Below, in pieces: positions 1 through 64,000 of a stretch of DNA of 64,000 nt (position 1 is the stretch's first letter; each line of letters opens with the position of its first letter). The notes below the pieces were generated by a model, which was not told the origin of the DNA, searched no databases, and was given only the letters and a program-made list of their open reading frames with translations. Position numbers and translations under genes: made by a program. The DNA lies in NCBI RefSeq assembly GCF_003086295.3, contig NC_092050.1, forward strand, positions 145,297,699 to 145,361,698, read 5' to 3'. This DNA is from Arachis hypogaea (taxonomy: Eukaryota > Streptophyta > Magnoliopsida > Fabales > Fabaceae).

Positions 1-191
1 TTCGAGTTGTGCTGTTTTCCATAAAAGACTTCTATTTGCGGTGCTGTTGTAGAAAGAATATGAACTTCGGTTTTGATGCAACTCTTAGAAATTGTAATGC
101 ATTGTGGATTATGAAGCTGATTCTATGTAAACGGATATCAGCTTGATGCCTTTCTTGTAATCATGCTTATTTTGAATTTATTTTTTTGTAG

Positions 192-3100
192 GAAAAGCTT
201 TTTACTGACACCTTGGTTAAGACCATGGTGGAACCTCGGCGCCGCTGTTTTACTTTGCCTGCTGTTGATTTGAGGAAGAAGGCTGTTGGTGGCATTATAT
301 ATATTAGAGTGATTTCGGCTAGTAAACTTTCAAGGAGTTGCTTCAAGGGGGGATCTAGGAGGCCTCAAAATGGTACAACCAATAGTTTCTCGGTGGACAG
401 TTTTGATGACAAGGACCTACAAACATTTGTCGAGGTAGAAGTTGGGGACTTAATCAGGAGAACAGATGTTAGACTTGGATCAACCCCTCGATGGGATGCA
501 CCATTTAATATGGTTTTACATGATAACGCTGGAAACCTTCGTTTCAATCTTTATGAGTCTCATCCCAACAATATCAAGTGTGACTACCTAGCAAGTTGTG
601 AAATCAAGGTACCAAAATAATTACCATGTCAGGTCAAATAGTAGTTACATTTCTTTAGTCTTTATTATGTTTTGGAAACTACTTCAACTTTTATACAGTC
701 CTTACTATGGTAAGTTTTTGAGCAGATGAGGCATGTTGAAGATGATTCAACAATATTCTGGGCAATAGGACCCGATTCTGGGGTCATAGCAAAGCAAGCA
801 CAATTTTGTGGAGATGAAGTTGAAATGATGGTCCCATTTGAGGGGGCTAACCCCGGGGAGGTACAGTGTTTATGACCATTCTATAATTAGTTCCTCCTGC
901 TTTATGATTTAGACACTTTGGTTGCATTATGGCCACGCGGGAAACAATTTTCTCATGTGAAATTTGTACACGAACTGGACATATTTTCAATGTTGATAAC
1001 ATTTCTTTGTAAATAACATTATATCGATATTAATCATTTAAAATTGATTATGGAGTTTCATAGTGATAGCCTTTGTTGTGTTATGCTTCTAGCTTCATCT
1101 GTTTGTGGTCCGGGCTTAGTTTATTATATCAATTTTAATTGGTCTTAATGAATGCTATAACCTTTTAATATACAAAATGATTATTTTTCTATTTTTGACT
1201 GATTTTTAGTAATACCTCCTAGAAAAATGCTCTTTAGGCCAGATTTTGTGATGGATAATTGATTTAGCTTTTTGAATGAAAATAAAATATTGTTGAATGG
1301 CATATTCATTTACCTCCTTTCTTCAATTTTCAGTTGAAGGTCAGCATTGTAGTAAAAGAGTGGCAATATTCTGATGGTACGCATAGCTTGAACAGTCTCC
1401 GGTCGAGTTCTCAGTCATCAGTTAGTGGATCATCAAATATTCAGTTAAGAACTGGAAGGAAACTTAACATAACTGTTATGGAAGGAAAGGATCTCGCTGC
1501 AAAAGATAAATCTGGAAAGTTTGATCCATATGTCAAACTTCAGTATGGTAAGGTGAGTGGTGTTGTGTCTCCAAGGCACTTCTCTCTCATTAACATGATT
1601 AACTGAGGTTGTAATGATTACGCCATATATAATTTTGTTGTTAATCTTCCAGACTGTCCTGAAAACAAAGACTGCCCATGGTTCGAATCCTGTATGGAAC
1701 CAGACGTTTGAATTCGATGAGGTTAGTGGCGGTGACTACTTAAAAGTAAAAGGCTTCAGTGAAGAAATTTTCGGAGACGAAAACATTGGTAGTGCAAATG
1801 TAAATTTGGAAGGGCTGGTAGATGGAACAGTCAGGGATGTATGGATACCTCTAGAAAGAGTGCGTTCTGGAGAATTAAGACTTCAAATACAAGCAGTCAG
1901 GCTCGACGACCAAGAAGGATCAAATTCAAGGGTGTGTTTTATCAGTAAAAAAATTAGTGATGCTTTTAGTAAATTATACAAATCAGAAGAAAAGATATGC
2001 AAACAGCTGAGATTCTATTTGTATATTATCTCTTAATCACTTAATTCTAACATGCTTTGCTACATTGAAAATGGCCAGGGATCAGCTCCAGGCCCGGCCA
2101 ATGGTTGGATAGAACTTGTTCTAATTGAGGGAAGGGATCTTGTTGCCGCTGATCTACGAGGCACAAGCGATCCATTTGTGAGGGTGCAATATGGAAACAT
2201 AAAGAAAAAGACGAAGGTTGGAACACTTTTTCCTTGGTTTCTTTTCATGAAAGTGATTTTCCTTAGGCATTACAGTTTTATCTGGATTATGATACAAATA
2301 TTAAGGCAAATTACACTGACTTGCCCCACAGTTAAGCGTTATTAGTAAAAATGACATTCCTTCGTTTGTAAAAGTATACACTAATCTTTTGAAATTTAGG
2401 TTATATAACACTTGACACCCTTGTATTCTGTAAAATGTGACATTAACCTCCATTATAGACATATTGACCTCCCCTCGAACTCGAAGGAGGGTAGTGTAAG
2501 CATGATAAATCAAGGGGAATTGTGTGTAACATCACCTAAATATTAAAGGTATCCATGGCATGGTGGATTCTTACTAACTTCTATAACTTTTCAGTTTGCC
2601 GTATCTCTCTTATCTTTCATTTCGTTTAATCCTTTTGGGGTAACTTGCTCCTCAATTATGTATTGCTTTATTTTGCAAGGGTAGATTGCACTTTTTTTTG
2701 TCTTGTAATTTCATATTTTCATTGTGGTGTAGGTTATATACAAAACTCTTAACCCTCAGTGGAACCAGACCTTAGAGTTCCTCGATGATGGTAGTCCCCT
2801 TGTACTCTATGTGAAGGACCACAATGCATTGTTGGCCGCATCAAGCATAGGTGAATGTGTCGTCGAATATCAAAGGCTGCCTCCAAATGAAACGGCCGAC
2901 AAGTGGATACCCCTCCAAGGTGTGAAAAGGGGAGAGATTCACATCCAAATTACTAGAAAAGTTCCGGAGTTGCAAAAGAGAAATAGTATAGATTCTGAAC
3001 CTTCCTTGAGCAAATTACACCAAATTCCGAACCAGGTGAGATCTTGCAAATCTAGAAATTTCTCTTCTAAGTTGCTAACTAGATGGAGAAGCATGGGTAG

Positions 3101-5860
3101 ATAAAGCATATTAATTATATTTTTTATAGATATAATAATAGAAATAATTAAGAGAGAAATGAAAATTTAGTGAAAGCAAATTATCTTTTACAATAAAATA
3201 AAAGCTTACTGACATAAAGGAAAGAAAAGGTATGTAACTATGATGACCCAAAGCCGAGTTATAGATTCAAATATTACAAATTTGGTAATATAAAGTTAGA
3301 AAAATGTATATAACTGTTATGGCCAAAGCCCCATTATAAATTTGAATAATTACATGGAATGGCTTTTGTGATGTTTCCACAATAATGTAGATTTATAGAT
3401 GGTTAGCGTATATACTCTCTTGTCTCCGCACCGATGTAATGCCCCACAAAACTTGCACACACTTGTTGCCCTTCCTAGATTCCAGGCTTCACTAATATAA
3501 TTTGCCAATAGGTGCATATATACATCCAAACATAAAATTATTGATGAACCAAAGATTTTTTTTTTTCACATGTAAGTTTATTTGGTATTTGGATATTGAG
3601 CAAAACAAATTATGTTTTGTTGTAAACAATAATGGGATAAGATTCTAAGGGCTTACCTGTCTGGAAAAATGGCAACTAGTAGGAATTGTTTTTGTGAAGA
3701 AGTATGTTCAATTTGTAAAGTATGTGTTTGAAAGTAAAATAATATAAATTAATAAATAAGGGAAAAACTCTTTAATATATAGTCATATATACTTGAAGTA
3801 TGAGGGATGTTGGACATCGTCTCAAATTAAGTAATTGCTTTCTGAAATCATCAACTCGTGCCATAGAACAAATTTATATATCTAAATAGCGCCAAAGAAA
3901 AATATCAAAATAGGATATTGTTTCGCTTTTGCTCTTACTTGTTGAGTAAAACTAATCAATCATGCCACTAAACTCTTTATTCTGTTGTTCAGTTCCTTGT
4001 TTAACAATTAATAGTTGGGTTTCCTAGATTAACTATGTTTCTTTTGAAATAATTAATTCTCTTCACCTCAATGTGAATACCTAATCTGTTAGAATAAACT
4101 ACACTGAAATGAATGATTAAGAAGATCAGTGGATTCCTTACCAAATAACCACACAAATTACTTTTGCTTATCTCTTACTTTCACTCAACCTGTAGCAAGC
4201 ATGACAAGAAGGTTTGAATTCCTTTCTCAAGTTCATGTCAATTCAATCAAGTGTTGATTAGACATTTGAATAGGAAACGTGAATTACATCATAATGAGAT
4301 TAATAATCAAAGAGTGGCTATATCAATGGCCTAATTAAAGGGTCTATCTCATTAACGATGAGAACAAGATAACAAAAATGGAGGAGAGGTGAAAGAAGCT
4401 CCATTGAGATTGAAGCCATTGTGCCTTTTTTGTATCTATTAGTGATCATTTGGAACTCAATAACTTCCAAGAACCTTCTCCAGCTGCCTCCTCAGTGTTA
4501 ACGGTTTGGAGATTGTGCCAAAAGATGCTTAATTGCATGGTTAAAAACCCTTGAATGATAGACTCTGTAGTATTTAGTTGGATTGGAATTCATGCACCTC
4601 TAATGATAGATCTTCAGCTTGACAAGTTTTATGGGATCAAATTAGTCATATAACATCTATTTGGTGTAAAGCTCTCAAACATGTTGAGATTGGAAAGCTG
4701 CACTTGGTTGATCTTTTGTTTGTTTTTTGCTTCTTTGTAAGGAGGATCTCTGATACTCTCATCTTTTTGTAATTTTCTTAATGACATTCCTCTTTTATTT
4801 TAAAAATACCCCTTTTATTACCCTTAATCACATGTTGATTAAATAATTTACGTGTTGAGAGTCGCAATTGTGCTCCAACATGGCATGCCTGTGTTAGAGC
4901 CCACAGTTGCAATCCTGTATCTTCTGACTTGATTGTGCTCTAGCATGGTTGCAATAGGTTGAATTTCCTCTTTTTGTGCTAAACATACATAAATAAGAAC
5001 TATGAAATCATTAAATAACAAAACTACACAATTCTACTATGTATAATGGTATGGAAATGGCTAACATCTATGCTAAAGACTTGGGAAAACATAACTCACA
5101 TTGGAGAATTATCATGATTAAGTGGCGATGAGTGAATGCTCACAACAAAAATACCATTCATGAGACAACTGAATTCTCAATGGCTTCGAATTTTGCTGAA
5201 GCACTCTCGTACAAAATGTTTCTTTCTTACTATTTCTGCTTACATGTTCTTTATTCAATGTTATGAATGAAATGTTTTATCAAATGAAATGGGGAAGTAT
5301 AGAATAGGAGGCACATCAAAAGAATTAATTGAAGAGAGAAATCACATTGTAAGCCTAAGGTGTAACCTGTGTTAAGTCCCTTAACAAAACTTGCAAAACG
5401 GAATAAAATTAGAACCTAGATCTTGCAAATACACTGCTATAAAATATTCTTACTGCTGTAAAAATGCTTGCTGCAAACTTTCCGCACTGCTATATTGAGC
5501 TTCAAAATGACCAATTTTTCAGCATTATTGAACAAATGTTGCAAAACTATCAACATATAAGTTGTGCTGTGTGAAGTTATTATCATCCTCATTTTATGTT
5601 GACACATTGCATAAATTGAAATATCGTCGCAGATTAAACAGATGATGATCAAGTTCCGGTCTTTAATAGAGGACGGAAACCTCGACGGGCTATCAGAAGC
5701 TTTGAGTGAGCTAGAAACTTTAGAGGATACACAAGAAGGTTACATAGTCCAATTGGAAACTGAGCAAATGATGCTTCTCAGCAAAATAAGGGAGCTAGGT
5801 CAAGAGATGATTAATTCTTCTCCTTCAATGAGTCGAAGATCTTCTGGAAGTGGAAGCTGA
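192..5860 (+). CDS. Synaptotagmin-like C2-domain protein, C-terminal part (NTMC2T3/SYTF type)
   Basis: Seven exons are supported by GT-AG sites and continuous frame: 192-608, 726-860, 1334-1552, 1653-1931, 2079-2216, 2733-3035 and 5633-5860, giving 572 residues to the stop. Every intron is phase 0. The 5' exons (expected membrane anchor and SMP lipid-transfer domain) lie left of the window. Three C2 domains follow one another, at about residues 33-215, 223-345 and 358-480. The second and third carry KDKSGKFDPYVKLQYGK and ADLRGTSDPFVRVQYG motifs with acidic residues typical of calcium/phospholipid-binding loops. A C-terminal segment rich in Glu/Leu (from IKQMMIKFRSLIEDG) is probably coiled coil and ends in a Ser-rich tail. 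The order and wording match Arabidopsis At3g18370-like proteins as I remember them. That family tethers membranes at ER contact sites, so this role is inferred. Confidence 0.9.
3036..5632 (+). other. Long last intron of the C2 gene
   Basis: This 2.6-kb intron starts with GTGAGA after the CAG of exon 6 and ends with CGTCGCAG before exon 7. It is AT-rich. I see no open reading frame with a recognisable product on either strand and no clear LTRs or terminal inverted repeats. The other introns of this gene are 100-520 bp, so the size suggests old, unrecognisable insertions. Confidence 0.6.
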
Positions 5861-7576
5861 CCCTTGTCTTCCTTCTACTTTGTAGTTGAAGTTAATATAT
5901 ACTTTCCCATGCTCAACTTTGCTTATGGGAAAAAGAAGGACCATCATGAAAAGATTTTGTACATGTTTTCTAATTTTCTTAGCATGCAAGTCATCTTATA
6001 GTATCACATTATAGCTTGTATATGGTTAATTTGATTAATTTTTGTATTGGTATGCATAATGTTGGGAATCAGGTGCTGCATTCAATACAGAAAGGACTAT
6101 TATAGTTTTTCTTCATAGGGTTTAGGCCAGTAGATATCCTTAGAGATTCATGGGTTTGGACAACCAGAAAATTAGTTTTGTTTCTATTGTAGGAATGTAA
6201 GGGTTGTGTAGTCTTTTCACAAGACATGATTTTATAGGATGTGAAGGTTGGTTATTTCCATCACAAACTAGTTGTGGAATTGTTACCATTATATAGTTGA
6301 CATGAGTGGTGTTTATGTAAACTTAAACTGGTGACATATAATATATATAGTTCCACTCTTGTTTATTTTTCTTTGCATATATATAATTTGTCACTTTTGA
6401 GCATATATCATGTCTCCATTAACATATCCAGTAACTGAAGAGATACTATTAGTTGTCATTGTCAACAGATTTAATAGATAGATATATGATTCTGAGGTCA
6501 AATCTCCAATGTAATATGGCATGGTTGATTGTTTAGATTTAGCATGCTTTTGTATCTCTCTCTTGTTCTCTTTTGGCTAAAAAAATTTTAAATATGGAAA
6601 CTACATGATGTATCTGCCAAAAAATGGATCAATCAAGAGAACATTTCCTTGGGGTGAAATTCATTTTAAAAATGATAAAGTACATTCATTGGGAAGAATC
6701 TTTTTTGTAGTCAACAAAGTGATTTCGTTAAAAGATAATTGCAGACAATGGGTAACAAATTAACCAAGTTCGAAAGTTTAAACAGAAAAGAACATCCATC
6801 CAGAATGTAGAAATTGTTAGTGTTTGAATGAAGTTGTAAGTTGAGAGGAAAAGAATCACCATAAGACGATGAAGAACTTTTGTTGTGATGAATGAGGTTG
6901 TGTGATCATATTTGTTTGTTTCAGGTACTAATGTTTCCTGTTTTTAGTTTTGTATGTTCTATGTTGAGCTTTAAATTTGAGTTGAGAAAAGGTGAAAATA
7001 CAAACTTGTACCTCTGGGCAACCTATGTCTTTTTTCTGAAATGATTTTAGAAAATTTTACATAAACAAAGAGTGAAATAATAAATAGATTAATCCCAATT
7101 AATTTATTGGTAATAAAAATAATATTAATTTGTAAGCTTGAAATGACAAATCAAATCATAAATTATAATTAATAATTCAATAAAAAAATTAATCATTAAA
7201 TTAATTATTAATATAAAATATTTATTAAAATATAAAATATATATTAAAAATAAATTAAATAATATATATTTAGATATAAATATATAATTAATTTAATGAT
7301 CAAATTTTATTTTAAAAATATTATTTTTACACTAAAATTAATTAATATATATTTATGTATAAATAATTAAATACATATATAATTGAACTCATTTTAGTGT
7401 GTATTTTATATTTTTATATGTATTTTATAGATGGTTAATTTTAGTATTTAACATGATTGTTTTTATTTACATAGTAATTTTTTAAATAATTTTGTAGATA
7501 TTTTTTTATGTAAGTTAATTTTCACACCGAAAAAAGTGAAAAACCTTATCGCCTTTTGTTGCTGCCACTTGCATTG
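5861..7576. other. Intergenic spacer, 3' UTR and AT-rich block
   Basis: The first few hundred bases are presumably the 3' UTR of the C2 gene, though no unambiguous polyadenylation signal can be chosen. From about 7070 to 7500 the sequence is almost pure A/T with repeated attaat/atatat words and short inverted segments, which could be a decayed MITE or a matrix-attachment-like region. No coding potential was seen. Confidence 0.5.
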
Positions 7577-7620
7577 CATCATCATCATCATCATTTCTTC
7601 TTCTTCTTCTTCTTCTTCTT
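7577..7620 (+). repeat. Compound microsatellite (CAT)n-(TTC)n upstream of the CRM gene
   Basis: Six CAT units are followed directly by about eight TTC units. The tract lies about 100 bp before the ATG of the CRM gene, so it probably lies in the core promoter or 5' UTR. Pyrimidine-rich tracts are common there in plants and such tracts vary in length between accessions. Confidence 0.85.
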
Positions 7621-7722
7621 AGTTACACAGCTCCAAAGTCTGCAACTTTTCTCTTCCGAACACAAACCGAAGAAAACGAAACGAACAATGCGACTCTATT
7701 AAGAACTATCAATACAAAACAA

Positions 7723-10700
7723 ATGGCGTTCGCAGCCACCACGACGGCAACTACTAACCTCTCTGAATTGCACCTCAAAACTTGTTCACCTTCATCACTC
7801 TCACTCACTTCTCCTCATTCTTCATCTTCCTCCTCAACGCTCTTCTTCTTTGGCTCTAAACCCCCATTCCGCACTCTTACACTCACACCCTTCTCTTCTC
7901 TTAGAACCTCACAACAACAACATACAAAACAGAATAACCGTTCTTCTTCCACAACAAAACCTAACACCAACACCAGCACCAGCACCAGCAACCCTTCTGC
8001 CCCATGGCTCGCAAAAACCCCTCCCCCCAATAATTCCTCCAAAAGGGTCACCGAATCTCACACCAACGACCCACTTCATGATACAACGGAAAATCGTTAC
8101 TTTGACGGTGATAAGGGGCAAAACGCGGTTGAGAGGATCGTTCTTCGGTTGAGGAACCTGGGATTGGCTTCAGATGATGATGATGATGATGATGATGAAG
8201 AAGGAAAAGAAGAGGTCTCAATTGGTGGTGCTGGTGATGATTTTCCGGTGACCGGAGAAGAGAGGCTTGGTGAGCTTCTGAGAAGGGAATGGGTTAGGCC
8301 TGATGCTATTGTACGTGAAGATGATGGTGTTGGTGATGATGAGATGGTTTTTTTGCCATGGCAGAGAGAAGTGGAAGAGACAGATATGGGTGCTGCTAAA
8401 GAGGGAGGGGAGAAAGGGATGAGGGATAAGAGGAGAGTAAAGGCTCCAACTTTGGCGGAGCTGACGCTTGAGGACGAGGTTTTGAGGAGGTTAAGGAGGG
8501 AAGGAATGCGTACTAGGGAGAGGGTTAATGTCCCTAAAGCTGGGCTCACCAAGGAGGTTATGGAGAAGATTCATGAGAGGTGGAGGAAGGAGGAGCTTGT
8601 GAGGCTCAAGTTTCATGAGGACCTTGCAAGGGACATGAGGACTGCTCATGAGATTGTTGAGGTTTGGTTCATTGCCTCTGCTTTTGCTTTTGAATTTCTT
8701 TGTTTCGGTTGAGACCTCGGCGCCGATTGATCATCGTGACCTGATAGCGTCAATTGGAATGATGTGTTGGTTTTATAGTTTGCAAATGAATTGATCTCTC
8801 TGAGAAGAGTAATGATCTAGCATCCCAAAAATGTTCTAAACAATTTAATAGTAAAGATTTTTTATGTATTGAAATCTTAAAAAAGTTTTCAACTCTTCTC
8901 GCATTTGGTATTTAGTAGGATGCTTAGGAGGATAGATCATTGCTTATCTAAGAATAAACCCTTTTTCGCGTGCGCGCGAATCATAGATTAGGACTAAAGA
9001 TCATGTTAAAATATAATTCAACATGATGCACACCTTCTAAACCATGCTTTGGAAAATGCAATATCAAATCCAGACATGCTAGAAATGGCAGCTTTTTTTT
9101 TATGTTGAAGTAGTTGTAGAAGTTGACATGTGATAGGACATGAATAATTTACTTCAGTGTCATTCATGTTTTGGTGGGCTTCGTGAGCCGCTTCTAAAAT
9201 TAAAATTTGCATTTGATTTACTTGTTTGGTCGATATATCACTGATATACATATTTATACTTGTATCCTTGTTCAAGCATAGCCATTAGAGATTTACCTTT
9301 GATGTTTGTTCTAATGCGTTGAAGAGCATATCAACTGACTTGTTGCAGTGTGCAGCGCCGAACAGGAGGGTTGGTCACATGGAGGGCAGGTAGTGTTATG
9401 ATGGTTTATCGTGGTGCTAATTACCAGGGGCCTTCATCTGGGGGTCAACACAATGCAAAAGAAGGTGATGCTTTTTTTGTACCGGATGTCTCTTCGAGAA
9501 CAAAAGACAGTGATGCAGCCTCATCATCGGAGAAGAGTGAGCCAATTGTGTGGAATCGAGTACAGCCTGAAAACATGACAGAGGAGGAAGCGGAGTACAA
9601 TGCCCTGCTTGATAGTTTAGGTCCTCGTTTCATTGAATGGTGGGGTACAGGAATACTTCCTGTTGATGCTGATTCACTTCCCCCTACAGTTCCAGGTTAC
9701 AAAACACCCTTTAGGCTTCTTCCTACTGGAATGCGTTCTCGACTAACAAATGCGGAAATGACCAATTTAAGGAAACTTGCCAAGACACTTCCTTGTCATT
9801 TTGCCTTGGGTAAAATTTGTCTGTTGTAATATTTTGTTGAGTTTATTTTCCTTTTACTTATATGGATTATTTCCTGGCAATTATGAAGGGAGAAATAGAC
9901 GTCACCAAGGCCTAGCTTGTGCTATTCTTAAGCTTTGGGAGAAAAGTTTAATTGCAAAGATTGCTGTAAAACGTGGTATCCAGAACACAAACAATGAACT
10001 GATGGCTGAGGAGATAAAGGTCTGTTATTTGTGGTTTCCCATTTGCAGTTATTTGATTCTATAATTGTGCTTGTATTTAATCCAGAACACTGACAATAGG
10101 TTGGAAAGTTGATAACATCAAGTGAAATATTAGAGAATGAGAAGGGAGTGAGACAGAGGAGGCTTGAGGGAGAAGATACATCAGGGGTAGATTAGGTATT
10201 TAGCTCATAAGTTTTTTGTCCTAATCTAGTTGGCAGCCCTAGCTGGTAGAGTTTGTTAGTCAAGTCATAGTTCTTCTAATTAGGTCAATCAGGCTGTAGG
10301 TAACATGAGTTGCTTGTGGGTGGTTCAATTGGAACCAAGACCGTGCGGAGGTGAGGCTGCGGTGTGGGGGTTGTTAAAATGACCTCTGAAGTTTTTAACC
10401 GAAAAAACAGTGTCCCTTTAAGCTGTTGGCTATGCTTTATTCAGTACATTGGAGTAACAAACCAATCAATAATTGTTTTACAGATTGATCTTCCAGTGAA
10501 GTAGTGCGTTTTTGGCATTGACTTTTACTAGTAACATAATTATACCTAAGAATAATTTTAGGGGCATTATATACTCAAAGAATATATTATTTTATTATTT
10601 TCCTTTTATCCATAAGAATGTGGTTCTTTTTTTAATCTTCATTTTTTAAATGTTATCTTTTTGTTTTGGGGGGGGGGGGGGGGGGATCTATTTTGAAGAT

Positions 10701-13035
10701 ATTGATACTCATTCTATGGGCTGGTTCATGTAAGGTGGTGAAAAATTAGTTTTGTTTTATTTATTTATTGTTTTTGTTTTCTTGTGTTTTTTTTTTAAAG
10801 CATAATTCTTTAATTGCTCACATGTTATAAGCTAAAAATATGTAAATCCATCTCATATGTTAATCTGATTATCAGAAAAGTGACTGTTATTCTGTTAAAG
10901 TGCAGACATTGACCGGAGGTACCTTGCTGCTAAGGAATAAATATTACATTGTTATATATCGTGGGAAGGACTTTGTCCCGACAGCTGTAGCTACGGTCCT
11001 AGCTGAAAGACAGGAAATGACCAAACAGGTACAAGATGTTGAAGACAAGTTCCGGTCTGGTGTTCTTGATGCTACTCCATCAGGGAAGGATGAATCAGCA
11101 ACACCACGAGCAGGATCTTTAGCAGAGTTCTATGAAGCTCAGGCACGCTGGGGAAGGGATATATCTACTGAAGAACGGGAGAGGATGATGGAGGAAGCTG
11201 CCAAATCCAAGCAAGTCAGGCTAGTCAGACATATCGAACATAAATTAGCTACCGTAAGTGGGTTTTTTTTTTTTAATAATCAATTGTTTATATGCTTAAC
11301 ATGATTTATTGTGCATGTGGATATATGTTTGGCATAGGAGTTGGGTCCTGTCTTTTTATTTCTTCATTGTTCAAGATATATATCCTTATCCTGTTAACTT
11401 TATCCCATTAAATTTTACTTTCTTAGTTTGTCTGCTGACAGTTTTGTAAAGTTTAGTTTAGATTGTAAATTTACTCAAATTATGATGCCTAGATCAGCTG
11501 GCTGTAACTTTAAAATTATATGCTAAGATGAATGCAATGCAACATATGTTGCCGGATTCTGGGTTGAATGGGATTTTCATGTTGTTTTGATTGGCCTCCG
11601 CAAATCTTGACAATTGTTAACTTCCCTTGTTTGTATTTAACACTTAATGTATGAACAGGCTGAGGCCAAAAAACTTAGGGCAGAAAGGCTGTTAGCAAAA
11701 ATAGAAGCATCTATGGTTCCAGCTGGTCCTGATTATGACCAGGAGACAATCACAGATGAAGAACGTGTTGTGTTCCGTCGGATTGGTTTAAGAATGAAGG
11801 CATATTTACCACTTGGTGGGTTGATTTTCGTCTGACCGAAAGCTGTTCCATTCCAATGATACAAAACTGACATCAGTTTGTGTCTAACTGCAGGTATTCG
11901 TGGTGTTTTTGATGGTGTCGTTGAGAACATGCATTTGCATTGGAAACATCGAGAGCTTGTAAAATTGATATCAAAACAGGAGACCCTTGCTTTTGTTGAA
12001 GATACAGCAAGGTTACTGGAATTTGAAAGTGGTGGAATCCTAGTGGCAATAGAGAGAGTTCCCAAAGGATTTGCTCTTATTTACTATCGTGGAAAGAATT
12101 ATAAGAGGCCCATCATTCTGAGGCCTAAAAACTTACTGACAAAGCAAAAAGCATTGAAGCGATCGGTGGCTATGCAACGGCATGAGGTACCCCTTTGTTA
12201 TATTGCTAATCTGTTCATCTTTTTTCTTTTCTTTTTTCCTTTTTAAATCTGTAATGTTATATTCAATCTTGTATGAACTGTGCAGGCTCTTAGTCAGCAT
12301 ATTACTGAGTTGGAGAAAACCATAGAACAAATGAAAACAGAACTTGTAAGTATTTGATCCATCATAGTTTATTTTGCTCTGTGTTTTTATGTCGGCATTT
12401 TGGTTTCTCTATGGTCTCTATTATCAAGTTTCATCAACCTATAATTTAAATAATTTCTGCAGGGAATGCCTCAAGATCTGGAAGATGAAGATATGCCAAA
12501 CATAGAGGACCATAACCAAATAGACAATAGCTCGGAATTCAGCCAAGTAAGATACCCCACTTCTCTTGATGGTTTCTTATCTGCCTTACTTTGGGAATGC
12601 AATGGAATTGTTCTTTGCCAAATCAATACAACTTCTGCATATAGCCATGGCTTTCATAATTTTCTCGATCATACAATTCTGATTCTCCTAGACAACAACT
12701 TGGGTGATAAGTTTTGGATCTAATGTAAACACAGCTATATAGTATAATGCAATATGAGACTGTTCATCACAGTAATTTACCTATCATTGAAAGAGTGTAG
12801 GAGGTCAAACACTGATGGGATTCTTTTTTCCTTTTAATTTTGAAAAGAATAGATTATCATTCCAAAATTAATTTATCCACTTTTATGTTATTTGCAGAGC
12901 GAAGATGAAAATTTTGATGGTTTGGATGATTATGATGACGATGAAGATGATGATTCTGATGAGGAGCAAGACATTGATTGGGAAGATGAGGATGACTCTG
13001 AGTTTTCTAAATTAGAAAATGGTGAACATCCTTGA
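7723..13035 (+). CDS. CRM-domain chloroplast intron-splicing factor (CFM3-like)
   Basis: Nine exons join in frame: 7723-8661, 9356-9809, 9889-10019, 10906-11253, 11659-11815, 11894-12186, 12286-12345, 12463-12546 and 12898-13035, about 867 residues, close to the length of Arabidopsis CFM3A. Introns 2 and 5 are phase 1, the rest phase 0. The start is the first ATG before a Ser/Thr-rich stretch of about 60 residues that looks like a chloroplast (possibly dual) transit peptide. Three CRM RNA-binding domains lie at about residues 242-340, 432-545 and 658-770, each ending in the characteristic (V/I)xYRGxxY or YYRGKNY strand. A poly-Asp run (around residue 150) and a very acidic C-terminus (last 45 residues) flank them. 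Known CFM3 proteins promote group II intron splicing in plastids. At the exon 1/2 junction the nearer AG (9347-9348) would shift the frame, while AG 9354-9355 restores the conserved ERRTGG motif. Confidence 0.93.
10668..10685 (+). repeat. Homopolymer run of 18 G in intron 3 of the CRM gene
   Basis: An uninterrupted run of 18 guanines follows a T-rich stretch in the 886-bp intron 10020-10905. Such a run can form a G-quadruplex on the transcript but is also a classic place for sequencing length errors. It does not touch coding sequence. Confidence 0.9.
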
Positions 13036-13228
13036 AGGCCATATGCAAATCCTTGAAGGCCATTCTGAATTTTCAAAATTAATTGCAATGAACTTTGCCA
13101 GTGCCTGCAGCTAGAGCGGTATCAAACTTTGCCATTTGATCATTCAGTTCATAAGTTTGCGACACTGTTTTTAATACCTTGCACTGTAAGATAAGATTGA
13201 TCTCCCCATTTGGTTAAGTTACTCCAAT

Positions 13229-13504
13229 GGTCCCTATAATTTCATTTAATTTTTAATCAGGTCTTTATTATTTTTAACGTTTGTAATCAAATTCTTTTGT
13301 ATAGAAATTTTCAAATTAGGTCTCTAGTTCAAACTTCTATAGTCTTACTGTCTTAGTCCTTGTATTAACATTTGTACAATACAGGGACTTAATTAGAAAT
13401 GTTTAAGCTACAAATATCTAATTGAAAATTTTTATTTAAGAACTTGATTACGAACTTTTAAACTATAGAAAATTAATTGAAATTTAGTGAAACTATAGAA
13501 ATTT
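13229..13504. mobile_element. Probable MITE with long imperfect inverted repeats
   Basis: The left end (ggtccctataatttcattta) and the reverse complement of the right end (aaatttctatagtttcacta) are similar. Further inside, gtttgtaatcaaattctt pairs with gttcgtaatcaagttctt, so about 70 bp on each side are inverted copies. There is no coding capacity. The element lies just after the 3' end of the CRM gene. No convincing target duplication could be fixed, so the family is not assigned. Confidence 0.5.
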
Positions 13505-15860
13505 CTAGAATAATTATACCTTTCCATTTCTGTGATTCTAAATACCATTCTTTTTAGCTTTATGATGATTATGCTATGTTAAGTATCAATAGTCTAACAT
13601 ATTAGACTAACTGTAATGCATACTATTTTGTACAACAGGTTTCATGATCAATTTTGGCCTTTGCACAACTTGATAATTTCTTCTTGATCAGATGAGGTGT
13701 TAATTTGTTTTTCCCCCCTAGGGGACTATTTTGCAATAAATCTAGCAACTGTTCCTACTTGTAGAGTGAACGAGTGATCATAAGAGGCAGGCTCTCATAA
13801 AACTTGAGTGGTTCTTCCGCTTACACAATCTGATCTGAAATTTGGTTTCAGTTTTACATAAAAAATTCTACAAAGATGCGAGTACATATAATATTTCAAG
13901 CACTGTTGTATAATTGAGTCTGAATTTCATTGTAGATTACCTGGTTATTGTAAATCCTCCTTCAAACCGTAATTTCTTTTTGTAATATGTTATGCTTTAT
14001 ATGCAATCATTCAATGCAGCAAAAGAATAATTCCTTTATTTAAGTTATGTTGGTACTTAATGGATTCTCTGTCAATGTCATTTTGTTACCATTGAAGAAT
14101 TTGATGTAAATGAATTTTATGTAAATTATTGAAGCTGATAGAAGACCCCATGGAGTTTTGCAATTAATATTATTCAACCAAAGTCAATTATTCTATTCAG
14201 CTTAAACTCCTGTATGCATGAAAAACTCTTTTTTTTTTTTCATTTATTTATTTTTATTTATTTATTTTTTTTTTGTATCCTTGGCATTAAGTAGTGATTT
14301 TGACACAGTACCATGTAATATAACATTATCAATACGTATGTTCTCTAACATCTTTTCAGTACTATTCTCCATTACCATTTCTTCTTTTTTATTTTATCAT
14401 GATGATTATCTTCTCCTTTTCTTGTTCTTTTAGCCATTTTTTCATTTACCACTAACCTGAAGGAGACATCAAAATAGGGTGAGACAAATGAGATATACAT
14501 TTTCGGAGGTGGGAGGGACATCAAAATAGGATTAGATTCTTCTAATCTTGCGATTGTAGGGAGAATTAGATGAGATCTCGATTTTGGCTATCTTTTTAGA
14601 AAAAATTATTTTGGTATATAACATTAGAATAATTTATTTTAGAAAATAATATTTTTATTTACTTTAGATTTTTTTTTTTTTTTTGTCTCTTCAAACTACA
14701 TGATTAGTATATCTCCATATATCATACATATGAAAGTGAATAATTTTTGTTCAAAGACATTATTTGAAAGGGCATTCCAATGACAATCTTACCACTTACA
14801 TATGTAGATAACGTTTTATTAATACATGAGAATGAGAATAAAACAAATTGGTAATCAAATCGATCATATTATGTAGTATCACTAAATTACTGGTTAAACC
14901 AATAAATTATCGTTAAATTTATTAAACTGATCATAATTTGACACTCATTTACCGTGAGTTTATTACTTGGTATGACTCGGTATACTTGTCAATAATAAGT
15001 GTGAAAAATTCTGCATCAATCAGTTACCTTCGACAGCTATAAAAAACTCTTTTTCAGCAAGAACCTCAACCGCTGTGCTTTTTTCCATGCTAAAGCCAAT
15101 CCACCAGCTCGGACTAACAAACTAACAATCCTCCAATCCGTAAAATGACAAGATCGCAACTTACTTTTTACCAGGCGAGATTGATTTTGTTTCACATATA
15201 AATACAATCTCCATGGAGTAGAATTGACACAAGGTTATGGACTGTCAGAGTCTCTCCAAACTCGACAATTTCATGGCGAATTAAAAGAAAGGAATAAAGA
15301 AGGGAATAAAAAAGGAATTGACAAAAGTCAAACATTATCCTAGACGGCACAAAAACTCTATTTTGAGAAAATCAACGTACTCCTCATACTATACTTGTTA
15401 GTAATTTATGATTGATTTGAATAATTACTCATAAAAAATTTTAAACAGTATATAAAATATTTTATACTTTAGTAAAATTAAACTTCAAAAATAATTATTG
15501 TTACAATTCAGGGGTTTACAATTATTTTATTTAAACAAAATTGCTTTCTTTAAAAGATAATTTCTGTGAAAAATAAATAATAGTTCAATTAAACATATTA
15601 AATTTTTGAATTGACTTTGTTCGATTTAGTAGTACCATGTAATTCGAATAATATTAATTTGATTTAGTACTATAATGGCTAATTCAAATTCAATAAATTC
15701 GATTTATATAGAATTATGAACGAAGACATATACATAACGTTATTTAGTCTGAAACTTTCATATAATATTGTTATATATTTGAATTATACATGTGTTTTAC
15801 CCTACAATTTAATTTTAACATATTTTATAAAATTAGCTTTTACTTAGAATTAGTTGGACA
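13505..15860. other. Intergenic spacer
   Basis: AT-rich sequence without recognisable genes on either strand. It contains poly-T tracts at about 14230-14272 and 14669-14683. The word gacatcaaaatagg occurs twice at about 14465 and 14517, which suggests a small local duplication. No terminal repeats were identified. Confidence 0.5.
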
Positions 15861-15869
15861 CAATAATCC
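15861..15869 (+). repeat. 9-bp target site duplication, left copy (caataatcc)
   Basis: The word caataatcc directly precedes the left terminal inverted repeat of the Mutator-like element and recurs at 17061-17069 directly after its right end. The paralogous segment at 58700-58708 has this word only once, in the same context (gacacaataatccaata), so it is the pre-insertion sequence. Confidence 0.93.
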
Positions 15870-17060
15870 GAGTTAATATTCAAATTAGCCACTAAAATTT
15901 GATTCCGACTCAATTTAGCTCTCAAAGTTTTAATTGACTCTAATTATATTCTAAAATTTTGACCCGAGCATCAAATTGGCCTTTATGTCGTTTTCCGTCA
16001 CCGGAGTGTTGACCTAGCAATTTTAAATGACACCTGTCGCTCTCAAAACGACGTCGTTTTACTCTTGGCGCCGAAAATATTAGAAACTACGTCGTTTGAT
16101 ATGAGAAAAGGGTTAAATGAAAACCCAAAAGAACATAAAATTTCATTTTTATTTTGTCATTAAATAGTAAATACATAACAATGTTTCATTCACATAACTG
16201 ATATCACAGTTACATATATTTCTTCCCACCTAATCCATAAGCTACAATCACAAATCCAAAAATAATAACAAACACAGACAATATAATATTCCACATTTTT
16301 AATATTCTAATTTCAGCTTCAACTGCACTAATTTTTCATCTCGAAGATATTTTTCAATGGTCTTCACTAACTGAACTTTCATTTCTGGCAACTATGGCTT
16401 CTTCTTCTTCAACAGCTGGCCATTTAAAAAAGCCACACCATCTCTTACAGGTAGTCTACAACACCAAAAATCAAAAAAAAAAAATGAGAGAAAAAATAAC
16501 TACAAAACCAACAAGAATTTGAGAAATAAGACACACAATCAACTTGCAACAATTTAACCAACTCACATTATAGTTAGGGCATCCATAAAATGATTTTTCT
16601 GGATTAGAATCCGTCCCAGACCACCACCGAAGAATAGGACGCAACCCACAACCGCACCAATACGAAACCTTCTCACCTCTGTCACGGTGTGCGTTCTTCA
16701 CCCAGCCACCATGCAAACGAGCTCTACTAGAGTTACTCGAGCCTTGACTGCTGCTCACCAACATTCTTCTCAATTCTTGGAGATACTCTTGCGATTTGCG
16801 GAAATTGGGACTTTTAGATTTTATTTAAAATTTTTAGGGGTTAAATTGATGTCTTCAAACATTTTACCACGTCATTTAACTACTATGATGTGTTAGGTAT
16901 CACCCAAAATTGCCACATCAATTTTTCGATGACAAAAAACGATAAAAAGATTAAATTGAAGCTCATGTCAAAATTTCAGAATACAATTAAAATCAATTAA
17001 AATCTTAAGGGCTAAATCAGCTCGGAATCAAATTTGAGGGGTTAACTTGAGGATTAACTC
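15870..17060 (-). mobile_element. Mutator-like element (MULE), 1.19 kb, non-autonomous
   Basis: The element starts gagttaatattcaaattagc and the reverse complement of its end starts gagttaatcctcaagttaac. Similarity continues for about 170-190 bp on each side (for example aatttgattccga and gttttaattga in both arms). Long inverted repeats plus a 9-bp target duplication are diagnostic of Mutator-type elements. There is no transposase; the cargo is a broken GRF zinc-finger gene on the minus strand. It sits about 200-270 bp upstream of the start of PPR copy 1 and is absent upstream of PPR copy 2. Confidence 0.9.
16354..16773 (-). pseudogene. GRF-type zinc-finger gene, truncated, inside the MULE
   Basis: Exon 1 runs from 16773 (ATG; a second in-frame ATG is at 16764) down to 16567. 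It ends at a GTGAGT donor just after FYGCPNYN, and exon 2 resumes at 16443 with RWCGFFKW. Together they give the GRF pattern CGCGLRPILRW...GCPNYN-RWCGFFKW. A TGA at 16356-16354 ends the frame after about 98 residues. Beyond it, sequence down to about 16220 could still encode a charged stretch and a hydrophobic membrane segment. Plant genes of this layout (Ser-rich N-terminus, GRF finger, coiled coil, membrane anchor) are common and often lie in MULEs; their function is unknown. The extra Trp in LRWWSG and the premature stop suggest decay. Confidence 0.7.
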
Positions 17061-17333
17061 CAATAATCCAATAGGAGAAATCTCCACCTCCTTAACAATC
17101 TTTTTCCATTGACCATTCACACAACAAAAAATACAATTCTCTTTCTTTTAGAAAATAAGCCATGATGTGCGAATAATCAGAAAATTATCTCCAATTTCAT
17201 TAACATGGTTCGTTGATTTGGTCTCAACTATCAAGTCTCAACCTTTGTTTCATGACAGTGATTGTTTCCACCATTGAATTCGCTCTTTTCTCTTCCAACT
17301 CCTTCTTCTCATTTGATCGGATTTTACACAAAC

Positions 17334-19013
17334 ATGTTGCGTGCAGCATCATTCTCCAGGTTCAGCTTCTCTCTTCATATCCCCTCTTTTCTTGTGCCCT
17401 ATGTTTTCCCTTTTCGCTTTCCTTGCTGTTCATGTTCAATGTCAAGTCTTCACTCTCATTCTCAGCTCACATCCCCGCCCCATGTTGATGAAGCTGTTGA
17501 TTCTTTCACTCGCATGCTCTCTATGCGTCGCACTCCATCCATTATCCAATTTAACCAGATTTTGGGGTCCCTTGCCAAGACGCACCATTTCCCCACCGCC
17601 ATTTCCCTTTTTCAGCAATTGCAAACCAGGGGAATTGCGCCCAGCATAGTTACTCTGAATATTTTAATCAATTGTTGCTGCGGCATGGGTCGGATCACTC
17701 TCGCTTTCTCTATATTCGCCATGATTTTCAGGATGGGTTTTCAGCCAAATACCATAACGTTGAATACACTCGTTAAAGGTCTCTGTCTATGTGGTAAGGT
17801 TGAAAAAGCACTGCACTTTCACGACAGAATGCTGGATCAAGGATTTCAGTTTAATCAAATCACTTATGCAACCTTGATTGATGGGCTCGGTAAGACCGGA
17901 CACACAGCAGCTGCTATTCAAGTGTTGAGAAAGATCCCACGGTATGGCATTGTTCCTGATGTGTTCATGTACAGCGCAATTATTGATAGCCTGTGCAAGG
18001 ATACACTTGTAAGTGAGGCTTTTCATTTCTATTCTGAAATGCTTGCTAAGGGAATTTCTCCTAATGTTATCACCTATACCACTTTAATTTTTGGATTGTG
18101 CCTTGTGGGTCAACTTAAGGAAGCCATTGATTTACTAAATCATATGATGCTGAAAAACATTATTCCAAATGTTCGTACCTATAATACTTTGATTGATGGA
18201 CTATGTAAGGAGGGAAATATCAAAGATGCTAAGAGTGTGTTGGCCGTGATGACAAAAGATGCTGTGGAACCAACTGTGGTTACTTATAATTGTTTAATGG
18301 ATGGGTATTGCTTGGTTAATGACTTAAACAAGGCAAAATGTATATTCGACACAATGGCTCAGATAGGAATGGCTCCTAATATCCGAAGTTACAATATTAT
18401 TATTAATGGCTTGTGCAAAAGTAAATTGATGGATGATGCCTTGAATCTCTTTGAAGAGATGCGTCGCAAGAACTTGGTTCCTAACACGGTAACTTACAAT
18501 ACTCTAATTGATGGCTTGGGAAAATCAAAGAGAATCTCTTGTGCTTCAAAGCTTCTTGTTGAGATGCATAATAAAGGTCAACCTGCTAATATAATCACTT
18601 ACAATTCCTTGTTGGATGGGATGTTCAATATCAAACAACTTGACAAGGCACTTATGTTATTTAATCAGATGAAAGAGAGTGGCATTGATCCAAATATATG
18701 CACGTATACTATACTTATTGATGGCCTATGTAAAAGTGGAAGACTTATAGATGCAAAAGAGATTTTTCAAGATCTTTCCATTAAAAACCATCATCCAAAT
18801 GTGAGGACATACAATGTTATGATCAATGGGCTCTGCAAAGAGGGCTTATTTGAAGAAGCATTGGCCCTGCTGTCTGAAATGGAAGACAATGGTTGCTCAC
18901 CAAATGCTGTGACTTTTGAAATCGTTATTCGTGCTTTGTTTGAAAAAGGTGAGAATGACATGGCGGAGAAACTTCTTCGGGAAATGATTGCTAGAGGCTT
19001 ATTGAATGGATGA
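17334..19013 (+). CDS. P-class pentatricopeptide repeat protein, Restorer-of-fertility-like (intact copy)
   Basis: A single uninterrupted exon encodes 559 residues from ATG 17334; an upstream in-frame ATG at 17262 would add 24 residues. I prefer 17334 because it gives MLRAASFSRFSFSL, an Arg/Ser-rich, acid-free presequence typical of mitochondrial import. From about residue 50 to the C-terminus there are about 14 tandem 35-residue P-type PPR motifs (for example TYNTLIDGLCKEGNIKDA) and no E/DYW tail. The close similarity of repeats to one another and the final block ending REMIARGLL are typical of the RFL clade, which cleaves or blocks chimeric mitochondrial transcripts in cytoplasmic male sterility. 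The RFL assignment is by recognition; the target RNA cannot be told. A MULE insertion sits directly upstream. Confidence 0.9.
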   Translation: MLRAASFSRFSFSLHIPSFLVPYVFPFRFPCCSCSMSSLHSHSQLTSPPHVDEAVDSFTRMLSMRRTPSIIQFNQILGSLAKTHHFPTAISLFQQLQTRGIAPSIVTLNILINCCCGMGRITLAFSIFAMIFRMGFQPNTITLNTLVKGLCLCGKVEKALHFHDRMLDQGFQFNQITYATLIDGLGKTGHTAAAIQVLRKIPRYGIVPDVFMYSAIIDSLCKDTLVSEAFHFYSEMLAKGISPNVITYTTLIFGLCLVGQLKEAIDLLNHMMLKNIIPNVRTYNTLIDGLCKEGNIKDAKSVLAVMTKDAVEPTVVTYNCLMDGYCLVNDLNKAKCIFDTMAQIGMAPNIRSYNIIINGLCKSKLMDDALNLFEEMRRKNLVPNTVTYNTLIDGLGKSKRISCASKLLVEMHNKGQPANIITYNSLLDGMFNIKQLDKALMLFNQMKESGIDPNICTYTILIDGLCKSGRLIDAKEIFQDLSIKNHHPNVRTYNVMINGLCKEGLFEEALALLSEMEDNGCSPNAVTFEIVIRALFEKGENDMAEKLLREMIARGLLNG

Positions 19014-19379
19014 AAAAAGATAAGATACATCGACTCAAATTAAAATCACATCTCTATTGTTGCTGAATGTGTATCATAGTTCTGTAAATTCTGTATCTAT
19101 TGGGTCAGAGGACTTTGGCAATGCCATAACATCAATACCACTGATGTCTTGACTATCTCATTTTTATTCAATTAAGTTTAAACTTTCAATGTTTGCAATT
19201 GCTATCATCCTTTTTGATTACACTATTCTTTATTGATTCTTTAGAGGATATTTCTCGTTGTAGCTTACAGGTTAAGTGTTTAATATCTCTCTATAGTAAT
19301 TAATAGATATTTGCTGTTATCCTATGAGACCATATATCTCAACTATTATCATGCTACAAACTAAGAAAAACAAAAAAGA
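19014..19379. other. Spacer between PPR copy 1 and the kinase pseudogene
   Basis: About 370 bp, collinear with 60655-61020 in the second copy. It presumably holds the PPR 3' UTR and remains of a kinase intron. No independent feature was seen. Confidence 0.6.
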
Positions 19380-22061
19380 GGTTTACAAACATTTGCAAAT
19401 CCATTTGCAAAGAGTTCCCTGCTGTGGGCAGAATGAAAGTCAAAGATGTTTCATTATATATGATTGATGCTGCCATGGAAAATCCTCACTTAGCTCCATG
19501 ATTTTTTACTTGAAAGTGGTGTCATTGCTCCTCCAAATTTATTTTCTGAAGTTTATCACGAGTTAGGCTCCCCAACTGAAGAAAAAGATGAACACAAACC
19601 AGAAAGTGGACAAGAGACTCAGGTTGACGAAAATCTCGGTCCTACTTTGCCTCACCACAGAGTTCATCCGAAAGGAAGTTCAAACAGCCAGCCGGAGCAC
19701 TCTAAGCCTGTTGAAGGTTTAGGAATAAACCTTCTTCTTGATCCGAAGTTAGCAGCTGTACAACATACACCATCCCAGGTAACATATGGGAAAAATGTTC
19801 CAGTTGCGGCGGCTGCAGCAGCAGCTGCTGCTGTTGTTGCTTGCTCTATGGTTGCTGCTGTAACAAAGTCAAACACTGACTCGAACATTGAGCTTCCAGT
19901 AGCTGCAGCGGCCACTGCAACTGCTGCAGCTGTAGTAGCAACCACTGCAGCTGTCAGAAACAGTATGAGCAAGGCAGTCGAAGTGACGGACACATGGATG
20001 GCACTGTTTATGAGCCGAAGGGTAGTGGTGATGGTCAGAATATTGTGGTAGGAGCAAATTCAGAAGGTGATAGAATACCTGATAGATCTATAGTAAGCAA
20101 TGACAGTACAAAATCTGATTTTACATTTGATGATGTTGCCGAGTATGACATTCCGTTGGAGGAAATCACACTGGGTGAACATATCGGACTTGGTATTAAC
20201 TGTACTTTGCTCTATAAGATTTGGTTGCTTTCTTTTGTTATATGGTGTTATTTATAGTTTTATACATATAAATTCCCATATGATGGCTACAATTACATTT
20301 TGGTGGCCTATTTTTTGCATTCAGGATCGTATGGGGAGGTATACCGTGGTGAATGGCGTGGAACAGTGAGTTTTATTCCTATTCAGGCATACATTCCATA
20401 TCTATCTTACAATTCAAATTGTATTTTCAACAAACAAATTATAAAATGTAATTTTTTTTTCTTAACTAAGCAAGGCCCAAGAAATTTTTGGCTTCAGTTT
20501 CATTTTTACCCTTAACAAAAGTAATCAATACCTTATACTTGACTACCTTTTATGTTTGTCATTTTTTGTTGTGTTTTTCTGTTAGGCTGTCGGTTTTTGA
20601 ATTCTTTCATTTACATCAGGTCTCTGCTTTGGTTTGTAGGAAGTTGCTTTAAAAAGATTTCTTGATCAAGATATATCTGGTGAATGACTTGAAGAATTCA
20701 AAAGTGAGGTAATATTTCATTAGTGTCTCTTTTTGTAGTTTCTACTCATATGTTTATCTTTGTTGATGAATGATTTCATTTAGTACACATTTACAACTAT
20801 CAGTTGTGATTTTTATGCTCCATAATGACATCTCAGATAGCTGCAATACTTTATTTAGATTGCTATTGTATTTGTCCCAGGATAATTTGAAAGTTGGATT
20901 AAATACTTTGTCCTGTTGAATTGCATTTTTTTAGAAGTTCATGGTGAAGATTGACCATTTCGAAGCTCTTTGATGTAATCCTTGTTTTATTTCTCCAACA
21001 TTTTATAGCTTCTATTGTTGTTATATACTTCCATCTTGTGTGCTTCTCTTCTCTCTATGAATAGATTTCCTAATGCAATTTGAGAATATAGTGGTGCATG
21101 AATGTATATATAAGAGAACATATATATATGGAAAGAATATATTAGATGGAGACTAAGAAGTAGGGTTAGCACATTGGAGTTATTTAGCTCATGCAGTTGA
21201 CTATACTTATTCAAAAAAAGGATTTTGTTTAATTCTTTTATGAATGCCAAAACTAGTTGTGCATTTTCATGAATTTATATGATTTTACTGCATATTTAAC
21301 ATATGATGTAAGTTGCCATAGGTTCAAATAATGAAAAGACTGAGGCATCCAAATGTTGTTCTCTTCATGGGAGCAGTTACTCGACGTCCGCATCTTTCTA
21401 TTGTTACTGAATTTCTTCCCAGGTAACTTAAGATTCCTTATTTCCTGAGATTCATATGAGACTCTGTATTCCAAATAGATCTTAGTATATGATCATTGGT
21501 ACAGAATAGTGCTATGCAGGCCAAAAAGATTACTTCTAAATGAACATCTAAAATATCTGATGTATGCTGTTAATAGCTCAAATGTCAATTGAGACGTAAT
21601 AAGCAAAAATAAGATGAAAATTTCAGTTATTATTTGGTTAATTTAGACACAATTTACCTTACTATATATTGTGTTGGACTGTTACACTTTTCCAGGAGTT
21701 TTTATTATTTTGATTAATGTTGTTCTGGAAGGATTACTTTTAATGACTCTGAAGTCTGAACTGTATATTTCCTATGCAGAGGAAGTTTGTACAGACTAAT
21801 TCCTCGACCAAACAATCAATTAGATGAGCGAAGGCGGTTGAGGATGGCCCTTGATATTGTAAGATTCTGTTTTGTTTTCTTGCAATGTAGTTTCTTTAAG
21901 TAAATTATTGCCATAATCAGTGAAATTGAGTTGATGTGACATATCTCTTTAATCTTCTTCAGGCCTGAGGAATGAGCTATTTGCACAACTGCACTCCAGT
22001 GATTGTACACCGTGATTTGAAGTCACCAAATCTTCTTGTTGATAAAAATTGGGTTGTGAAG
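19380..22061 (+). pseudogene. Raf-like MAPKKK pseudogene (SIS8/M3K-delta type), copy 1
   Basis: Exon remnants: 19380-20192, 20325-20365, 20640-20708, 21322-21422, 21780-21858 and 21963-22061. They encode the pre-kinase part with the Ala-rich VPVAAAAAAAAA stretch, the glycine loop (GSYGEVYRGEWRGT), the Lys-containing strand, and subdomains up to [15 protein letters not shown]. Lesions include an indel around 19495, loss of one base near 19960 (cagaaacag versus cagcaaacag in copy 2), TGA at 20685-20687 and TGA at 21966-21968. The exons for the DFG activation segment and C-lobe are absent; the sequence leaves the family right after the exon ending in WVVK. Intact relatives are cytosolic Raf-like kinases in sugar/salt and stress signalling. 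This copy cannot make an active kinase. Confidence 0.9.
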
Positions 22062-22656
22062 GTGCCAACTAATTGTCATGAGTGAATTTTCTTGATAGCA
22101 TGCTGAATGCTACCTGTAGATATGATTTAATTTGAAAATATCATTTTTTTAGTTGTTCAATTATAACTATAATTAAGATAGGTATAAACATATCTTATTT
22201 TTACAATAAACAAGTTAACGAGATGTATAATAACGTGTAAAAATATTTATATACTAGCATTAAATCGTATTTTCCTTCCTTTATTTCCTTTTGTTATCAA
22301 GAATATCAGAATAACAAACATGTTTTGCTTTATTCTACCATAATGTAAAAATCTGGTCCTTTTAGTCTTTTACACATCTATTGTAACAAAAAAAAGAAAA
22401 AATTAAAAGAAACCCTGAAACCCTTTATTATGTTCTAAAAGCCGAATATGGCCACATGCAGAATCTACGAAAAATCTAAAACACAACTGGCACGCTAAAA
22501 GATAGAAAAGAAAGACAAACTACATGCCTAAAATAAAGGTATAAGCTGCCATAACCCTCATTTCTAAGCTCAAATACTGTGTCATACGGTACCCTCTGCC
22601 TTCCGAATTATTCGTTCTTTGATGCTTTTGTTTTTCATTTTGCTATATATTTTTTT
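22062..22656. other. Spacer between kinase pseudogene and copia element
   Basis: The first about 65 bp are still homologous to copy 2. The rest is AT-rich without coding potential. Short runs such as aaaaaaaagaaaaaattaaaag are present but no terminal repeats were recognised. Confidence 0.5.
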
Positions 22657-22729
22657 TCACTAAATCAAATTAAAATCAGATTTCTAATTTCTTTTATGAA
22701 TCTTTTCTGTAAATAGAATTAATTATAAT
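22657..22729 (+). repeat. Copia 5' LTR, left fragment
   Basis: Matches the first 73 bp of the 3' LTR at 55389 (ctaatttcttttatgaatct versus ttaatttctttcatgaatct). It is broken after aattataat by insertion of the Tat element. The continuation lies at 40246. Confidence 0.88.
22725..22729 (+). repeat. Target duplication ataat (left) of the Tat element
   Basis: ataat precedes the TG of the left LTR and recurs at 40241-40245 after the CA of the right LTR. The intact 3' LTR of the copia element reads attataatatcttttt with a single ataat, showing the pre-insertion state. Confidence 0.93.
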
Positions 22730-23262
22730 TGTTCATACCCTGGCCCAATAAATAGGGCCTAGGATCCAAGCAAAGAAGCCCAACTCAAAGGGTTGGCTCT
22801 CCCCCAGTACCAGCCTTCATCCCAAGAAGTCGGTACTGAACACGACCTGCTCCAAAGAAGTCGGATACGAGGGTTAGCTGGCAGATAACACTCATTCGAA
22901 TGAGTAACTGCCCCTAGAAACTCTCTAACCACTTCATAGAGCCATATCTTAACCTCCCTAAGATATGGGAACGGTTATCCACCTAAAAAGGTGGCACTAC
23001 TTCAGCGGTGGTTATTGGTTCACCACTATAAATACACTGACACCATTCAGGTATCTCTAAGTTCCAATACTCTCTAACCTGCTCACACTCTTGCTAACTT
23101 AGGCATCGGAGTGTCTTTGCAGGTACCACCCCCCATTCTTTCTCACGTACAAGTCGGACGGAGGAACACCGAGTACCAGATCCACTCGAAAGCCACCTCC
23201 TTCATACGTTTGGGCCAACCAACGCCATCCAGCCCATTAATCTCCGGTTACCCACCGTAACA
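22730..23262 (+). repeat. Tat element 5' LTR
   Basis: Starts TGTTCATACCC and ends GTAACA. A TATA box (tataaata, 23027-23034) probably marks the U3/R promoter. It contains the inverted pair atatctta/taagatat near 22947-22968. Nearly identical to 39708-40240. Confidence 0.95.
23027..23034 (+). promoter_or_regulatory. TATA box in the Tat 5' LTR
   Basis: tataaata sits in a GC-richer context about 230 bp before the LTR end. The same motif is at 40005-40012 in the 3' LTR. Position and sequence fit the LTR RNA polymerase II promoter; the start site itself cannot be read. Confidence 0.6.
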
Positions 23263-23263
23263 T

Positions 23264-23281
23264 TGGCGCCGTTGCCGGGGA
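23264..23281 (+). promoter_or_regulatory. Primer binding site complementary to tRNA-Asp
   Basis: tggcgccgttgccgggga lies one base after the LTR. It is complementary to the 3' end of plant cytosolic tRNA-Asp(GTC) with CCA, as far as I remember that tRNA. It would prime minus-strand synthesis. Confidence 0.85.
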
Positions 23282-23300
23282 CCCGAGAGATCAACCAGTG

Positions 23301-26300
23301 ATGGCGGATAGATCCCCTGAAGAGGGTCATGTGGAGACAGATTCTGAACAAGAGAATCTGAACACTGGAAACAATGAGGCAGACCAGACCCTTCACCAGG
23401 AAGCCAATGATCAACACAGGGAAGGCACCTCCGGAATAAAAAATCCGAAGGTAAATTCCTCGGAGAGGCACGAATCAGAAAAAGAAGGACCATCCCACGC
23501 AATTGAGCTCATGGGATTAGTCCACAGTCGCCTCGAGCAGCTAGAACAGGAACGGGAACGACAAAAGGATACCGAAAAGAACCTAAAAGAGGAGATGGAG
23601 CGACGAAAAGAGTTAGAAAGAAAACTCTTAAAGTTAGAATCCTCCCTCAAAGGTCAGAACTCCCACGACGGTAGAGAAGATTCGCCCTTAGGGGAGAAAG
23701 ATCCTTTTAGCGAGGACATAATGAGGGCAAAAGTTCCGAGAAACTTTAGAAGCCCCGATATGGACCTCTACGACGGAACCACTGATCCAAAGCATCATCT
23801 GAGCAACTTTAAAAGTCGGATGTATCTGGCTGACGCTTCTGACGCTACGCGATGCAAAGCTTTTCCGACAACCTTGTCAAAAGCAGCGATGAAGTGGTTC
23901 AACAGCCTCCCTCCGAGGTCAATTACCAGTTTTGAAGACCTCTCAAAAAAGTTCTTGATGAGGTTCTCCATCCAGAAAGACAAAGTAAAACATGCACCAA
24001 GTCTCCTGGGAATAAAACAGGAGGTCGGGGAGTCCTTACGGGCCTATATGGAAAGGTTCAACAAAGCATGTCTGGAGATTCAAGACCTGCCCACCGAAGC
24101 AGTCATCATGGGGCTAGTCAATGGTCTTAGAGAAGGTCCCTTCTCACAGTCCATATCAAAAAGACACCCCGCCTCTTTAAGTGATGTACAGGAAAGAGCT
24201 GAAAAGTACATCAATATGGAAGAAAATGCTAGGCTAAGAGATCCGAGTTGGCGACCTGGTCACCCTCCCTCAACGAAAGAGAGGGAGAGGGAAGCTAAGA
24301 AGAAGGAAGAACTCGGCCTCGATAGGCCAAGAAAATATCACTCTTATACTCCACTGAAAGTTCCTGTAGTGGATGTATATAGAGAAATTTGTAATACCGA
24401 AAGGCTGCCTCCTCCCAGGCCCATTAAAAATAAAAGAGGGGGGAGCCGCGGTGATTACTGTGAGTACCATAAGATATATGGGCACTCCACAAACGACTAT
24501 TACGACCTTAAAAATGTGATAGAAAAACTGGCCAGAGAAGGTCGGCTTGACAGATATCTCATAGAAAGGTCGGACAGTCATGGAAAAAGAAAGCGAGATG
24601 ATATGGATAGAAAAGACCCACCACCACAAACTCCGGAGAGACATATCCATATGATCTCAGGAGGGTTTGCGGGAGGGGGACTCAGAAAATCTTCTCGTAA
24701 AAGACATCTCAAGAGAGTTTACCAGGTCGGAGAGCGGTCCTCCGACCTTCCAACCATTTCATTCACAAAGGAAGATGGGCGAGGAATAATCCCTGGGCAC
24801 GACGACCCAGTGGTAATTACCATGATCCTGGCAAATGCCCATCTACACAGAACACTAGTAGACCAAGGAAGCTCAGCGGACATCCTCTTTAAGCCCGATT
24901 TTGACAAACTAGGGTTAGATGAGAAAGAGTTAAGAGCCTACCCCGACACCCTGTACGGATTAGGCGACACGCCAATAAAGCCACTAGGATTTTTGCCCCT
25001 CCATACCACCTTTGGAAAGGGGGAGAAATCAAAGACTCTGAGTATAGACTTCATAGTCATCGACGTGGGGTCGGCCTATAATGCTTTAATCGGCAGAGCT
25101 ACCCTTAATCGACTCGGAGCGGTGGTATCGACACCCCACCTCTGCATGAAATTCCCGACCTCAGCGGGGATAGCAACGGTGAGGGGAGATCAGAAGCAGG
25201 CAAGGAAATGCTACAATGAAAGCCTAAACTTGAGGGGAAAAGGCAAAGAAGTTCACGCAATAGAGCTCGGTGGAGCGAGGATTAAAGAAGAGCTGCGACC
25301 ACGACCCGGAGGAAAAACCGAGGAGATTCAGGTCGGAGAAGAGGAAGGAAAAAACACTCACATAGGAACCAACCTGGGGGAAACCCTAAGACAAGAATTG
25401 ATTAAGCTCCTAAGAGATAATTCCGATCTCTTCGCCTGGAAGGCCTTCGACATGCCTGGGATAGATCCCGAACTCATGTCCCACAAGCTCTCGGTCTACT
25501 CGGGATCTCGACCTGTACAACAACGAAGACGCAAGCTCGGCCCAGAGCGAGCTCTAATAGTAGAGGAGCAAGTACAAGCGCTCCTAGAAGCCAGTTTCAT
25601 CAGAGAAGTCAAGTATCCAACATGGCTAGCCAATGTAGTGCTAGTCAAAAAACAAAATGGTAAATGGAGAATGTGCGTCGACTATACCGACTTAAATAAG
25701 GCATGTCCCAAGGACCCTTATCCACTACCAAGCATTGACGCCCTAGTAGACTCTAGCTCGGGGTATCAATACTTGTCGTTCATGGACGCCTACTCAGGGT
25801 ATAACCAAATCCCGATGTATGAACCAGACCAGGAAAAAACATCATTCATCACGCCCAGAGCTAACTTTTGCTACGTGGTCATGCCATTTGGATTGAAAAA
25901 TGCAGGGGCCACATATCAGAGGCTGATGAATAAGGTGTTTGCCCCTCACCTAGGGAGCTTAATGGAAGTGTACGTCGACGATATGCTGGTAAAGACCAAG
26001 AAAGAAGTCGACCTCTTGTCTGACCTTTCACAAGTCTTTGACACCATAAGGTTGCACGGGATGAGACTAAATCCTGCAAAGTGCGCCTTCGCGGTGGAAG
26101 CAGGAAAATTTCTAGGATTCATGCTAACACAAAGAGGGATCGAAGCCAATCCCGACAAGTGTAGAGCTATCCTAGAAATGAAAAGCCCGACTTGTTTGAG
26201 AGAGGTCCAACAGCTGAATGGCCGGCTAGCAGCTCTCTCCAGATTTTTGGCAGGATCAGCACTAAGATCCCTTCCACTGTTCTCCCTATTGAGAAAGGGA

Positions 26301-26873
26301 CACCAGTTTGAATGGACTCCCGAATGCGAGGAGGCGTTCCAGGAGTTCAAAAAGTTTTTGAGCCAACCTCCTATTTTGACCCGACCTGTAGCCGGAAAAG
26401 ACCTCGTCCTATACCTATCCGTGGCGGACAAGGCTGTCTCAGCAGCCTTGATAAGAGAAAACGAGGACGGTCAACACCCAATCTATTTCATCAGTAAAGT
26501 TCTACAGGGCCCTGAGCTAAGGTATCACAAATTAGAGAAATTTGCCTACTCCTTAGTGGTAGCCTCTCGAAGGCTACGGCCTTACTTTCAAGCTCACACA
26601 ATAAGAGTCCGCACGAACCAACCCATGAAGCAAATCCTCCAAAAGACGGATGTTGCAGGAAGAATGGTTCAATGGGCAATAGAGCTCTCCGAGTTTGACT
26701 TGAAGTACGAAACTCGGACGGCGATTAAAGCCCAGTGCCTCGCCGACTTCATTGCAGAATATGCAGGGGATCAAGAGGATAAACCAACTACATGGGAACT
26801 CTATGTAGATGGATCCTCCAATAAAACAGGAAGTGGCGCAGGCATAATATTGGTAGATGAAAGGGGAACCTAG
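23301..26873 (+). CDS. Tat gag-pol polyprotein, first part (gag, protease, RT, RNase H)
   Basis: One open frame of 1190 residues from ATG 23301, 19 bp after the primer site. In order: Glu/Lys-rich coiled-coil region (about 65-120); retrotransposon gag domain (about 150-300) with KWFNSLPPRSITSFEDL; a degenerate zinc knuckle at YCEYHKIYGHSTNDYYD, in which the last expected Cys is Tyr; aspartic protease with VDQGSSADILF; RT with MDAYSGYNQIP and the catalytic VYVDDML; RNase H with YLSVADKAVSAAL; then the start of a second RNase H (LYVDGSSNKTGSGAG). The frame stops at TAG 26871-26873 inside the second RNase H. Gag forms particles, PR/RT/RH process and copy the RNA. The stop is a likely point mutation, because the same frame continues. 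Confidence 0.9.
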   Translation: MADRSPEEGHVETDSEQENLNTGNNEADQTLHQEANDQHREGTSGIKNPKVNSSERHESEKEGPSHAIELMGLVHSRLEQLEQERERQKDTEKNLKEEMERRKELERKLLKLESSLKGQNSHDGREDSPLGEKDPFSEDIMRAKVPRNFRSPDMDLYDGTTDPKHHLSNFKSRMYLADASDATRCKAFPTTLSKAAMKWFNSLPPRSITSFEDLSKKFLMRFSIQKDKVKHAPSLLGIKQEVGESLRAYMERFNKACLEIQDLPTEAVIMGLVNGLREGPFSQSISKRHPASLSDVQERAEKYINMEENARLRDPSWRPGHPPSTKEREREAKKKEELGLDRPRKYHSYTPLKVPVVDVYREICNTERLPPPRPIKNKRGGSRGDYCEYHKIYGHSTNDYYDLKNVIEKLAREGRLDRYLIERSDSHGKRKRDDMDRKDPPPQTPERHIHMISGGFAGGGLRKSSRKRHLKRVYQVGERSSDLPTISFTKEDGRGIIPGHDDPVVITMILANAHLHRTLVDQGSSADILFKPDFDKLGLDEKELRAYPDTLYGLGDTPIKPLGFLPLHTTFGKGEKSKTLSIDFIVIDVGSAYNALIGRATLNRLGAVVSTPHLCMKFPTSAGIATVRGDQKQARKCYNESLNLRGKGKEVHAIELGGARIKEELRPRPGGKTEEIQVGEEEGKNTHIGTNLGETLRQELIKLLRDNSDLFAWKAFDMPGIDPELMSHKLSVYSGSRPVQQRRRKLGPERALIVEEQVQALLEASFIREVKYPTWLANVVLVKKQNGKWRMCVDYTDLNKACPKDPYPLPSIDALVDSSSGYQYLSFMDAYSGYNQIPMYEPDQEKTSFITPRANFCYVVMPFGLKNAGATYQRLMNKVFAPHLGSLMEVYVDDMLVKTKKEVDLLSDLSQVFDTIRLHGMRLNPAKCAFAVEAGKFLGFMLTQRGIEANPDKCRAILEMKSPTCLREVQQLNGRLAALSRFLAGSALRSLPLFSLLRKGHQFEWTPECEEAFQEFKKFLSQPPILTRPVAGKDLVLYLSVADKAVSAALIRENEDGQHPIYFISKVLQGPELRYHKLEKFAYSLVVASRRLRPYFQAHTIRVRTNQPMKQILQKTDVAGRMVQWAIELSEFDLKYETRTAIKAQCLADFIAEYAGDQEDKPTTWELYVDGSSNKTGSGAGIILVDERGT

Positions 26874-27285
26874 ATAGAGGTTTCCCTCAAGTTTGAATTC
26901 CCAGCTTCAAATAATCAGGCAGAATATGAAGCCTTGATTGCAGAATTGAAGCTGGCAGAAGAAGTCGGTGCTACGAAGGTAATGATACACAGTGACTCTC
27001 AAGTGGTGACCTCCCAAATAAGTGGAGAGTATCAGGCAAAAGACCCAAATATGAAGAGATACTTGGAAAAAACTCTGGAACACCTTGGGCGCTTTGCAGA
27101 AACTGATGTTACGCACATAACTCGGGACCTAAACAGCAGAGCAGACGCCCTATCCAAGTTAGCAAGTACCAAGCCAGGAGGAAATAACAGAAGCCTGATC
27201 CAAGAAACTCTCCAGGAACCTTCAGTGGTAAAAATGAAAGACAAACAAGAAGTCTTTGAAGTGGTCGGATTAAACCTCGGATGGA
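26874..27285 (+). pseudogene. Tat pol continuation: second (archaeal-type) RNase H, after a TAG stop
   Basis: The gag-pol frame goes on past the TAG with IEVSLKFEFPASNNQAEYEAL, the catalytic Asp in IHSDSQVV, and RADALSKLAS, completing the second RNase H domain seen in Tat elements. At 27285 the frame is cut by the inner LTR element. It resumes after the duplicated atgga at 35311, where the linker to integrase is found. The domain order is therefore unbroken apart from the insertion and the stop. Confidence 0.88.
27281..27285 (+). repeat. Target duplication atgga (left) of the non-autonomous element
   Basis: atgga at 27281-27285 recurs at 35306-35310 directly after the end of the inner element. 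Removing one copy and the element restores a continuous pol frame. Confidence 0.92.
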
Positions 27286-28783
27286 TGATGATTGGATTTT
27301 TGACGGTTTAGAATTTCACAAATGAAGTCTCGTTGCAAGTATAGTTTCTAAACCAATCACTAATCCTTTCATACAAAAAGTTGTTTGTCACTAAAACAAA
27401 CCCCTAAAATTTATAAACCGAAGTATTCAAACCTCGGGTCGTTCTCCCTAGGATTTGCAATGAAGTGTCTTGTTATTGGTTATGAGTTATTTTGGGGTTT
27501 TGGATAAGAAGCACGAAAAGTAAATGGCAATGAAAATAAACTAACAACTATAAAAGGCTCTTGGTAAGGTGTGAGAACTAGAAGTCCTATCCTAGTTATC
27601 CTTCTCAATTGTGATGAGAATTGTTCATTGCTACCACTTAGTTAACCCTTACTAATTAAAGGAAAGTCAAGTGGATGAATTGACTTGAGCCACAAGTCCT
27701 AGCCAACTCCCAAGGAAAGACTAGCCTTAGTGCACTCCAAACCAATTAGCAATCTCTCCAATTATCAATCAACAAAGGAACTAGATAACTCAAGTGTCAC
27801 TAATTACTCTACCTAGGCCAAGAGGAACAAAATCTTTACTAAAATCCAACCAAGCATTTCATCAAACACTTGGAAGGCACAAAGAAAAGTATAGTCAATC
27901 ACAACAAGAATGAATTCTAACTACAATTGAATGTAAAGAATTAACAACAACAATCAAGGAAATCACAATTATCATGAATTACCTCAAATTGCATTATTGA
28001 AAGAAAACCAAGGAACAACAATATATCCAAAACAAAATGAAGAATTACAATTATTAAAGCACACATCTAGAAAGAGGAAGAGGAGAAGATTAAGAATTGG
28101 TAAATGAAAAGTGAATCAAAGCATGAGTTAAACCTAGATCTAAGAAGAGAGATTAACCTAAACCTAATCCTAATCCTAGAGAGAAGGGAGAGCTTCTCTC
28201 TCTAGAAACTAACTACAAAGCTCAACTAAACTAATTGGTAACTAACATCTAAAGTGATCAATGATCCTAAGTGATGAATAATTCATTCTCCTTAATCCTT
28301 CATCCTTTTATTCCTTTCCCTTAGCAATTTGGCGCCAAAAATGGGTTCAGAAACCCTCTCAAATCGCCAGGCACGTGTTGCATTAATGAGGTCATGTGCC
28401 ATCATCGGCGCGTGCGCGCATGGTACGCGTGTGCGTCCCTGGTCGATTCTGCAATGTGCGCGCGAGCGCCTTGTGCGCGTGCATGACTGACTTTGCTTCT
28501 TTGACTTTTTATGCTTCTCTCCACTTGTATGCTTCCTTCCTTGCTTCCTTTGATCCATGCCTAGTTTCAACCTGAGGTTACTAGCAAACACATCAAGGCA
28601 TCGTATGGAATCAAACAGAAACTAGAATTCACCAAGATAAGGCTTAAAAAGCATGTTTTTACACTTAAGCACAATCATGGGAGAGATAACAAAACCATGC
28701 TAACTCTTAGGCTAAATGTGACAAAAGGTTATCAAAATGTTCTAAATTCAAGGCAAAACAAACCGTCAAATTGGGGTTTGTCA
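27286..28783 (-). repeat. Non-autonomous element, 3' LTR
   Basis: Plus-strand reading starts tgatgattggattttt and ends gggtttgtca; on the minus strand it runs TGACAAACC to CCAATCATCA. It contains two CpG-rich dyads at 28407-28438 and 28455-28485. The LTR matches 33800-35305. Confidence 0.92.
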
Positions 28784-28802
28784 ACCTCCCCACACTTAAG
28801 CC

Positions 28803-28822
28803 TTAGCATGTCCTCATGCTAA
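28803..28822 (-). promoter_or_regulatory. AGGA-loop hairpin next to the terminal PPT (non-autonomous element)
   Basis: ttagcatgtcctcatgctaa is a perfect 8-bp stem with a 4-base loop, AGGA on the element's sense (minus) strand. It is followed by cttaagtgtggggaggt, the likely plus-strand primer, which abuts the 3' LTR at 28783. Confidence 0.7.
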
Positions 28823-29548
28823 AATAAGAAGGAGCTAAGGGGTATGGCATTTATTGAATGCAACTAAACTATATGAGTCCTATCTAAATGCAACTATCTA
28901 AAGCAATTGGAAATGCTTTGTTCAAACAAATCAATTCCCAAGAGAGCATGTGTAAGTACAAGAGCTAAGTAATAAGGGCCAAGTCCAAACCACAATTGTA
29001 TTGAATTGTTAAAAGGAGTTCAAACTTGCAAGGATATAGATAATGTGGGTGAAGACATGTGGTTGAACTTTTGAACCCTCACCGGATGTGTATCCGCTCT
29101 ATTCACTCAAGTGTTTAAGGGTTAATTCACTCAATTCTCTTCTAATCATGTTTTCCAAGATTTGATTTTCTTCTAACAATCAACATTTATTCAATGCATG
29201 CATACATTCATCATGAGGTCTTTCATTTAGGTTGTAATGGGGTTAGGGTCAAGGTAGGATCATTTATGGTCAAGTGGGCTAGGATTTGAGTCTTTGATTA
29301 GCATAGACTTTCCCACCTAACCTAATTAATGACCTATACAAATGCGAGCTATTCTAACTACCCATTCTTCACTTTTTCTTACATACTCATGCATTTTCTT
29401 TTCATTTCACAACACTTATGCATTGATTCCTTTTTATTGACTTCACTTTGGGGCATTTTGTCCCCTTTTATTATTTTTTTTTCTCTTCTGTTTTTTTTTT
29501 CTTTCATTTTATTTTTCTTTTCATCATCATTTTTTTTTCTTTTCTTTC

Positions 29549-29613
<65 letters not shown>

Positions 29614-30600
29614 TTTTCAAACTAAATACAAGAACATCAATGCATAAGGTCTCTACATTTGATTAATACATGAATATGTGCCCAATTCCTAAACATAAAA
29701 GTGTATTGCCCCTTTTTATCCCATCCAATGTTCCCAAGCCTCACCAACTTGAATAATACACACTCTCACTAGCCTAAGCCAATCAAGGATCCAAACAAGG
29801 ACTTTTCATTGGTTTTCCGCCTTGGGCTTGTAATGAGCTAAAATAAGGATGAGTTGGTTAAGCATAGGCTCGAAATTGGCTAACAATGGAGAGTAAAAGG
29901 TTGGCTATTTGGGTAAGTGGCAAATGAAATAATGGCCTCAATCATATAAATGCACAAACACAAGAAATAAACGGATATATAGAATCAAGCAAATTAAGGA
30001 TCACAATCATGGAAAGAGAACAATTTCACACAAGAATGGAAAATAAGTGGTTATAAAATGTAACCACATCAATAGGCTCAAGTCTCACAAGCTTGTGTTC
30101 TCAATTCAATACATGCTTCAAAAGGTATGAATTTCAAGCAAGTTTCAAAAATTTTCTTTCAATCAATTGGGTTAATGCCCTATATTTAAACTTTCTTGAA
30201 AAAAAACTCAATGTTTGACTAAGCATTGTTGTGATTGAAAAAATTCAAATTTTTTTTTTTTTTTTAGTTTACCCTTTTCTTTTTCACACAAAACCAATTT
30301 CTTATGCAAAAAGGGTGACTAAGTTTTACTTAAAACATGATTTCTAATCACAACCACAAACTAAAGGGAGAATATACAAAAGGAGATGTGCAAAAATGTA
30401 TAAAGGAAAATCAAACTAAAATATGGAATCTATCATCCAAAATATCTAAAAATATCCAAAAGCATCAAAATATCTAAAATCCAAAATAAGCAATAAAAGT
30501 ATCCAAAGCAAACTAGAAATGCATCAAAATATATACAAAAATGTGCAAAATGAGATAACTAGGCCGAAAAAGAGTTCACCGGTTCCCAAATAATGCTACC
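28823..30600. other. Internal non-coding spacer of the non-autonomous element, with (TA)n tract
   Basis: AT-rich sequence with no recognisable protein on either strand. A T/C-rich stretch (about 29460-29552) leads into a (TA)n microsatellite at about 29552-29610. A poly-T/A tract occurs near 30249-30266. Repeated words such as catcaaaatat and atccaaaa at 30430-30560 look like low-complexity decay. Confidence 0.6.
29552..29610. repeat. (TA)n microsatellite
   Basis: About 29 uninterrupted TA dinucleotides preceded by a T/C-rich stretch and followed by a T run. It is a likely length-variable site within the non-autonomous element. Confidence 0.95.
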
Positions 30601-30607
30601 GGTGCCC

Positions 30608-30644
30608 TCCCCACACTTAAGATTAAGTATCGTCCTCGATGCTA
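30608..30644 (-). promoter_or_regulatory. Internal AGGA-loop hairpin plus PPT-like tract (non-autonomous element)
   Basis: On the minus strand, ttagcatcg-agga-cgatacttaa forms an imperfect stem with the same AGGA loop as the terminal hairpin. It is followed by tcttaagtgtggggagg, identical in its core to the terminal PPT at 28785-28800. It is therefore an internal second copy of the module about 1.8 kb from the 3' LTR. Confidence 0.6.
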
Positions 30645-30948
30645 AACCCGAGGATCAATGGGAGGTGCAACGATAGGCTTTGTGAAGACGGGGCGGCGGC
30701 GGAGGGCTCGGTCACGGCGCGGTTAAGAGGGGTGAGAGGGAGAGAGAGAACGGGTAGTGGTGAGAAGGGAAGAGGGGTTGAGGGTGAGTGAGGGCGAGTC
30801 GCCGGCGGTGAAGGTGGCGCGGCGGCGGAGGCGGTGCTGCTGCTGCGATGGTAGATGGGGCGAGGGGAAGAAGATGGAGGTTGAGAGGGATGGGTTGCGC
30901 GACTGCGCAGTGTGCTTCGCGAGGTAGGGTTATCCCGATTTTTGAATT

Positions 30949-31580
30949 GGCGCGTGCGCGCACCTTGCGCGTCCGCGCCCATTGAGAAAAATGGGCTCTT
31001 ACGCGTGCGCGTACAACGCGCTTAGGCGAGGGTGAGCGAAATAGGAAAGGGTGCGTGCGCGTACCGTGCGCGCACGCGTGCATGGAGTTGGGCTAGGGCT
31101 TAGAGTTGGCCCAACCCAGGCCTAACTCTCTGGAGAATGGCCTGAAGGTTGCGCTACTAGACCTGCGCGCACGCGGCAAGTACGCGGCCGCGGGCATTGA
31201 GGGAATGGAGAACTACGCGTGAGCGTACAGTGCGCGCACGCGTACATGAGATTGGGCCTTAGGCTTAGAATGGGCTTGAGGCACGCCCAACTCTCTGGTC
31301 CATGGCCTAGTTTGGTGGCACCGCGCAAGGACGCGCGCGCGGCAAGTGCGCGTCCGCGTGCATTGACGAATTCGTGAAATGGCGCGCTGGCGCGATGCGC
31401 GCGCTCGCGCAGATGGGGTTGGGCCTGGGGCCTAGAGCCAGCCCAGAAATGGCTTAACTCTCTGGAATTTGGCCCAAGCAGTTGCAGCAGCAGATCGGCG
31501 CGGACGCGGCAGATGCGCATCCGCGCGAACTTCCAGGAACTAATAGTTGGCGCGCCCGCATGTAGTGCGCGTCTGCGCCT
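30949..31580. repeat. CpG-rich dyad array with about 166-bp higher-order repeat
   Basis: Nine CpG-rich dyads (for example gcgtgcgcg-taccgtg-cgcgcacgc near 31053) begin at about 30949, 31001, 31051, 31164, 31214, 31331, 31381, 31496 and 31549. They come mostly as pairs 50-53 bp apart. The segment between pairs carries a conserved ttgggc...ctctctgg block, with actctctgg at 31125, 31290 and 31457. This gives a diverged tandem repeat of 165-167 bp. The surrounding genome is AT-rich, so the block stands out strongly. The open frames through it are low-complexity and probably not translated. Confidence 0.8.
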
Positions 31581-31817
31581 CCTTTTTTTTTTTTTTTGGG
31601 TGTTCCCCTTAGTGTTCACAACTCTTATTCACTCAACCACCATAGAATTCATAAAAAAAATGCAATTTTTGGTATTATTCATCTACTACTAAACACAACA
31701 TGCATGTGACTAAGCTAACAATTAAATTGTACAAACAAATTTGTATGAAACATCTACCTACAATGGTAACTCAAATCACTTATTAGGCAAATTTAAAAAG
31801 GAATGGAAAGAGTTTAC

Positions 31818-31850
31818 CATGGTGGGGTGTCTCCCACCTAGTACTTTTAG
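31818..31850 (-). promoter_or_regulatory. Conserved GGGAG...CCC hairpin after the ORF (non-autonomous element)
   Basis: On the minus strand the sequence reads gtgggagacaccccac followed by catgg, a 5-bp stem with a 6-base loop. It lies just beyond the stop of the element's ORF and aligns, with one gap, to the corresponding hairpin after pol in the Athila-like element (50061-50075). Confidence 0.55.
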
Positions 31851-31889
31851 TTTAAGTCCTTAAGTTGGACATTCTTGAGATGCTTATTG

Positions 31890-33716
31890 TCATGGTGGCT
31901 TATGTTTGTACTCATCCTTGAATCTCCAAGGATCCTTGCTTCTCAATTGGTTGACAGAATTTCCAACCATTTTCGTCAAGCTTGGGCAAAGTTCTACCCA
32001 AGATATGAGTCCCCATAGTTGATCTTCGTATAGCGAACCGGGATCCCATATCTTGTCTTCACACCCATCCGTTAGTTGAGTTTCATGGTTTTGTCGGATG
32101 AGCGGTTGACATAAAGGTGATTGGCACATAGAATTCTCTTTACTCCACCAATGCTTTCTCCTAGGTCCATATAAAGTAATTCGTGTCCCAACATCATCCC
32201 TATACCTTGAAGCTTTGACCTCAATGAGCCTAATTCCTAACTTGCAACCACTACACAACTCATTCTTGCTTTTAATTCCACAAAGAGCTCTAAGTTGTCC
32301 ATCCGTTTCAATCAAACCATATTCAGGCGAGAAAGTGAAGCTTATGGATAAGAATTTTACCCACTTGAAAGTTGTGTTGGATGGTAATTTGGGGAGAGAG
32401 GCTTCCCCACACTTAGACAATGCAAGGTCTACTTCCTTGTGCTCTTCCTTGTGTATTTCCACCTCTTGACGAATTTCTTCACTTTCAACCTCATCCTTTT
32501 TGTTACGTGGCTTGGTGTTATCTTCAAGAACTTCATCTTGTTTAATGAGAGGCGATTCAATTTTGGATAGAAATTCATTGATGAACGAGGTCATCTCTTG
32601 ATCAACCTCTTCATATTCTTCAATTTCAATATACACCATGCCCTTCTCATCTTCCTTGTGAGGTTGTGCATACTCTTCTATAATTTCGACTCTATATCCA
32701 ATGGGAGAGGATTCCATTGTAGAGAGAAATTCATCCATGATTGAATCCATCTCTTGATAAGCTTCTTCCAAGTCTCCAACGATGATATGCCTTGGAGATT
32801 GCGCACCCTCCTTAACTTCAATATCAAGCTCCTTGGAAGAGTGCTCCATGAGACTACATTCCCTTGGACTTTCAACATCTCCTAAATCTTCAACCACTTC
32901 TCCCCTTTCTTCAATGATTATAGGCTTCTCCAATTGTTCCAACACAAAATTTGACTCCTCCTTTTCCACCAAATTTTCCAATTTCACTTTCATACTTTGC
33001 TCTTCTTTTGACTTTTCACATGTGGTCACGGAAGTACCTTGAGTATTCAAGCATTGGTGGGCTAAAGTGTGCACCACCTTGGTCAAATTGGTCACAAACT
33101 CAAGTGTATCCCGCTTCATGGCTTCTTGTCCTTGGAGTAACAAGATGAGGGGCTCGTCTATTGGGGCTTGGGGTAAATAGGAAGGTTCATTATTTTGGAG
33201 AGAGGGTTCATGGTAGGAGGGTGGTTCTTCTTGGTAAAGGTATGGAGATGGTGAGATTTGAGGTGGTTCTTGGTAGTGATCTTGATAGAGTGGTGGTTCT
33301 AAGGGTTCTTGCTCATAATGGCCATAAGGATATGGTGTGGATGATTGGTTATATGATGGATATGGATCATATGGTGGTGTTTGGTGATGAAAGGCTTGTG
33401 AGAATGGTTGAGGTTCATGTTGAGGGTATGCGTCATAGGCATATGGTGGTGGTTGGTTATCATAAAAGGAGCCACCATAGCCATTAAATTGGCATGCATT
33501 AGGATGGAAATTATACCTATAAGTGTCCGGAGGTTGATGCCAATAGGAGTGATCAATTCCTTGAGGCTCCTCCCATCTTGGAGTGTTCCATCCTTGGTAC
33601 ATGTTAGCATTGAAGTTCACATTCCCTACAACACAATTAGAGCCAAACTCATAGCTAGAGTGAGAATTCATTATGGAAAAACAAAATAAAACTAACAAAA
33701 TATAGTAAACAAGCAA
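31890..33716 (-). CDS. Uncharacterised ORF of the non-autonomous element (about 590-608 aa)
   Basis: One uninterrupted frame on the minus strand. A start at 33671 (MNSHSSYEFGSN) is more likely than 33716, which would add 15 hydrophobic residues. The first about 180 residues are rich in Pro, Tyr and Gln (PPYDPYPSYNQSSTPYP), then an acidic, Glu-rich region follows. In it QEMDSIMDEFLSTMES is repeated in diverged form as QEMTSFINEFLSKIES. The C-terminal about 150 residues have several Cys and Trp. There is no gag, protease, RT or integrase motif. Because the frame is kept open with few lesions it may be translated. A gag-like or nucleic-acid-binding role is possible but I cannot assign one. Confidence 0.7.
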   Translation of the reverse strand: MLVYYILLVLFCFSIMNSHSSYEFGSNCVVGNVNFNANMYQGWNTPRWEEPQGIDHSYWHQPPDTYRYNFHPNACQFNGYGGSFYDNQPPPYAYDAYPQHEPQPFSQAFHHQTPPYDPYPSYNQSSTPYPYGHYEQEPLEPPLYQDHYQEPPQISPSPYLYQEEPPSYHEPSLQNNEPSYLPQAPIDEPLILLLQGQEAMKRDTLEFVTNLTKVVHTLAHQCLNTQGTSVTTCEKSKEEQSMKVKLENLVEKEESNFVLEQLEKPIIIEERGEVVEDLGDVESPRECSLMEHSSKELDIEVKEGAQSPRHIIVGDLEEAYQEMDSIMDEFLSTMESSPIGYRVEIIEEYAQPHKEDEKGMVYIEIEEYEEVDQEMTSFINEFLSKIESPLIKQDEVLEDNTKPRNKKDEVESEEIRQEVEIHKEEHKEVDLALSKCGEASLPKLPSNTTFKWVKFLSISFTFSPEYGLIETDGQLRALCGIKSKNELCSGCKLGIRLIEVKASRYRDDVGTRITLYGPRRKHWWSKENSMCQSPLCQPLIRQNHETQLTDGCEDKIWDPGSLYEDQLWGLISWVELCPSLTKMVGNSVNQLRSKDPWRFKDEYKHKPP

Positions 33717-33778
33717 AAGACAAACTATTTACACTATTCACATATGTACAATAACCAATAACATAACACCATTGCTCA

Positions 33779-33796
33779 TCCCCGGCAACGGCGCCA
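33779..33796 (-). promoter_or_regulatory. tRNA-Asp primer binding site (non-autonomous element)
   Basis: Minus-strand tggcgccgttgccgggga, identical to the primer site of the Tat element, lies three bases inside the 5' LTR end at 33800. It fixes the orientation of this element. Confidence 0.88.
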
Positions 33797-33799
33797 TTT

Positions 33800-35305
33800 T
33801 GACGATTGGATTTTTGACGGTTTAGAATTTCACAAATGAAGTCTCGTTGCAAGTATAGTTTCTAAACCAATCACTAATCCTTTCATACAAAAAGTTATTT
33901 GTCACTAAAACAAACCCCTAAAATTTATAAACCGAAGTATTCAAACCTCGGGTCGTTCTCCCTAGGATTTGCAATGAAGTGTCTTGTTATTGGTTATGAG
34001 TTATTTTGGGGTTTTGGATAAGAAGCACGAAAAGTAAATGGCAATGAAAATAAACTAACAACTATAAAAGGCTCTTGGTAAGGTGTGAGAACTAGAAGTC
34101 CTATCCTAGTTATCCTTCTCAATTGTGATGAGAATTGTTCATTGCTACCACTTAGTTAACCCTTACTAATTAAAGGAAAGTCAAGTGGATGAATTGACTT
34201 GAGCCACAAGTCCTAGCCAACTCCCAAGGAAAGACTAGCCTTAGTGCACTCCAAACCAATTAGCAATCTCTCCAATTATCAATCAACAAAGGAACTAGAT
34301 AACTCAAGTGTCACTAATTACTCTACCTAGGCCAAGAGGAATAAAATCTATACTAAAATCCAACCAAGCATTTCATCAAACACTTGGAAGGCACAAAAGA
34401 AAAGTATAGTCAATCACAACAAGAATGAATTCTAACTACAATTGAATGTAAAGAATTAACAACAACAATCGAGGAAATCACAATTATCATGAATTACCTC
34501 AAATTGCATTATTGAAAGAAAACCAAGGAACAACAATATATCCAAAAACAAAATGAAGAATTACAATTATTAAAGCACACATCTAGAAAGAGGAAGAGGA
34601 GAAGATTAAGAATTGGTAAATGAAAAGTGAATCAAAGCATGAGTTAAACCTAGATCTAAGAAGAGAGATTAACCTAAACCTAATCCTAATCCTAGAGAGA
34701 AGGGAGAGCTTCTCTCTCTAGAAACTAACTACAAAGCTCAACTAAACTAATTGGTAACTAACATCTAAAGTGATCAATGATCCTAAGTGATGAATCCTTC
34801 ATTCTCCTTAATCCTTCATCCTTTTATTCCTTTCCCTTAGCAATTTGGCGCCAAAAATGGGTTCAGAAACCCTCTCAAATCGCCAGGCACGTGTTGCATT
34901 AATGAGGTCATGTGCCATCATCGGCGCGTGTGCGCATGGTACGCGTGCGCGTCCCTGGTCGATTCTGCAATGTGCGCGCGAGCGCCTTGTGCGCGTGCGC
35001 GTGCATGACTGACTTTGCTTCTTTGACTTTTTATGCTTCTCTCCACTTGTATGCTTCCTTCCTTGCTTCCTTTGATCCATGCCTAGTTTCAACCTGAGGT
35101 TACTAGCAAACACATCAAGGCATCGTATGGAATCAAACAGAAACTAGAATTCACCAAGATAAGGCTTAAAAAGCATGTTTTTACACTTAAGCACAATCAT
35201 GGGAGAGATAACAAAACCATGCTAACTCTTAGGCTAAATGTGACAAAAGGTTATCAAAATGTTCTAAATTCAAGGCAAAACAAACCGTCAAATTGGGGTT
35301 TGTCA
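33800..35305 (-). repeat. Non-autonomous element, 5' LTR
   Basis: A 1506-bp copy of 27286-28783 with about ten small differences, including one extra gcgcgt unit near 34995. It is followed by the second atgga at 35306-35310. Confidence 0.93.
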
Positions 35306-35310
35306 ATGGA

Positions 35311-36508
35311 TGAACCCCTTGGTCGAATACCTGAAATTCGACATCCTCCCCAAGGAGGAAAAGGAGGCCAAGAAAATCCGAAGGGAAGCACAACACTATA
35401 CCTTGGTGAAAAATATTCTCTATAGAAGGGGGATATCAACACCATTGTTAAAGTGTGTACTGACCTCAAGAGCCACCGAGGTATTAGAGGAGGTACATAG
35501 TGGAATCTGCGGGAACCATCTCGGAGCAAGGTCATTAGCCAGAAAGGTGATCCGAGCTGGATTCTACTGGCCAACCTTGCAGAAAGATGCCACAGACTTT
35601 GTGAAAAGGTGCCAACCGTGTCAAATGCATGCAAATTTCCACGTGGCCCCCCAGAGGAGCTCATCAGTATCACCTCCCCATGGCCCTTTGCAAAATGGGG
35701 AATGGATTTGTTAGGTCCTTTTTCCCAGGCGCCAGGACAAGTCAAATACCTAATAGTGGGAATAGATTATTTCACAAAGTGGATAGAAGCAGAACCACTG
35801 GCCACCATCACTGCACAAAGAAGTCGGAGGTTTCTCTACAAAAATATAATCACAAGGTATGGGATACCTTATTCCATTACCACAGATAACGGAACCCAGT
35901 TCACCGACTCCACCTTTAGAAGCCTAGTAGCCAGTATGAACATCAAACACCAGTTCACCTCAGTAGAACACCCACAAGCCAATGGGCAAGCCGAAGCAGC
36001 CAACAAAGTCATACTGGCAGGGCTGAAGAAAAGATTACAAGATGCGAAAGGAGCTTGGGCTGAAGAGCTCCAACAAGTACTATGGGCTTACAGAACAACC
36101 CCCCAATCCACCACTGGAGAAACACCCTTCCGACTAGTTTATGGCGTAGAAGCCATGATCCCAATAGAGGTCAATGAGCAAAGCCCAAGAGTGATTTTCC
36201 ACGATGAGATCGGGAATATACAGGGGCACAAAGAGGAGCTCGACTTGCTCTCCGAAATCCGAGAAGAAGCCCAGATAAGAGAAGCAGCGTTGAGGCAAAG
36301 GATGACCGCGAGATACAACAAAAAAGTCATTCGAAGGAGTTTCACCCCAGATGACTTGGTCCTAATCAGAAACGATATTGGAGTCAACAAATCGGGGGAA
36401 GGAAAGCTCGCTGCTAATTGGAAAGGACCATACAAGATCAACGAGGTCTTAGGAAAAGGCTATTATAGGGTAACCGACTTTGACGGCAACGAGTTACCAA
36501 GATCATGA
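35311..36508 (+). pseudogene. Tat integrase (one frame break)
   Basis: The pol frame resumes with NPLVEYLKFDILPKEEKEA. It has the His2Cys2 zinc-binding domain (HSGICGNHLGARS ... CQPCQ), the catalytic D,D,E residues (GIDYFTKW, TTDNGTQF, QANGQAEAAN) and a C-terminal domain with WKGPYKINEVLGKGYYRV, ending at 36508. Between the zinc domain and the catalytic core the frame shifts in a run of six C at about 35647-35652, consistent with loss of one base. Otherwise the domain is complete. It would insert the cDNA into the genome. Confidence 0.88.
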
Positions 36509-37327
36509 CATGCTTGTAATATGAAAAGGTACTACAGCTAAAAGCGAACCCTACTCCCTGATGTACTCTTTTCCCAATTTCATGATTTTTTCCCAAAATC
36601 AAAGGGTTTTTTCTGAAAAGGGTTTTTAACGAGGCATCATAGTAAGGGCTAAGGGAAAATGAATTATCAAAAGCCCTTAGTAGCAATACGGTACCTCCTC
36701 AATTAATAAAGATCTCTTTCATTTTAAATATCTCTTTTAAATTCCCTTTTTATTCTCTTTCTACGAAACGCGCCGATTTAAGCTCGACAAAACGTGAAAA
36801 TCCCATGAACCGACCTAGATGGTCGTCAGGATAAAACGACGAGGTACAAGTCGGCGTAAAGAGGCTATAGAAGTCGATCATGATAAACTCGGGAGCAGTC
36901 CGACTCATAAGTCGGAATGCGAAACCGAGTAAAATTAAAATGAATCGCAAAAGTAGCCTAAGTCACGAAAAACTCAATAAAACAAAATTGAGTACCAGGA
37001 ATAACAAAAAAGAGATAGGAAAAAACTAAAAGTTGTAAGGCTGCCTTAAGGATCAAAGATTCAGAAAAGCAGGCCAGCCCCAAAGAATAGGTTTTTCCAG
37101 AAAAGATCAAAAGAATAGAAAAGCATGCGCGCATAAGGTAACTCAAAACCCTTATCCAAAAAGGGAATTTATTTAAAACGCTAAATTAAACCCTTATTAA
37201 AAAAGGGTATCGTAAATTGTTTTGTTTACGGCCTTAAAAGGCCAAAAATTGTTCAAACATCAACAAATAAATATAAAGAGTTTAAAAAAGGGGGGGTCCA
37301 CAGGCCGGACCCCCAATAGCCAACAAA
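36509..37327. other. Tat element spacer between integrase and antisense ORF
   Basis: No protein recognised on either strand. It contains repeated words of the type aaaagggttt/aaaaaggg (36604-36630 and 37150-37210), low-complexity sequence typical of the variable 3' region of Tat elements. Confidence 0.6.
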
Positions 37328-39160
37328 TCACTTCTTTGCAAGAGGAGTAGAAGGATCACCACCACCAGGACCAGGAGTTGGAGAGAAAGTCGGAGGAGCG
37401 GCAGAAGAACTCGGAGCGTCCTTAGAGCGAGGAGGGGACTCTATGATCCTCTGCCCCCGAGTCTTCAAATCAGACTCAGACTCCACCACGGGGACAGGAG
37501 GATCCACGATGGCACCATCAATAACAATCTTATCAGGGTCCAAAGGAGAAAGGTCCAAGTCAGGAGCAATGACTCCGACCTGCTCCTTAAAAACCCTCCA
37601 AGCCTCATCAGCACCATCTGCAATAGAGTCCTCCAACTCGGTATAGGCCTTCCGGGCATTCAGCAAGTCATTCTTTACAGACACAAGATCAGCAAATAAA
37701 CTGTTGTAGCTGGCTTGCGCTGCCTTCCTCAAATCCACCTCCATGTTGCATTGGGCTTGCAATTTTCTCTCCTTCTCCCGGAGGCCGTCCCTCTCCTCCT
37801 TCAGCTTGGCAACTTCCCCCTCCAACTCCCTCTCATGCTCCTGATATATGCGAAGCCTGCCTTCCAGCTCCTCGACCCTCGAGGTCGTCCCTAAAGAGCT
37901 GAGAGGAGTCTTCTCAAATATATCTAAGAGTTTGCCACAAACCCCCGCCGTCTTGAGACTCTCCTCAACCACAGTGGTGAGGTAGTGCCGAACAGAAACA
38001 TCATCCATACTCATACGAGCATGGGGATAAATGTTCTTTCGGACGAACGCAAGAGCGTCCGCCTCACCAGAAGTGCCAGACTCTAAGGTCTTGCACTTCT
38101 TCGGCTCTGGTTCAGGAGTAGGTCGGACAGAAGGGGGTGGCAGAGAGGAAGCAGAGGAAGAAATTACAATAGGTTGGGAGGGAGTCCCGACGTTCCGAGG
38201 AGGAGGAGGAGGAGAGACAACCGCCCTAGCACCACCAGATCTGGCACGAGACCTTGCCTTGGCTTCCTGAACCCTCTGGTAAGACTCTTGAGCGTTTTTC
38301 TTTGCCATCTCTGCAAAAACAAATTGGTAGCTAAAAGTCAGACAAGTCGGTAAAAGAAATTGCAAGTCGGAAATAAATGAGAAACGCAAAAAGCTACCTA
38401 GTTGTGACTGGACAAAAGTCGGCGACCCCTGGAGAAATTTTTTAGTATCCAAGTATGGGGCCCTCCCCCACACTTCTCGGAGGAACTCTACGATGGCCGC
38501 CTCCACTTCGTCCAGGTCGTCCAGACCATATTTCTCACAGGGGGAGGCCTCTAACCAGTATAGAGGAAAGCGAGGAGAAGAACTCTCATCTAAGAAAAAG
38601 GGGTGGTGGCCCTCTACAGCTTGCACTTTGAAAAAATAGCTTTTGAAGTCGTGGAAGGATTCGTCAAAAAGGGTGAAAATCCTCCTACCTTGTATGGCTC
38701 GGAAGGACACCCACTGTTGCTTATTATTTAGCCCACTGAAGGGCTTGGTCATATGGAAGAGATAGAAGAAAATCCTCAGAGAAGTCGGGAACTCTAAGGC
38801 CTGGCTGATAAATTGGTAAATTTTCAAAAAACCCCAAGAGTTGGGGTGAAGCTGGGTGGGAGCAACCCGGCAATGACATAACACAGACATTTCAAACTCT
38901 GAAAATGGAAGAAAAACGCCCAAACGGGAGACCATACTCTCATACATAAAAAAGAAATGAGGGGCCGCCTCGTTGGCCCTCCCGAAGCAAACCCGGTCTT
39001 CTGGACTCGGGACTACCAACTCATACTTCGGCTCATCCTCTTCAGAAGTACAAATTCTGTGGTGAGTGCGAAGGTGGGTGATAAACTCGGTATCGACTGA
39101 AGGCTCCTCCCCTAGGACCGTGACATCAACCCACTGAGAGAGAACATCTACGGAAGCCAT
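37328..39160 (-). CDS. Antisense additional ORF of the Tat element (putative gypsy-type transposon protein family)
   Basis: The minus strand is open for 610 codons. The first about 250 residues contain aromatic-rich segments (FFFMYESMVSRLGVFLPFS, NKQQWVSFRAIQGRRIF) resembling the plant 'putative gypsy type transposon' domain. The second half is Pro/Ser-rich linker plus coiled coil (ELEGEVAKLKEERDGLREKE) and an acidic tail. A probable 87-bp intron, 38397 down to 38311 (GTAGCT...TTTTGCAG), is a multiple of three and has no stop, so both spliced and unspliced forms stay in frame. Antisense ORFs at this place are known in Tat-lineage elements; their function is unknown. Confidence 0.75.
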   Translation of the reverse strand: MASVDVLSQWVDVTVLGEEPSVDTEFITHLRTHHRICTSEEDEPKYELVVPSPEDRVCFGRANEAAPHFFFMYESMVSRLGVFLPFSEFEMSVLCHCRVAPTQLHPNSWGFLKIYQFISQALEFPTSLRIFFYLFHMTKPFSGLNNKQQWVSFRAIQGRRIFTLFDESFHDFKSYFFKVQAVEGHHPFFLDESSSPRFPLYWLEASPCEKYGLDDLDEVEAAIVEFLREVWGRAPYLDTKKFLQGSPTFVQSQLGSFLRFSFISDLQFLLPTCLTFSYQFVFAEMAKKNAQESYQRVQEAKARSRARSGGARAVVSPPPPPRNVGTPSQPIVISSSASSLPPPSVRPTPEPEPKKCKTLESGTSGEADALAFVRKNIYPHARMSMDDVSVRHYLTTVVEESLKTAGVCGKLLDIFEKTPLSSLGTTSRVEELEGRLRIYQEHERELEGEVAKLKEERDGLREKERKLQAQCNMEVDLRKAAQASYNSLFADLVSVKNDLLNARKAYTELEDSIADGADEAWRVFKEQVGVIAPDLDLSPLDPDKIVIDGAIVDPPVPVVESESDLKTRGQRIIESPPRSKDAPSSSAAPPTFSPTPGPGGGDPSTPLAKK

Positions 39161-39707
39161 TTTCTTTTCTTAAAAGGGGTGACAAGAAACCTACAAAAAG
39201 AAAAGGAAAATCAACACACGGTCTCTAAAGGGAGGGGGTACGGAACTAAAGCCTACAAACCAATCTACCTACAAAATAAAGGCACGCAAATAGAAAGCAT
39301 GTTATAGAAGGGGAAAAAGCTAACCTTTAAGTCTGAAATCAAGACTGGAGGAAGTAAAAGCCTTCGAAACACAAGATTGCAGCACGAACAAATGAAGAAG
39401 AGATTTGAAAGATCGCAGAAACGAAACAATGAAAGAGAGGGAAAGTATTTATAAGAACGTTAGGGGGCATAATGGTAAAATAGGGGCAGTCATTAATGAA
39501 GATGCACCGTTACCAAGGCTATTGAATCCCTATGCACACCCCTAACGGACACGACGCTTGATTAGACGTAACTGTCAGAACCAAAAGGTCACGAAAAGTC
39601 ACGTCGGTTTCAAATCATCACGTCGGTCCCCTTACAAATCGGCTACGATCCCGAGTACGATACTCGAACCCAAATCTTAAAAAGAAATTGGGCTCGAGTA
39701 GGGGCAC
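39161..39707. other. Tat element region before the 3' LTR, with PPT
   Basis: Probably contains the promoter of the antisense ORF (minus-strand direction) and the polypurine primer just before the LTR (gagtaggggc, 39695-39704). No further coding sequence was seen. Confidence 0.55.
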
Positions 39708-40240
39708 TGTTCATACCCTGGCCCAATAAATAGGGCCCAGGATCCAAGCAAAGAAGCCCAACCCAAAGGGTTGGCTCTCCCCCAGTACCAGCCTTCATCC
39801 CAAGAAGTCGGTACTGAACACGACCTGCTCCAAAGAAGTCGGATACGAGGGTTAGCTGGCAGATAACACTCATTCGAATGAGTAACTGCCCCTAGAAACT
39901 CTCTAACCACTTCATAGAGCCATATCTTAACCTCCCTAAGATATGGGAACGGTTATCCACCTAAAAAGGTGGCACTACTTCAGCGGTGGTTATTGGTTCA
40001 CCACTATAAATACACTGACACCATTCAGGTATCTCTAAGTTCCAATATTCTCTAACCTGCTCACACTCTTGCTAACTTAGGCATCGGAGTGTCTTTGCAA
40101 GTACCACCCCCCATTCTTTCTCACGTACAAGTCAGACGGAGGAACACCGAGTACCAGATCCACTCGAAAGCCACCTCCTTCATACGTTTGGGCCAACCAA
40201 CGCCATCCAGCCCATTAATCTCCGGTTACCCACCGTAACA
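39708..40240 (+). repeat. Tat element 3' LTR
   Basis: 533 bp, same length as the 5' LTR. By eye only five substitutions, all transitions. It ends GTAACA and is followed by the duplicated ataat. Confidence 0.95.
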
Positions 40241-40245
40241 ATAAT

Positions 40246-40416
40246 ATCTTTTTCTTTTTACTTTAGTTTAATTTTAAAAATTTTATGATTAGAAATCTTT
40301 CTTTTATTTTAAGTTGGTATTTTTTTATTTTTTAGTTATTTTTATTTCTGTAATTCCTCTATAAAGATAATGATTTCCTGTACATTTGATATAACATAAT
40401 ATTCAAATACTTTAAG
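40246..40416 (+). repeat. Copia 5' LTR, right fragment
   Basis: Continues the LTR begun at 22657 and matches the 3' LTR part ending at 55633 (shared ttgatataacataatattc). It ends one base before the tggtatcagagc primer site. Confidence 0.88.
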
Positions 40417-40417
40417 T

Positions 40418-40429
40418 TGGTATCAGAGC
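40418..40429 (+). promoter_or_regulatory. Copia primer binding site (initiator tRNA-Met)
   Basis: tggtatcagagc is the standard plant Ty1/copia primer site, complementary to the 3' end of initiator tRNA-Met. It lies directly after the LTR. Confidence 0.9.
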
Positions 40430-40462
40430 AGGATCTCTGCATTGTGCCTCTGATTTATAGCT

Positions 40463-41170
40463 ATGGTTGACAGTTCCTCAATCATTAATCATGAACAGAA
40501 GGAGAACACTACTACTCCTCCATCATATTTAAAATTTGAACAATGGGTACTAGTTAGTGGTGACTCCCATTCAATTCTGATCACAACATTTCGACTCAAT
40601 GGATCAAATTACCTTAGGTGGTCTCAATCAATTCAGATGTATATCCGTGAAAGAGGGAGGATTGGATATCTCACCGGTGAGCGAAGCCAACCTAACATCA
40701 CTGACCCACAATATAATGTGTGGGATACCGAAAATTTCATGGTGATGACATAGCTGGTGAGCTCAATGGAGGAGGATATCAGTAGTAACTATATGTAATA
40801 TACCATTGCCAAAGAATTGTGGGATAGTGTCAAGGAGATGTATTCTGATTTTGGAAATAAATCCAAATTTATGAACTTACTATAAAAGTTAGAGAAATTC
40901 AACAAGGGAGTCACAATGTCACCAAATATTTTCATACGTTGAAGCAGGTGTGGCAGGACCTTGACCACTTCAATAACTACAAGTGGAATTCAACCACTGA
41001 TGCCAAACACCACCAACAAATAGTGGAAGAAGGGATAACATTTCGATTTTTGTAGGCTTCAATGTAGAGCTAGATGAAGTTCATGGCAGTGGAAGAACAA
41101 TCTTACCCTCAATTGAAGAAGTATTTGTTGAAATTAGAAGAGAGAAAACTCGTAGAGTGTGATGATAGAA
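40463..41170 (+). pseudogene. Copia gag remnant
   Basis: Starts MVDSSSIINHEQKENTTTPP and includes the copia gag signature NGSNYLRWSQSIQMYI followed by ELWDSVKEMYSDFGN. The frame is broken by several stops (first at 40751-40753) and small shifts. In intact relatives this domain forms the virus-like particle. Confidence 0.8.
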
Positions 41171-42194
41171 AAAGGCAAGACTGAACAGACTTTTTTGGAG
41201 TCTAATGCACTCTTAGTGACACCTGTTGCACTTAAAAGTTCATCAAATCAAAAGTACCTCTCCAATCTTTGGTGTGACCACTGTAATAAACCCGAAAAAC
41301 CTGCTGGAAGATTCATGGAAAACCAGCACATTTTAAAGGCAGCAAATCTGGTCCCAAAATATGTTCTACTCCAGCTGCTCATGAGGCTGAAAAATCATCC
41401 TTGAGTAAGGAGCAGGTTGAGCAGCTCATACGGCTGTTAAATTTCAGTTCTGTGTCTAGTATTCCTAGTGATTCTTTGGCTCAAATAGGTAATTTTAGTA
41501 TTCCTATGTCCCTTAACTGCACCTCAAACTTGAATGCACTATGGATTATCGATTCAGGTGCATCTGACCTATGATCAGCCTCTCCCCTTTATTTAAAACT
41601 TATTCTCCCTGTTTTGAAAATGAGAAAATTAGAGTTGCTTATGGTAAATTTTCATCTATTACTGAAAAAAGTACAATTAATTATCCAAAAATATTGACCT
41701 AAGAAATGTCCTACATGTACTAAATTTTTTTTGTAATCTTCTCTCTATTAGTACAATCTGCAAGAATTCCAATTGTGCTGTGACATTCTTTGACACTCAT
41801 GGTATTTTTCAGGATCGGACCTCGAGAAAGATAATTGGCAGTGCTAAGATGATGGATTGAGTCTATCATTTTGAGGATATTTCGGAGGATAAAGTAGTCC
41901 AAGGATTTAGTGGTATAAGTTCTATGCCTATAAAGTACCAAATAATGCTCTGACATAATAGACTAGGATACCCTAGTTTTCCATATCTCAAACATTTATT
42001 TCCAAGTTTATTTAAAAATATTGATTCTTCCTTACTTAAATATGAAAGTTGTATTCGTGCAAGGAGTCATAAAGTTCCTTATTACTCTCAACCTTATCAT
42101 GCATCTAAACCTTTTACTTGATTCATAGTGATGTATGGGGTCCATCGAAAATAACAACTCAATTTGAAAAAAAAATGGTTTGTAATTTTTATCC
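41171..42194 (+). pseudogene. Copia zinc knuckle, protease and integrase N-terminus, badly decayed
   Basis: A cysteine-containing stretch (WCDHCNKP) is followed by the protease core (LWIIDSGASD, about 41540-41570) with a stop immediately after. Integrase N-terminal remnants (HNRLGYPSFPYLK-like, about 41955) follow. Frames switch repeatedly. Confidence 0.65.
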
Positions 42195-42776
42195 ATGACC
42201 ACACATGACTATGTTAGATCTATCTCATGCATGAAAAATCTGAGGTTTTTTAAAAATTTTGAGTATTTTTCAACAATGGTAGAAACACAATTTGACACAA
42301 AAATTTCAATATTGAGAAGTGATAATGGCACTGAATACTTTAATAAAAATTTTGGTGAATTTTTTCAAAAGAAAGTTATTCACAATCAATCTATATGTCC
42401 CAATGCACCCCAACAAAATGGCATTGCTGAAAAGAGGAATAAACATCTTTTCGAAGTAGCACATGTCATTATGTTTGAGGATAATATTCCAAAGTATTTA
42501 TGGGGAGATGCTGTCCTAACAGCAGCCTATCTTATAAATCGAATGCCCACGCGTGTGTTAAATTACTGCATATCATTGGATACTTTCAAAAAGAATTTTT
42601 CAGCATGTAGGTTGCATTTTGACTTACCTTTAAAAGTATTTGGTTGTATTGTATTTTTGCATATACGTTCATATCGAAGTAAACTTGATCCAAGAGCAGA
42701 AAAGTGCATTTTTATTGGCTATTTCCCAAGTCAAAAGGGATATAGATGTTTCAATCCACACACAAAAAAATTTTAA
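42195..42776 (+). pseudogene. Copia integrase core fragment
   Basis: An open stretch of about 190 codons covers the catalytic part: LRSDNGTEYFNKNF (second Asp) and CPNAPQQNGIAEKRNKH (catalytic Glu), then the conserved KVFGCIVFLH and KCIFIGY motifs. The first catalytic Asp region lies upstream in another frame. Confidence 0.85.
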
Positions 42777-44047
42777 GTAAGCATGAATGTTACTTTTTTG
42801 GAACATGAAACCTTTTTTTAGAAAAATTCTCTTCGGAGGAGAGTCTAAGTCAAGAAATTTTTTTTTCATGAACCTTTATCCACTCCTATCTTACATATTA
42901 AGGATACAACTTTCACTGATCAAACAAATTCTGAAACAATTATAAAAAAAGATGTGAAAACTAATTCTGAAATTGTGTCAGAATTAGTTGGAACCGAAAC
43001 AGGAAAAGAAATACCACAATCAGAAAAGGAGCTTTGATGTTATGTTTGGAAATATTCCAAGAAAACTAGAGACCAGCCTATCATCTCTGTACCAACCCAA
43101 TCTGAAAATTTAGAAGACGGCCCAATTGTAGTATTTCAGGAACTTTCAGATAAATTTGAAATTGCCACTTCTAATAATAACTTGCCAATAGCCCTTAGAA
43201 AAGAAACCAGAACCTACACAAAAAAAAGTACCCAAAACCAGCACCAACCATCCTATTTTCAATTATGTCTCTTACCAAAATCTCTCTCAAAATCATCGAG
43301 CATTTACTTCTAAAATTACAAATCTGTTTGAGCCCAAGATCAAGAGAAAGCACTAGATGATCCCACCTGAAAAGTAGCAGTGTTAGAAGAGTGGCATGCA
43401 CTCAAGAAGAATGAAATTTAGAAGATTGTAGACCTATCACAGGACAAAAAATTGATTGGCTGCAAGTAGGTTTTCACCATCAAGTGCAAGGCTAATGAAA
43501 GCATAAAGAGATATAAGGTTAGGTTAGTAGCTAAGGGATTTACACAAATCTATGGAGTAGACTATCAAGAGACCTTTGCTTTAGTTGCTAAGCTCAACTC
43601 TATGCGAATTCTCTTATCTCTTGCTGCGAATTACAATTTGCCTTTACATCAATTAGATATAAGGAGTGTTTTTCTGAATGGAGAGCTAGAGGAAGAGGTG
43701 TTCATGAAACTTTCACCTTGATTTGAGGCTGAAATAGGGAGGAATAAAATGTGCAAACTAAAGAAGTCTCTCTATAGATTGAAATAATCCTCAAGAGTTT
43801 GGTTTGAACGACTTGGAATGGTGGTAAAAAGACTTGGTTATAATCAAAGCCAAGCTGATCATACACTTTTCTATAAATATTCAACAGCTAATAAAACTGC
43901 TATCTTAATTGTATATCTTGGAGCTAAAAGATTTGAAGGAGAAGCTTGCCTAAGCATTTGAAATAAAAAAAACTTGGCTCATTAAAATACTTTTTTAGAA
44001 TTGAATTTTCAAGGTTTAAGGAAGGCATTTTTATGAACCAATGAAGA
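42777..44047 (+). pseudogene. Copia linker and reverse transcriptase remnant, left part
   Basis: From about 43370 the RT starts (CKANESIKRYKVRLVAKGFTQ, DYQETFALVAKLNSMR, LHQLDIRSVFLNGELEEEV) with several stops. The frame runs to about 44047, where the Athila-like element is inserted, so the RT/RNase H continues at 54636. Confidence 0.8.
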
Positions 44048-44052
44048 TACAT
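44048..44052 (+). repeat. Target duplication tacat (left) of the Athila-like element
   Basis: tacat precedes TGATGAGCGG and recurs at 54631-54635 after the terminal CA. Removing the insertion joins copia RT sequence (gaagatacat + cctatatctt) in register. Confidence 0.92.
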
Positions 44053-44946
44053 TGATGAGCGGATATTTTATACGCTTTTTGGGGATAATTTCATATAGTT
44101 TTGAGTATGTTTTAGTTAGTTTTTAGTCTATTTTTTTTAGTTTTTAGGAAAAATTCATATTTCTGGACTTTACTATGAGTTGTGTGTTTTTCTGTAATTT
44201 CAGGTATTTTTCTGGCTGAAATTGAAGGAGCTGAGCAAAAATCTGATTCAGGCTGAAAAAGGACTGCTGATGCTGTTGGATTCTGACCTCCCTGCACTCA
44301 AAGTGGATTTTCTGGAGCTACAGAACTCGAAATGGCGTGATTCCAATTGCGTTGGAAAGTAGACATCCAGGGCTTTCCAGCAATATATAATAGTCCATAC
44401 TTTGCATAAGAATAGATGACGTAAACTGACATCCAGGGCTTTCCAGCAATATATAATAGTCCATACTTTGCACAAGAATAGATGACGTAAAATGGCGTTC
44501 AACGCCAGTCTTCTACCCAATTCTGGCGTCCAGCGCCAGAAAAGGATCAAAAGCTGGAGTTGAACGCCCAAACTGGCATAAAAACTGGCGTTCAACTCCA
44601 CAAATGGCCTCTGCACGTGAATTGCTTAAGTCTCAACCCCAGCACACACCAAGTGGGCCCCAGCACACACCAAGTGGGCCCCAGAAGTGGATCTCTGCAT
44701 CATCCATCAAAGTTTATCCAATTTTTGTAAACCTAGGCTACTAGTTTAGTATTTAAACAACTTTTAGAGACTTATTTTGTATCTCATGACATTTCAGATC
44801 TAAACTTTGTATTCTCTGACGGCATGAGTCTCTAAACCCCATTGTTGGGGGTGAGGAGCTCTGCTGTGTCTCGATGAATTAATGCAAGTACTTCTGTTTT
44901 CCATTCAAACACGCTTGTTCCTATCTAAGATGTTCATTCGCGCTTA
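44053..44946 (+). repeat. Athila-like 5' LTR, 3'-truncated
   Basis: Matches the first about 830 bp of the 3' LTR, ending at cattcgcgctta. It differs by a 66-bp tandem duplication (units 44362-44427 and 44428-44493) not present in the 3' LTR. The two LTRs also differ at about ten single positions. Confidence 0.88.
44494..44599. repeat. Palindrome array in the 5' LTR (4 sites, 31-bp spacing)
   Basis: ggcgttcaacgcc (44494), ggcgtccagcgcc (44525), ggagttgaacgcc (44556) and ggcgttcaactcc (44587) start exactly 31 bp apart. Sites one and two are flanked by CTG...CAG or TGG...CCA, which extends the dyad. Confidence 0.9.
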
Positions 44947-45495
44947 AGTGGAAATGAACAGTCCAGGAGGACTCTGGGGTCATATTCTAACCCCTCTACT
45001 GCTTCATATGGGAGTAGCATATGCATACCCTCCATTGGAGTTAGTAGCTTTGAGTTGAATCCTCAGCTCATTATCATGGTGCAGCAAAGTTGCCAGTATT
45101 CCGGTCTTCCACAAGAAGAACCTACAGAGTTTCTGGCACAGTTTCTACAGATTACTGACACAGTACATGATAAAGAAATAGATCAGGATGTCTACAGACT
45201 ATTACTGTTTCCATTTGCTGTAAAAGATCAAGCTAAGAGGTGGTTGAATAACCAACCTAAGGCCAGCATAAGGACATGGAAACAGCTGACAGAAAAATTC
45301 CTGAATCAATATTTCCCTCCAAAAAGGATGACACAGCTAAGGCTGGACATCCAAGGCTTTAAACAAGGAGATAATGAATCCCTTTATGATGCCTGGGAGA
45401 GATACAGAGAGATGCTACGAAAATGCCCCTCTGAAATGTTTTCAGAGTGGGTTCAGTTAGACATCTTCTACTATGGGCTTGCAAAAGGAGCTTAG
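44947..45495 (+). pseudogene. Athila-like gag, N-terminally truncated
   Basis: The frame is open from within the deleted LTR junction. It includes the retrotransposon gag signature (LFPFAVKDQAKRWLNNQP, TWKQLTEKFLNQYFPPKR, LYDAWERYREMLRKCP) and stops at TAG 45493-45495. The frame continues in register after the stop (MSLDYSAGGS), so this is a point lesion or a suppressed stop. The N-terminus has been lost with the LTR/primer-site deletion. Confidence 0.85.
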
Positions 45496-48225
45496 ATGTC
45501 TCTAGATTACTCAGCTGGTGGATCTATCCACATGAGAAAGACAATTGAAGAGGCTCAAGAGCTCATTGATACAGTTGCCCGGAATCAGCATCTGTATCTA
45601 AGCAGCAACCCTTCCATGAATGAAGAGGTTAAAACAGTAACTGCTGAATTCAGTACTGTAAAACAAGCTGCTGAATTCAATCAGCAATTGGATTTTCTAA
45701 CAAAGCAGCTAGCTGAATTCAAGGACAGGCTACAAGAGACAAGGATAGCTAATATACAGATGGACGAACAGTTTAAGCAAACAAAGCAGCAGCTATCAAG
45801 GCAAATAGCAGAAGAATGCCAAGCAGTTCAATTAAGAAGTGGGAAAACATTAAATACCCCACCTCAAGGCATCAAAAATTCAAGAAATGAGCGACCCACC
45901 AAAGATTCACCTGAGGACAGTAAGAGCCCAGGGAAAAATAATTCTGGCACTAAAACGCCAGAAAATGGGTGGAAGGCTAGCGCTGAACGCCCAGACCATG
46001 CCCAAAACTGGCGTTCAGCGCCAGAAACAAGGCAGGATTGGCGTTCAACGCCAGAAATGGGCAAGAATATGGCGTTGAACGCCCAAATGGTGCAGAATCC
46101 AGCGTTGAACGCCCAAAATGGGCACATTTCTGGCGTTCAGGCGCCAGGAACAGACAGTGAGTTGGCGTCTAATGTCACTCCAGCTTCTGACTCTGGTACT
46201 CAATTGCCAGTGAGGGATCAGACACACACAAGTGCTGATAACAACCCCTCTAAAAAGGCTTCTTTAACCACTAAGGTTGAGGAATATAAAGCCAAGATAC
46301 CTTATCCTCAAAAACTCCGGAAAGAGGAGCAGGATAAGCAATTTGCTCGCTTTGCAGATTATCTAAGGACTCTTGAAATAAAGATTCCATTTGCAGAGGC
46401 ACTTGAGCAAATACCTTCTTATGCCAAGTTCATGAAAGAGATCTTGAGTCATAAAAAGGAGTGGAGAGAAACAGAAAGAGTTCTCCTCACTGAAGAATGC
46501 AGTGCAGTCATTCTGAAAAGCTTTCCTGAAAATCTTAAAGACCCTGGGAGTTTTCTGATACCATGCATATTAGAAGGTGATTGCACCAAGACAGCTTTAT
46601 GCGATCTTGGGGCAAGCATCAACCTGATACCTGCATCCACTATCAGGAAGCTTGGCTTAACTGAAGAAGTTAAACCAACCCGGATATGTCTCCAACTTGC
46701 TGATGGTTCCACTAAATACCCATCAGGCGTGATTGAGGACATGATTGTCAGAGTTGGGCCATTCGCCTTTCCCACTGACTTTGTTGTGCTGGAGATGGAG
46801 GAGCACAAGAGTGCTACTCTCATTCTAGGAAGACCCTTCCTAGCAACTGGACGATCCCTCATTGACGTCCAACAGGGGGAAATAACCCTGAGAGTCAACG
46901 ATGATGAGTTCAAGTTGAACGCTGTCAAAGCCATGCAGCATCCAAACACATCAACAGACTGCATGAAAGTTGATCTTATTGACTCTTTGGTAGAAGAGAT
47001 CAACATGGCTGAGAGTCTCGAATCAGAGTTGGAAGACATCTTTAAAGATGTTCAGCCTGATTTGGAGGATTCGGGGGACATGAAAGAGCCTCTGAACTTT
47101 CTTCTGAAAGAGGAAAAACCTCCTAAACCAGAGCTCAAGCCACTACCACCATCCCTGAAATATGCATTTCTAGGAGAAGGTGACACTTTTCCAGTGATCA
47201 TAAGCTCTGCTTTAAATTCACAGGAAGAGGAAGCACTTATTCAAGTGCTAAGGACACACAAGACAGCTCTTGGGTGGTCCATAGGTGACCTTAAGGGCAT
47301 AAGCCCAGCCAGATGCATGCACAAAATCCTATTGGAGGATAATGCCAAACCAGTGGTTCAACCACAGAGGCGGCTAAATCCAGCCATGAAGGAAGTGGTG
47401 CAGAAAGAGGTCACCAAGTTACTAGAGGCTGGGATTATTTATCCTATTTCTGATAGCCCCTGGGTGAGCCCTGTTCAAGTCGTCCCAAAAAAGGGAGGCA
47501 TGACAGTGATTCATAATGAAAAAAATGAACTGGTTCCTACAAGAACAGTTACAGGGTGGCGCATGTGTATTGACTACAGAAGGCTCAATACAGCCACCAG
47601 AAAGGATCATTTTCCTTTACCATTCATAGACCAGATGCTAGAAAGACTAGCAGGTCATGATTATTATTGCTTTTTGGATGGCTACTCAGGTTATAACCAG
47701 ATTGCAGTAGATCCCCAGGACCAAGAGAAAACAGCATTCACATGTCCATCCGGAGTGTTTGCTTATAGAAGGATGCCATTTGGGCTATGTAATGCGCCTG
47801 CAACCTTCCAGAGATGCATGCTCTCTATTTTCTCTGACATGGTGGAAAAATTTCTGGAAGTCTTCATGGATGACTTCTCAGTATATGGAGACTCATTCAG
47901 CTCCTGTCTTGATCACCTGAAACTTGTTCTGAAAAGATGCCAAGAAACCAACCTAGTTTTAAACTGGGAAAAGTGTCACTTCATGGTGACTGAAGGAATT
48001 GTTCTTGGGCATAAAATCTCAAACAAGGGAATAGAGGTGGATCAGGCAAAAATAGAGGTAATTGAAAAATTACCACCACCTGCCAATGTTAAGGCAATCA
48101 GAAGCTTTCTGGGGCATGCAAGATTCTATAGGAGGTTTATAAAGGATTTTTCAAAAATCGCAAAACCTCTAAGCAATCTGCTAGCTGCTGACACGCCATT
48201 TGTGTTTGACACAGAGTGCCTATAG
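45496..48225 (+). pseudogene. Athila-like gag C-terminus, protease, RT and RNase H start
   Basis: 909 codons in one frame. It begins with the gag C-terminus (Gln/Glu-rich coiled coil), then a segment (about residues 150-220) encoded by the palindrome array. Next come the aspartic protease (ALCDLGASINLIPAS), RT with FLDGYSGYNQIAV and catalytic FMDDFSVYG, and the RT connection domain. TAG at 48223-48225 interrupts the start of RNase H. The zinc knuckle common in other families is not evident. The reading is otherwise undamaged over 2.7 kb. Confidence 0.87.
45979..46145. repeat. Palindrome array within coding sequence (6 sites, 30-31 bp spacing)
   Basis: 13-bp dyads start at 45979, 46010, 46040, 46071, 46101 and 46132 (the last has one extra base). 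The intervals are 31, 30, 31, 30 and 31. A weaker site (ggcactaaaacgcc, 45946) precedes them. In the gag-pol frame they encode NWRSAPE, DWRSTPE, MALNAQ and PALNAQ type words. The array is also open in a second plus frame and in minus-strand frames. Confidence 0.92.
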
Positions 48226-49751
48226 GCGTTTGAAACGCTGAAAGCTAAGCTGGTCACAGCACCAGTCATTTCTGCACCAGACTGGACATTACCATTTGAG
48301 CTAATTGTAATGCCAGTGATCATGTCATTGGTGCAGTATTGGGACAGAGGCATGACAAGCTTCTACATGTCATTTATTATGCCAGTCACGTTTTAAATGA
48401 TGCCCAGAAAAATTACACAACCACAGAAAAGGAATTACTTGCAGTGGTTTACACCATTGACAAGTTCAGATCCTACTTAGTAGGATCAAAGGTGATTGTG
48501 TATACTGACCATGCTGCTCTTAAGTATCTACTCACAAAGCAGGATTCGAAACCCAGGCTCATCAGATGGGTATTGCTTCTGCAAGAGTTTGATATAGAAA
48601 TAAGAGTCAGAAAAGGGACAGAGAACCAAGTAGCTGATCATCTGTCCCGGATAGAGCCAGTGGAAGGGACGTCCCTCCCCTTTCTTGAGATCTCTGAGAC
48701 GTTCCCTGATGAGCATCTATTTGCCATTCAGGAAGCACCATGGTTTGCCGATATTGCAAACTATAAAGCTGCAAGGTTCATACCCAAGGAGTACAATAGA
48801 ATACAAAAGAAGAAATTAGTTACTGATGCAAAGTACTACTTGTGGGATGAGCCCTATCTCTTTAAGAGATGTGCGGACGGAATTATCCGTAGGTGTGTCC
48901 CCAGAGAGGAAGCACAGAGAATCCTATGGCATTGCCATGGATCTCAATATGGAGGCCATTTCGGAGGTGAGCGAACAGCCACCAAGGTCCTCCAATGTGG
49001 CTTCTATTGGCCCACACTCTATAAAGATTCCCGAGAGTTTGTATGTAATTGTGACAGTTACCAAAGAGCTGGTAATCTGCCTCATGGTTACGCCATGCCT
49101 CAACAAGGAATCTTGGAAATAGAGTTGTTTGATGTATGGGGAATTGACTTCATGGGACCTTTCCCACCATCATACTCAAACACCTATATTCTGGTGGCAG
49201 TTGACTACGTATCAAAGTGGGTTGAGGCTATTGCCACGCCCACCAATGATACTAAAACAGTGCTGAAGTTCCTCCAGAAACATATCTTTAGCAGGTTTGG
49301 TGTCCCTAGAGTACTAATCAGTGATGGGGGCACTCACTTCTGCAATAAGCAGCTTTATTCTACCATGATTCGGTATATAATTCGCCACAAGATAGCCACT
49401 CCATATCATCCACAAACCAATGGGCAAGCTGAAGTCTCTAATAGAGAATTAAAGAGAATCCTGGAATGGACAGTAAATACCCGTAGAAAGGATTGGGCAC
49501 GGAGCTTGGATGATGCTCTGTGGGCTTACAGAACAGCATTCAAGACCCCTATAGGGACCTCTCCATACCAACTCGTGTATGGTAAGGCATGCCACCTGCC
49601 CGTGGAACTGGAACATAAGGCCTACTGGGCAACCAGATTCCTAAACTTTGATGCCAAATTAGCAGGAGAAAAACGATTGCTCCAGCTAAATGAGCTAGAG
49701 GAATTCAGATTCACAGCTTTCGAAAATGCCAAGCTTTATAAAGAAAAATAA
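48226..49751 (+). pseudogene. Athila-like RNase H and integrase
   Basis: After the TAG the frame continues to about 48338, then a frame change leads into 48339-49751. RNase H motifs: [40 protein letters not shown]. Integrase follows: zinc-binding region ([14 protein letters not shown] ... [11 protein letters not shown]) and the D,D,E core ([31 protein letters not shown]). The second Cys of the expected CxxC pair in the zinc domain is Tyr (CDSYQ), which should impair the fold. A TAA at 49749-49751 cuts the C-terminal domain. Confidence 0.87.
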
Positions 49752-50018
49752 AAAAAATGGCATGACAAAAAGCTATCATCTAGAATCTTTGAACCAGGAC
49801 AGAAGGTCCTGTTGTTTAACTCTAGACTCAGGCTATTCCCCGGGAAACTGAAATCCCGGTGGAGGGGACCATACGTGATTACAAGTGTGTCATCATATGG
49901 TTATGTGGAGCTTCAAGATATTGATTCTGATAAGAAGTTCATTGTCAATGGACAGAGAATCAAGCATTATCTTGAAGGCAACATCGAGCAAGAATGCTCA
50001 AGGCTGAAGCTAGATTAA
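49752..50018 (+). pseudogene. Athila-like integrase C-terminal domain
   Basis: Continues the integrase with LFNSRLRLFPGKLKSRWRGP, the chromatin/DNA-binding C-terminal module, to a stop at 50016-50018. It starts after the premature TAA plus a local frame change. Confidence 0.75.
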
Positions 50019-50050
50019 AAGCTCAGCAAGGTCCAGCTAAAGACAATAAA

Positions 50051-50085
50051 GAAGCGCTTGCTGGGAGGCAACCCAACCATGGGGC
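50051..50085 (+). promoter_or_regulatory. Conserved GGGAGGCAACCC hairpin after pol
   Basis: gaagcgcttgctgggaggca followed by acccaaccatgg lies about 35 bp after the pol stop. It contains the stem TGGG-aggcaa-CCCA and the small palindrome aagcgctt. A matching hairpin follows the ORF of the non-autonomous element (31818-31850). I remember closely similar words at this place in Athila elements of other plants; the function is unknown. Confidence 0.6.
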
Positions 50086-50228
50086 ATCAATCCTCTAAGC
50101 ATTTTTGCCCTATTTTTATTTTTATTTGTTTATATAAAGTTCACTGACACTAAGGTACAAAATCATTTGTATAAGTTTACAGGGTTACAGAAGGAATCAG
50201 CACACAAAACAGAGTAAAAGAGCTCAAT

Positions 50229-50456
50229 GGCAAGAAAACGCCAGTAAAGGGGCATTTTGGGCGTTCAGCGCCCAAAATGGGCATCCACTGGGCGCTGAAC
50301 GCCAGTAATGGTAGCAATCTGGGCGTTCAACGCCAGAAATGGCCACCCACTGGGCGTTGAACGCCAGTAATGGCAGCAACTGGGCGCTGAACGCCCAGGA
50401 GATCAGCATTTGGGCGCTGAACGCCCAAAACAAGCAGTGTTTGGGCGTTCAAACAC
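50229..50456. repeat. Palindrome array after pol (8 sites, 30-31 bp spacing)
   Basis: Dyads are centred at about 50236 (weak), 50266, 50297, 50328, 50359, 50389, 50419 and 50450 (half-site). The intervals are 30, 31, 31, 31, 30, 30 and 31. The core is GGCGYTSARCGCC. Some are extended to GGGCGCTGAACGCCC, others to CTGGCGTTCAACGCCAG-like forms. The 17-18 bp between sites are only weakly alike. Confidence 0.93.
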
Positions 50457-50579
50457 TAGGAAGACAGGGAGGAGCCAAATCCATTTGTCCCACACGTATT
50501 TCCATTTTAATTTCAAATTTTATGCTTCAATGCATGATTTTTTTACATGAACATGTCAAGAACCCTAATTTCTAAAAAT

Positions 50580-50885
50580 CCATCTTTCCAAATTCAATCC
50601 AACTCTTTTCAAAATCTTTTCTGAAAACAAATCTATCTTTTTCACTCAAAAATCTTTTCAACTAATCCATATCTTTTTCAAATATCCATATTATCTTTTT
50701 CAAAATTCAAGAGTTATCTTTTTCAAAAATCTATCATATCTTTTCAAAATTAAACTCAATCTTTTTATCTTTTTCAAAATCCAGATTTATCTTTTTCAAA
50801 AATCTATCCTATCTTTTCAAAATCAAACTATATCTTCTATCTTATCTTTTTCAACTCAATCTTTTTATCTTATCTCTTCCAATTT
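50580..50885 (+). repeat. Degenerate TATCTTTTTCAAAA repeats
   Basis: About ten copies of (T)ATCTTTTTCAAAA-like words separated by short variable pieces (for example at 50670, 50692, 50715, 50764 and 50789). They give a strongly pyrimidine-rich leader ahead of ORF3, with no coding value. Confidence 0.75.
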
Positions 50886-50990
50886 TTCGAAAATCCACCA
50901 CCCCACCCCTTTAAATTTGGGTTCGGCCTCCCCCCTCCTCCATCAACAAGTGCACCTCGATCTCCTTCTATCCCTCTCCTTTCTTTTCTT

Positions 50991-51025
50991 TTGCTTGAGG
51001 ACAAGCAAACCTCTAAGTTTGGTGT
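50991..51025 (+). promoter_or_regulatory. AGGA-loop hairpin plus TAAGTTTGGTGT tract before ORF3
   Basis: ttgcttgaggacaagcaa (50991-51008) is a perfect 7-bp stem with an AGGA loop, followed by ctctaagtttggtgt. The same 18-bp hairpin with a closely similar tract lies right before the 3' LTR at 53210-53246. ORF3 starts 27 bp after this copy. Confidence 0.75.
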
Positions 51026-51051
51026 GTTTATCCGAGATCACTACTAAGATC

Positions 51052-52173
51052 ATGGCTCCCAAAGGAAAACAATCCACTCCAAGAGGCAAGAAAGAGAGCG
51101 TTCCAAAATCACTTTGGAATCAAGGGAAGTTCTTATCTAAAGAACATTCAGACCATTATCTTAAAGTAATGGGTCTGAGATCAGTGATCCCGAAAGTGAG
51201 ATTCGATCTGAAAGAAGATGAATATCCGGAGATCCAGGAGCAAATTCGAATCAGGAACTGGGAAGTCCTAGCTAATCCTGAAACGAAAGTAGGAAGGAAC
51301 ATGGTCCAGGAGTTCTATGCTAACATGTGGCAGACTGACAAGCAAAGACTATCTGGAACTGCCTGCTACGAATTTCGGACCATGGTTAGGGGAAAGATTG
51401 TTCATACCACCCCTGACAAGATCAGAGAGATATTAAAGCTACCTCAGTTAAAGGATGATCCAGACTCCTTCAACAGGAGGATGATGAGAGCAGACATTGG
51501 CCTGGATAAGATTCTAGAGGACATATGTATCCCTGGAGCCAGGTGGACCACCAACACCAAGGGCGTCCCAAATCAGCTCAAGAGAGAGGATCTCAAACCA
51601 GTTGCCAGAGGATGGCTGGACTTCATTGGGCGTTCTCTGTTGCCCACTAGCAACCGTTCTGAAGTCACAGTTAAAAGAGCAGTGATGATTCATTGCATCA
51701 TGACTGGGAAGGAAGTGGAGGTTCATCAGCTGATTTCCACTGAACTCTACAAGATAGCTAATAAAAATTCAAGAGAGGCCAGTTTGGCTTATCCAAGCGT
51801 GATTTCTCTGCTCTGCAAGGACGCTGGAGTCAAGATGGGAATAACTGAATATATCCTAATTGAAAAGTCAATCACCAAAGCATCAATGGAGAGACAACAA
51901 GCACAGGAGGATCCTATCAAGAAGAGAGCACAGGAATTCCTCCCAGAGATTCCTCAAGCAGAATATTGGGAATATCTTGAGACGTCTGTCACCAAGATAC
52001 AGGAAGCTATGGAGCAAATAATAAAACAACAGAAGGAACACAGTCAAATGCTGACCCATATGTTTAAAGAACAAGAGGAGCAGGGACGTGACTTAAGGGA
52101 ACTGAAGCGCCAGAAGTCTTCTGTAATACCAAGCATCCCAAGGATCAGAGGAACCCCCATACCCCCAGAATAA
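51052..52173 (+). CDS. Third ORF of the Athila-like element (putative plant transposon protein)
   Basis: 373 residues from ATG 51052 (MAPKGKQSTPRGKK, a basic, possibly nuclear-localising N-terminus); the frame is open further upstream but only with non-ATG starts. The middle contains FYANMWQTDKQRLSGTACYE and ARGWLDFIGRSLLPTSNRSEV, resembling the 'putative plant transposon protein' family found after pol in Athila-type elements. The C-terminal 90 residues are coiled coil (KIQEAMEQIIKQQKEHSQML). In classical Athila this position carries an env-like ORF, but I see no signal peptide or membrane segment here. Its frame is intact while pol is broken. Confidence 0.75.
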   Translation: MAPKGKQSTPRGKKESVPKSLWNQGKFLSKEHSDHYLKVMGLRSVIPKVRFDLKEDEYPEIQEQIRIRNWEVLANPETKVGRNMVQEFYANMWQTDKQRLSGTACYEFRTMVRGKIVHTTPDKIREILKLPQLKDDPDSFNRRMMRADIGLDKILEDICIPGARWTTNTKGVPNQLKREDLKPVARGWLDFIGRSLLPTSNRSEVTVKRAVMIHCIMTGKEVEVHQLISTELYKIANKNSREASLAYPSVISLLCKDAGVKMGITEYILIEKSITKASMERQQAQEDPIKKRAQEFLPEIPQAEYWEYLETSVTKIQEAMEQIIKQQKEHSQMLTHMFKEQEEQGRDLRELKRQKSSVIPSIPRIRGTPIPPE

Positions 52174-53209
52174 AGGTTGTTAAATTCCAATTTCTGCTTT
52201 AACTCTGTGACAGTGTCCTTATAAAGAGTTTACCTTAGAAGTCATATAATAGTAATTAGTATCTATTTGATTTTATCTTCAATTAAGCTATAGTTTATTT
52301 TTCTCATCATCATTAAACATGAATAAAGTAGTAGATCTTTTGAATAAGAGGCAATAAAATTTCGAGTTTTAATAAGAGAAATTCTAATTAGTTAAATGTG
52401 GTGGCAATGCTTTCTGTCTTCTGAATGAATGCTTGAACAGTGCATATGTCTTTTGAATTTGTTGTTTAAGATTGTTAAATATGTTGGCTCTTGAAAGAAT
52501 GATGAACATGAGACATGTTATTGATAATCTGAAAAATCATAAAAATGATTCTTGAAGCAAGAAAAAGCAGCAAAGAACAAAGCTTGCAGAAAAAAAAAAG
52601 CAAGCAGAAAAAGCCAATAACCCTTAAAACCAAAAGGCAAGGGCAAATAAAAGGGATCCCAAGGCTTTGAGCATCAGTGGATAGGAGGGCCTAAATGAAT
52701 AAAATTCTGGTCTAAGCGGCTAAACCAAGCTGTCCCTAACCATGTGCTTGTGGCGTGAAGGTGTCAAGTGAAAACTTGAGACTGAGCGGTTAAAGTCAAG
52801 GTCCAAGCAAAAAGAAGAGTGTGCTTAAGAACTCTGGACACCTCTAATTGGGGACTTTAGCAAAGCTGAGTCACAATCTGAAAAGGTTCACCCAGTTATG
52901 TGTCTGTGGCATTTATGTATCCGGTGGTAATACCGGAAAACAAAGTGCTTAGGGCCACAGCCAAGACTCATAAAGAAGCTGTGTTCAAGAATCATCACAC
53001 TGAACTAAGAGAATCAATAACACTATCTGAATTCTGAGTTCCTATAGATGCCAATCACTCTGAGCTTCAATGGATAAAGTGAGATGCCAAAACTGTTCAG
53101 AAGCAAAAAGCTACTAGTCCCGCTCATCTAATTAGGATCTGAGCTTCAATCAAAAACTCTGAGATATTATTGCTTCTCAACCTATTAGTCTTCTATTTTA
53201 TTTGTCTAG
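52174..53209. other. Athila-like element spacer between ORF3 and PPT
   Basis: Non-coding, A-rich. It contains repeated phrases of the type gagcttcaat(gg/ca) at about 53069 and 53141, and (c)tgagcggttaaa near 52783, suggesting internal small repeats. No protein recognised. Confidence 0.6.
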
Positions 53210-53246
53210 TTGCTTGAGGACAAGCAACAGTTTAAGTTTGGTGTTG
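53210..53246 (+). promoter_or_regulatory. Terminal AGGA-loop hairpin and PPT region of the Athila-like element
   Basis: ttgcttgaggacaagcaa followed by cagtttaagtttggtgttg abuts the TG of the 3' LTR at 53247. By position it includes the plus-strand primer. It is the second copy of the module at 50991. Confidence 0.75.
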
Positions 53247-54630
53247 TGATGAGTGGATATTTTATACGCTTTTTGGGGATAATTTCATATAGTTTTGAGT
53301 ATGTTTTAGTTAGTTTTTAGTCTATTTTTTTAGTTTTTAGGAAAAATTCATATTTCTGGACTTTACTATGAGTTGTGTGTTTTTCTATAATTTCAGGTAT
53401 TTTTCTGGCTGAAATTGAAGGAGCTGAGCAAAAATCTGATTCAGGCTGAAAAAGGACTGCTGATGCTGTTGGATTCTGACCTCCCTGCACTCAAAGTGGA
53501 TTTTCTGGAGCTACAGAACTCGAAATGGCGTGCTTTCAATTGCGTTGGAAAGTAGACATCCAGGGCTTTCCAGCAATATATAATAGTCCATACTTTGCAC
53601 AAGAATAGACGACGTAAACTGGCGTTCAACGCCAGTCTTCTATCCAATTCTGGCGTCCAGCGCCAGAAAAGGATCAAAAGCTGGAGTTGAACGCCCAAAC
53701 TGGCATAAAAACTGGCGTTCAACTCCACAAATGGCCTCTGCACGTGAATTTCTTAAGTCTCAGCCCCAGCACACACCAAGTGGGCCCCAGCACACACCAA
53801 GTGGGCCCCAGAAGTGGATCTCTGCATCATCCATCATAGTTTATCCAATTTTTGTAAACCTAGGCTACTAGTTTAGTATTTAAACAACTTTTAGAGACTT
53901 ATTTTGTATCTCATGACATTTCAGATCTAAACTTTGTATTCTCTGACGGCATGAGTCTCTAAACCCCATTGTTGGGGGTGAGGAGCTCTGCTGTGTCTCG
54001 ATGAATTAATGCAAGTACTTCTGTTTTCCATTCAAACACGCTTGTTCCTATCTAAGATGTTCATTCGCGCTTAACTGTGATGAAGGTGATGATCCGTGAC
54101 ATTCATCACCTTCCTCAAACCATGAACGTGTGCCTGACAACCACCTCCGTTCTATATCCGATTGAATGAGTATCTCTGAGATCTCTTAATCAGAATCTCC
54201 GTGGTATAAGCTAGAACTGATGGCGGCATTCATGAGAATTTGGAAAGTCTTCACTGGAAGGATGGAAGGTAGCCATTGACAACGGTGATCCACCAACACA
54301 CAGCTTGCCATAGGAGGACGTGCGTGCGTGAATCAGAAGACATAGGAAAGCAGAGATTCAGAAGACAAAGCATCTCCAAAACTCCAACATATTCTCCATT
54401 ACTGCACAACAAGTAATCTTTAATTTATGCTCTCTTAGTTATTCACAATTCAACTGATAAACATAATTGACTTCCTGACTAAGATTTACAAGATAACCAT
54501 AGATTGCTTCAAACCAACAATCTCCGTGGGATTCGACCCTTACTCACGTGAGGTATTACTTGGACGACCCAGTGCACTTGCTGGTTAGTGGTACGCGTTG
54601 TGAAAAGTGTGATTCACAATTAGTGCACCA
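53247..54630 (+). repeat. Athila-like 3' LTR (complete)
   Basis: 1384 bp, TGATGAGTGG to GTGCACCA. It carries the four-site palindrome array at 53621-53726 and a 22-bp tandem duplication (ccccagcacacaccaagtgg, 53764 onward), also present in the 5' LTR. It is followed by tacat. Confidence 0.9.
53621..53726. repeat. Palindrome array in the 3' LTR (4 sites, 31-bp spacing)
   Basis: Sites at 53621, 53652, 53683 and 53714 repeat the 5' LTR array with the same 31-bp intervals and the same site variants. Confidence 0.92.
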
Positions 54631-54635
54631 TACAT

Positions 54636-55378
54636 CCTATATCTTTTAAAACAGACAGGATTACTTGGTTGTAAAGCTGCTGAAATATCTATAGAGCCTA
54701 ACTTAAAATTGAAGCCAGCTAAATCAGAAAATGTAATGGACAAAGCGAGATATCAGCGGTTGGTGGGAAGGCCAATCTATTTATCCCATACACATCCAGA
54801 TATAGCCTTTTCTATAAGCATGGTAAGTCAGTTTATGCATTCACCTGATCGAGAACACATGGATGTTGTCTTTAGAATTTTAAGGTACTTGAAGGGATCG
54901 CCTGGAAAAGGGTTACTCTACAAAAACTATGGACATCTTCAAATAGAAACCTATGTAGATTGGGCTGAGAATGTCATGGACTGAAGGTCAACATCTGAGT
55001 ATTGTACTTTTGTTGGAAGAAACCTGGTTAGTTGGAGGAGTAAAAAACAGAGTGTTGTGGCATGAAGTAGTGCAAAAGCTACGTTTAGAGCAGTGGCTAC
55101 AAGAACTAAAGGTTCCCATTTCTCTACCAATGAGGTTGTATTATGACAACAAATATGCAACTTCTATTGCTCATAATCCAGTTCCGCATGACAGAACTAA
55201 ACATGTCAAAATTGACAAGCATTTTATAAAGGAAAAGATTGAACGAGGACAAATTTGTATCTCATATGTTTCGACTACGGAACAATTAGCAGATGTTCTA
55301 ACTAAAGGATTACTCAAAAAGACCTTTGATAGCATAATAAGCAAGCTGTTAATGAAGGATATCTTCAAGCCAGCTTGA
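54636..55378 (+). pseudogene. Copia RT C-terminus and RNase H remnant
   Basis: Continues the copia pol after the insertion: [37 protein letters not shown], then RNase H with [12 protein letters not shown], a stop, a shift, and a last open part (LYYDNKYATSIAHNPVPHDR, KHVKIDKHFIKEK, VSTTEQLADVLTKGL) ending at 55378. It is followed by a purine-rich gaagaggagta PPT at 55377-55387. Confidence 0.85.
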
Positions 55379-55388
55379 AGAGGAGTAT

Positions 55389-55633
55389 TGACTAGATCAA
55401 ATCAAAATCAGATTATTAATTTCTTTCATGAATCTTTTATGTAAATAGAATTAATTATAATATCTTTTTCTTTTTAGTTTAGCTTAATTTTAAAAATTTT
55501 ATGATTAAAAATTTTTCTTTTATTTTAGGCTAATATTTTTCTTATTTTCTAATTATTTTTTTTTCTTTAATTCTTCTACAAAGAAAATGATTCCTTATAC
55601 ATTTGATATAACATAATATTCAAACACTTCAAG
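55389..55633 (+). repeat. Copia 3' LTR (uninterrupted)
   Basis: 245 bp starting TGACTAGATC. It gives the uninterrupted sequence (attataatatcttttt) against which the Tat insertion in the 5' LTR can be read. Confidence 0.85.
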
Positions 55634-56334
55634 TTTTCTATTTCGTTGTGCTTTATATTCTTTTGAAGATATATAAACATACATAAATGGAGGCACTTGC
55701 TATTATCTTTTAACAAAAAGTTTGAAAAGTCAGGAGCTTCTTGCCACTTAAATATTCATTATGTTTTGCATTTTATATTAATCCGTTTGCGATGATGAAT
55801 ACCTATCTTCAGCCTCGGCTTATGATATGTTCAATTTATAATACAATTACTAGTGTTATGGGCCAAGAAAATGTCGATTGAATAAGGTTTGAAAGAATGT
55901 GAGAAGGAAGAAAACACAGAGAAAGAATGGAGAATTTAGAGGGAAAGATAGGAAATGTATGGTCTGCATTACTAGTGAGTGTTATAGTGAGCTTATCGCT
56001 AATCTGTGCTTATATATAGAGGAGTAGCTTGTTGTGCAAGCTAGTACAAAAGGTAGAACAGTCCCTTCATTCTTAAGTTTCTCTCATAACTAACTTACAG
56101 CTGTCCTATCGTAGCTGGCACTGTTCTAACAACCAACATTTCTCTCATAACTAATTCTTGTATCTCTTGTCTAGACTTTACCAACTCACTCTATTATGAT
56201 TAATGGTCTTTGGTAACAAATGATAAAATCTTTGAATTTTTTAGTTATATAAAAGGATGTGTAATCTTTGCTATTCTTCACAAATTTTTTCTATCCTTTT
56301 TGTGTCTCATATTTTTCACAAACACAAGGCATTA
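55634..56334. other. Spacer with LTR-like fragment
   Basis: Between about 55855 (tgttatgggc) and 56217 (ggtaaca) the sequence begins TG, ends CA, and has a TATA box (tatatataga, near 56012) and a purine-rich stretch. It could be a solo LTR of about 360 bp, but no target duplication is visible. A second TATA-like word (tatataaaa, 56246-56254) precedes the MuDRA fragment. Confidence 0.35.
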
Positions 56335-57129
56335 ATGGCCAGTAATAATCCATACATAGTTGTGCTTGTTTATCCCAATTGTCGTATGAGAAATGGCAAC
56401 AACAGGGTGACATTTGAGTGTGAGGATTCGATATTGTTTCGCACTCAGCGTGTGGAGACGTTGTCGGATTTGAAGAGTTTGATATTGAGCAAGCTCGGTG
56501 GTACACAAGCGAGGAAAATCGGAAGGGTGGTGTATAGATTGCTGGCACTCATGGGTAACGGAGTCTTCTGGTTTCGACTATTCTGACTTCTAGGGGACGA
56601 GCATGTGCGACTGATGTTCGACATCCATGGGAGGATCATGGTGGAGCAGGTAATGGAGCTTTCAGCAGAGGTGGGACACAGTGGTGGTGGGAGTTCCATA
56701 CACTCGACCTATGTACAGGACGACCAACCCCTCGCACCACCGCCCATTCATGTCGCCATTCCAGTAGATGAGGCAGAGGAAGGCGGGGAGGAGTCGGACG
56801 AGGATTACGTGGTGGATAGTGCGGACAGTGACTTGTCCGATAGTGGGGATGAGAATGAGTGTGTTCCGGAGACATCTGTTCAGACTGTGGCGCGCCATGT
56901 CCTACCTCCGCCTCACCCAATTCCAGTGCTTTCGGCAGTTCCATCTCACTATCACAGTCTGGATCTGGACGCCATGCATGAGAGGATTCCGTTTCTTGAC
57001 ACGGGTAAAGAGGACTACAACCTAGACGGCGGTGTAGAGTTTTGGGTCGGCCACAAGTTTAGAAGCCGAGAGGCAGTGCTTCAGGGTGTGAAGAACTACA
57101 GTATTCAGAGGAGTGCGGAGTACCGGGTG
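56335..57129 (+). pseudogene. MuDR-type transposase N-terminal fragment
   Basis: From ATG 56335 (MASNNPYIVVLVYPNC), the N-terminal beta-rich domain seen in plant MuDRA-like proteins runs to an in-frame TGA at 56584-56586. The frame continues (GDEHVRLMFDIHGRIMVEQV) through an acidic linker into the first half of the MuDR DNA-binding domain (FWVGHKFRSREAVLQGVKNY). At about 57129 (after EYRVI) similarity to the family stops, and the plus strand becomes the antisense of a plant-mobile-domain gene. The zinc-finger half, DDE catalytic domain and SWIM finger are missing, so there is no transposase activity. Confidence 0.8.
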
Positions 57130-57941
57130 ATCTGGCGGACAAGATCACGCAACCACACCAGTTTCAGCGTGAAGGACTCATTCCTCTGCGCAACCTGCTA
57201 TGCCGCCACCGGAGGCATGGCACCAAGCAGCTGCTCCACCATGGCCCACGTCTCTGTGCTGTACCACCTACCGAAGTCACGAAAGCATCCTCAATGGGGT
57301 TCCCGTGCAAGCGTAGACCTAGGTAGTACGCCACGTCCTGCAAGGTGATAGTGACCTCACCCCACGGGAGATGAAACGTGTGTGTCTCCAGACGCCATCG
57401 CTCAACGAGTGCCGAAATCAGGGAATTGTCAAAAGTGAAGTCCCTGAGGGGCAACGTGTCGCCGAATCCGGCATCAGCCAAATACGGGACGATGGCGTCC
57501 GATGGAGGAAGGGTATGGCTGACTCGCCGGAGCAGTAGAAGGCGAGGCCTCTACCGAATAAACAAAAAAATTTTAACTTATAAAGAGATAATCATAAATT
57601 TTTGTACTCTACTTAAGAACATAGTGCTATTTCTACTTAAGAACATACTTCCATGTCTCTAGTCTACACATGTCTCTAAATTACATATGTCAGTAAGCAA
57701 ATTCTAATTAAGTCATAACAATCTTACACAAGCAAATACAGTTCTAAATTCATCATACAGTCCAATCCCTAAAGCATTTTATTCATTGCTTGTCACTACA
57801 GGACTACCCTACCCTAACAATGTCCACATACTTAGATTAACCGAACAGAACGTAACTAACCTCGAAGTCGGCCGCCCCGGCGTAATGCGACGTCTTGCTC
57901 AGTCTGTTGATGTCCCCGTCGTTCCTTGCCTGGCGTGCCAT
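57115..57941 (-). pseudogene. Plant mobile domain (MAIN-like) gene fragment
   Basis: Exon 1 (57941-57861) encodes MARQARNDGDINRLSKTSHY... and ends at a GTTAGT donor. After an intron of 310 bp, exon 2 starts at 57550 and gives the plant-mobile-domain core: FDNSLISALVERWRLETHTF, then LPWGEVTITLQDVAYYLGLR. Near 57300 the frame must change to follow the family (CFRDFGRWY...WAMVEQLLG), and a TAG follows. The sequence ends abruptly near 57130 at the MuDRA junction. PMD proteins (MAIN/MAIL1) act in genome stability and silencing, and TE-borne copies are common in plants. This one is frameshifted and truncated. Confidence 0.78.
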
Positions 57942-58003
57942 CACCGTATCAGTCTCAAATATGGTAGGAAAGAGAAAAAGGAGAAGAGAAAGAAGTTGAC
58001 TAA

Positions 58004-58323
58004 GGTCCAGTTTGGGTAAACAATTTAGTTAAGTTACTTTTGAAGAAATAGCTTAAACGATAAATGCTTATATTAAAAGTAACTTATAAATAAGTTATTT
58101 TGTGTTTGATTTTTTAGTTCTAAAAGTACTTATTTTAAAAGAAAAGTGATAAAAAGCTTTTTGTTATGAGAGAAGTCATTTTTTTTTAACTTCTCCTTAA
58201 GCACCAAAATAGCTTTTTAGAAAGTTGCAATTTTGTTTTGAAAATTGTACCATACATTAATACTACACATTTTCATAAGTTAAAAGTTAAAAAAAGTCAC
58301 TTATGAACCTATCCAAATGGACC
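58004..58323. mobile_element. MITE, PIF/Harbinger (Tourist)-like
   Basis: The ends are inverted: ggtccagtttgggta at the left and the reverse complement of the right end, ggtccatttggata. Both sides are flanked by ctaa (58000-58003 and 58324-58327), consistent with a TAA-type duplication. About 320 bp, AT-rich, no coding capacity. Confidence 0.6.
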
Positions 58324-58389
58324 CTAAGTCAAAATAGGGCTTAAAGACACGCTGTAAACGACTTATACTTATAGGTGTGGTACAACCTT

Positions 58390-58501
58390 ATCTCGTTTAC
58401 AGTATAAACGAGATAGACATGATTCGGCTGACGTGTCATATCCCGTTTACACGGTAAACGAGATACATGAATTGTCATCTCGTTTACAGTGTAAACGAGA
58501 T
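58390..58501. repeat. Three 25-bp palindromes (ATCTCGTTTAC / GTAAACGAGAT)
   Basis: Dyads at 58390-58414, 58440-58464 and 58477-58501, each with 10-11 bp arms around a 3-5 bp centre. The third is perfect (11+3+11), the second has one C/T mismatch, the first a slightly shorter stem. They lie 3' of the plant-mobile-domain start, probably within the terminal region of the MULE-type composite. Confidence 0.9.
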
Positions 58502-58699
58502 ATGATTAGAGAATGCAAAACTTTAAATATTTTTAAAATTATTTTTTTCGGTAATTATTACTTTTATTTTATTTATTTAAATAAAAAATCCTAAAATATT
58601 TTCTAATTTTGTTGAGTCCTAAACAGTAAACATGAAATTGTTGAATTTTGCTTGTTACAATTAAATCTACTAGTGTTATTGTTTTATAAGAGTTAGACA
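58502..58699. other. AT-rich junction before duplication copy 2
   Basis: Short AT-rich stretch without recognisable features. Similarity to the other copy begins near agttagacac (58691). Confidence 0.5.
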
Positions 58700-58975
58700 C
58701 AATAATCCAATAAGAGAAATCTCCACCTCCTTAACCTTCTTTTTCCATTGACCATTACAACAAAAAATACAATTATCTTTCTTTTAGATAATAAGCTATG
58801 ATGTGCGAATAATCAGAAAATTATCTCCAATTTCATTAACATGGTTCTTTGCTTTGGTTTCATTCTCAACTATCAAGTCTCAACCTCTGTTTCATGACAG
58901 TGATTGTTTCCACCATTGAATTCGCTCTTTTCTCTTCCAACTCCTTCTTCTCATTTGATCGGATTTTACACAAAC

Positions 58976-60654
58976 ATGTTGCGTGCAGCATCATTTTCAT
59001 CACTCTCATTCTCCAGGTTCAACTTCTCTCTTCATATTGTGCCCTATGTTTTCCCTTTTCGCTTTCCTTCCCGTTCATGTTCAATGTCAAGCCTTCACTC
59101 TCATTCTGAGCTCACATCCCCTCGCCATGTTGATGAAGCTGTTGATTCCTTCACTCGCATGCTCTCTATGCGTCGCACTCCATCTATCATCCAATTTAAC
59201 CAGATTTTGGGGTCTCTTGCCAAGACGCACCATTTCCCAACCGCCATTTCCCTCTTTCAGCAATTGCAAACCAGGGGAATTGCGCCCAGCATAGTTACTA
59301 TGAATATTTTAATCAATTGTTGCTGCGGCATGGGTCGGATCACTCTCGCTTTCTCTATATTGGCCAAGATTTTCAGGATCAGTTTTCAGCCAAATACCAT
59401 AACATTGAATACACTCATTAAAGGTCTCTATCTCTGTGGTAATGTTGAAAAAGCACTGCACTTTCATGACAGAGTGCTGGCTCATGGATTTCACTTCGAC
59501 CAAGTCACTTATGCAACTTTGATCAACGGGCTCTGTAAGACCGGACACACAACAGCTGCTATTCAAGTGTTGAGAAAGATCCCACTGTATGGCATTGTTC
59601 CTAATGTCGTCATGTACAGCGCAATTATTGATAGCTTGTGCAAGGTTACGCTTGTAAGTGATGCTTTTCATTTATACTCTGAAATGCTTGCTAAGGGAAT
59701 CTCTCCCGATGTTATCACGTATAACACTCTAATTTATGGATTGTGCCTTGCCGGCCAACTTAAGGATGCCATTGATTTACTAAATCATATGATGCTGAAA
59801 AACATTACTCCAGATGCTCGTACCTATAGTTCTTTGATTGATGGACTATGTAAGGAGGGAAATATGAAAGATGCTAAGAGTGTGTTGGCTGTGATGAGAA
59901 AAGTTGCTGTGGAACCGTGGTTACTTATAATTGTTTAATGGATGGGTATTGTTTGGTTAACGAATTAAACAAGGCAAAATGTATATTTGACACCATGGCC
60001 CAGATAGGAATGGCTCCTGATATACAAAGTTACAATATTATTATTAATGGCTTGTGCAAAAGTAAATTGATGGATGATGCCTTGAATCTCTTTGAAGAGA
60101 TGCGTCGCAAGAACTTGGTTCTTGACACGGTAACTTACAATACTCTAATTGATGGCTTGGGAAAATCAAGGAGAATCTCTTGTGCTTCAAAGCTTCTTGT
60201 TGAGATGCATAATAAAGGTCAACCTGCTGATATAATCACTTACAATTCCTTGTTGGATGGGATGTTTAATATCAAACAACTTGACAAGGCACTTATGTTA
60301 TTTATTGAGATGAAAGAGAGTGGCATTGATCCAAATATATGCACGTACAGTATACTTATCGATGGCCTATGTAAAAGTGGAAGACTTATGGATGCAAAAG
60401 AGATTTTTCAAGATCTTTCCATTAAAAACCATCGTCCAAATGTGAGGACATACACTATTATGATCAATGGGCTCTGCAAAGAGGGCTTATTTGAAGAAGC
60501 ATTGGCCCTGCTGTCAGAAATAGAATACAATGGTTGCTTACCAAATGCTGTGACTTTTGAAATCGTTATTCGTGCTTTGTTCGAAAAAGGTGAGAATGAC
60601 ATGGCGGAGAAACTTCTTCGGGAAATGATTGCTAGAGGCTTATTGAATGGATGA
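58976..60654 (+). pseudogene. RFL-type PPR gene, copy 2, frameshifted
   Basis: Same structure as copy 1 from MLRAASFSS on, with small in-frame indels in the targeting region (extra SSLSF, loss near SLHIVPY). After residue about 314 the sequence gtggaaccgtgg lacks four bases present in copy 1 (gtggaaccaactgtgg). This shifts the frame at about 59916, giving a stop at 59936-59938. The remaining repeats are intact in the new frame (from about 59917) to the stop at 60654. A shortened protein of about 320 residues with roughly eight PPR motifs could be made, but the full-length protein cannot. The clean downstream frame shows the lesion is recent. Confidence 0.9.
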
Positions 60655-61020
60655 AAAGAGATAAGATACATCAACTCAAATTAAAATCACATCTCTATTG
60701 TTGCTGAATGTGTATCGTAGTTCTCTAAATTCTGAATCTGTTGGGTCAGAGGACTTTGGCAATGCCATAACATCAATACCACTGATGTCTTGACTATCTC
60801 ATTTTTATTCAATTAAGTTTAAACTTTCAATGTTTGCAATTGCTATCATCCTTTTTCATTCCACTATGCTTTATTGATTCTTTAGAGGATATTTCTCGTT
60901 GTAGCTTACAGGTTAAGTGTTTAAGATCTCTCTATAGTAACTAATAGTTATTTACTGTTATCCTATGAGACCATATATTTTAACTATTATCATGCTACAA
61001 ACTAAGAAAAACAAAAAAGA
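60655..61020. other. Spacer between PPR copy 2 and kinase pseudogene copy 2
   Basis: Collinear with 19014-19379 of copy 1; no separate feature. Confidence 0.6.
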
Positions 61021-63665
61021 GGTTTACAAACATTTGCAAATCCATTTGCAAAAAGTTCCCCTGCCGTGCGCAGAACGAAAGTCAAAGATGTTTCATTATA
61101 TATGATTGATGCTGCCAAGGAAAATGCTCACTTAGCTCAAAAACTACATGATGTTCTACTTGAAAGTGGTGTCATTGCTCCTCCAAATTTATTTTCTGAA
61201 ATTTATAACGGGTTAGGCTCCCCAACTGAAGAAAAAGATGAACACAAACCAGAAAGTGGACAAGAGACTACTTTGCCTCACCACAGAGTTCATCCGAAAG
61301 GAAGTTCAAGCAGCCAGCCAGAGCACTCTAAGCCTGTTGAAGGTTTAGGAATAAACCACCTTCTTGATCCGAAGTTAGCAGCTGTACAACATACACCATC
61401 CCAGGTAACATATGGGAAAAATATTCCAGTTGCGGCGGCTGCAGCAGCAGCTGCTGCTGTTGTTGCTACCTCTATGGTAGGTGCTGTAGCAAAGTCAAAC
61501 ACTGACTCGAACATTGAGCTTCCCGTAGCTGCAGCGGCCACTGCAACTGCTGCAGCTGTAGTAGCAACCACTGCAGCTGTCAGCAAACAGTATGAGCAAG
61601 GCAGTCGAAGTGACGGACACATGGATGGCACTGGTTATGAGCCGAAGGGTAGAATATTGTGTTAGGAGCAAATTCAGGTGATAGAATATCTGATAGATCT
61701 ATAGTAAGCAATGACAGTATAAAATCTGATTTTATATTAGATGATGTTGCTGAATATGACATTCCGTTGGAGGAAATCACACTGGCTGAACGTATCGGAC
61801 TTGGTATTAAGTGTACTTTGCTCTATCAGATTTGGTTACATTCTTTTGTTAGATGGTGTTGTTTATAATTTTATACATATAAATTCCCATATGATGACTA
61901 AAATTACATTTTGGTGGCCTATTTTTTGCATTTAGGATCGTATGGGGAGGTATACCGTGGTGAATGGCGTGGAACAGTGAGTTTTATTCCTACTCAGGCA
62001 TACATTCCATATCCATCTTACAATTCAAATTGTATTTTCAACAAACAAATTATAAAATGTAATTTTTTTCTTAACTGAGCAAGGCCCAAGAAATTTTTGG
62101 CTTCAGTTTCATTTTTACCCTTAACAAAAGTAATCAATACCTTATACTTGACTACGTTTCATGCTTGTCATTTTTTGTTGTGTTTTTCTGTTAGGCTGTA
62201 GGTTTTTGAATTCTTTCATTTACATCAGGTCTCTGCTTTGGTTTGTAGGAAGTTGCTGTAAAAAGATTTCTTGATCAAGATATATCTGGTGAATGACTTG
62301 AAGAATTCAAAAGTGAGGTAATATTTCATTAGTGTCTCTTTTTGTAGTTTCTACTCATATGTTTATCTTTGTTGATGAATGATTTCATTTAGTACACATT
62401 TACAACTATCAGATGTGATTTTTATGCTCCATAATGACATATCAGATAGCTGCAATACTTTATTTAGATTGTTACTGTATTTGTCCCAGGCTAATTATAA
62501 GTTTGGATTAAATACTTTGTCCTTTTGAATTGCATTTTTTTAGAAGTTCTTGATGAAGATTGACCATTTCAAAGCTCTTTGATGTAATCCTTGTTTTATT
62601 TCTCCAACATTTTATAGCTTCTATTGTTGTTATATACTTTCATCTTGTGTGCTTCTCTCTATGAATAGATTTCCTAATGCAATTTGAGAATATAGTGGTG
62701 CATGAATATGTATATAAGAGAACATATATATATGGAAAGAATATATTAAATGGGGACTAAGAAGTAGGGTTAGCACATTGGAGTTATTTAGTTCATGTAG
62801 TTGACTATACTTATTCAAAAAAAGGATTTTGTTTAATTCTTTTATGAATGCCAAAACTAGTTGTGCATTTTCATGAATTTATATGATTTTGCTGCATATT
62901 TAACATATGATGTAAGTTGCCATAGGTTCAAATAATGAAAAGACTGAGGCATCCAAATGTTGTTCTCTTCATGGGAGCAGTTACTCGACCTCCGAATCTT
63001 TCTGTTGTTACTGAGTTTCTTCCCAGGTAACTTAAGGTTCCTTATTTCCTGAGATTCATATGAGACTGTGGATTGCAAATAGATGTTAGTATATGGTACA
63101 GAATAGTGCTATGCAGGCCAAAAAGATTACTTCTAAATGAACATCTAAAATATTTGATGTATGCTGTTAATAGCTCAAATGTCAATTTAGAAGTAATAAG
63201 CAAAAATAAGATGAAAGTTTCAGTTATTATTTGGTTAATTTAGACACAATTTACCTTACTAAATATTGTGTTATTGTGTTAGACTCTTACACTTTTCCAG
63301 GATTTTTTTTTATTTTGATTAATGTTGTTCTGGACGGATTACTTTTAATGACTCTGAAGTCTGAACTGTATATTTCCTATGCACAGGAAGTTTGTACAGA
63401 CTAATTCATCGACCGAACAATCAATTAGATGAGCGAAGGCGGTTGAGGATGGCCCTTGATACTGTAAGAATCTGTTTTCTTTTCTTGCAATGTAGTTTCA
63501 TTAAGTAAATTATTGCGATAATCAGTGAAATTCAGTTGATGTGACATATATCTCTTGAATCTTCAGGCCCGAGGAATGAACTATTTGCACAACTGCACTC
63601 CAGTGATTGTACACCGTGATTTGAAGTCACCAAATCATCTTGTTGATAAAAATTGGGTTGTGAAA
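61021..63665 (+). pseudogene. Raf-like MAPKKK pseudogene (SIS8/M3K-delta type), copy 2
   Basis: Exons: about 61021-61803, 61936-61976, 62249-62317, then homologues of the later copy 1 exons near 62925-63026, 63387-63464 and 63567-63665. The pre-kinase region is in better shape than in copy 1 (VRRTKVKDVSLYMIDAAKEN, Ala-rich stretch). Around 61650 a 13-bp loss breaks the frame, and TGA at 62294-62296 is the same stop as in copy 1. This copy keeps the Arg codon in ARGMNYLHN (copy 1 has TGA) and the Lys in VAVKRF. It also ends right after WVVK, with no DFG or C-lobe exons in the remaining 335 bp. Confidence 0.9.
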
Positions 63666-64000
63666 GTGCCAACTAATTGTCATGATTCAATTTTCTTGAT
63701 GGCATGCTGAATGCTCCTTGTAGATATGGTTTATTTATTTTTTTTCACTCTTTCTTTTTTTTTATTTCCCTGTAGATATGGTTTAATTTTATCTTCTCCA
63801 CTCCCAATTGTTGTTGCTAGCACACGCTAACTATTGCTCTCAGAAAAAATGCTTCTAATTAGAGTTTAATTTCACAGACCATTAGAAAGTATTAAGTCCT
63901 TGACCATCAATAGTGGTTGATTTTGCAGATTGAAAGCTTCAGATGGAGGGACAACACAAGGATGTGGAGGAGCAAGTTAAGGATCGCTGAAGATTCGAAT
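63666..64000. other. Right end of window
   Basis: About 70 bp still belong to the duplication. The rest is T-rich and ends in a purine-rich stretch without recognised coding content. The missing kinase exons are not here. Confidence 0.5.

What the first reader, a model, noticed from the sequence alone, without database searches (positions are those of the whole stretch)
44494..53726. Helically phased palindrome arrays at four places in one retrotransposon
In the Athila-like element a 13-bp dyad (consensus GGCGYTSARCGCC) occurs about 22-24 times: four sites in each LTR, six or seven in the gag/pol coding region, and eight after pol. Within each array the spacing is 30-31 bp (31,31,31 / 31,30,31,30,31 / 30,31,31,31,30,30,31 / 31,31,31), while the intervening 17-18 bp are poorly conserved. 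A period of about 30.6 bp equals three turns of B-DNA, so all dyads face the same side of the helix. Coding cannot explain this, because the same spacing holds in LTR, coding and non-coding DNA. It looks like a multimeric binding platform for a dimeric host or element protein, or a structured RNA repeat. The layout superficially resembles a CRISPR array but is not one.
Basis: seen in the sequence. Interest (0 to 1): 0.9.

Follow-up and report, generated by a model that had tools for sequence, protein, structure and literature searches.

The report
Dyad-site arrays in peanut retrotransposons
A family of peanut jumping genes carries rows of the same short mirror-image DNA site, one about every 31 letters, in its control ends, inside a gene and before its last gene, which looks like a docking strip for a paired DNA-binding protein and resembles what was described in an unrelated group of plant retrotransposons.

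Summary
The window lies in a 2.56-Gb genome, inferred to be peanut. One Athila-like element carries 19 clear 13-bp dyads plus four degenerate ones in both LTRs, the gag-protease linker and before its third ORF, 30-31 bp apart. Genome-wide, exact dyad pairs number 232 at 17-29 bp spacing, 55,812 at 30-31 and 2,591 at 32-44; backwards controls gave 0. Related families, including one without detectable polymerase, carry arrays too. Between units the dyad is kept (roughly GGMGYT-N-ARCKCC, free centre) while spacers vary in sequence, hardly in length. The gag dyads are read in all three frames. Arm mismatches show no strand preference (49 against 46), which speaks against a sense-RNA hairpin. Strict helical phasing is not shown: families run at 31, 31.5 or 32 bp and breaks have no 10.5-bp phase.
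Best reading: multimeric sites for a dimeric DNA-binding protein, spread by tandem duplication and kept by selection, working like the palindromic repeated motifs of Sireviruses (LTR upstream of TATA, and before env). New: a Ty3/gypsy lineage and an extra array in coding DNA. The binder is unknown, and no binding data were available.

The parts
44048..44052 (.). target-site duplication TACAT, left
   Evidence: read from sequence
44053..44946 (+). 5' LTR, truncated at its 3' part and joined to gag
   Evidence: alignment to the 3' LTR, 827 aligned positions, 10 substitutions, plus a 66-bp tandem duplication
44494..44599 (.). 5' LTR array: dyads at 44494, 44525, 44556, 44587 (spacing 31,31,31)
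44929..45495 (+). gag N-terminal frame (PF03732), ends in a stop; this copy is broken
45496..48225 (+). open frame: rest of gag, linker, protease, reverse transcriptase
45946..45959 (.). degenerate 14-bp unit before the gag array (GGCACTAAAACGCC)
   Evidence: read
45979..46145 (.). gag-protease linker array: dyads 45979, 46010, 46040, 46071, 46101 and a 14-bp dyad at 46132
48300..49751 (+). RNase H and integrase frame
50229..50242 (.). degenerate 14-bp unit before the post-pol array (GGCAAGAAAACGCC)
   Evidence: read
50260..50456 (.). post-pol (pre-ORF3) array: dyads 50260, 50291, 50322, 50353, 50383, 50413 and half-decayed 50444
   Evidence: 62-bp period by TRF
51052..52173 (+). ORF3 in the env position, PF20167 Transposase_32 (putative plant transposon protein), 373 aa
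53247..54630 (+). 3' LTR, 1,384 bp, TG...CA
   Evidence: read
53621..53726 (.). 3' LTR array: dyads at 53621, 53652, 53683, 53714 (spacing 31,31,31), starting 374 bp inside the LTR
53877..53884 (+). TATA-like box TATTTAAA, 151 bp after the end of the LTR array
54631..54635 (.). target-site duplication TACAT, right
   Evidence: read from sequence

Best explanation
Each array is a cluster of double-stranded DNA sites for a protein that binds as a dimer, one half-site (about GGMGYT) per subunit, with a free central base pair. The 31-32 bp unit multiplies by tandem duplication (often as a 62-64 bp dimer in which successive dyads lie in opposite orientation) and is copied between places of the element. 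In element lineages that keep transposing, selection keeps the dyads and roughly the unit length while the spacers drift. In the LTR the array sits about 150 bp upstream of the TATA-like box and most likely acts as the U3 activator; the array before ORF3 would be a second regulatory block, as in Sireviruses; the gag array is an additional block tolerated in a fast-evolving protein linker. Shown: motif, positions, spacing, breadth across related families, conservation of dyads over spacers, use of all reading frames, strand symmetry. Inferred: protein binding, activation, selection, and the identity of the binder (unknown, host or element).
For: Genome: exact dyad pairs 232 at 17-29 bp spacing, 55,812 at 30-31, 2,591 at 32-44; control 0 in each search. 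301 of 340 distances up to 100 bp lie at 29-33 in the window element plus 30 loci (12 of these loci were chosen for a gap of 19 or more). Without asking for a match: of 204 perfect dyads in the window element and L041-L058 (redundant copies), 165 have a dyad with at most 3 mismatches 30-32 bp downstream, 126 of them perfect, against 0 of 204 at 21-23 bp. 135 non-redundant units: 0.8-1.8 bits at each arm position, 0.2 at the centre, at most 0.23 from position 9 outwards. Matched changes at positions 7 and 8 (z 5.2 and 4.2). G.U-type and A.C-type arm mismatches are equal: 49 and 46 of 117 non-redundant units after dropping loci of doubtful orientation, 52 and 57 of 140 before, as duplex DNA predicts. 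Eight chosen LTR copies: dyads 0.845 identical, spacers 0.714, no gap in either, 65 gap openings in the flanks over 28 pairs. CpG observed/expected 0.75-1.0 in arrays, 0.29 in 44600-54630 without them. An internal array persists in nine loci whose element matches gag and protease but not RT or integrase.
Against: The units were picked by likeness to the consensus (up to 3 mismatches), which inflates arm conservation; flanks were not picked. In the LTR the dyad letters are not more conserved than the LTR flanks (10 of 32 fixed-letter columns variable, against 79 of 209 upstream and 34 of 107 downstream); the contrast is with the spacers (40 of 54). One further aligned LTR (L052p) has a 1-bp insertion in dyad 1, and unit 4 has decayed in L048 and L054. 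The matched changes at positions 7 and 8 are absent in the window-type families (z 0.1 and 0.6) and in the others largely trace to two ancestral unit types, so they are few events. An array inside gag is an odd place for a promoter element. No binder is known.
Confidence: 0.5

Rival explanations
1. Structured RNA: the arrays act as hairpins or long intramolecular duplexes in the transcript (packaging, translation control, or as a source of small RNAs that the host uses), and pairing is what is kept.
For: RNA folding z-scores of -6.4 to -10.9 for the three arrays on both strands; adjacent C/G-centred dyads alternate in orientation (153 different, 33 same, redundant units), so two neighbours can form a long hairpin; in L060, L063, L064 and L068 15 of 21 spacers of one parity pair in at least 4 of 6 positions, 2 of 21 of the other (my count from the list). 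Palindrome clusters attract small RNAs in maize Sireviruses (PMC10760457, passages citing an earlier paper).
Against: No excess of G.U over A.C mismatches (49 and 46, p 0.84; 52 and 57, p 0.70). The innermost T/A pair, in the loop of a simple hairpin, is the best conserved arm position. Spacer halves do not covary in general (95 spacers, z -1.1 with three registers; z -3.5 with one register). No Rfam family matches.
Confidence: 0.2
2. Plain minisatellite: the 31-bp unit multiplied by slippage or template switching, and the dyad looks conserved because it is the seed at which duplication and copying happen; no function.
For: Tandem Repeats Finder finds 30-62 bp periods with 74-84% matches in the gag and post-pol arrays; spacers in one array are more alike than between arrays (0.47 and 0.37); family-specific periods of 31, 31.5 and 32 bp and array breaks without helical phase; in the LTR dyads are no more conserved than their flanks; tandem repeats are common between pol and 3' LTR in Retand elements (PMC11963269, passages).
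Against: Spacers carry almost no information across families while their lengths stay mostly 17-19 bp (93 of 95; only spacers of 16-20 bp were taken); the 31-bp register of the LTR array has no gap in 8 chosen LTR copies although the spacers are its most divergent part; the same motif lies at three separate places and in a family without detectable polymerase.
Confidence: 0.2
3. Strictly helix-phased platform: the function needs all dyads on one face of the helix at three turns.
For: Spacings of 31-32 bp equal 2.95-3.05 turns at 10.5 bp; 31.5 in coding relatives (32 of 43 short distances). Of 50 places listed (of 232) with spacing 17-29, 26 are at 18-21, about two turns, and none at 22-25 (my count; four of the 26 come from one 21-bp tandem array and several from one family). 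This last result raised my odds slightly.
Against: 39 breaks in 31 stretches have no 10.5-bp phase (R 0.15, p about 0.39); the window copy at about 30.6 drifts; descent of a duplicated unit explains the period; the first places listed at 32-44 are at 32 and 37-39, none near 42.
Confidence: 0.1

Closest known systems
Sirevirus repeated motifs (RM), Bousios et al. 2010, PMC2829016 (section 9 and passages read)
   Same: Palindromic 10-20 bp boxes, at least 8 and up to 32 per element, mostly starting 200-400 bp inside the LTR and upstream of TATA, a second cluster before the env-position gene in elements that have one, in CpG-rich stretches
   Different: Sireviruses are Ty1/copia with a CGG-CCG core in all but one, and no fixed spacing is stated in the section read; here a Ty3/gypsy element, GGMGYT half-sites, 31-32 bp period, a third cluster inside gag coding DNA, and arrays in a family without detectable polymerase. 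The paper calls the RM Sirevirus-specific; by its abstract its comparison set was Ty1/copia
VANC target arrays of Arabidopsis VANDAL elements, Hosaka et al. 2017, PMC5735166 (abstract and passages)
   Same: Short element-specific motif at high density in several places of one element, multiplied as tandem repeats that differ between relatives
   Different: The VANC21 motif is 9 bp (YAGTATTAY, not a palindrome), in one orientation and mainly non-coding, in VANDAL elements; no VANC-like protein was seen here (ORF3 matches only PF20167 above cut-off)
Tandem repeats between pol and 3' LTR of Ty3/gypsy Retand elements, PMC11963269 (abstract and passages)
   Same: Tandem array after pol in a Ty3/gypsy element
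   Different: Described as family-specific repeats of unknown function; here the same dyad also lies in LTR and gag
Tnt1 BII / Tto1 repeat boxes (recalled only; one search found no paper, the listing was not followed for this)
   Same: Tandem activator boxes in U3 of plant LTR elements, as recalled
   Different: Ty1/copia, few copies, LTR only, as recalled

Membership tests
Sirevirus RM boxes | element belongs to Ty1/copia Sireviruses | tested here: not met
   order protease-RT-RNase H-integrase, integrase after RT as in Ty3/gypsy
Sirevirus RM boxes | palindromic boxes clustered in the upper half of the LTR, upstream of TATA | tested here: met
   array starts 374 bp inside a 1,384-bp LTR and ends 151 bp before TATTTAAA; that this box is the promoter is not tested
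Sirevirus RM boxes | second cluster before the env-position gene | tested here: met
   array 50260-50456, ORF3 from 51052; also in L043, L044, L046, L053, L056, L057
Sirevirus RM boxes | CGG-CCG core | tested here: not met
   half-site GGMGYT
Sirevirus RM boxes | clusters form CpG islands | tested here: inconclusive
   CpG o/e 0.75-1.0 in arrays against 0.29 in 44600-54630 without them, but arrays are short
VANC-type anti-silencing system | element encodes a VANC-like (DUF1985) protein | tested here: not met
   ORF3: PF20167 and two hits below cut-off, no DUF1985; only the window's element was searched
VANC-type anti-silencing system | element protein binds the motif and removes methylation | not testable with these tools
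   no binding or methylome data
Athila-like Ty3/gypsy element | gag, protease, RT, RNase H, integrase plus an extra ORF before the 3' LTR | tested here: met
   placement in Athila rests on layout and recall, no tree was built
CRISPR array | near-identical repeats with unrelated spacers in a prokaryote beside cas genes | tested here: not met
   plant proteins and genome size; repeats vary, spacers share weak features

The most novel reading that the evidence does not exclude
The arrays are one shared recognition code by which a whole clan of Athila-like elements in Arachis, autonomous and polymerase-less alike, recruits a dimeric trans-acting factor (possibly element-encoded, such as the ORF3 protein) along the entire element to escape silencing or to organise its transcription: a Ty3/gypsy counterpart, evolved separately, of Sirevirus motifs and VANC targets.
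Probability: 0.15. Interest if true: 0.85.

Novelty: new variant of a known kind. Interest (0 to 1): 0.6.

Why it matters
It would show that two unrelated superfamilies of plant LTR retrotransposons arrived at the same architecture, dense palindromic boxes in the LTR and before the env-position gene, which has been described as Sirevirus-specific. With more than 55,000 exact paired sites in one crop genome it could be a large sink for, or source of, binding sites of one host factor, and it can be tested directly with DAP-seq, chromatin and methylome data.

Tried and rejected
Amino-acid repeat as cause: rejected, three frames used. Relation to bacterial or phage DNA: the pair pattern hit 35 prokaryote contigs and 1 viral contig; only L001 was read, by eye a duplicated coding-like stretch, and the others were not pursued. 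IMG/VR search with the protease piece: 2 stretches matched a pattern, none confirmed. Protein search with the post-pol translation: no candidate; the LTR was not searched that way. Spacer hairpin as a general rule: rejected; a subset does show inverted-repeat spacers. Structure of ORF3: mean pLDDT 40.7, not used further. Name of the family: papers on peanut elements seen in listings and passages only; no comparison with a named family was made. Papers on such arrays in Ty3/gypsy or in Arachis: none recognised in the listings (open-licence library; listings are capped, so this is no proof of absence); Bousios 2016 is not held. Passages of PMC12786077, PMC10578108 and PMC6911290 added nothing used here.

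My test that changes within LTR dyads stay inside the consensus (12 of 25 against 18% expected) is partly circular, because the M and K positions were added after seeing these LTRs; I do not lean on it. L052p was dropped from the 15 LTRs, and 8 of the 15 were used for the identities; they are not independent (some pairs are about 95% alike). The 18 loci all come from the first listing (10-16 Mb of one chromosome), not a random sample; the 12 were chosen for a gap of 19 or more. The second protein search used the array region as query, so its hits were picked for arrays. Orientation of L059-L070 was set by hand; L060, L061, L064 and two oppositely lying arrays (L048, L052) were dropped for the repeat of the strand test. 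Finer genome counts (22-25 and other spacings) did not complete.
Full report
What is there. The element spans 44053-54630: a 1,384-bp 3' LTR (53247-54630, TG...CA), a 5' LTR that is truncated and joined to gag, and a 5-bp target duplication TACAT on both sides (read). The LTR parts differ at 10 of 827 aligned positions, so the insertion looks young. Pfam finds gag, protease, reverse transcriptase, RNase H, integrase and, in the env position, PF20167. Gag ends in a stop and the pol frames are interrupted: this copy is defective. The best protein matches that carry names are Arachis, and the genome has 2,557,474,382 bases in 440 contigs; peanut is my inference from this.

Check of the observation. 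The dyad pattern has 22 matches in the window at up to 2 mismatches against 2.72 expected, 0 of 100 shuffles reaching that; 19 lie in the element. With two degenerate 5' units, the 14-bp dyad at 46132 and the half-decayed one at 50444 the count is 23. In 15 units of this copy the dyad is 0.85 identical and the surrounding 18 positions 0.40, background 0.26.

Breadth. In the whole genome exact dyad pairs number 232 with 4-16 bp between them (spacing 17-29), 55,812 with 17-18 (spacing 30-31) and 2,591 with 19-31 (spacing 32-44); the backwards pattern gave 0 in each search. In 18 loci of 10 kb, 188 of 209 distances within clusters are 29.5-32.5 and 150 are exactly 31.0. Twelve further loci, chosen because they hold a gap of 19 or more, have 50 of 91 at 32 and 25 at 31, in some arrays alternating 31, 32, 31, 32. 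Together with the window element, 301 of 340 distances up to 100 bp are 29-33. Elements with pol (L044, L046, L047, L053 and others) carry arrays in the gag linker and after pol, and in the LTR where that part is covered. Nine loci (L041, L042, L043, L045, L051, L052, L055, L057, L058) hold an element that matches gag and the first 108-133 residues of the protease-RT query, that is the protease, but neither RT nor RNase H-integrase; two of them (L043, L057) match ORF3 at 44%. L055 also has an RT-piece match at 9538-9990, beyond the element's LTR. These carry one internal array and an LTR array, decayed in L057. In coding relatives found by protein search the dyad can be read from the peptide in each frame: 18 of 127 proteins have at least one pair within 40 nt, and all 43 such distances are 29.5-32.5, 32 of them 31.5; shuffled proteins gave 0.005 per round. 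Two of the 18 are named Arachis, the other 16 carry no name; seven of the 127 came from a search with the array region as query.

What is conserved. From 423 units, 135 remain after removing those 80% or more alike. Arm positions 1-6 carry 0.8-1.8 bits each, the centre 0.2 (C 52, G 48, T 24, A 11), positions 9-15 at most 0.23. Because units were picked by likeness to the consensus, I also looked without that condition: of 204 perfect dyads in the window element and L041-L058 (redundant copies), 165 have a dyad with at most 3 mismatches at 30-32 bp downstream, 126 perfect, and 0 of 204 at 21-23 bp. Positions 3 and 4, the CpG, vary largely by C-to-T and G-to-A, and also allow a C-to-A, G-to-T variant (GGAG...CTCC). 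Positions 7 and 8 change in matched fashion (z 5.2 and 4.2), but this comes from L059-L070 (z 7.3 and 5.1) and not from the window-type families (0.1 and 0.6), and largely reflects two ancestral unit types. Between eight chosen LTR copies dyads are 0.845 identical, spacers 0.714, upstream 0.871, downstream 0.851, with no gap in the array and 65 gap openings in the flanks over 28 pairs. A further LTR of the same alignment, L052p, has a 1-bp insertion in dyad 1, and unit 4 has decayed in L048 and L054. So the dyads are about as conserved as the rest of U3, not more, and the spacers are the free part: window against the other seven, spacers are 0.43-0.56 and dyads 0.79-0.94. BLAST identities of these loci to the window put RT at about 89-90% and the long post-pol matches at 66-70%.

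DNA or RNA. A sense-strand hairpin should tolerate G.U but not A.C. After orienting units by the element, 52 arm positions have G.U and 57 have A.C in 140 non-redundant units (p 0.70); with doubtful loci dropped, 49 and 46 in 117 (p 0.84). That is what duplex DNA predicts. The innermost T/A pair is the best conserved, which a simple hairpin does not need, though pairing between two dyads would use it. The arrays do fold strongly on both strands (z -6.4 to -10.9), adjacent dyads alternate in orientation (153 different, 33 same), and in L060, L063, L064 and L068 many spacers of one parity are themselves inverted repeats (15 of 21 pair in at least 4 of 6 positions, 2 of 21 of the other parity; my count), so an RNA or small-RNA role is kept as a rival. 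In general spacer halves do not pair better with their own partner than with a shuffled one (95 spacers, z -1.1).

Phasing. 31-32 bp is 2.95-3.05 turns at 10.5 bp, so neighbours do face roughly the same side. But the same follows from a duplicated unit of that length. Breaks in arrays (39) show no 10.5-bp phase (R 0.15, p about 0.39). Against that, of the 50 places listed (of 232) with spacing 17-29, 26 are at 18-21, none at 22-25 and 24 at 26-29 (my count); a class about one turn shorter is a hint for phasing, though four come from one 21-bp tandem array and several from one family. I do not claim functional phasing, and raised its odds only from 0.08 to 0.10.

Coding. The gag array of the window reads SAER, WRSAP, WRSTP, ALNA, ALNA, GVQAP, that is, the same DNA in all three frames. 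Selection on a repeated peptide cannot explain it. In other relatives GVQTP and LALNA alternate at 63-nt intervals, where in-frame duplication is a sufficient cause.

Comparison. Bousios et al. 2010 (PMC2829016; section 9 read) describe palindromic repeated motifs in Sireviruses: at least 8 and up to 32 copies, in the upper half of the LTR upstream of TATA, and before env when env is present, with CpG islands. The layout here matches (374 bp inside the LTR, 151 bp before TATTTAAA, second block before ORF3, CpG o/e 0.75-1.0 against 0.29), in a different superfamily and with a different core, plus a third block in gag. It works like that system, as far as layout can tell; it is not a member. VANC targets (PMC5735166, passages) are the best precedent I saw for a code that runs through a whole element. 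No such protein was found here.

Verdict. Real, genome-wide, and a new variant of a known kind. Most likely a multimeric site for a dimeric DNA-binding protein; the binder and the effect are untested.

Noticed in passing
window 50995-51024 and 53214-53243: The same 30-bp motif (TTGAGGACAAGCAA...AAGTTTGGTG, with a small inverted repeat GCTTG/CAAGC) stands just before ORF3 and at the end of the internal region beside the 3' LTR, as if the polypurine-tract region were duplicated; Sireviruses also have multiple PPT copies (PMC2829016 abstract passage).
   Followed up: partly
window 44362-44491: 66-bp tandem duplication in the 5' LTR just before the array, absent from the 3' LTR.
   Followed up: no
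L041, L042, L043, L045, L051, L052, L055, L057, L058: A related family with gag and protease but no RT or integrase match in the element; two of the nine (L043, L057) keep an ORF3 44% identical to the window's.
   Followed up: partly
L047, L048, L049, L050, L053, L054, L056 post-pol arrays: One unit in the post-pol array has a widened centre (GGGCGTTTAGAAAAACGCCC), shifting everything downstream by about half a helical turn.
   Followed up: partly
L060, L063, L064, L068: Many spacers of one parity are themselves inverted repeats, in at least two sequence versions (CAGCCAG...CTGGCTG and CAGTGAG...CTCACTG), so 63-bp dimers could form long hairpins.
   Followed up: partly
G000:C10:35374429-35374525: Five perfect dyads in a 21-bp tandem array, a two-turn instead of three-turn spacing.
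   Followed up: no
window 54631-55300: The element is inserted in what looks by eye like a decayed Ty1/copia reverse transcriptase region.
   Followed up: no
window 50670-50880: Pyrimidine-rich TATCTTTTTCAAA tandem repeat between the post-pol array and ORF3; matches to this part of the window are seen in other families too.
   Followed up: no
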